IMG/VR virus record: IMGVR_UViG_3300004097_000045
Coordinates: 1-26,406 of that record
Source of the DNA: a virus
Reading direction: 5' to 3' (one strand)
DNA: 26,406 bases
Below, piece after piece: positions 1 through 26,406 of the stretch. The notes below the pieces were generated by a model. That model saw only the letters and a list, made by a program, of their open reading frames with translations. It was not told where the DNA came from and did no database searches. Made by a program: the position numbers and the translations under genes. Positions within the stretch are counted from its first letter, which is position 1. The number at the start of each line of letters is the position of its first letter.

Positions 1-81
1 GGAGCTAAAGTGTGTATATTTCACGGATCCCCTAATCCAACAGAAGTGAGTGAAGAATGGGTGAAGAAAAACTATTTGTAA
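1..81 (+). CDS. 3' end of an upstream gene, glycosyltransferase-like C-terminus (partial)
   Basis: An open frame enters from the left edge and stops with TAA at 79-81, giving 26 residues that end in EEWVKKNYL. The segment FHGSPNP followed by a WVK motif resembles the C-terminal end of a group of phage putative glycosyltransferases that finish with FHG-x-P-x-P and WV-(K/R). That likeness is from memory and rests on very few residues. The next gene starts inside its last codons in another frame, the tight packing seen throughout this window. The rest of the gene lies outside the window. Confidence 0.5.
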   Translation, partial: GAKVCIFHGSPNPTEVSEEWVKKNYL

Positions 82-311
82 GAAGAACTACAAGTACAGA
101 AACAGATAAAGGTGTACAACAATCTAATATTCAAATATACTTTTATGAATCAATTGATCTAGCTTGGACATATTTTAGAGAGATAATGTCAGAAGATGAA
201 TGGCAAAAGCAGATAGATAATGGTGAAGGTTTTTATATTGTAAACGGAGAGGGTTATGTCAACTTCATTTTCCTCGAAACGAGGAAAGTATCAGTACCAG
301 CTACAACCTAG
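57..311 (+). CDS. Small hypothetical protein (84 aa)
   Basis: I do not recognise a family. The protein is acidic and aromatic-rich, with no membrane segment, and has a repeated NGEG motif (NGEGFYIVNGEGYVNF) near its C-terminus. The start overlaps the end of the preceding partial gene by 25 bases and has only a weak ribosome binding site (GAGTGAAG). The last 56 bases overlap the next gene, which has the stronger ribosome binding site. The true start and end of this small gene are therefore less certain than its reading frame. Confidence 0.5.
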   Translation: MGEEKLFVRRTTSTETDKGVQQSNIQIYFYESIDLAWTYFREIMSEDEWQKQIDNGEGFYIVNGEGYVNFIFLETRKVSVPATT

Positions 312-438
312 TATATATGGAGATACAGGTTGGTACATCTATGAATTTAGTCCTAAGGGTGATTTTAAAATGATAGGTCCGTATTTAACTCCAGAAGAAG
401 CAGAAGCAGATTTAAGGAATTTAGAAAATGAAGCGTGA
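256..438 (+). CDS. Small hypothetical protein (60 aa)
   Basis: The start is supported by GGAGAGG just upstream of the ATG. The C-terminal two thirds (GWYIYEFSPKGDFKMIGPYL, then TPEEAEADLRNLE) read like a small folded domain: a strand-rich part followed by a short acidic helix. I do not know its function. It overlaps the preceding ORF by 56 bases, and its stop overlaps the next start by 11 bases, so it is probably translationally coupled to the SGNH-like gene. Confidence 0.55.
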   Translation: MSTSFSSKRGKYQYQLQPSIYGDTGWYIYEFSPKGDFKMIGPYLTPEEAEADLRNLENEA

Positions 439-1417
439 CATATACATTACATCAGGTTGTAGTTATTCAGATCCAGATTTTAAACATATAGATCCAAATT
501 ATACTGTTGAGTATGATATGTGGATGGCTCACCTAAGAAAAAAATTAGGAATTAAAGAAGATAAATGGTTTGACTTAGGTAAAGGCGGTGCATGTAATAG
601 ATGGATTTTTAATTCGATCATAAGAAAATGTACCGAAGTAGGTGAAAGTAATGTTAAAGCTATCTTTGTATCATGGAGTGGTTTTGATAGATATACTATA
701 CCTTGTACAGAAATAAAAACTAATCTAACTTATGAATTGTTAAACTGGAGTGAGATTACCTCTGGTAAACCTATTACATCTATGTTTCAAGTTTATAAAT
801 CTTACTTTGTTCAAGATGAAGATTACGATAAACAATATAAATTACTTCAAAAAATAAAAAATTTAGATGACGTTGATAACATAGATAACTTTCTGATGTT
901 TAAAAAAGAAGTTATGAAAAAAACTTGGGAAGACATGGGAATGAATTTTGCAGCTTCTGCTAAGAGAATGTTTACTGACCATGGTTTAGATATTATGTTT
1001 AGTGATAACTTAGGTTATATGTATGCTCTATTTCAATATGCTAAATCTATTGGTGCTCAAATTATAGCTGCTCAAGGAGTCTTCCCTATATCAGTATGGG
1101 AACTTAATAGATTAGTACAAATGGGATTCATACAAAGACTTAGAATAAACAAAGGTTGGAATAGCGAACTATCAAAACTTCTCCTTACAAACTTTGAAAA
1201 CAAACCTAGAAAAATCAGTTATATATTAGATAAAGAAAAGAAACACTTTATAGGTTGGCCTTTTTATAGACACTTAGGAGGAGATACCTTTTGTGATTTA
1301 ATAACAGAAAAAGAATTACTTATTTCAGAGTTAGATGGTCATCCTAATAAAGAAGGAAATGAGTTAATTGGAAATATTTTTTATGAAAGGTATAAAGATG
1401 TTTATACATTGGCTTAG
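428..1417 (+). CDS. SGNH/GDSL-hydrolase-like protein (copy 1)
   Basis: 329 residues. The N-terminus carries a GCSYS motif at residues 10-14, matching SGNH block I with Ser12 as the expected nucleophile. A glycine/Asn segment GKGGACNRWIF follows, then a VSWSGFDRY strand, and near the C-terminus LDGHPNKEGNELIG (Asp303, His305) as the likely Asp/His block. In the SGNH superfamily such residues act in ester hydrolysis of acyl or acetyl groups, but phage members of this type have no substrate known to me, and hydrolase activity here is inferred. A shorter relative lies at 23355-24020, and both copies are followed by a mini-protein with the same C-terminal motif. No signal peptide is visible, so it is probably cytoplasmic or virion-associated. 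Confidence 0.65.
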   Translation: MKRDIYITSGCSYSDPDFKHIDPNYTVEYDMWMAHLRKKLGIKEDKWFDLGKGGACNRWIFNSIIRKCTEVGESNVKAIFVSWSGFDRYTIPCTEIKTNLTYELLNWSEITSGKPITSMFQVYKSYFVQDEDYDKQYKLLQKIKNLDDVDNIDNFLMFKKEVMKKTWEDMGMNFAASAKRMFTDHGLDIMFSDNLGYMYALFQYAKSIGAQIIAAQGVFPISVWELNRLVQMGFIQRLRINKGWNSELSKLLLTNFENKPRKISYILDKEKKHFIGWPFYRHLGGDTFCDLITEKELLISELDGHPNKEGNELIGNIFYERYKDVYTLA

Positions 1418-1490
1418 ATTTAGAATGTGGTTTAAAGGACTCTTTAAGAAGAAAAACGATAAGAAACAAAATCCATATATCTATCATTGA
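1398..1490 (+). CDS. Mini-protein ending NPYIYH (30 aa), partner of SGNH copy 1
   Basis: A 30-residue ORF starts inside the end of the SGNH-like gene (20-base overlap, +1 frame) and stops at TGA 1488-1490. It begins with an aromatic/basic stretch (MFIHWLRFRMWFKGLF), continues with a Lys-rich linker and ends NPYIYH. The mini-ORF at 24004-24108 sits in the same place after the second SGNH-like gene and ends DPFIYH. That repeated arrangement is the main reason to call such a short frame a gene. The amphipathic basic N-terminus could bind membrane or protein; function is unknown. Confidence 0.6.
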   Translation: MFIHWLRFRMWFKGLFKKKNDKKQNPYIYH

Positions 1491-1515
1491 CTATAACAAT
1501 ATTAAGGATAATAAA

Positions 1516-1764
1516 ATGACAGAATTTACATCAGGAATTTTTGAAGTAATAAAAAGATTAATAGGCGGAAGTAGTATATCTCTAGCTATTGTCTACACAC
1601 TAGGTCATATTGTAATAGCTATGACTGTTGTTAGTACAATGACAGGAGCAAGTATATGGGAAGCTGGCCTTGTTGCATTAGTAGAGCCTGCAATTAACGG
1701 TGTTTGGTTTTATATACTACATTCAATTTATAAAAAAATGACTAATAACAGCATAGTAAAATGA
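1516..1764 (+). CDS. DUF2061-like small inner-membrane protein
   Basis: 82 residues with two hydrophobic segments (about 20-42 and 48-70). The pattern of a Ser-rich first helix, G-A-S-x-W-E-A-G at its end, and a second helix ending in FYILHSIYKKM resembles the DUF2061 family, whose second helix usually ends Y-x-HE-x-x-W. The glutamate of that motif is replaced here, so the match is moderate. AAGGA lies 10 bases before the ATG. Its stop overlaps the next gene by 4 bases (ATGA). Role in phage infection unknown. Confidence 0.55.
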   Translation: MTEFTSGIFEVIKRLIGGSSISLAIVYTLGHIVIAMTVVSTMTGASIWEAGLVALVEPAINGVWFYILHSIYKKMTNNSIVK

Positions 1765-2021
1765 AGTGGTACATTATAGCATTATTATATCTTCAACCTA
1801 ACGTTGAACCTCATGTTGTGGTTAACAGTGATTATATTTTTAAATCATATAAAACATGTCATGAGTTTATGGTAAAGCAACAATGGAATCTCAGAGATAC
1901 GTTAATACAAAGGTACCCTCAGTTAGATAGTCATGAGAAACATTATAGTATGAGATGTGTAAGTGAAGAAGGTGCTTTAGAAATATACAATAGTCTTAAA
2001 AATAAAGGTCAAGATATTTGA
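1761..2021 (+). CDS. Small hypothetical protein with hydrophobic N-terminus (86 aa)
   Basis: The N-terminus MKWYIIALLYLQP is hydrophobic but short, and could be a weak signal peptide or membrane anchor. The rest is soluble, with two cysteines (one in YKTCHEF, one in MRCVSEE) that could form a disulfide if exported. No family recognised. ATGA overlap with the upstream membrane-protein gene and TTGA overlap with the downstream glycosyltransferase gene place it in the same operon. Confidence 0.55.
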   Translation: MKWYIIALLYLQPNVEPHVVVNSDYIFKSYKTCHEFMVKQQWNLRDTLIQRYPQLDSHEKHYSMRCVSEEGALEIYNSLKNKGQDI

Positions 2022-2764
2022 AAACTCTTTTAATTCAAATTGATATATTCCAAGATCAGTATACAGATATTGAAGATAGAACTACAGCTACAGCATCCGT
2101 ATTAAAAGAAAGAAATGACGATGTTAAATCTAAGTCAGTTATTTTTAGTGGAGCAGCCGCACAGAGATTTGGTTGGGATTATACTTTAGAAGGTAAGAGA
2201 GAAACTAAACATAGATCTCCTTGCTTTGAAATATTTAAAATTTTTAGAGATGATAAGTACCTTGAATATGATAGAATATTGTATTTAGATACAGATGTAT
2301 ATTATTACCCAGACAGTCCTAATATTATTGATTATTACCCAGATGAAGGTTTTCATGCTGTAAGTAGATTAGGTAAAATATTTGATGAAGGTAAAGAACC
2401 TGATCACTTATCAAGAATTAATAAAAGCCATTTAATAGAAAAATATAGACAAAATTATTTTAATTCTGGAGTATTACTATTAGATAGAAACACTATACTT
2501 AAGATGAAACCTTTTTTATCACATGAACAAATAGAAGAATGGTTAACAGCTAGAGGTCTCTGGTCAGATGATCAATCAGCTATTAACATAGCTGCAGTTG
2601 AGTCAGGTGTTAACATAGTTCCGATGCATCAGTATTGGAATCAAATGGATAAAAGATATAAAGATGGTTACATAGTACATCTTAAAGGAAGTATAAAAAA
2701 TAGATCAAATGTATTTGATGATAGAGCGAAGGAGTATTTAAATGCCGTTTCCAGCAGTAATTGA
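2018..2764 (+). CDS. GT8-like nucleotide-sugar glycosyltransferase
   Basis: 248 residues, starting at a TTG codon that overlaps the preceding stop (TTGA), with AAAGGT upstream. A DTD motif at residues 91-93 (YLDTDVYYY) fits the metal/nucleotide-sugar DXD site of GT-A enzymes. NYFNSGVLLLDR (146-157), WSDDQSAIN (182-190) and IVHLKG (219-224) follow in the order of the GT8 family, where the last His coordinates the metal. The natural acceptor cannot be read from the sequence; phage relatives glycosylate DNA, virion proteins or host surface glycans. It sits between membrane proteins and clpP. The GT-A fold call is firm, the GT8 label likely. Confidence 0.75.
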   Translation: MKTLLIQIDIFQDQYTDIEDRTTATASVLKERNDDVKSKSVIFSGAAAQRFGWDYTLEGKRETKHRSPCFEIFKIFRDDKYLEYDRILYLDTDVYYYPDSPNIIDYYPDEGFHAVSRLGKIFDEGKEPDHLSRINKSHLIEKYRQNYFNSGVLLLDRNTILKMKPFLSHEQIEEWLTARGLWSDDQSAINIAAVESGVNIVPMHQYWNQMDKRYKDGYIVHLKGSIKNRSNVFDDRAKEYLNAVSSSN

Positions 2765-3344
2765 AACAGAAAAAGATGGAAGAGAAAAAGCTTACGATGT
2801 TTATACTCGATTAGCTAAAGATAGAATTTTATTTTTAAATGGTGTAGTAGAAGAAAATATGAGTAATCATATAGTAGCTACTTTGTTATGGTTAGAGAGT
2901 CAAAACCCTAAAGCACCTATTAATATGTATATAAATTCACCTGGAGGTAGTGTAGTAGCTGGAATGGCTATCTATGATATTATGATGTATATTCAGTCTC
3001 CAATAACTACCATTGTTACTGGTCAAGCAGCTTCGATGGGCTCTTTACTTGCTTGTGCAGGAGCTAAAAGATTAGTAACTACAAATAGCAGACATATGAT
3101 TCATCAGCCTCTAGGTGGTGCTTCAGGACAGGCTACTGAAGTAGAAATAGCTTTCAAAGAACTGCAGCGATGGAAAAAAGTTTTAACTGAAATTTATGTT
3201 AGACATACAGGTCATAGTTTTGTAAAACTTGAAAAAGATATGGATAGAGATAACTTTATGACAGCAGCAGAAGCTGTAGAATATAATTTAGCTGATGAGG
3301 TAGTACATGAACGAGTTAGACATGCTGAAAAAAACAATAGCTGA
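2742..3344 (+). CDS. clpP: ClpP-type ATP-dependent protease proteolytic subunit
   Basis: 200 residues, close to bacterial ClpP. The catalytic triad is in place: Ser98 in GQAASMGS, His121 in MIHQPLGG and Asp170 in DRDNFMTA. The INSPGGSV strand that aligns substrate is present at 65-71. AAGGAG lies 8 bases before the ATG; the gene overlaps the glycosyltransferase end by 23 bases. No Clp ATPase is visible in the window, so the peptidase would have to work with a host ClpX/ClpA or with an ATPase elsewhere in the phage genome. Phage ClpP-like proteins can serve in head maturation or general proteolysis; here it is not next to capsid genes, which favours a proteostasis role. Confidence 0.92.
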   Translation: MPFPAVIETEKDGREKAYDVYTRLAKDRILFLNGVVEENMSNHIVATLLWLESQNPKAPINMYINSPGGSVVAGMAIYDIMMYIQSPITTIVTGQAASMGSLLACAGAKRLVTTNSRHMIHQPLGGASGQATEVEIAFKELQRWKKVLTEIYVRHTGHSFVKLEKDMDRDNFMTAAEAVEYNLADEVVHERVRHAEKNNS

Positions 3345-3453
3345 TGAAACAGAATATAACCATAAGCTTCTAATTAGAATAAAAGAATTATCTGAAGAGA
3401 ATGCTAAACTTAAAGAACAAATAGAAATATTAGAGAAAAAAAAGGGCTTTTGA
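3322..3453 (+). CDS. Coiled-coil mini-protein (43 aa)
   Basis: This ORF starts in the last codons of clpP (+1 frame, 23-base overlap) and ends at TGA 3451-3453, inside the terminator hairpin. The sequence has a clear heptad pattern (LLIRIKELSEENAKLKEQIE), so it should form a short coiled coil. Its coupling to clpP suggests a small partner or adaptor, but no known adaptor motif is visible. The overlap of stop codon and terminator shows how compact the region is. Confidence 0.55.
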   Translation: MLKKTIADETEYNHKLLIRIKELSEENAKLKEQIEILEKKKGF

Positions 3454-3463
3454 GCCCTTTTTT
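3438..3463 (+). terminator. Rho-independent terminator after clpP operon
   Basis: GGGCT (3444-3448) pairs with AGCCC (3453-3457) across a TTTG loop. The stem is extended by six A-T pairs and ends in a run of six Ts. It closes the operon running from the left edge through clpP, directly upstream of the first of the repeated promoters. Confidence 0.85.
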
Positions 3464-3465
3464 AG

Positions 3466-3503
3466 TTGCCTTTTGACGAGAAGTATACGATAATAAAGTA
3501 TAA
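3466..3503 (+). promoter_or_regulatory. Sigma70-type promoter, class I copy 1
   Basis: TTGCCT (3466-3471), a 17-base spacer and GATAAT (3489-3494), followed by AAAGTATAA. It lies right after the terminator and precedes the 74-aa gene. The same arrangement recurs at 3734, 4752 and 5063. Confidence 0.75.
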
Positions 3504-3521
3504 TAAAGAAAAGGAAATAAA

Positions 3522-3746
3522 ATGACTAGACCAATTTCAGTAGCAAGATTAAAAGCAAATATTTTAAGCAGTTCTAATAAGCCAGAAATTATTAGAATTT
3601 TAGTTGATACTTTACCTTATCAGATTAATAGAGAATTAAAAGAAGAAGTAAAAAAGCAGCTTATTAAAAGATATGTTATGGTTAAAGAGTTAGAAGCTTC
3701 TTTAATAAAGTTTGGAAAAATGGAAAAAAACAGTTGCACTTTGTAG
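3522..3746 (+). CDS. Small hypothetical protein (74 aa)
   Basis: Start supported by AAAGGAAATAAA ahead of the ATG and by promoter copy 1. The protein is basic and mostly helical in composition (LKEEVKKQLIKRYVMVKELEASL), with no membrane segment and one cysteine at the C-terminus. No family recognised. The gene has its own promoter, and the -35 box of the next promoter overlaps its 3' end. That is typical of short phage early genes that alter host functions, but this is inference. Confidence 0.6.
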   Translation: MTRPISVARLKANILSSSNKPEIIRILVDTLPYQINRELKEEVKKQLIKRYVMVKELEASLIKFGKMEKNSCTL

Positions 3747-3771
3747 GAAAAGTAGTTATAATAAAGTATAA
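3734..3771 (+). promoter_or_regulatory. Sigma70-type promoter, class I copy 2
   Basis: TTGCAC (3734-3739), a 17-base spacer, TATAAT (3757-3762), then AAAGTATAA. The -35 box lies inside the last codons of the preceding gene. It drives the 72-aa gene and probably the co-directional ORFs up to 4755. Confidence 0.8.
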
Positions 3772-3794
3772 AATTAGAAAAGAAGGGAAATAAA

Positions 3795-4013
3795 ATGTCA
3801 AATACTAAAAGATATATCATGGATTTAGAAGAGAAATTCGAAGATGCTATTATTAAAATAGTTAAGGATGCAGATTGTATCGAAGAAGCTGTAAAAAAAG
3901 CTGAAGAGCTTAGCAGTAAAGAGTATAACTGGATCGAAGCAGATGTCGTAGGAGAGATGGTCGACTTTGCTTGGTCAGAAATACAGTCAGAAGGATTCAG
4001 ACCTTATGTTTAG
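3795..4013 (+). CDS. Small acidic hypothetical protein (72 aa)
   Basis: Start supported by GAAGGGAAATAAA and promoter copy 2. Acidic and helical (LEEKFEDAIIKIVKDADCIEEAVKKAEEL), with no motif I recognise. Its stop overlaps the start of the SWIM-type gene by 8 bases, suggesting translational coupling of this small-gene operon. Confidence 0.6.
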   Translation: MSNTKRYIMDLEEKFEDAIIKIVKDADCIEEAVKKAEELSSKEYNWIEADVVGEMVDFAWSEIQSEGFRPYV

Positions 4014-4209
4014 TCATAAAGCTGAAGATATCAATACTAAGAATCATCCTTGGGTAGGTATAATTTGGCCTATCAAAGGATCTAAAGGTAATACTTATAG
4101 TGTTGAAATGACTAATCATGGTTTTTCTTGTGATTGTATTGCTTATGCTAAGTGTAAGCATATTAAAGAAGTTGAAAGTAAGTTTGAAGATGTGGATACG
4201 AGCACGTAA
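4006..4209 (+). CDS. SWIM-type zinc-finger mini-protein (67 aa)
   Basis: I place the start at ATG 4006 (AGAAGGA upstream) rather than a TTG further up, because it overlaps the previous stop in the usual way here. The protein has a CxC-x5-CxH pattern (Cys42, Cys44, Cys50, His52 in SCDCIAYAKCKHI) preceded by a strand-rich segment NTYSVEMTNHGF. This is the SWIM zinc-finger arrangement, found in DNA- or protein-binding proteins. At 67 residues it would be nearly a stand-alone SWIM domain. Target unknown. Confidence 0.6.
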   Translation: MFSHKAEDINTKNHPWVGIIWPIKGSKGNTYSVEMTNHGFSCDCIAYAKCKHIKEVESKFEDVDTST

Positions 4210-4399
4210 CGAAGAAACTGGAGGTATAGAATATTTCTTACAAGATGAACCTTCAGTTAAAGTATTTAAAAGTGTAAAAGAAAATAGATGGTGCGGTTCG
4301 TATCATGAATACGGAACAGTTTATGGTCAAACTGTTAAAGGAGTTAAGGAGTTAATATTATGGATTTTAAAACAGAAAAAAGATACAAGGTCTATCTAG
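4190..4399 (+). CDS. Small hypothetical protein (69 aa)
   Basis: I place the start at ATG 4190 (MWIRARNEETGG...), because the longer upstream extension is only the other-frame reading of the SWIM gene. The product looks like a small folded protein with aromatic strands (RWCGSYHEYGTVYGQTVKG) and a C-terminal helix. No family recognised. It overlaps the SWIM gene by 20 bases and the next gene by 40, so expression is probably coupled. Confidence 0.5.
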   Translation: MWIRARNEETGGIEYFLQDEPSVKVFKSVKENRWCGSYHEYGTVYGQTVKGVKELILWILKQKKDTRSI

Positions 4400-4755
4400 C
4401 AAAATTAAAAAGAACTGATTCTGAACCTAGAGTAGTATATAAGGTTGGAATTACAAGTTCTAAAGATGCTATGACTAGACTTAACTATAGAGGTATTGAT
4501 GAACCTAATCCTATCTCTGAGCATTTCTCTGATATTAAAGTTATGTATAGTACTAAACAAAAGTATACAAGATTAGAAGCTGAGCATTTAGAGAAAACAG
4601 TTATGATGGGTATCTGTAAAGATAAGAATGAAGAGTTTTTTCATAATTGGTGGGAACCTAATAAGATCTCTGGTATTACTGAAATGCGTAAATGGGATTA
4701 TGATGAAATACAAAAAATCTTTACTTTTTTTAAAAATAATGAAAAAAACAGTTGA
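4360..4755 (+). CDS. GIY-YIG/T5orf172-like putative nuclease (131 aa)
   Basis: Start supported by AAGGAG eight bases ahead of the ATG. The N-terminal half carries KVYLAKL, then YKVGITSSKDAMTRL, matching the first two strands and the Arg-bearing helix of the GIY-YIG fold in its T5orf172 variant (Y-x-V-x-x... YKIGIT...R). A glutamate in RLEAEHLEKTVM could be the metal-binding residue. If real it would cut DNA as a stand-alone endonuclease. The call is from pattern only and moderate; an inactive DNA-binding version is possible. The -35 box of the next promoter overlaps its last codons. Confidence 0.45.
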   Translation: MDFKTEKRYKVYLAKLKRTDSEPRVVYKVGITSSKDAMTRLNYRGIDEPNPISEHFSDIKVMYSTKQKYTRLEAEHLEKTVMMGICKDKNEEFFHNWWEPNKISGITEMRKWDYDEIQKIFTFFKNNEKNS

Positions 4756-4789
4756 TTTATGGTTAAAAGTAGGCTATAATAAAGTATAA
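4752..4789 (+). promoter_or_regulatory. Sigma70-type promoter, class I copy 3
   Basis: TTGATT (4752-4757), a 17-base spacer, TATAAT (4775-4780), then AAAGTATAA. The -35 box overlaps the end of the preceding gene. It precedes the 81-aa gene. Confidence 0.8.
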
Positions 4790-4808
4790 AATGAAGAGAG
4801 GGAAAGAT

Positions 4809-5054
4809 ATGCAGATTACAGATTTAGTAGAATTATTAGAAGCAATGAGTTCAGAAGAGCAAGATGAACTTGCTACTCAACTTATTAATAAGTATCCTTC
4901 AGTAGGTGCTGCTCTAGCGACTAAGATCAATATAGCTCATCAGGATAGATTTTATACTGAGAGTGAAGCAATGAATGATTCATTAGAAGCTAGAGGTCAT
5001 GTTGGTTTTGATCAAGGTAGAAAATTAGTTGCTAAAGAGTTAGGAATTAGTTAA
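4809..5054 (+). CDS. Small hypothetical protein (81 aa)
   Basis: I start the gene at ATG 4809, behind GAGAGGGAAAGAT. The ATG 18 bases earlier belongs to the conserved promoter leader, which also appears in copy 4 without coding there. The N-terminal half is a helical acidic segment (ITDLVELLEAMSSEEQDELATQLINKYP); the C-terminal half contains RGHVGFDQGRKLVAKELGI. No known family recognised. Confidence 0.6.
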   Translation: MQITDLVELLEAMSSEEQDELATQLINKYPSVGAALATKINIAHQDRFYTESEAMNDSLEARGHVGFDQGRKLVAKELGIS

Positions 5055-5062
5055 AAAAGTAG

Positions 5063-5100
5063 TTGCCTTTTGATTAAAAAGAGGTTATAATAAAGTATAA
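5063..5100 (+). promoter_or_regulatory. Sigma70-type promoter, class I copy 4 (drives structured RNA)
   Basis: TTGCCT (5063-5068), a 17-base spacer, TATAAT (5086-5091), then AAAGTATAA. The leader that follows keeps the AAAAGGAAATATAAA-ATG of the other copies, but the ATG (5123) is followed by ACA and then TAG, so only a two-codon frame results. The transcript then enters the structured RNA. Confidence 0.82.
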
Positions 5101-5131
5101 AATGAAGAAAAGGAAATATAAAATGACATAG

Positions 5132-5300
5132 CGATAGTAAAGGTTGAGAGGCTGAATAAGGGAGAGCGATAGGCTCGACAGTCTCAGAGGTTTACAAGTC
5201 TGGTAGGACTCAAGGAACCGTAACCTCATCTAAAAACTGCCCGCTTCTACCGCTGAGGGGTATACCTAGGTAGAAGTGATTGTAAGAGAGCCCCTCATAA
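5132..5300 (+). ncRNA. Unclassified structured RNA with 3' H-type pseudoknot
   Basis: No frame is open here, yet the sequence folds well by eye. Domain 1: GAGA (5146-5149) and CTG (5152-5154) pair with CAG-TCTC (5179-5185), capped by GAGC/GCTC (5164-5167/5173-5176). Domain 2: GAGGTT(T)AC (5187-5195) pairs with GTAACCTC (5220-5227), with AGTC/GACT inside. Domain 3: CGCTTCTACC (5242-5251) pairs with GGTAGAAGTG (5269-5278), and its loop TGAGGGG (5254-5260) pairs with CCCCTCA (5291-5297), an H-type pseudoknot. It lies between promoter copy 4 and the ribosome binding site of the 68-aa gene. It could be a riboswitch or translational operator, or a free-standing small RNA. I do not recognise a known family. 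Confidence 0.65.
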
Positions 5301-5322
5301 ATTTAATTAAGGAGAGATTTTT

Positions 5323-5529
5323 ATGAATAATACGTTAAAAGTAGGAAGCCCAGTTTATTCAAAGTTTGGTCATAGTAAGATTAAGAAGATAGAACTTTGC
5401 GAAAAACAAGGCGAAAAGTACGGTATTGATATAAAAGAGATTCCTTTTGATTTAGCTGATAGGTGTATTTTTGATCTAGATAACGGTCATTGGTCTTATG
5501 GATATGATCTAGATTATATTCCTTTCTAA
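5323..5529 (+). CDS. Small hypothetical protein downstream of the structured RNA (68 aa)
   Basis: AAGGAGAG precedes the ATG, 13 bases downstream of the pseudoknot's 3' strand. The protein reads as a small strand-rich domain (VGSPVYSKFGHSKIKKIELCEKQG), like an SH3/KOW-type barrel start, and ends with aromatic acidic residues (YGYDLDYIPF). No family recognised. The tRNA-Arg begins at the base after its stop codon, so one transcript probably carries the structured RNA, this ORF and the tRNA. Confidence 0.6.
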   Translation: MNNTLKVGSPVYSKFGHSKIKKIELCEKQGEKYGIDIKEIPFDLADRCIFDLDNGHWSYGYDLDYIPF

Positions 5530-5606
5530 CTGCCCTTAGCTCAGCTGGATAGAGCAGCTGCCTTCTAAGCAGCAGGCCGGGAGTTCGAATCTCTCAGGGC
5601 AGGCCA
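5530..5606 (+). tRNA. tRNA-Arg (anticodon UCU)
   Basis: A complete cloverleaf can be drawn: acceptor CTGCCCT (5530-5536) pairs perfectly with AGGGCAG (5596-5602), discriminator G, and an encoded CCA (5604-5606). The D-loop has AGCTCAGCTGGATAGAGC. The anticodon stem GCTGC/GCAGC closes the loop CTTCTAA, giving anticodon TCT. The T-arm has the standard TTCGAAT loop. It reads AGA, the arginine codon that clearly dominates the phage genes here, so it probably supplements host decoding. Confidence 0.95.
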
Positions 5607-5663
5607 AACTTTTTTAAAAAAAACTTAGTCTTAGAAAAACTTTTTTAAAAAAGTTAGTATAAT
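5607..5663 (+). promoter_or_regulatory. Class II promoter region with A/T palindromes
   Basis: AACTTTTTTAAAAAA occurs at 5607 and again as a perfect 18-bp palindrome AACTTTTTTAAAAAAGTT (5638-5655). The second copy is followed by TATAAT at 5658-5663. The element AACTTTTT-x-AAAAAA starts exactly 20 bases before TATAAT, the same spacing as at 9435/9455. There is no TTGACA-like -35 box. It could be an activator-dependent (middle-type) promoter for the DUF932 gene; the first copy may help terminate the tRNA transcript. Confidence 0.55.
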
Positions 5664-5706
5664 AATAGTATAAGAAATTGAGAAATAAATTGTAGGAGAT
5701 TTGAAT

Positions 5707-6675
5707 ATGGCTCATGAATTAGAAATAGTAGATAATAAAGCTCAAATGGCATATGTAGGTGAAAAGCCTTGGCATGGTTTAGGTGTAGAACTCAAAGAAG
5801 GTGTTATGCCTATGGAAATGATGGAAGCTGCTGGTCTAGACTGGGAAGTTAAAAAAGTTCCTCTTAAGTATAAATCTAGTGATGGATCAATGTTAAGTGT
5901 TCCTAATAAAGATGTCTTAATTAGACAATCAGATGATCAACCTTTAGATATCGTTGGTAAGGAATGGTATCCAGTTCAGAATAAGGAAGCTTTTCAGTTT
6001 TTTGAGAGCTTTTGTAAAGAAGGTTCTATTAAGATGCATACTGCAGGTTCGTTGTTTAACGGAAAGAAAGTATGGGCTTTAGGAAAGATCTCTTCTGACT
6101 TTGAATTATTCAATGGAGATAAAGTAGAAGGTTTTCTTTTATTCTCTAACCCTCATCAGTTTGGTCAGTCTGTAGATGTTAGATTTACTCCTATTAGAGT
6201 TGTATGTAATAATACTTTAACTTTATCTTTAGGTACTGAGTCTCAGAACTTTGCTAGAATCTCTCATAGAAAAGAGTTCGATCCAGAAATGGTTAAGAAG
6301 GTTTTAGGTCTTGCTCAAGAGAAAATGGATGAGTATAAAGATATTGCTGTGAATTTAGGTTCTAAGCAGATTTCAGATGCTAAGTTCAAAGAATTCTTAA
6401 GTAAAGTATTCGGTGAATCTAAGAAAGAAGATAAAGATACTAAAGAGAAGTTACTAACTAGAACTGCTCAGTTAGCTTATGATTCTTTCGAAACTCAGCC
6501 TGGAGCTAATTTCGCTAAAGGATCTTGGTGGCAGGCTCTTAACGCTGTTACTTATGTAACTGATCATAAGATTGGTACTTCTACTCAGACTAGATTGAAT
6601 AGCATGTGGTATGGTGCTAATAGATCTAAAAAGATTAATGCAGTTAAAACAGCAATGGAGATGGCTAATGCTTAA
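5707..6675 (+). CDS. DUF932 family protein
   Basis: I start at ATG 5707, ten bases after AGGAGA, rather than the TTG two codons earlier. The 322-residue protein matches the DUF932 (phage/plasmid-like TIGR03299) family: an N-terminal AYVGEKPWHGLG, then VGKEWYPVQNKEAFQFF, and RVVCNNTLTLSL in the middle. Such proteins are common on phages and plasmids and are highly expressed in some, but have no firm biochemical role. It has its own class II promoter. Its last codons overlap the next start by 8 bases. Confidence 0.8.
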   Translation: MAHELEIVDNKAQMAYVGEKPWHGLGVELKEGVMPMEMMEAAGLDWEVKKVPLKYKSSDGSMLSVPNKDVLIRQSDDQPLDIVGKEWYPVQNKEAFQFFESFCKEGSIKMHTAGSLFNGKKVWALGKISSDFELFNGDKVEGFLLFSNPHQFGQSVDVRFTPIRVVCNNTLTLSLGTESQNFARISHRKEFDPEMVKKVLGLAQEKMDEYKDIAVNLGSKQISDAKFKEFLSKVFGESKKEDKDTKEKLLTRTAQLAYDSFETQPGANFAKGSWWQALNAVTYVTDHKIGTSTQTRLNSMWYGANRSKKINAVKTAMEMANA

Positions 6676-7117
6676 ATTAATTCCCCTTGGAGTAGCTTTA
6701 TGCTGCTCCATTATTTTTCCTGTTTCAGCTCAAACTTCAGTTGAAACTAAATTAAACCAAACTGTAAGAGGAACGGTTTCAGATGAATATAAAAAAATTA
6801 TTCGAAGAACACCTTATACAGTAGAAGTTTGTTCTGAAAGAGAAGTATCAGGAGATAAGACAGCTGATACTTTATTAGGAGCTCTTATTGGAGGTGCTAT
6901 AGGTAATAATGTTACTAAAAATCTTCCTGATGGAGGTACTGCAGGAGCTATTATAGGTGGTATTATTGCTAATCAAAATAGTGATGCTTCAGGTGGAACT
7001 AAACTTATTTGTAATAAAACTACAAGGTATAATGAGTCGATGGAAACAATTTATTCTCACTCTACTATAACATTTGTGATAAATGGTATTGAACATAGGC
7101 TAAAGTTTAAAAAATAA
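6668..7117 (+). CDS. Exported glycine-zipper protein
   Basis: 149 residues from ATG 6668 (GGAG upstream). A signal peptide is clear: MLK, a hydrophobic core, then PVSA|Q, with likely cleavage after residue 21. The mature part holds a glycine-zipper two-helix segment (LLGALIGGAIGNNV ... GGTAGAIIGGIIA), as in the Rick_17kDa_Anti/glycine-zipper 2TM group of envelope proteins. Two mature cysteines (VEVCSER and LICNK) flank it and could bridge. It is probably a periplasmic or outer-membrane-associated protein that alters the host envelope. Not a lipoprotein: the N-terminal CC lacks a proper lipobox. Confidence 0.65.
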   Translation: MLKLIPLGVALCCSIIFPVSAQTSVETKLNQTVRGTVSDEYKKIIRRTPYTVEVCSEREVSGDKTADTLLGALIGGAIGNNVTKNLPDGGTAGAIIGGIIANQNSDASGGTKLICNKTTRYNESMETIYSHSTITFVINGIEHRLKFKK

Positions 7118-7321
7118 ATGTTTTATAATATTGAAAAATTAACTGAATTAGAAAAAGTAATTTCAGACAATCTGAGTTCAGCAGATTGTTTGAATGATTC
7201 AGGTGATGCTAAAGTATTAAGAAAAATTTGGATTAATTATAGAACGGATATGCCTAACTGTTTACGTGTTGTAAGAGAACATAAGGAGTTATTAGAAAAA
7301 CTACAAAAGGATCTAAAATGA
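7118..7321 (+). CDS. Small hypothetical protein (67 aa)
   Basis: The ATG follows the preceding stop directly (TAAATG) with no clear ribosome binding site of its own, so it is probably coupled. The protein is helical and charged (IEKLTELEKVISDNL ... HKELLEKLQKDLK), with two cysteines and no membrane segment. ATGA overlap with the next gene. No family recognised. Confidence 0.5.
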   Translation: MFYNIEKLTELEKVISDNLSSADCLNDSGDAKVLRKIWINYRTDMPNCLRVVREHKELLEKLQKDLK

Positions 7322-7659
7322 GACAATTCATATATGATAGTTGGAATGCTGTTATGAATTTTAACTATAACCCTTTAAAAAATATTCCTGATTTGCAAGT
7401 TAGACATATGGTAATGCAGATACTTGCATGGATGTGGTGTATAGCTTTTTCGAGTTACTTTGGTAGTATGTGGGTTTTTGGTATAACTACTATTGCTCAT
7501 ATTTTTCTTATATCAGCTATTGTAGTAACTGTAGCTACATTTACATCAGCAAGAAAATTAAATTTTACATATCATACACCTAGTCGTTCTAGAGCAATTT
7601 ATGTAAACGGAAAAAGAGTTGAACTAGATCCTAAGGATGTAGGCGGAGAACATGAATAA
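7318..7659 (+). CDS. Small membrane protein with conserved-looking C-terminal tail (113 aa)
   Basis: Two adjacent hydrophobic segments (about residues 31-52 and 55-75) form a helical hairpin. A basic region and the tail YVNGKRVELDPKDVGGEHE follow, which would face the cytoplasm. From memory, cyanophage T4-like genomes carry small membrane proteins with a very similar tail, but no function is known to me. It overlaps the phosphoribosyltransferase gene by 8 bases. Confidence 0.55.
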   Translation: MRQFIYDSWNAVMNFNYNPLKNIPDLQVRHMVMQILAWMWCIAFSSYFGSMWVFGITTIAHIFLISAIVVTVATFTSARKLNFTYHTPSRSRAIYVNGKRVELDPKDVGGEHE

Positions 7660-8155
7660 AGTTTATTATACTTGGCAAAAAATAGATCATCTAGTGCATG
7701 GAATTGCATTAGATCTTTATCGTAAAGAATGGGTTCCTGATTATATAGTTGGTGTTGTAAGAGGTGGAGCTATTCCAGGTATTCAATTATCTCATATAAT
7801 GGATAAACCTTTTTTACCTTTAGATATAAGATTAAGAGATAATGTGGTGTCAAACGCTATGGGATTCCAACATTTTTTTGATATTGCAACTCATTTCTCT
7901 GAAGATAAAAAAGTATTGTTTATTGACGATATAAATGATAGTAGTGGTACATTAGCATATATTGATGATAGAATGTTAAGCAATAGAGATAACTTAACTT
8001 TTAAATATGAATTTGCTATGGTATTAGAAAGAGTAAGTGCTCCTTATTCAGCGTTGTTTGTAGGAGAAGAATTAACAGAAAAAGCAACAGATGGTGACCC
8101 TGATGCTTGGATAGTTTTCCCTTGGGAGAACCAATTTAACATACCCGAGGATTAA
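7652..8155 (+). CDS. Purine-type phosphoribosyltransferase
   Basis: 167 residues with the type I PRTase signature: IVGVVRGGAIPG (32-43) for the pyrophosphate loop and the PRPP motif VLFIDDINDSSGT (88-100). Size and motif spacing resemble Gpt/HGPRT-type enzymes, which join guanine, hypoxanthine or xanthine to PRPP. The exact base cannot be read from the sequence. GGCGGAG precedes the ATG, and the stop codon abuts the ATG of the GMP reductase gene, so the two enzymes are almost certainly co-translated for purine salvage and interconversion. Confidence 0.8.
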   Translation: MNKVYYTWQKIDHLVHGIALDLYRKEWVPDYIVGVVRGGAIPGIQLSHIMDKPFLPLDIRLRDNVVSNAMGFQHFFDIATHFSEDKKVLFIDDINDSSGTLAYIDDRMLSNRDNLTFKYEFAMVLERVSAPYSALFVGEELTEKATDGDPDAWIVFPWENQFNIPED

Positions 8156-9190
8156 ATGAGAATTGAAACAGATATTAAATTAGATTTTAATGATGTACTT
8201 TTAAAACCTAAAAGAAGTACACTTGAATCTAGATCACAAGTAAGATTAGAGAGAAAATTTACTTTTAAAAATAGTAACCGCCAATGGGAAGGTATTCCTA
8301 TTATTGCTTCTAATATGGATGCAACAGGTACTGTAGAGACATACAAAGTACTTAATCGTTATAAGATACTTACCTTTCTTCATAAACATTATAATATTGA
8401 TACTTTGTATGATCTTTTTGCTTCTGAAAAGAGAGAGAATTTAGCTTACTCAATGGGTATTACAGATTTAGATACTCAGAAATGGAAAATGCTAAAAAGT
8501 AAACTTCCAAAAGATACTATAAAGTTTGTTAATATTGATGTAGCAAATGGATATACTGAAAGGTTTATTAATTTTATAAAAAGTTTTAGAGAAGAAAATC
8601 CTAATACTATTATAGTTGCTGGTAATGTATGTACTGCTGATCAAACGCAAGAGCTTATTTTAAGCGGAGCAGATATTATTAAAATTGGTATAGGACCAGG
8701 TTCTGTATGTACTACTAGAATACAAACAGGAGTAGGTTTTCCTCAATTATCTGCAGTTATAGAATGTAGTGATGCTGCTAATGGATTAGGTGGACATGTT
8801 ATTTCAGATGGTGGTTGTACATCTCCAGGCGATGTAGCAAAAGCATTTGGTGCTGGAGCTCACTTTACTATGCTAGGTGGTATGTTAGCAGGTCACGAAG
8901 AATCTGGTGGTGATCTTGTTAATAGAGATGGTGAAATGGTAAAGCAGTTTTATGGTATGTCATCTGAAGTAGCTCAGAATAAGTATGATGGTGGGTTAAG
9001 TAAATATAAAAGTGCTGAAGGTAAAGTTGTTACTATGCCATTTAAAGGACCTTTAGAACCTACTGTACAAAGTATATTAGGTGGTTTAAGATCTGCTTGT
9101 ACTTATGTTGGAGCAGCTAAGATAAGAGAATTAAGTAAGTGTAGTACCTTTATTTTAGTGAATAATACTCATAACAAAGTTTACGAATAA
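8156..9190 (+). CDS. guaC: GMP reductase
   Basis: 344 residues. The N-terminus FNDVLLKPKRSTLESRS and the core GIGPGSVCTTRIQTGVGFPQ align by eye with E. coli GuaC, with catalytic Cys185 followed by Thr187, then SDGGCTSPGDVAKAFGAGA, MLGGMLAGHEESGG and FYGMSSE. There is no CBS-domain insertion, and HEESGG supports GuaC rather than IMP dehydrogenase. It converts GMP to IMP with NADPH, releasing ammonia. Behind a phosphoribosyltransferase it would route guanine nucleotides toward IMP and then adenine nucleotides, a useful flow for an AT-rich genome. That metabolic purpose is inference. Confidence 0.92.
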   Translation: MRIETDIKLDFNDVLLKPKRSTLESRSQVRLERKFTFKNSNRQWEGIPIIASNMDATGTVETYKVLNRYKILTFLHKHYNIDTLYDLFASEKRENLAYSMGITDLDTQKWKMLKSKLPKDTIKFVNIDVANGYTERFINFIKSFREENPNTIIVAGNVCTADQTQELILSGADIIKIGIGPGSVCTTRIQTGVGFPQLSAVIECSDAANGLGGHVISDGGCTSPGDVAKAFGAGAHFTMLGGMLAGHEESGGDLVNRDGEMVKQFYGMSSEVAQNKYDGGLSKYKSAEGKVVTMPFKGPLEPTVQSILGGLRSACTYVGAAKIRELSKCSTFILVNNTHNKVYE

Positions 9191-9199
9191 TAAATAATT
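9189..9199 (+). promoter_or_regulatory. AATAAATAATT element after guaC stop
   Basis: AATAAATAATT overlaps the guaC stop. The same 11-mer recurs after the stop of the 67-aa gene (12681-12691) and of gp43 (15892-15902). AATAAATA is close to the T4-type late promoter (TATAAATA). Chance similarity in AT-rich DNA is possible. Confidence 0.3.
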
Positions 9200-9205
9200 C
9201 AACCA

Positions 9206-9264
9206 GGTAGCTCCTGTAGGTAAAACAGCAATTACATTTAAAAAATTAATTTATCGGAGCTATT
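9206..9264 (+). promoter_or_regulatory. Possible hairpin hiding a ribosome binding site
   Basis: TAGCTCC (9208-9214) is the exact reverse complement of GGAGCTA (9256-9262), which holds the ribosome binding site of the 56-aa gene; two G-U pairs extend it to the base before the ATG. The pairing would block translation until released. About 40 bases lie in the loop, so this is suggestive only. Confidence 0.35.
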
Positions 9265-9435
9265 ATGGATTTTTACGAAACTATGTTTGTTACTACTCTT
9301 GTGTCCGTCGTCGGTTTTGTCGCCTGGCGTGTGTACATTATTGAGACTAATCATTTAAAGCATATAACAACAAGTATCGCAGAAATTAAGAATGATATTA
9401 AGTGGCTCGTTTCCTTCCACAAAGACAAAGAATAA
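9265..9435 (+). CDS. Single-pass membrane mini-protein (56 aa)
   Basis: The ORF starts at ATG 9265 behind CGGAG. It has one N-terminal membrane segment (about residues 8-26, FVTTLVSVVGFVAWRVYII) and then a charged helical tail (HITTSIAEIKNDIKWLVSF). This is the topology of XhlA-like hemolysin/holin accessory proteins, but there is no lysis gene beside it, so that role is unproven. Codons such as GTC, TCC, GCC and CGT cluster in its first third, unlike the A/T-ending codons of its neighbours. Confidence 0.6.
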   Translation: MDFYETMFVTTLVSVVGFVAWRVYIIETNHLKHITTSIAEIKNDIKWLVSFHKDKE

Positions 9436-9460
9436 ACTTTTTCAAAAAATCAACTATAAT
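9435..9460 (+). promoter_or_regulatory. Class II promoter ahead of the gp45 block
   Basis: AACTTTTTCAAAAAA begins at 9435 and TATAAT at 9455-9460, with the same 20-base distance as in the promoter at 5638/5658 and the same TATAATAATA context. It precedes the gene at 9492 and the replication block. Confidence 0.55.
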
Positions 9461-9491
9461 AATATAGATACCAATAATTTTGAGGTGCTAT

Positions 9492-10046
9492 ATGGCTAAT
9501 CGTGTTACTAAAACTAGTAAGCAAAAGCTTATTGATGAACTTACTCCTAAAAGAACTAAGTTTCGAAAATCTCGTAAACCTATGTCTGAAGAACAGAAAG
9601 CTAAAGCTGTTGAAAGACTAGCAAAAGCTAGAGCAGCTAAGCAAGCTAAGAACCCTACTAAGAAGTTGACTCATCATCCTTCAGTTTATCTACCAGATGC
9701 AAGACCATTAGAAGATGTATTAGCTTGGTTAAAGAATGCTAAAGAATTATATTCTTCTGCAAAATCTAGTCTTAAACAAAAAGGTCTTACTAATAAAGAG
9801 TGGGCTCATAGAAACGCTGAGATGAATAGGTGGTATGGTTATACTCAAGACATTAACTGGTATCTAAGACACGGAGATTGGATATGCGATTTCTGGGGCA
9901 GTGATATGCAAATGAAAACTAAATGGCAAGTCATTGCATCATCTCCTACAGCTAAATATAAACCTGGAGATGTCTATACAATTGATGATTTGAAAAAAGT
10001 CGAAGAAGTTACTATAACAAGAAAAACTAGAAGGAAAAAGAAATGA
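9492..10046 (+). CDS. Basic hypothetical protein upstream of the sliding clamp (184 aa)
   Basis: I start at ATG 9492 with GAGGTG upstream, not at the TTG four codons earlier. The N-terminal 60 residues are highly basic (KRTKFRKSRKPM, KAVERLAKARAAKQAKN); a Trp/Tyr-rich middle follows (EMNRWYGYTQDINWYLRHG) and the tail is TRKTRRKKK. Its charge suggests nucleic-acid binding. The stop overlaps the gp45 start (ATGA), so it is co-expressed with the clamp. I do not recognise it; it is not RpbA by sequence feel, although it sits next to gp45 as rpbA does in T4. Confidence 0.6.
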   Translation: MANRVTKTSKQKLIDELTPKRTKFRKSRKPMSEEQKAKAVERLAKARAAKQAKNPTKKLTHHPSVYLPDARPLEDVLAWLKNAKELYSSAKSSLKQKGLTNKEWAHRNAEMNRWYGYTQDINWYLRHGDWICDFWGSDMQMKTKWQVIASSPTAKYKPGDVYTIDDLKKVEEVTITRKTRRKKK

Positions 10047-10693
10047 AACTGAGCAAGCAAACGTTAGCTATACTTAAGAACTTTTCTGCTATTAATCAAT
10101 CTATCGTTATTAAACCTGGTAATAAGATAGAAACTATTAGTAACGTTAAAGATGTATTTGCTGATGCTACCATTGAGGAGACCTTTGATAAACAGGTTTC
10201 TATATATGATCTAAATGAGTTATTAGGAGTTATATCTTTATTTGAAGATCCTGATATTACTTTAGAAGACGATCATATGTTACTTATTCAAGGTAAAACT
10301 AAGCAGAAATATTTTTATGCTGATCCTACTGTTATTACTCAACCTCCTGAGAAAGGTGTTACTTTACCTTCTGAAGAGATTAAACTACAAATAGATAGAA
10401 ATACTTTAGGTATGATAGTAAGAGCTGCTTCTATTAATAATGCTAGTGACTTAACTTTTACTAATGACGGTATTGTAGTTCATGATAAAGCAGTACCTAA
10501 CTCTAATCAGTTTAGTGTTGATACTCCTGATACTGATGATAAGTATAATTTATCTATCTCTGTAGATAAACTTAAGATGGTTCCAGATGATTATGACGTA
10601 GCTATTTGTACTAAAGGTTTAGCTAGATTTACTGGTAACTATATCAATTATTATGTAGCGTTACAACCTGAAGGTAGTTATGAAAAAGGGTAA
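10043..10693 (+). CDS. 45: T4-like sliding clamp gp45
   Basis: 216 residues, near the 228 of T4 gp45. The N-terminus KLSKQTLAILKNFSAINQSIVIKPGN, the internal SIYDLNELLGVISLF and the C-terminal NYINYYVALQPEGSYE follow the gp45 pattern of a trimeric clamp. It tethers gp43 to DNA and in T4 also activates late transcription through gp33/gp55. AAGGAAAAAG lies before the ATG, and the gene is coupled to both neighbours by overlaps. Its position upstream of gp44/gp62 repeats the T4 gene order. Confidence 0.9.
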   Translation: MKLSKQTLAILKNFSAINQSIVIKPGNKIETISNVKDVFADATIEETFDKQVSIYDLNELLGVISLFEDPDITLEDDHMLLIQGKTKQKYFYADPTVITQPPEKGVTLPSEEIKLQIDRNTLGMIVRAASINNASDLTFTNDGIVVHDKAVPNSNQFSVDTPDTDDKYNLSISVDKLKMVPDDYDVAICTKGLARFTGNYINYYVALQPEGSYEKG

Positions 10694-10973
10694 AAAACAA
10701 TTAATGACTCCAGAAGAAAGAATGTCTCTAGAAGAAGCTATTATGGATGCGCATCTTGCAGCAGACAAATATTTAGCTTCTGGTAAAGAGGTACATGTAA
10801 AATTATTAGAGTTATCTGTTGCTGATGCAATGGACTATGTTGAGTTATTATCTGATAAACTTAGAGATGATCCTAAATCAGAAAATTATAAACTCCATAT
10901 GCTTGTACCTTTACAATTAAGTATTTTAATAGAAGAAAGAAAGGAAAAAGATGCCAAGAAAGCACTCACCTGA
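10680..10973 (+). CDS. Small hypothetical protein between clamp and clamp loader (97 aa)
   Basis: It overlaps the end of gp45 by 14 bases, with GAAGG upstream of the ATG. A helical, charged protein (MSLEEAIMDAHLAADKYLASG, VADAMDYVELLSDKL). In T4 rpbA lies downstream of gene 45, but I see no sequence evidence that this is RpbA. No family recognised. Confidence 0.6.
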   Translation: MKKGKKQLMTPEERMSLEEAIMDAHLAADKYLASGKEVHVKLLELSVADAMDYVELLSDKLRDDPKSENYKLHMLVPLQLSILIEERKEKDAKKALT

Positions 10974-11136
10974 ACAATTAGGTATGTGGGCCAAAGAAAA
11001 CGGAATGTGGAAATGGTCTGAAGCTTACCATCCTCAAGAAGTAGAAAAAAGGCGCCAAGACGCATTAAGAAGCTATAATAGAAGAAAGAACGGCGAACCG
11101 GAACCTAGATTTGAAAGGAAAAGACGTGGCAGGTGA
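10951..11136 (+). CDS. Small basic hypothetical protein (61 aa)
   Basis: AAAGGAAAAAG precedes the ATG. Rich in Arg/Lys and Trp (MWKWSEAYHPQEVEKRRQDALRSYNRRKNG, tail RFERKRRGR). It overlaps both neighbours (23 bases with the upstream ORF, 11 with gp44). Its charge fits RNA or DNA binding. No family recognised. Confidence 0.55.
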   Translation: MPRKHSPEQLGMWAKENGMWKWSEAYHPQEVEKRRQDALRSYNRRKNGEPEPRFERKRRGR

Positions 11137-12064
11137 ACAATTTATTTGGGCTGAGAAATATCGTCCGGATAACATAGAAGAAACTATCTTACCAGATAAT
11201 CTTAAAAAAGTATTCTATAATTTAATCAAGCAGGGTGAAGTAACTAACCTGCTTTTCTCAGGTTCAGCAGGTACAGGTAAGACTACTGCTGCTAAAGCTC
11301 TTTGTAAAGAACTTGATTGTGATTATATTGTAGTTAATGGTTCTGATGAAGGTAGGTCTATAGATATACTTAGAGATAAAATTAAAAAGTTTGTATCGAC
11401 TACTTCTATGAAAGATAAACCTAAAGTAGTTATTATTGATGAAGCTGATTACTTAGGACCTGCTGTTCAACCAGCTCTTAGAAACTTTATAGAAGAGTTC
11501 TCTAAGAATAGTAGATTCATACTTACTTGTAACTATAAGCATAAAATTATACCTCCTCTTCATAGTAGATGTTCTGTAGTAGACTTTACTGTAGGTAAAG
11601 AAGAGAAGGCTCAGATTATGGCTTCTATTGCTAAACGTATGATATCTATATTGCAGTTTGAAAAGATAGACTTTAATCAGACTGCTGTACTAGAAATAGT
11701 TAAACGATTCTATCCTGATACTAGAAGAACTATTAATGAACTTCAGAGATATAGTCAAGTTAATGGTAAGATTGATTCTGGTATTATTGCATTAGTAGAT
11801 ACTTCTAAAGTAAAATCTCTTATAGGTTTTATGAAGAAAGGTGACTTTAAGTCTTGTAGGCAATGGATTGCAGATAATCCTGAGACTGATCAGTTATTTG
11901 ATGACTTGTATACTAATATAAATGAATATGTAGAACCTGCATCTTTACCTAATCTTATATTAATTATGGGTGAGTATCAACATAAAGCTGCTTTTGTAAC
12001 TAATCAAGAAATTAACTTAGCTGCTTTTGTAGTTGAAGTAATGAAGAGTGTAAAATGGAAATAG
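11126..12064 (+). CDS. 44: Clamp loader large subunit gp44
   Basis: 312 residues from a GTG start at 11126, behind AAAGGA; the TTG five codons earlier lacks a good ribosome binding site. The order is that of an AAA+ clamp loader: WAEKYRPDN (8-16), Walker A GSAGTGKT (46-53), Walker B IIDEAD (103-108) and the SRC motif (147-149) with its arginine finger. With gp62 it loads gp45 at primer ends. Its 3' end overlaps the gp62 gene by 10 bases. Confidence 0.93.
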   Translation: MAGEQFIWAEKYRPDNIEETILPDNLKKVFYNLIKQGEVTNLLFSGSAGTGKTTAAKALCKELDCDYIVVNGSDEGRSIDILRDKIKKFVSTTSMKDKPKVVIIDEADYLGPAVQPALRNFIEEFSKNSRFILTCNYKHKIIPPLHSRCSVVDFTVGKEEKAQIMASIAKRMISILQFEKIDFNQTAVLEIVKRFYPDTRRTINELQRYSQVNGKIDSGIIALVDTSKVKSLIGFMKKGDFKSCRQWIADNPETDQLFDDLYTNINEYVEPASLPNLILIMGEYQHKAAFVTNQEINLAAFVVEVMKSVKWK

Positions 12065-12486
12065 ATCTATTCGGAAATATTATTGAAAGAAAAGAAGAGT
12101 ATGTAGCTGAAGAAGTAAAAGCTAATCCTTTTGAGTTACTAAAAAATATATCTAATAAAAATTATCCTGAGTCTACTTTCGGTTTCAATAAATTTTTAAC
12201 TAACTTAGGTATGAGTCAACGTTCTGATACTGTGTTATTCGCTAATGAAATGAATAAATATGATAGCTTATCAGATCAAATATGTTTTGACTTCTACTAT
12301 CATGGACTTCCTAAGAAAAATTATTTCGCGAAATGGGCTAAGAAATTTACTTCAGACTATACTGATATGGTCAAAGAATATTTTTCAGTCTCACATAAAG
12401 TAGCTAAACAATACGAAAAGATTTTAGATAAAGAACAGCTAGAACAAATTAAACAATGGTATAATAACAGAAAGGGAGGCAAATAA
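12055..12486 (+). CDS. 62: Clamp loader small subunit gp62
   Basis: 143 residues, shorter than T4 gp62 (187). NPFELLKNISNKN near the start, FGFNKFLTNLGMSQRSDTVLFANEMNKY in the middle and FDFYYHGLPKKNYFAKWAKK match the gp62 pattern seen in T4-like phages. Its place right after gp44 with a 10-base overlap supports the call. It has no ATPase motifs, as expected. The stop overlaps the next start (TAATG). Confidence 0.85.
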   Translation: MEIDLFGNIIERKEEYVAEEVKANPFELLKNISNKNYPESTFGFNKFLTNLGMSQRSDTVLFANEMNKYDSLSDQICFDFYYHGLPKKNYFAKWAKKFTSDYTDMVKEYFSVSHKVAKQYEKILDKEQLEQIKQWYNNRKGGK

Positions 12487-12689
12487 TGATATATGCATTT
12501 TTACTAATTGCTATGTTTGGAATTAATAATAAGGAGTTTATTGATACTTCAAGCAAACAATTAAAAGAAGGTTATTCTTGGACGCAAATCGAATGTAGAG
12601 AAGCTACACCAGGAATTCCAGCTTTAACAATAGATTCACCTAATGGTAAATCTTATGTGTGCAATAAATTAACTAAAACTAATAAATAA
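12486..12689 (+). CDS. Small protein with signal-like N-terminus (67 aa)
   Basis: MIYAFLLIAMFG is hydrophobic and could be a signal peptide or anchor. The remainder has two cysteines (IECREA, YVCNK) and strand-like segments, suggesting a small disulfide-bonded exported protein. GGGAGG lies upstream. It sits between gp62 and regA, where T4 has no such gene. No family recognised. Confidence 0.5.
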   Translation: MIYAFLLIAMFGINNKEFIDTSSKQLKEGYSWTQIECREATPGIPALTIDSPNGKSYVCNKLTKTNK

Positions 12690-12691
12690 TT
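12681..12691 (+). promoter_or_regulatory. AATAAATAATT element (second copy)
   Basis: The same 11-mer found after guaC and gp43 spans the stop of the 67-aa gene. It lies 27 bases before the next ATG (12718), a distance that would suit a late-type promoter. Weak on its own. Confidence 0.3.
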
Positions 12692-12717
12692 AGTTAATTA
12701 ACAAGGGAGACATTCAA

Positions 12718-12957
12718 ATGTCATTTGATATTACTAAAGCATCTTTAGATGAAATTAAAAATAAGTGCAGACTTATTAGTAAAGACGAACATGGTCATGA
12801 AATTCAGGACCAAAGAATAACTATGATGGCTAAAATCTATAACTGTATTCAAGAAGCAGATGTAGCAAAAGAGTCAGGTGATACAGCTGCTGCTGAATGG
12901 TTAACTAATAGAGCCGCAGAATTAGCAGAGAACTGGAAAGACCAACTTAACGACTAG
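12718..12957 (+). CDS. Small acidic hypothetical protein (79 aa)
   Basis: AAGGGAGA precedes the ATG. Helical acidic protein (MMAKIYNCIQEADVAKESGD, then AAAEWLTNRAAELAENWKDQL), resembling a two-helix TPR-like hairpin in composition. Lies between the clamp loader and regA. No family recognised. Confidence 0.6.
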   Translation: MSFDITKASLDEIKNKCRLISKDEHGHEIQDQRITMMAKIYNCIQEADVAKESGDTAAAEWLTNRAAELAENWKDQLND

Positions 12958-12998
12958 TATCTAAATCTATTAAATAACTTATAAATGATGATTAGGTT

Positions 12999-13379
12999 AT
13001 GATAGAAAATTTATTAGAAGTTAAATTAGGCGAACGCGATAATTTCCTTAAAATTGTCGAAACTCTGACACGAATAGGTGTTGAAGGTTCTGATAATAAA
13101 CTCGTTCAAACATGTCATTTACTCCATAAGAGAGGTAAATATTTTCTATGTCATTATAGAGAGTTGTTTATTTTAGATGGTTATGAACGAGAGTTAAAAG
13201 AAGATGATATTAAGAGACGAAATGGAATCGCAAAGCTACTCGAACAATGGAATTTATGTACTATTGTTGAAAAACCTAAATCCGAGCCAAACTCACTGGC
13301 TCGGGTTAAAATTATTCCCTTCAAAGAAAAAGCCAAATGGCAACTCAAACAAAATTATACGATCGGTAAAAAGAAATAA
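12999..13379 (+). CDS. regA: RegA translational repressor
   Basis: 126 residues against 122 in T4. Segments align by eye with T4 RegA: IVETLTRIGV, LVQTCHLLHKRGKYFLCHYRELFILDG, EDDIKRRNGIAKLLEQWNL and the C-terminal KWQLKQNYTIG. RegA binds mRNA around start codons of early genes and blocks ribosome access. Its position between gp62 and gp43 is that of T4. Only a weak TAGG precedes the ATG. A GC-rich hairpin lies within its coding sequence at 13283-13305. Confidence 0.9.
   Translation: MIENLLEVKLGERDNFLKIVETLTRIGVEGSDNKLVQTCHLLHKRGKYFLCHYRELFILDGYERELKEDDIKRRNGIAKLLEQWNLCTIVEKPKSEPNSLARVKIIPFKEKAKWQLKQNYTIGKKK
13283..13305 (+). other. GC-rich hairpin inside regA
   Basis: CCGAGCC pairs perfectly with GGCTCGG across the 9-base loop AAACTCACT. 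Such GC content is rare in this AT-rich DNA. The bases after it (GTTAAAATT) are not a proper T-tract, so it is not a standard terminator. It might stabilise mRNA or attenuate read-through into gp43. Confidence 0.5.
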
Positions 13380-13400
13380 CTTTACCACTATAACTATTGT

Positions 13401-15893
13401 ATGAGTAAATATTATACTAATGTTAATCGATGGGGTAATACTCTCTTTGTAAGAGGTATTTCAGATGGTAAAGAGTTTAGAGATAAACTTAATTACTCTC
13501 CTACTCTTTATATTGAATCTAAAAAAGAGACTGGTGTAACTAGTCTTTATGGTACGCCGCTTAAACCTACTCAGTTTGATAAGATGCAAGAAGCTACTGA
13601 GTTTGCTAAAAAGCATGAAGATACTAATCTTAAACTTTACGGTTTTCCTTTATTTCATTCTAGTTATATCAATGAGACTTTTCCTAATGCTGAAAAGACT
13701 TATAACAGAGATGAGATTAGAACTTTTAATATTGATATCGAGGTAACTTCTAACGAAGGTTTTCCTACTGCTAAAGAAGCTGCTTATCCTGTTACTGCTA
13801 TTTGTATTCACGATAATATTTCTGATAAGTATATTACTTTAGGTGATAACGACTGGGATAGTTCTAAATCTGAATTACCTCAAGAGATTATCGATAAAGT
13901 TGTTTATATTAAATGTTCTTCTGAGCATGATCTACTAACTAAGTTTCTTAAGTTCTGGAAAGATAATTGTCCTCATGTTGTAACGGGTTGGAACGTTGCA
14001 GGTTTCGATATGCCTTATTTGTATAATAGATTGAATAATCTTGGTTTCGATGCTGGTAAGTTATCTCCTTGGGGTAGATGTGATATGAGAGAGTATCAGA
14101 CTAGAAGAGGTATAGAAACTGAAGTAGCTATGAAAGGTGTATCTGTTATTGACTATATTGTACTCTATAGAAGAAATAGAATACAAGAGTCTTATAGACT
14201 AGATTGGGTAGCTCACTTAGAGCTAGGTCAACGTAAGTTAGATCATAGTGAAGTAACTGGTTTGCATATGCTTTACTATAGTAATTATCAAAAATTTATC
14301 GATTATAATATTCAAGATGTTAATCTAGTAGGTTTACTCGATAAAAAGATGGGTCTAATAGACGCTCAGTTAGCTATGGCTTATAAAGCATCTCTTAACT
14401 ATGACGAAGTAAGTTCACCTGTGAGAGCGTGGGACTCCCTCATCAATAAAGAGCTAATTAAAGAAAATAAACATCCTCACTTTAATATAGTTGCAGGTGA
14501 TAAGACTTCTCAGATACCTGGCGGTCATGTAAAAGAACCTATTGCAGGTAAACATGGATGGGTTTTATCTTTTGACTTAAACTCTCTATATCCTCATCTT
14601 GTTATGCAATATAATATTTCTCCTGAGACTATCATAAACGAATCTAAAGTATGGGCTGATATATCTCCTGAAGAACGTATAAGACGATTCTTAAATAGAG
14701 AACCTTTACCTGACGATTGTAAAGGTAAAATTATTGCAGGTTCTGGTTGGAAGTATCATGATAAGATCGAAGGTATAATGCCTCGTATTATGAGAACTCT
14801 TTACGAAGAGAGACTTATATTCAAAGATAGAATGATAGAAAAGCAGAAGAAAGGTGAACCTTCTACTTACGAACAGAATAATCAGCAAGTTAGAAAGATT
14901 CTATTGAATAGTGGTTATGGTGCTATTACTAATAAGTTCTATAGATGGTACGATCAACGATTAGGTGAATCTATTACTCTATCAGGTCAGTTTATTATTC
15001 AAGAAGCTGAAAAGAACTTAAATGCTTTTATGAATAAACTACTTAAGACTGAAAATAAAGATTATATTATTGCTATCGATACTGACTCTAATTATCTTAA
15101 CGTTCAACCTCTTGTAGATAAATTTTTCTCTGATAAGTCTAGAGAAGAAATCATTGATATTTTAGATAAGATAGCTGAAGAGCAATTAGATAGAATACTA
15201 GAAGAAGGTTATCAAGACGTATCTAAGTATATGAATACTAGAGGTCAGAAGATGGTAATGAAACGAGAGTGTATTGCTGAAACTGCTGTATGGACTGCTA
15301 AGAAACGATATGCTATGTCTGTATGGGATACTGAAGGTGTTAGACATAAAGAAGCTAAGATAAAGATTCAAGGTTTAGATGCTATTAGATCTTCTACTCC
15401 TCAAATTATGAGAGGGAAACTCCTTAACATGATTACTCTTACTTTGCAAACTGATGAAGAGACTTTACAGAAATATATTAAAGAAGTTAAAGAAGAATAT
15501 ATGAAAATGGTTCCTCAGGATATTGCTTTTCCTAGAACTATGAACTCTATTACTGATTATACTATTAAAGAAGGGTTTATGAAAGGTACTCCTCCTCATG
15601 TAAGAGGTGCTATTGCTTTCAATAGATTACTAGAACAGAAAAACTTAACCAAGAAATGGGAAAAGATTAATAATGGAGAGAAGGGTAGATTTGTATATCT
15701 TAGAGAACCTAATAACGTAGGTACTCATGTTATATCTTTTATGACTTCTTTACCGGATGAAGTAGATATCAATAAGTATATTGATTATGAAAAAATGTTT
15801 TCTAAAACTGTTACTGAACCTTTCAAACATATATTAGATCCAATTGGTTGGTCTTCTGTTAAAAGGGCTACACTAGTCGACTTCTTTTCTTAA
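13401..15893 (+). CDS. 43: Family B DNA polymerase gp43
   Basis: 830 residues (T4: 898). The exonuclease sites are present: Exo I FNIDIEV with Asp112/Glu114 (the same numbers as T4), Exo II VTGWNVAGFD (Asp203) and Exo III YNIQDV (Asp306). Polymerase motif A is FDLNSLYP (Asp392), motif B K-x3-NSGYG (about 499-507) and motif C AIDTDS (Asp560, Asp562), where Ile replaces the usual Gly before DTD. KKRY near 634 and the C-terminal segment are intact. It replicates the phage genome with proofreading. No ribosome binding site is visible before the ATG, so translation may depend on other features or be under RegA control. RegA overlap is absent: 21 bases separate the genes. Confidence 0.96.
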   Translation: MSKYYTNVNRWGNTLFVRGISDGKEFRDKLNYSPTLYIESKKETGVTSLYGTPLKPTQFDKMQEATEFAKKHEDTNLKLYGFPLFHSSYINETFPNAEKTYNRDEIRTFNIDIEVTSNEGFPTAKEAAYPVTAICIHDNISDKYITLGDNDWDSSKSELPQEIIDKVVYIKCSSEHDLLTKFLKFWKDNCPHVVTGWNVAGFDMPYLYNRLNNLGFDAGKLSPWGRCDMREYQTRRGIETEVAMKGVSVIDYIVLYRRNRIQESYRLDWVAHLELGQRKLDHSEVTGLHMLYYSNYQKFIDYNIQDVNLVGLLDKKMGLIDAQLAMAYKASLNYDEVSSPVRAWDSLINKELIKENKHPHFNIVAGDKTSQIPGGHVKEPIAGKHGWVLSFDLNSLYPHLVMQYNISPETIINESKVWADISPEERIRRFLNREPLPDDCKGKIIAGSGWKYHDKIEGIMPRIMRTLYEERLIFKDRMIEKQKKGEPSTYEQNNQQVRKILLNSGYGAITNKFYRWYDQRLGESITLSGQFIIQEAEKNLNAFMNKLLKTENKDYIIAIDTDSNYLNVQPLVDKFFSDKSREEIIDILDKIAEEQLDRILEEGYQDVSKYMNTRGQKMVMKRECIAETAVWTAKKRYAMSVWDTEGVRHKEAKIKIQGLDAIRSSTPQIMRGKLLNMITLTLQTDEETLQKYIKEVKEEYMKMVPQDIAFPRTMNSITDYTIKEGFMKGTPPHVRGAIAFNRLLEQKNLTKKWEKINNGEKGRFVYLREPNNVGTHVISFMTSLPDEVDINKYIDYEKMFSKTVTEPFKHILDPIGWSSVKRATLVDFFS

Positions 15894-15902
15894 TAAATAA
15901 TT
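15892..15902 (+). promoter_or_regulatory. AATAAATAATT element (third copy)
   Basis: Third copy of the 11-mer, overlapping the gp43 stop and 18 bases before the next ATG at 15920. See the copies at 9189 and 12681. Confidence 0.3.
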
Positions 15903-15919
15903 AGAAAGAGAGAAGTAAA

Positions 15920-16456
15920 ATGTCAATTGATCCAAATATACTAGCACAATTCAAAAATATGAATGAACTCACTGAATTTCTTAGCGAAAGAATCAATTCT
16001 GGCGTTGAGATTTCTCGTGGTAAAAATGGTTTAGAAAGATCCAAAGAAGCGAAAGCTAAAATGGATAGAGAAAAGCATAGAGATTTAAGAAGAAGAGGTT
16101 ATAGAGAAGAAACCGAAATAGAAGAAGCTGAAAAGAAAGCGCATGATAGAAATACTAAAACAAAAGAAACAGAAGTAAAGAAACATGCTAATGGCGGTGA
16201 AACTCATAAGACTATTGAGAAAGAACCAATGCCTGATCAGGATATGGAACAAGAACAGCCACCTGAAGAGCAGCCACCAGCTCCTCCTCCAGTACAGCCT
16301 CAACCTGGGTCTCAAGTAAAGATTGGTCGAAAAGTATTAGACAAGAAGATAGAACCTACAGCTAAAAAAATTACAGTAAGTAAAGAAGAACAAAAGATAA
16401 ATGTAAAGCCGAAGGTAATGATAGACACCAAGAAGGATATAGGCGTAAATAAGTAG
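15920..16456 (+). CDS. Charged, proline-rich hypothetical protein (178 aa)
   Basis: GAGAGAAG lies before the ATG. After a short N-terminal domain (MNELTEFLSERINSGVEIS) the protein is highly charged and helical (residues 35-100), followed by a Pro/Gln segment (about 112-132) with repeated QPPEEQPPAPPP-type sequence, and a Lys-rich C-terminus with repeated VKP/IKK strands. It looks largely disordered, perhaps a linker or scaffold protein. Function unknown. Confidence 0.6.
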   Translation: MSIDPNILAQFKNMNELTEFLSERINSGVEISRGKNGLERSKEAKAKMDREKHRDLRRRGYREETEIEEAEKKAHDRNTKTKETEVKKHANGGETHKTIEKEPMPDQDMEQEQPPEEQPPAPPPVQPQPGSQVKIGRKVLDKKIEPTAKKITVSKEEQKINVKPKVMIDTKKDIGVNK

Positions 16457-16459
16457 ATA

Positions 16460-16831
16460 ATGGAATTAAATGCTGATACGATAGAGTTATTTGCTGCGAA
16501 AAATTATACAAATCCGTTTTGTCATAGTAAAGAAGAATTTATTGAAGACTTAAATAGATTTAAATTAGCAAAGAAACTCGCTAAGAAAGTAAATACAGAT
16601 AAGACTAAAAATATAAGGTTATTAGTAAATCACATAATATGTTTTACAAATAACTTTGAAAGAAATGCAGCAAAGAAAATATTATTTGCCTTTGCTACAG
16701 AAGAAGAAAAAGAAGTCTTTAAAACCGTACTAACTTATCTTAGTTTATTAGATAGTAAGGAATACGCAGATATAGGACATTGTTTGTATACTGCAAAATT
16801 ATTGAAGGAAATGGACAATGCCAGCCGTTAA
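16460..16831 (+). CDS. Conserved-looking T4-like phage protein (123 aa)
   Basis: Helical protein with FIEDLNRFKLAKKLAKKV, then IRLLVNHIICFTNNFERNAAKKILFAFA. From memory, many T4-like marine phages carry a protein with the pattern EDLNRFK ... RLxLNHxIxxxNxFG near the same replication/structural genes, but no activity is known to me. There is no clear ribosome binding site. Its stop overlaps the next start by 14 bases. Confidence 0.6.
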   Translation: MELNADTIELFAAKNYTNPFCHSKEEFIEDLNRFKLAKKLAKKVNTDKTKNIRLLVNHIICFTNNFERNAAKKILFAFATEEEKEVFKTVLTYLSLLDSKEYADIGHCLYTAKLLKEMDNASR

Positions 16832-17366
16832 CGTTGTAGATACATTAATTATTTTTAGGATACTTAAGAAGCTAGTAACTCCTTATAATAAAATGAAGGC
16901 GTTTGAATTAGGCTTAATTGATGCAGATGGTAAGTCATTAAAGAAAGCTAAATCCTCAGAAGAAAAAGGTGCTATGACTCTAGTAGACAGATTAGTACTT
17001 AATATGAAAAGATTACTTGGAAAAGTACCATTAGGTAAGACTAGACTAGCATCATATATTGCTGCTTTAGCTCTTCTTAAAGAACATGTACAAGATGAAT
17101 ATAATAATGAAACAGCAAATGCACTTATGGAAAAATTAGAAGAAAATAGAATTATACCTAAACTTGAGCATGATATAGGAACTAAAGAAGGTTACCTAGC
17201 CGCTATGGAAGAAGCTATTATGATAGAAATGCATTCTGGAGCTGCATTAGGTGGTCCTCTTAGTCCTACAACAACAAATTCTCAAGCAAATGCCTCTGGA
17301 CTAGCCGGTCCTACAGGTCCTTCGAAAAAAAGAAAGAACTTAACGAAAATTTTATCAAGAGTTTAA
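16818..17366 (+). CDS. Conserved-looking T4-like phage protein (182 aa)
   Basis: Starts behind GAAGGAAATGGACA. The first 110 residues are helical (FRILKKLVTPYNKMKAFELGLID, LVDRLVLNMKRLLGKVPLGKTRLASYIAALALLKEH); the C-terminal 40 are low-complexity Gly/Ala/Ser/Thr and end in a basic KKRKNLTKILSRV. I recall similar proteins in cyanophage and pelagiphage genomes, without a known function. It could be a virion or replication accessory protein. Confidence 0.6.
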   Translation: MPAVNVVDTLIIFRILKKLVTPYNKMKAFELGLIDADGKSLKKAKSSEEKGAMTLVDRLVLNMKRLLGKVPLGKTRLASYIAALALLKEHVQDEYNNETANALMEKLEENRIIPKLEHDIGTKEGYLAAMEEAIMIEMHSGAALGGPLSPTTTNSQANASGLAGPTGPSKKRKNLTKILSRV

Positions 17367-17378
17367 TATAACTATATT

Positions 17379-18230
17379 ATGCTTGATGTAAAAGAAGTTA
17401 AATGTCCTTATTGTAGCGATACTGCTTTTGTGTATAAAACTGAAGTAGAAATGTTTCTTTGTCACGGGTGTCAAAGAGATTTGAACTATGAGAAGGTAAA
17501 AGAATATGATGCTAATAAGTCAGTTGATACTGGGAGTAGGAATACTAGGATTGATATCCGCCAAAACGTGGACTATAGTAGTGTGCTACGTTATTGTGAG
17601 AGGTTGGATACTTTACCTGATAGCCATAAGTGCGTACGTTATGTACGGTCTCGTGGCATCGATAGTAGCCTTCTGGTGGATCTCTATTACAGTGAACGGT
17701 TTAGAGAGATTGGTATTTCAACGGGAAATATCATGGTTAAAGGAGATGAATCACCGCGATTAGTAATACCTATTCGTAATAGTGAAGGTAAGATATATGG
17801 TATGCAGGGTAGAGCCTTAGATGATAATGAAATGAGATACCTCACTATGTACTTTAATAATAATGAGAGAATATATGGTTTAGATAAAGTCGATGTCACT
17901 AAACCTTTTAATGTAGTAGAAGGCCCTATCGACAGTTTTTTTATAAAAAATTGTGTAGCTTTATGCGGAGCGAACGATATTGATAATAAATATTCTAAGC
18001 TTGCAACAATCATATTAGATAACGAGCCGCGTAATAGGCAGATTGTTGACAAGGTAGCTAAATACCTTGATCGACAATTCAAGGTAGTGATCTGGCCAGA
18101 TCATATTAAAGAAAAAGACATTAACGAAATGACACTTGCCGGTATCGACGTCAATGCTGTCGTTACCAGTAACACCTTTAGTGGACTGACCGGAAAATTA
18201 CAACTGAATGCTTGGAAAAAAACCCAATGA
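17379..18230 (+). CDS. 61: DNA primase gp61
   Basis: 283 residues (T4: 342). The N-terminus holds a zinc ribbon, Cys9-x2-Cys12 and Cys28-x2-Cys31. A TOPRIM-like core follows, with VVEGPIDSFF (catalytic Glu) and TIILDNEPRNRQI (Asp-x-Glu). RLVIPIRNSEGKIYGMQGRAL before it is typical of DnaG/gp61-type primases. It makes RNA primers with the gp41 helicase, which is not in this window. No ribosome binding site is obvious before the ATG at 17379. Its stop overlaps nrdA (ATGA). Confidence 0.85.
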   Translation: MLDVKEVKCPYCSDTAFVYKTEVEMFLCHGCQRDLNYEKVKEYDANKSVDTGSRNTRIDIRQNVDYSSVLRYCERLDTLPDSHKCVRYVRSRGIDSSLLVDLYYSERFREIGISTGNIMVKGDESPRLVIPIRNSEGKIYGMQGRALDDNEMRYLTMYFNNNERIYGLDKVDVTKPFNVVEGPIDSFFIKNCVALCGANDIDNKYSKLATIILDNEPRNRQIVDKVAKYLDRQFKVVIWPDHIKEKDINEMTLAGIDVNAVVTSNTFSGLTGKLQLNAWKKTQ

Positions 18231-20218
18231 AATACGAAAAAATTAAAATCGATCTCTCTAGAGATAGTTTACTAACTGAATATTCAATAAACCTTCTCAA
18301 AGATTTCTATATGAGACCTAGTGAGAAGTCGCCTCAAGAAGCATTTGCAAGAGCTTCGTGGGCTTGGTCTACTTATAAAGGTGCTACTGATGAAGCATTA
18401 GCTCAAAGATTATATGATTATGTAAGTAAAAAATATTTTCTATTTGCTTCTCCTGTTTTATCTAATGCTCCTAATGGAGAGAAGAATAATAAAGGAATGC
18501 CTATTTCTTGTTTTCTTACTTATGTTCCTGATACTATTGATGGGTTAATTCAACATTCATCTGAGTTAAGATACTTAAGTATTTTTGGAGGTGGAGTAGG
18601 AGGTCATTGGTCTGATGTTAGAACTGTTTCTGATATTGCTCCAGGTCCTATACCTTTTCTTCATACGGTAGATGCTGATATGATAGCTTATAGACAAGGT
18701 AAAACTAGAAAAGGTAGTTATGCTGCTTATCTAGATATTAGCCATCCAGATATTATGGAATTCATTAATATGAGAATACCTACTGGAGACGTTCAAAGAA
18801 AAGCTTTAAATTTACATAATGCTGTAAATGTTACTGATAATTTTATGCATGCTGTATTTGAAAATCAACCTTGGAATCTTATTGATCCTAAAGATGGTGC
18901 TGTAAAGGAGACTGTTGATGCAAGAAAACTATGGGAACGTATTATTGAAATTAGATTCAGGACTGGTGAGCCATATCTTAACTTTATTGATACTGCTAAC
19001 GCTTCGTTACCCTCAAATTTAAAAAATATAGGTTTAAAGATTCACGGGTCTAACTTATGTAACGAAATACATTTACCTACTGCAGCAGATAGAACTGCTG
19101 TATGTTGTTTATCTTCTCTTAATTTAGAGTACTATGATGAATGGAAAGATACTACTATTGTTCAAGATATAACTACTATGTTGGATAACGTTTTAGAATA
19201 TTTCATTGAAAACGCTCCTAATGAAATTATGAGAGCAAAATATAGTGCTAAGAGAGAAAGATCTATTGGTATTGGTGCTATGGGTTTCCATTCTTATTTA
19301 CATAAAAAAGGTATTCCGTGGGAAAATGAAAGTGCTAAAGTGCATAATACTGTAATTTTTCATAAGATAAAACAAAATGCAGTCGCTCAATCTAAAAAAT
19401 TAGCTGAAGAGAGAGGAGAGTATCCTGATGGTATGGGAACTGGTCTTAGAAATGCGCACTTACTTGCTATCGCTCCCAACGCTAGTTCTGGTATCATTCT
19501 TTCTACTTCTCCTAGTATTGAACCGATGAAAGCTAATGCTTATACTCATAGAACTAGAGGCGGGTCATTCTTAGTAAAGAATAAGTATCTAGAAAAAGTG
19601 TTAGAAGAAAAAGGAATTAATACAGAAAAAACTTGGAGTTCCATTATAACAAATAAAGGATCAGTCCAACATCTAACTAAATTGAATAAGAAAGAAAAAG
19701 ATATTTTTAAAACTGCTCAAGAGTTAGATCAAAGATGGGTTGTCGAATTAGCAGCTGATAGACAAAGATTTATATGTCAAGGTCAATCAGTTAACTTATT
19801 CTTCCCTTCTGGAGTTGATAGAAACTATGTTAATGAAGTTCATTTACAAGCATGGGAAAAGAAATTAAAAGGTTTATATTATCTTAGAACTGAATCTAAA
19901 TCTAGAGCAGAGACTGTTGCAGATAAAGTTGAAAGAGTAGCTTTAGAAGATGATAAAACTAATATCTTATATGGTAGACCTGGATGTCAATATTGTGAAA
20001 TGGCTAAGGACGAACTAGGTATGAGAGGTATACAATATGAGTATATCGATTTAGAGTTAGCAGGTAAAACTGCTGCAGAGGTTACTGGAAGAAAAGTAAC
20101 TACATTACCGCAAATATATTTAAATGGAGAATATGTAGGTGGTTATGATCAACTAATGGCATTACTAAATAATGCTCAAGTAGAAGAAGGCGATGAGTGC
20201 GTAGCCTGCCAAGGATAG
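18227..20218 (+). CDS. nrdA: Ribonucleotide reductase alpha subunit with internal glutaredoxin domain
   Basis: 663 residues from ATG 18227, which overlaps the gp61 stop. Class I catalytic residues are present: Cys95 (PISCFLT), NLCNE with Cys278 and Glu280, the CCLSSLN cysteines (293/294) and the Tyr pair LYYLRTE (551/552). There is no N-terminal ATP-cone, so dATP feedback should be absent. From about 578 to 645 a glutaredoxin domain is inserted (GRPGCQYCEMAKDEL with CxxC at 587-590, TLPQIYLNGEYVGGYDQL). The protein then ends in a CxxC tail (DECVACQG, Cys658/661), like the redox tail of NrdA. The enzyme reduces ribonucleotides to deoxyribonucleotides with NrdB. Confidence 0.93.
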   Translation: MKYEKIKIDLSRDSLLTEYSINLLKDFYMRPSEKSPQEAFARASWAWSTYKGATDEALAQRLYDYVSKKYFLFASPVLSNAPNGEKNNKGMPISCFLTYVPDTIDGLIQHSSELRYLSIFGGGVGGHWSDVRTVSDIAPGPIPFLHTVDADMIAYRQGKTRKGSYAAYLDISHPDIMEFINMRIPTGDVQRKALNLHNAVNVTDNFMHAVFENQPWNLIDPKDGAVKETVDARKLWERIIEIRFRTGEPYLNFIDTANASLPSNLKNIGLKIHGSNLCNEIHLPTAADRTAVCCLSSLNLEYYDEWKDTTIVQDITTMLDNVLEYFIENAPNEIMRAKYSAKRERSIGIGAMGFHSYLHKKGIPWENESAKVHNTVIFHKIKQNAVAQSKKLAEERGEYPDGMGTGLRNAHLLAIAPNASSGIILSTSPSIEPMKANAYTHRTRGGSFLVKNKYLEKVLEEKGINTEKTWSSIITNKGSVQHLTKLNKKEKDIFKTAQELDQRWVVELAADRQRFICQGQSVNLFFPSGVDRNYVNEVHLQAWEKKLKGLYYLRTESKSRAETVADKVERVALEDDKTNILYGRPGCQYCEMAKDELGMRGIQYEYIDLELAGKTAAEVTGRKVTTLPQIYLNGEYVGGYDQLMALLNNAQVEEGDECVACQG

Positions 20219-20227
20219 GAGTATATT

Positions 20228-20401
20228 ATGGCATCATATACAGATAAGTTAAAAGCTCAGTTAGACAGAGTAGTACTAAGAGGTTCTCCAGATAAAGAAA
20301 CTTTTAGAGCTATCGCTGAGATCATGTTTGAAATGAATGAGCGAATTAATAAATTAGAAAAGTCTATTGTGTTAGACGAGAAACTGAAACAAGAGGAATA
20401 A
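20228..20401 (+). CDS. Small helical protein between nrdA and nrdB (57 aa)
   Basis: ATG 20228 follows AGGAGTATATT. Mostly helical and charged (KLKAQLDRVVLRG, FRAIAEIMFEMNERINKLEKS), probably a short coiled coil. Its TAA abuts the nrdB ATG, so the three genes form one operon. It might be a partner of the reductase or an unrelated passenger; no family recognised. Confidence 0.6.
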   Translation: MASYTDKLKAQLDRVVLRGSPDKETFRAIAEIMFEMNERINKLEKSIVLDEKLKQEE

Positions 20402-21400
20402 ATGCTTTTACAAGAGTCAAAAGCTTACCGCCCTTTTATTTACCCCTGGGCAGTAGAGCTTACTAAAAAACATGAAGAAGTGCATTGGGTAGAAGACGAA
20501 GCTGAGTTATCAGAAGATGTACAAGATTGGAAGACTAAATTAAGTGATCAAGAAAAAGAGTTTATTACTCATATTCTTAGATTGTTTACTCAGTCTGACG
20601 TTCAAGTAGGACAAAATTATTTTGACTATCTTATTCCTAAGATTAAAAATAATGAAGCACGAAACATGTTAGGCTCTTTTGCTAGTAGAGAAGGAGTTCA
20701 TCAAAGAGCATATGCTTTATTGAATGATACTCTAGGTTTACCAGAAGAAGACTTTCATAAGTTTATGGAATATTCTGAAATGGCTGACAAGATTGAGTTC
20801 ATGCAAGATAATAATGTAAGTACTCATCAAGGATTAGCACTAGCTTTTGCTCAGTCAGTTTTTAACGAAGGAATGTCATTATTTGCATCTTTTGTTATGT
20901 TACTTAATTTCCAACGTTTTGGTAAAATGAAGGGAATGGGAACCATTGTTGAGTGGTCTATTAGAGATGAGTCTATTCATGTAATGGGAAATGCAAAACT
21001 ATTTAGAGAGTTCGTAAGTGAGCATCCTAAAGTAGTAAACGACGAGTTAAAGTCTAAGATATATCAAATGGCTAAAGATTCTGTAGCATTAGAAGATAAG
21101 TTTATTAAACTTGCATTCAAAAACGCTACCATCGAAGGTTTAACTGAAGATGAAGTAAAGAAGTACATTAGACATATTGCAGATAGACGATTACTACAAT
21201 TGGGAATGAAACCTAAATATAATGTAAAAGATAACCCGATTCAATGGCTAGATTGGATTCTTAATGGAGCTTCTCATGATAACTTCTTTGAGAAGAGAGT
21301 TACAGAATATTCGGTTAACGGATTAGAAGGCGATTGGGGGGAGTATAAACGTAGTACTTCGTGGCATGCCCGCGAGGATCAAAAAAGGAGCGTTGCGTGA
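20402..21400 (+). CDS. nrdB: Ribonucleotide reductase beta subunit (class I)
   Basis: 332 residues. Metal ligands can be placed: Asp66 (QSDVQVG), Glu97 and His100 (REGVHQRAY), Glu156 (FNEGMSL), Glu190 and His193 (RDESIHVMG). Tyr104 sits where E. coli NrdB has radical Tyr122, indicating a Tyr-radical class Ia/Ib-type subunit. GAGGAATAA precedes the ATG. The C-terminus carries the short tail expected to dock on NrdA. Its stop overlaps the GTG start of the next gene. Confidence 0.95.
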   Translation: MLLQESKAYRPFIYPWAVELTKKHEEVHWVEDEAELSEDVQDWKTKLSDQEKEFITHILRLFTQSDVQVGQNYFDYLIPKIKNNEARNMLGSFASREGVHQRAYALLNDTLGLPEEDFHKFMEYSEMADKIEFMQDNNVSTHQGLALAFAQSVFNEGMSLFASFVMLLNFQRFGKMKGMGTIVEWSIRDESIHVMGNAKLFREFVSEHPKVVNDELKSKIYQMAKDSVALEDKFIKLAFKNATIEGLTEDEVKKYIRHIADRRLLQLGMKPKYNVKDNPIQWLDWILNGASHDNFFEKRVTEYSVNGLEGDWGEYKRSTSWHAREDQKRSVA

Positions 21401-22215
21401 ATACAGAAGATCATGTAAAAAAAATAAGAAAGCATATGCGTGCTGCTATCGAGAATGTGGAAGTAGAGTTATATCCTTTTCCACATTTTCAGGTAGAAAA
21501 TATTTGGCCTAAAAGCATCTATGAAGGGTTTCATGAGTGTAACCCTTTAATAACTCAATCACATTTATCTAAACCTTGGTTACAAAAGCATAGTAAGAAC
21601 AACTCTCACTATCAGATTCGTAAACAAGTAGATTGTTATGACATCGTGAAAGCAGATAAAACACAGCCTGATGTGCAGTTTTGGCAGATTATTCATGACG
21701 TATTAATCAAAGATAATTGGTATGTAAATACAATTGCAAATCATTTTAAAACTTATTTTGCTACTCAATTTGGACCATTAATGAAAGATAATAAATGGTC
21801 AGATAGTGTAGTACAAGAATGGTTTGTACAGAGACATGATAAAGATTATTTTATTGGACCTCATACAGATAGAGAAGATAGAGTTTTTACTAATATATTT
21901 TCATTTCCTAAACAAGAAGGATTTGAGCATTTAGGTACTTCTTTATGGCAAGCTAAAGATAAAGATATCTCTTACGGAGGTAGACATTTTGGTTTTGATG
22001 GTTTTACTAAAGCAGCTCAAATGTCATATAAGCCTAATCAATTATTTGTTTTCTTTAAGTCTCGTTGGTGCTTTCATGCAGTTGAAAAATTTAATGAAGT
22101 CGATGATACTTATAGATACGGAATGCAAATTCAGGTTTACGAACCTAGTGATGCATTTAGAAATATAACTAAGGATACACCTGGTTATACTACTTTGTTA
22201 GGAGATGGTAGATAA
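21397..22215 (+). CDS. 2OG-Fe(II) oxygenase-like protein
   Basis: 272 residues from GTG 21397, seven bases behind AAGGAG and overlapping the nrdB stop (GTGA). The double-stranded beta-helix signature is visible: HTD with His156 and Asp158 (YFIGPHTDRED), a second His227 (WCFHAVEKF) and an Arg240 (YRYGMQIQVY) for 2-oxoglutarate. YKPNQLFVFFKS before the distal His is usual for prolyl-hydroxylase-like phage members. It would hydroxylate a protein, nucleic acid or small molecule; substrate unknown. It sits at the end of the nrd operon. Confidence 0.75.
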   Translation: MNTEDHVKKIRKHMRAAIENVEVELYPFPHFQVENIWPKSIYEGFHECNPLITQSHLSKPWLQKHSKNNSHYQIRKQVDCYDIVKADKTQPDVQFWQIIHDVLIKDNWYVNTIANHFKTYFATQFGPLMKDNKWSDSVVQEWFVQRHDKDYFIGPHTDREDRVFTNIFSFPKQEGFEHLGTSLWQAKDKDISYGGRHFGFDGFTKAAQMSYKPNQLFVFFKSRWCFHAVEKFNEVDDTYRYGMQIQVYEPSDAFRNITKDTPGYTTLLGDGR

Positions 22216-22445
22216 TGTATAAAGAACGATTTGTAGGAGCTCTTAAAGCTAAGTATGAAGCTCAGTATAAAGAAGCTGAAGCTACAATTCAAGTATATCT
22301 TAACAATCCAGTTGCTATTGGAGAACATCCTCAGCATGTTGAAGAGATGGATAAACTTATTGCTTCGATGACTGATGCTAGAGATAAGCTTGAAACTATT
22401 AAAGAATTAGAAAACAATCCAGGATTATTAGTTGAATCGACCTAA
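22215..22445 (+). CDS. Small helical hypothetical protein (76 aa)
   Basis: TAATG overlap with the upstream gene. An almost fully helical, charged protein (LKAKYEAQYKEAEATIQVYL, HPQHVEEMDKLIASMTDARDKLETIKELE), likely a coiled coil. No family recognised. The next small ORF starts inside its final codons. Confidence 0.6.
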   Translation: MYKERFVGALKAKYEAQYKEAEATIQVYLNNPVAIGEHPQHVEEMDKLIASMTDARDKLETIKELENNPGLLVEST

Positions 22446-22602
22446 AATCTACGAGAGAAATCCTGATACTGGAGTTGTTAGATGGCGGTACATAGGTGAA
22501 TCACCTGATGATTATGGATGGCCTAATTATGGAAATCTAATTCTAACTGACGAATGTCACGAGGACTCCAATGTACCGGAACAAAACCATCAAGATACTT
22601 AG
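22432..22602 (+). CDS. Small hypothetical protein, possibly shortened (56 aa)
   Basis: A TTG start within the end of the preceding gene opens a frame reading NRPKIYERNPDTGVVRWRYIGESPDDYGWPNYG, which has coding character and resembles small T4-like phage proteins with a RxRIYERNPDTG motif (from memory). The ORF stops at TAG 22600-22602, about 80 bases into the 3' end of the converging minus-strand gene. The last 16 residues (HEDSNVPEQNHQDT side) look unstructured, so the original C-terminus may have been replaced when the minus-strand gene arrived. TTG is the only in-frame start I see. Confidence 0.55.
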   Translation: MNRPKIYERNPDTGVVRWRYIGESPDDYGWPNYGNLILTDECHEDSNVPEQNHQDT

Positions 22603-22876
22603 ATCTTAATCTTATATTCAACATATCATTGATACACTTAGGATCATGTCTATGCCACCATTGTAAAAGAAACTCTTGCATCTTTGCTTTGTTCTTTTCA
22701 GTGTAGACTACTATTGTATCTTTTATAAGTAAACTTTTATCGTATTCTAAAACTTCTTTAGAGGAACCATAATAATTAACATATTGTTTTTCTGGTTTTT
22801 GAGAGAAACCTATGTAATATCTTCCATCTGGAAAATAAGTTACATAAACTCTAAAAACTTTTTTCGCTTTTCCCAT
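22523..22876 (-). CDS. GIY-YIG-like putative endonuclease (minus strand)
   Basis: The only convincing minus-strand gene. I start it at the ATG whose complement is 22874-22876 (117 aa, MGKAKKVFRVYV); the longer frame upstream is the antisense of the tmRNA. FRVYVTYFPDGRYYIGFS then YYGSSKEVL matches the GIY-YIG fold (degenerate first strand, intact YIG, then the Y-x-GSSK loop seen in Seg/mobile-type members). LLQWWHRHDP may hold the later helix. It is probably a free-standing homing-type nuclease. There is no strong ribosome binding site. Its start lies directly beside the tmRNA promoter, and its end overlaps the converging ORF by 80 bases. Confidence 0.6.
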   Translation of the reverse strand: MGKAKKVFRVYVTYFPDGRYYIGFSQKPEKQYVNYYGSSKEVLEYDKSLLIKDTIVVYTEKNKAKMQEFLLQWWHRHDPKCINDMLNIRLRSKYLDGFVPVHWSPRDIRQLELDFHN

Positions 22877-22883
22877 ATAAATA
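22876..22883 (+). promoter_or_regulatory. T4-type late promoter motif ahead of tmRNA
   Basis: TATAAATA matches the T4 late promoter -10 box, which in T4 is used by gp55 and activated by gp45. It lies just upstream of the tmRNA acceptor piece, so the tmRNA could be a late transcript. The motif overlaps the start codon of the minus-strand gene. Confidence 0.5.
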
Positions 22884-22957
22884 TTTAGTACGTTGCTTGA
22901 TGATGGATCTCGCAATAGATAGGACGGACCCGGGGGCGGTACCCGGCGCCTCCACCA

Positions 22958-22987
22958 TAAACACTTGCATAGTTGAGTGTTTCTTAT
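22958..22987 (+). other. Intervening segment of the permuted tmRNA
   Basis: Between the CCA end and the 5' acceptor strand lies a 30-base spacer that folds into a 7-bp hairpin, AAACACT (22959-22965) with AGTGTTT (22976-22982). In two-piece tmRNAs this segment is removed during maturation, so host RNases presumably process it. Confidence 0.8.
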
Positions 22988-23051
22988 GGGGGCGAAATAG
23001 GATCGACGTATGTTGAAAAGTTTTCTTAGAGATACGTACATTAAAGTAAAT

Positions 23052-23141
23052 GCTAAAAAAAGCACTACTTTTGCTTCAATCTTACCTGTAAAAGTCGAGC
23101 GTGTCTCACTTGTGCAGGAAGCTCTTGCAGCTTCAGCCTAG
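23052..23141 (+). other. tmRNA tag reading frame
   Basis: From GCT at 23052 an open frame runs 29 codons to TAG (23139-23141). It starts AKKSTTFAS and ends QEALAASA. GCT would be the resume codon, preceded by AGTAAAT. Within it GAAGCT/AGCTTC (23118-23123/23129-23134) forms a hairpin. The true resume codon could be a later Ala codon (23073), giving 22 residues. Confidence 0.55.
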
Positions 23142-23214
23142 TCGACTTAGTAGCGATTAGCGGGGTGGGTACTACCTGGCAACAGAAGTGCCATTAATTT
23201 TTTAGGAGTATATT

Positions 23215-23358
23215 ATGCCAACGCGATTTAGACCTCAAACAACACACATTTCAAATCCAAAGAAGACCTCTATTGGACGTAAACCTTCAGTAGCAATGAT
23301 GAACAAAAACAAAAGAAGAAGCTTTAAAAAATATAGAGCACAAGGATCTTCACGTTGA
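23215..23358 (+). CDS. Basic mini-protein (47 aa)
   Basis: ATG 23215 follows TTAGGAGTATATT. The product is strongly basic (MMNKNKRRSFKKYRAQGSS at the end), with an N-terminal TRFRPQTTHISNPKKTSIGRKP. From memory, a similar short protein ending RSFKKYRGQGR occurs in cyanophages; no role known to me. Its stop overlaps the TTG start of the second SGNH-like gene. Confidence 0.6.
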   Translation: MPTRFRPQTTHISNPKKTSIGRKPSVAMMNKNKRRSFKKYRAQGSSR

Positions 23359-24020
23359 ACCATGTATTTACAAATGGATGTTCGTTCAGTACTAATAGAA
23401 AAACTGCTAACGCTAAAGTAGATACTTTTGCTAGTAGATTAGTAGCTGATCATTACAACTTAGAATCTACTCAATATGGTAGAGGAGGAAGAGGTAATAG
23501 AAGAATAGCTATTACATCAAAATTGTATTATGAATATGATACTGAGAGAAAGAAAAATGCTTTTGCTGTTATTCAATGGTCAGGTCCAGGAAGAAAAGAT
23601 TACCCTGCATTAGGTTTAGACAGATGGTTAGACCTTGATACCCCTTGGAGGACATGGGTAAAGCATGAAGAGTACCAGTTCTATATGAAGCAGAAAAAGT
23701 ATGATGACACAATGGATGATACATTCGATACTTGTAATAACATACTAGATCTGCAGAATTACTTTAAATTAAACGGTATTAAATATGTTATGTATTTCGG
23801 GTTACCACAGACTTTTGATCTTAGAACTCGAGATAGTCAACTGCTCTACGAAATGGTAGATTGGTCTAAAGTATATAAAAAAGATACAGACCATTTAACT
23901 TTTTGTAGAGATAATAACTACCAACTCGAAGCTGGAGTTGATGAGCATCCATCTTATGATGGACATAAATTATGGGCGGAGGGACTCTTAGAGTTCATAG
24001 AAAATGGTAAACTTCTTTAA
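23355..24020 (+). CDS. SGNH/GDSL-hydrolase-like protein (copy 2)
   Basis: 221 residues from a TTG start overlapping the upstream stop (TTGA). The same blocks as copy 1 are present: GCSFS (8-12, Ser10 as expected nucleophile), GRGGRGNRRI, a VIQWSGPGRKDY strand and DEHPSYDGHKLW near the end (Asp196, His198). It lacks about 100 residues of copy 1, mainly in the middle. Activity and substrate are unknown. A mini-protein follows in the +1 frame, as after copy 1, and the carbamoyltransferase comes next. Confidence 0.65.
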   Translation: MNHVFTNGCSFSTNRKTANAKVDTFASRLVADHYNLESTQYGRGGRGNRRIAITSKLYYEYDTERKKNAFAVIQWSGPGRKDYPALGLDRWLDLDTPWRTWVKHEEYQFYMKQKKYDDTMDDTFDTCNNILDLQNYFKLNGIKYVMYFGLPQTFDLRTRDSQLLYEMVDWSKVYKKDTDHLTFCRDNNYQLEAGVDEHPSYDGHKLWAEGLLEFIENGKLL

Positions 24021-24108
24021 AAAAATTATTACAAAAATTAGAATTTATTTTGAGATGAAGAAGAAGATCAAAGAAATGAAATCTAAAGATCCATTTATAT
24101 ATCACTAA
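24004..24108 (+). CDS. Mini-protein ending DPFIYH (34 aa), partner of SGNH copy 2
   Basis: Starts within the last codons of the SGNH-like gene (17-base overlap) and stops at TAA 24106-24108, overlapping the carbamoyltransferase ATG. It is hydrophobic/basic at the N-terminus (MVNFFKKIITKIRIYF), has a Lys-rich linker and ends KDPFIYH. The mini-ORF at 1398-1490 ends NPYIYH in the same position after the other SGNH-like gene, which supports both as real genes. Confidence 0.6.
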   Translation: MVNFFKKIITKIRIYFEMKKKIKEMKSKDPFIYH

Positions 24109-25562
24109 TGGAAAATAAAATTATTTGGGGAGTATCTGCATACTTCCATGACGCTGGACTAAGCGTAATTAAAAACGGTGAGATTGTTTTTGCAGCTCAC
24201 TCTGAAAGATATTCTGGTATAAAGCATGATAAGCATCTTAATGATAAGATCATTAAGGAAGCCTTAAAGTTTGGTAAACCTGATGCTGTAGCATGGTATG
24301 AAAAACCTTGGAAAAAGAATATTAGAAAGCTATTAACTGGTGAATGGAGATACTCTCCTTTCGATACTCATCCAGAAACATATATGCAATCATTCGGTAT
24401 TGATGCTCCTGTTCAATTATTTGACCATCATTATACTCATGCAACAGCAGGTTATTATTCAAGTCCATTTAGAGATGCTGCTATTGTAGTTATAGATGCT
24501 ATTGGTGAATTTGAAACTATTACAATTTGGGATGCGGATGGTCACAATATTAAAAAAGTATGGAGTAGAAAATTACCTCATAGTTTAGGTTTATTGTATT
24601 CAGCATTTACTAAGAGAGTCGGACTTAAACCATTAGATGAAGAGTATATTACAATGGGTATGGCTGGTTGGGGCATGCCTACTTTTACTAAACAAATAAA
24701 AGAAGATTTGGTAGATATTAAAAAACTAAAATTAAGAATGAATGTGCATCAAGGTATTGGTAATTATTTACCTCTAGCTGAAAAAGAAGATCTAGCATGT
24801 AGTATTCAAGTAGTTACAGAAGAGTTTATTTCAGAAGTAATGCATAAAGCAAATATACTTACTGGTAGAACTAATGTAGTTTTTATGGGTGGAGTCGCTC
24901 TTAACTGTGTAGCAAATAGAATATTATATGATTATTTTGATCATGTATGGATTATGCCTAATCCTGGAGATTGTGGTTCTTCATTAGGAGCTGCTTTAGC
25001 ACATTATGATGACTTTTGTAAATGGCCTGGTCCTTATCTTGGAACTAAGATTCCTGGAATATACCCTGTATATGATATTATAGACGAACTTAAGAAAAAT
25101 AAGATTGTAGGTGTAGCATCAGGAAGAGCTGAATTTGGTCCTAGAGCATTAGGACATAGAAGCTTACTAGCAGACCCAAGAGGTAATGAGATTAAAGATA
25201 CGGTCAACAATATTAAAAGAAGACAAATGTTTAGACCATTTGCTCCAGCTATTCTCAAAGAACATGTTAATGAATATTTTGATATTGTAACTGATGACTC
25301 ACCTTTCATGCAATTTGTAGGTAATTGTAAAAAACCAGATGAGTTTCCAGCTATAATACATGTAGATGGTTCTAGTAGAGTTCAAACTGTAGGTAAAGAT
25401 GATAGTCCAGGTTTTAGAATGCTATTAGAAGAATGGTATAAAGAAACTGGATGTCCTATGCTATTGAATACCTCTCTTAATATTAGAGGTGAACCTATGG
25501 TAAATACAAAAAGAGATGCAAAAAGATTTGAAAAGAAATATAATGTAAAGGTTTGCTCTTAA
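24108..25562 (+). CDS. NodU/CmcH-family carbamoyltransferase
   Basis: 484 residues, somewhat shorter than typical NodU/TobZ (about 570). N-terminal residues fit the YrdC/Kae1-like domain: YFHDAGLSV (His14), FDHHYTHA (His107, His108, His111, metal and carbamoyl-adenylate site) and VVIDAIGE (Asp130). MGGVALNC and NPGDCGSSLGAA follow. The C-terminal domain has EFGPRALGHRSLLADPR (about 342-358) and MLLNTSLNIRGEPMV. It transfers a carbamoyl group from carbamoyl phosphate via carbamoyl-AMP to a hydroxyl acceptor, usually a sugar. TAATG links it to both neighbours. Acceptor unknown. Confidence 0.9.
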   Translation: MENKIIWGVSAYFHDAGLSVIKNGEIVFAAHSERYSGIKHDKHLNDKIIKEALKFGKPDAVAWYEKPWKKNIRKLLTGEWRYSPFDTHPETYMQSFGIDAPVQLFDHHYTHATAGYYSSPFRDAAIVVIDAIGEFETITIWDADGHNIKKVWSRKLPHSLGLLYSAFTKRVGLKPLDEEYITMGMAGWGMPTFTKQIKEDLVDIKKLKLRMNVHQGIGNYLPLAEKEDLACSIQVVTEEFISEVMHKANILTGRTNVVFMGGVALNCVANRILYDYFDHVWIMPNPGDCGSSLGAALAHYDDFCKWPGPYLGTKIPGIYPVYDIIDELKKNKIVGVASGRAEFGPRALGHRSLLADPRGNEIKDTVNNIKRRQMFRPFAPAILKEHVNEYFDIVTDDSPFMQFVGNCKKPDEFPAIIHVDGSSRVQTVGKDDSPGFRMLLEEWYKETGCPMLLNTSLNIRGEPMVNTKRDAKRFEKKYNVKVCS

Positions 25563-26406
25563 TGTGCGGAATTAATGGTATAACTGAAGGTAATCAGTTA
25601 GCTAGAATTTATAGAATGATGGAGCATACAAAGAGAAGAGGGCCTGATGGTTCTTCTACTTGGACTAATCATCATGTATCTTTCGGACATAACTTATTAG
25701 CTATCTATGGAGATATAGGTCAATCTTTACAACCTTATCTTTATAAAGATAGCGCACTAATATTCAATGGTGCTATCTATAATCATAAAGAGTTTTATCC
25801 TGAGTATGAAATAGATACTCATGCTGTAGCTAAAGGATTATATGAGGAAGGTCCTAAGTTTTTAAGTAAATTAGAAGGTATGTGGGCTTTAGCTTTCTAT
25901 AAAGATGGTAAGTTAATTATAGCAAGAGACCATTTTGGAGTTAAACCTTTATTTTATAGAAATACTAACAAAGGTATGATATTTTCATCATCTATGCATG
26001 CATTAGAAAGAAAAGAAACTAAATTAAATCTTTTTGCTTTTGCTCTTTATAGACAATTTGGATATGTTCCTGGTTACTTAACTTTAATTGATGAAACTTT
26101 TAAATTAACTCCAGGGCAGATAATTGAATATGATTGTTTAACAAGAAAAAGAGTAACAACTAATGTATGGGATGATTATAATTTTATAAATGATTTAGAT
26201 GTTAGTAAAGAACAGTTTAGAGATGAACTTGAGGAAGCAATTAGAAAAAGTTATATTGGTGTTAGACAGCGAGGTGTTTTTCTTTCTGGTGGTCTTGATA
26301 GTACTTCTGTTGCTCACTATCTAGAAGAAAAGAATACATTCACATCAAGATATGAGCCTCAATCAGCTAACTTTAATGACGATGCTGATATGGCTCAAAA
26401 AATGGC
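25562..26406 (+). CDS. asnB: Glutamine-dependent asparagine synthase (partial, runs off the window)
   Basis: The frame starts MCGINGI at 25562, overlapping the upstream stop (TAATG), and stays open to the last base (281 codons). Cys2 is the class II glutaminase nucleophile; RRGPDG and NGAIYNHKEF are the usual Arg and Asn-Gly sites, and FLSGGLDSTS (about 240-249) is the ATP-pyrophosphatase loop of the synthetase domain. It converts aspartate, or a related carboxylate, to an amide using glutamine and ATP. Such proteins in biosynthetic clusters may amidate sugars or peptides rather than make asparagine. The C-terminus is not in the window. Confidence 0.9.
   Translation, partial: MCGINGITEGNQLARIYRMMEHTKRRGPDGSSTWTNHHVSFGHNLLAIYGDIGQSLQPYLYKDSALIFNGAIYNHKEFYPEYEIDTHAVAKGLYEEGPKFLSKLEGMWALAFYKDGKLIIARDHFGVKPLFYRNTNKGMIFSSSMHALERKETKLNLFAFALYRQFGYVPGYLTLIDETFKLTPGQIIEYDCLTRKRVTTNVWDDYNFINDLDVSKEQFRDELEEAIRKSYIGVRQRGVFLSGGLDSTSVAHYLEEKNTFTSRYEPQSANFNDDADMAQKM

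Follow-up and report, generated by a model that had tools for sequence, protein, structure and literature searches.

Two-piece, permuted tmRNA genes have already been reported from phages: Melnitz, a phage of OM43 bacteria (Methylophilales; MZ577097), carries one, and of the 133 unique tmRNA structures that the same study counted in 402 phages, 53 are two-piece (PMC9004378). Its authors argued that the Melnitz tmRNA promoter is early and under glutamine riboswitch control (PMC9004378), and a paper on the tmRNA database gives 79 unique phage sequences, counted irrespective of form (PMC11915505). Our own scans recovered more than 140 distinct viral permuted tmRNAs. The preliminary description of the DNA analysed here, an entire virus record of 26,406 bp that we call the window, had regarded phage-borne permuted tmRNAs as little described, a view that the Melnitz report weakens. 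It had also taken the tmRNA type as a pointer to an alphaproteobacterial host; we considered host assignment on this basis and rejected it as unsafe, since Melnitz possesses an alpha-type gene yet infects a gammaproteobacterium, and the type is therefore no proof. From its sequence, the window tmRNA is a further member of the phage-borne permuted group, set apart by an unusual peptide tag and a promoter that appears to be late-only.

The gene was located at positions 22889-23198 of the plus strand through Rfam covariance models and ARAGORN. Using cmscan, RF01849 (alpha_tmRNA) matched 22848-23198 (+) over its full length (model positions 1-355 of 355) with 119.1 bits and an E value of 2.8e-32, and RF04321 (tmRNA_permuted) matched 22899-23135 with 92.6 bits, both above the gathering cut-offs of 50 and 47 bits, respectively; ARAGORN separately called a permuted tmRNA* at 22865-23232. 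Since the two covariance models and ARAGORN agree, we count the gene as complete and probably working. The alpha-tmRNA search by Infernal had been suggested in the preliminary description, and its strong match, combined with the T4-like neighbours detailed below, upholds the initial proposal of a two-piece permuted tmRNA on a T4-like phage.

The order of the gene is permuted, with the CCA-bearing acceptor piece (22889-22957 (+), from the RF01849 and RF04321 alignments and the fold, with a deduced 5' end) lying 5' of the coding piece (22988-23198 (+), from the alignment, with an approximate 3' end). The first contains the 5' strand of P2, the T-arm, the acceptor 3' strand and CCA, and the second the acceptor 5' strand, D-loop, P2 3' strand, tag frame, P5-like stems and 3' stem. 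In the fold the acceptor 3' strand CGCCTCC (22947-22953 (+)) pairs with GGGGGCG (22988-22994) to form seven pairs (CG CG UG CG CG GC CG), of which the G-U wobble is position 3-70; G3-U70 is the alanine identity signal. The T-arm occupies 22930-22946 (+), its stem formed by 22930-22934 and 22942-22946 in both alignment and fold, and the encoded CCA end is read directly at 22955-22957 (+). All acceptor-stem and T-stem pairs are intact. The exact 37-nt stretch of the acceptor arm also turns up in a collection of bacterial genomes, in 37 contigs whose titles are alphaproteobacterial or unassigned Proteobacteria; the tmRNA gene is therefore of alphaproteobacterial ancestry. Between the two pieces lies an intervening segment of 30 nt with a hairpin (22958-22987 (+), sequence and fold), whose removal from the precursor is expected by analogy with the two-piece family.

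When the fold was computed with the acceptor and T stems held fixed, the P2 5' strand (22893-22911 (+)) paired with 23029-23049 (+) of the coding piece, most pairs having a probability of 0.6-1.0. The predicted energy of the P2 duplex is -20.9 kcal/mol, whereas 194 other permuted tmRNAs have a median of -12.6; this places it among the strongest of that set, and P2 is thus predicted to be an unusually strong helix holding the two pieces together. Because in this pseudoknot-free fold the helix stops 2 nt short of the resume codon, space for a PK1 pseudoknot between P2 and that codon seems to be absent. At the other end of the coding piece a 3' stem, GGUAC...GUGCC (23168-23192 (+), RF01849 alignment and fold), encloses the conserved CCUGGCAACAGA, with ACCTGGCAACAGAA at 23174-23187. 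The acceptor stem, T-arm, CCA, spacer hairpin and tag frame named in the preliminary description are all present, whereas its "pseudoknot" is this 3' element, which a secondary-structure prediction without pseudoknots gives as a hairpin (GGUACU/AGUGCC enclosing an inner CUG-GCAA-CAG).

The surrounding genome is T4-like, as assigned via PHROG matches to the clamp, clamp loader, RegA-type translation repressor and DNA polymerase. Window genes of this kind comprise DNA polymerase gp43, clamp loader gp44/62, sliding clamp gp45, the RegA-type repressor, primase and NrdAB, and an overlapping contig carries UvsX and helicase gp41. A 31-kb record is essentially identical over window positions 4838-26406 and extends 9.7 kb beyond. 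NrdB is 78% identical to that of the Kyanoviridae phage C48C1 and 69% to that of Melnitz. The permuted tmRNA is absent from C48C1 and from most of the NrdB relatives searched; two of them (G017 and G022) carry it at a different place in their records, that of G017 with TATAAATA and without TTGACA. In the nearest relative, G016, no tmRNA was found at the syntenic place and the segment 21317-25562 is largely replaced. Since the gene is missing in G016 and C48C1, it is accessory and dispensable in this group.

About 20 nt downstream of the tmRNA, and probably co-transcribed with it, is a 47-aa basic ORF (23215-23358 (+), PHROG 17967) preceded by AGGAG. Its protein has homologues in Melnitz and several other tmRNA-bearing phage contigs, and among contigs whose positions were compared the family gene lies 1-2 kb before the tmRNA in Melnitz and three others (L094, L118 and L125); this recurrence near phage tmRNAs suggests a shared module. 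No phage SmpB was detected in 34 phage records, the window record included, and host SmpB would therefore be needed. The window also holds a complete ClpP protease gene (2742-3344 (+), Pfam E 2.5e-69), whose best solved relatives are bacterial ClpP and which by context is not a head protease; a related ClpP occurs in G016. A ClpP-tmRNA link is not supported, as ClpP was found in 2 of 32 other records (many of them fragments), the G016 ClpP occurs without a tmRNA, and in most phages with a tmRNA no ClpP was detected. A 328-kb viral record (L165, G027) has a permuted tmRNA with the tag ADENLALAA and three ClpP-like genes. Elsewhere in the window are a tRNA-Arg(TCT) gene (5530-5606 (+)), which has been described for Melnitz and for the Pelagibacter phage Mosig as well (PMC9004378), an IMP dehydrogenase/GMP reductase-family gene (8156-9190 (+)), and a NodU-like carbamoyltransferase gene (24108-25562 (+)) followed by one for an asparagine-synthase-like amidotransferase (25553-26404 (+)). 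The amidotransferase is present in G016, and comparison with the window gave no DNA match there to the carbamoyltransferase.

The tmRNA has at its -10 position TATAAATA (22876-22883 (+)), a T4-type late promoter motif that occurs just once in the 26.4-kb window, where 7.6 copies are expected. T4 late promoters have this motif some 6 nt ahead of the transcription start and need no -35 element, and relative to the predicted tmRNA start the placement agrees with that layout; from the motif geometry we predict transcription to start at about 22889. No sigma-70-type promoter match was found at the tmRNA start, and the window copy has no -35 box. On the minus strand a 117-aa ORF (22523-22876) diverges from the tmRNA, and its start codon and the late promoter overlap; the ORF has homologues at similar places in relatives that lack the tmRNA, and no Pfam or PHROG match. 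The 31-kb record has four copies of the motif, all on the plus strand, and the three besides that of the tmRNA lie a few tens of bases upstream of ORFs, including hsp20 and uvsX. The same position is commonly occupied in other viral permuted tmRNAs. In 118 viral loci, picked by a tmRNA pattern blind to the promoter, TATAAATA stands 53-73 bases before CCTCCACCA in 61 cases against 0.67 expected, and after duplicate removal it was at -10 in 52 of the 100 distinct viral permuted tmRNAs that remained. A TTGAC/TTTAC -35 box accompanies it in 42 of these; the remaining ten, among them the window lineage, are without one. At the tmRNA starts of alphaproteobacterial genes it was seen in 0 of 33 (0/19 and 0/14), the viral and bacterial sets being unmatched in A+T content. 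The initial guess of a late promoter is thus strengthened, and the best reading of TATAAATA is a T4-type late promoter that many phages pair with a sigma-70 promoter. Given the missing -35 box, late-only expression is likewise the best reading for the window tmRNA. The presence of a T4-type late motif at the start of roughly every second viral permuted tmRNA contrasts with the argument for early expression made for Melnitz (PMC9004378).

The tag frame called by ARAGORN (23052-23141 (+)) begins at the resume codon GCU (23052-23054), which is preceded by GUAAAUGC, in agreement with the alpha consensus UAAuUGC, and stays open across 29 codons to a UAG stop (23139-23141) at the family position. 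It encodes AKKSTTFASILPVKVERVSLVQEALAASA, a tag ending in ...LAASA that has neither the proteolysis-type xAA end, usual in alpha-type tmRNAs though not strictly defining, nor an ANDN-type (AANDN-type) start, a peculiarity that the preliminary description had missed. Stop-codon loss with readthrough was rejected as an origin of this tag, as UAGUC occupies the place of the conserved UARUC of other genes. Of the 140 distinct viral coding regions whose tag could be resolved, 138 encode an AA end, the exceptions being the window lineage and L177 (...QSLAV), a count of exceptions that is a lower bound because our tag-calling scheme prefers AA-ending tags. The unresolved viral genes, apart from those of the third lineage below, are legible by eye as AA-ending, and every called tag of the bacterial controls ends in AA. 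A third lineage, on whose tmRNA ARAGORN makes no call, encodes ALAFKPEVTVPVSIFADRELVAV, ending in ...ELVAV, so that, of the roughly 145 viral tmRNA lineages covered, 3 have non-AA ends. This last lineage keeps its tag across at least seven contigs (L131, L135, L356, L360, L378, L397 and L406), and the variant copy L406 differs within the tag by 2 synonymous and 0 amino-acid changes. The commonest viral tag length is 14 aa (72/140). Another phage lineage, made up of nine contigs (L096, L109, L357, L362, L366, L369, L371, L389 and L390), conserves a 22-aa tag with the pattern ANxxALGFADLTVGMSELRLAA, which frequently has a double stop. We also looked for selection on the window tmRNA by comparison with L245 (96% identical overall) and discarded this approach: the tmRNA is identical, yet so, nearly, is the whole tract 21796-24292, and recombination therefore accounts for the identity. 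The tmRNA copies are identical in three contigs, all of them within this low-divergence, probably recombinant tract.

Taken together, we consider it likely, from sequence comparisons, that the window encodes a complete, probably working permuted tmRNA, an accessory gene of a T4-like phage that rescues ribosomes late in infection. A gp55-type late polymerase would transcribe the gene at that stage, host tRNA-processing enzymes would excise 22958-22987, and host AlaRS would charge the acceptor piece with alanine via G3-U70. Host SmpB would then bring the tmRNA to ribosomes stalled on broken mRNAs, where translation would restart at GCU and append the 29-residue tag, the main gain being ribosomes freed for virion production during mRNA degradation. 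Since the tag has neither a Leu-Ala-Ala type end nor an AANDN-type start, tagged products may be poorer ClpXP/SspB substrates than host-tagged ones, although the ...ASA end could still be readable by proteases. Extending this, we speculate that tags without a destruction signal let some phage tmRNAs, driven by late promoters, free ribosomes, and perhaps take the place of host tmRNA, with no delivery of tagged proteins to ClpXP, with the window, L177 and L131 lineages as three separate cases; we offer this generalisation only tentatively, as less likely than not.

The alternative that survives best, which we nonetheless regard as unlikely, is that the window RNA is a decoy or modulator, entering stalled ribosomes with host SmpB and adding a tag that host ClpXP/SspB does not read, so that it competes with host tmRNA and shields phage fragments or alters degradation targets. 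The absence of both the AA end (missing otherwise in only two of about 145 viral lineages) and the ANDN-type start would fit such a role, as would the retention of another non-AA tag, with synonymous changes only, in the L131 lineage; however, the ...ASA end is still made of small, hydrophobic residues, and ClpXP or tail-specific proteases might degrade proteins that bear it, and the window-lineage copies, being identical, carry no information on selection. Clearly less probable is a non-functional tmRNA, either degenerating or captured only recently, in which the odd tag would reflect decay. Besides the tag, this would explain the absence of the gene from close relatives and the covariance score, as 104 of 105 cut-off-passing bacterial genes in a class sample (range 143-312 bits) outscore the 119 bits of the window, but it sits poorly with the intact acceptor and T stems, with a P2 helix of exceptional strength, with a 29-codon frame whose stop is where the family has it, and with the gain of a phage late promoter motif in the right position. 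Finally, that a host ssrA remnant was left by imprecise excision of an integrating element, as an attachment-site relic, is largely refuted: tmRNA genes often serve as integration sites (cited in PMC9004378 and PMC11915505), but this gene is full-length, has its own phage-type promoter and lies within a T4-like replication region, and no integrase was found among the subset of ORF proteins scanned.

With ribosome rescue late in infection as the favoured reading, the window tmRNA adds to the case that control of ribosome rescue by phages is a recurrent trait, and more generally a few phage lineages have tags that lack the usual degradation end. If such tags escape degradation, phages have uncoupled ribosome rescue from protein destruction, which to our knowledge has otherwise been done only with engineered tags. 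A search of open-licence papers turned up no report of phage tmRNAs that have late promoters or whose tags lack the AA end; judged against those papers, our survey of promoters and our catalogue of non-AA tags, both computational, are new observations.

Compared with known systems, the window most resembles Melnitz in being a T4-like marine phage with a permuted alpha-type gene, TATAAATA at -10 and a member of the 47-aa protein family nearby. However, the Melnitz tag (ANDNYVPVDYALAA) has 14 aa and ends in LAA where that of the window has 29 aa and ends in ASA, its intervening segment is long against the 30-nt spacer here, and its promoter is TTGACA-17-TATAAATA, whereas the window has no -35 box. 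With the Caulobacter type described by RF01849 the gene shares its order, acceptor arm, CCA, D-loop, resume context and 3' CCUGGCAACAGA element, but the segment from acceptor stem to resume codon is shorter (64 nt, about 76-87 in most viral genes here), P2 reaches to the resume codon, the tag is long and non-AA, and the promoter is of phage type. The L131 group and L177 are alike in having permuted tmRNAs with long tags of 23 or 29 aa that end in VAV or LAV rather than AA; their sequences are unrelated to the window tag, and they represent separate lineages.
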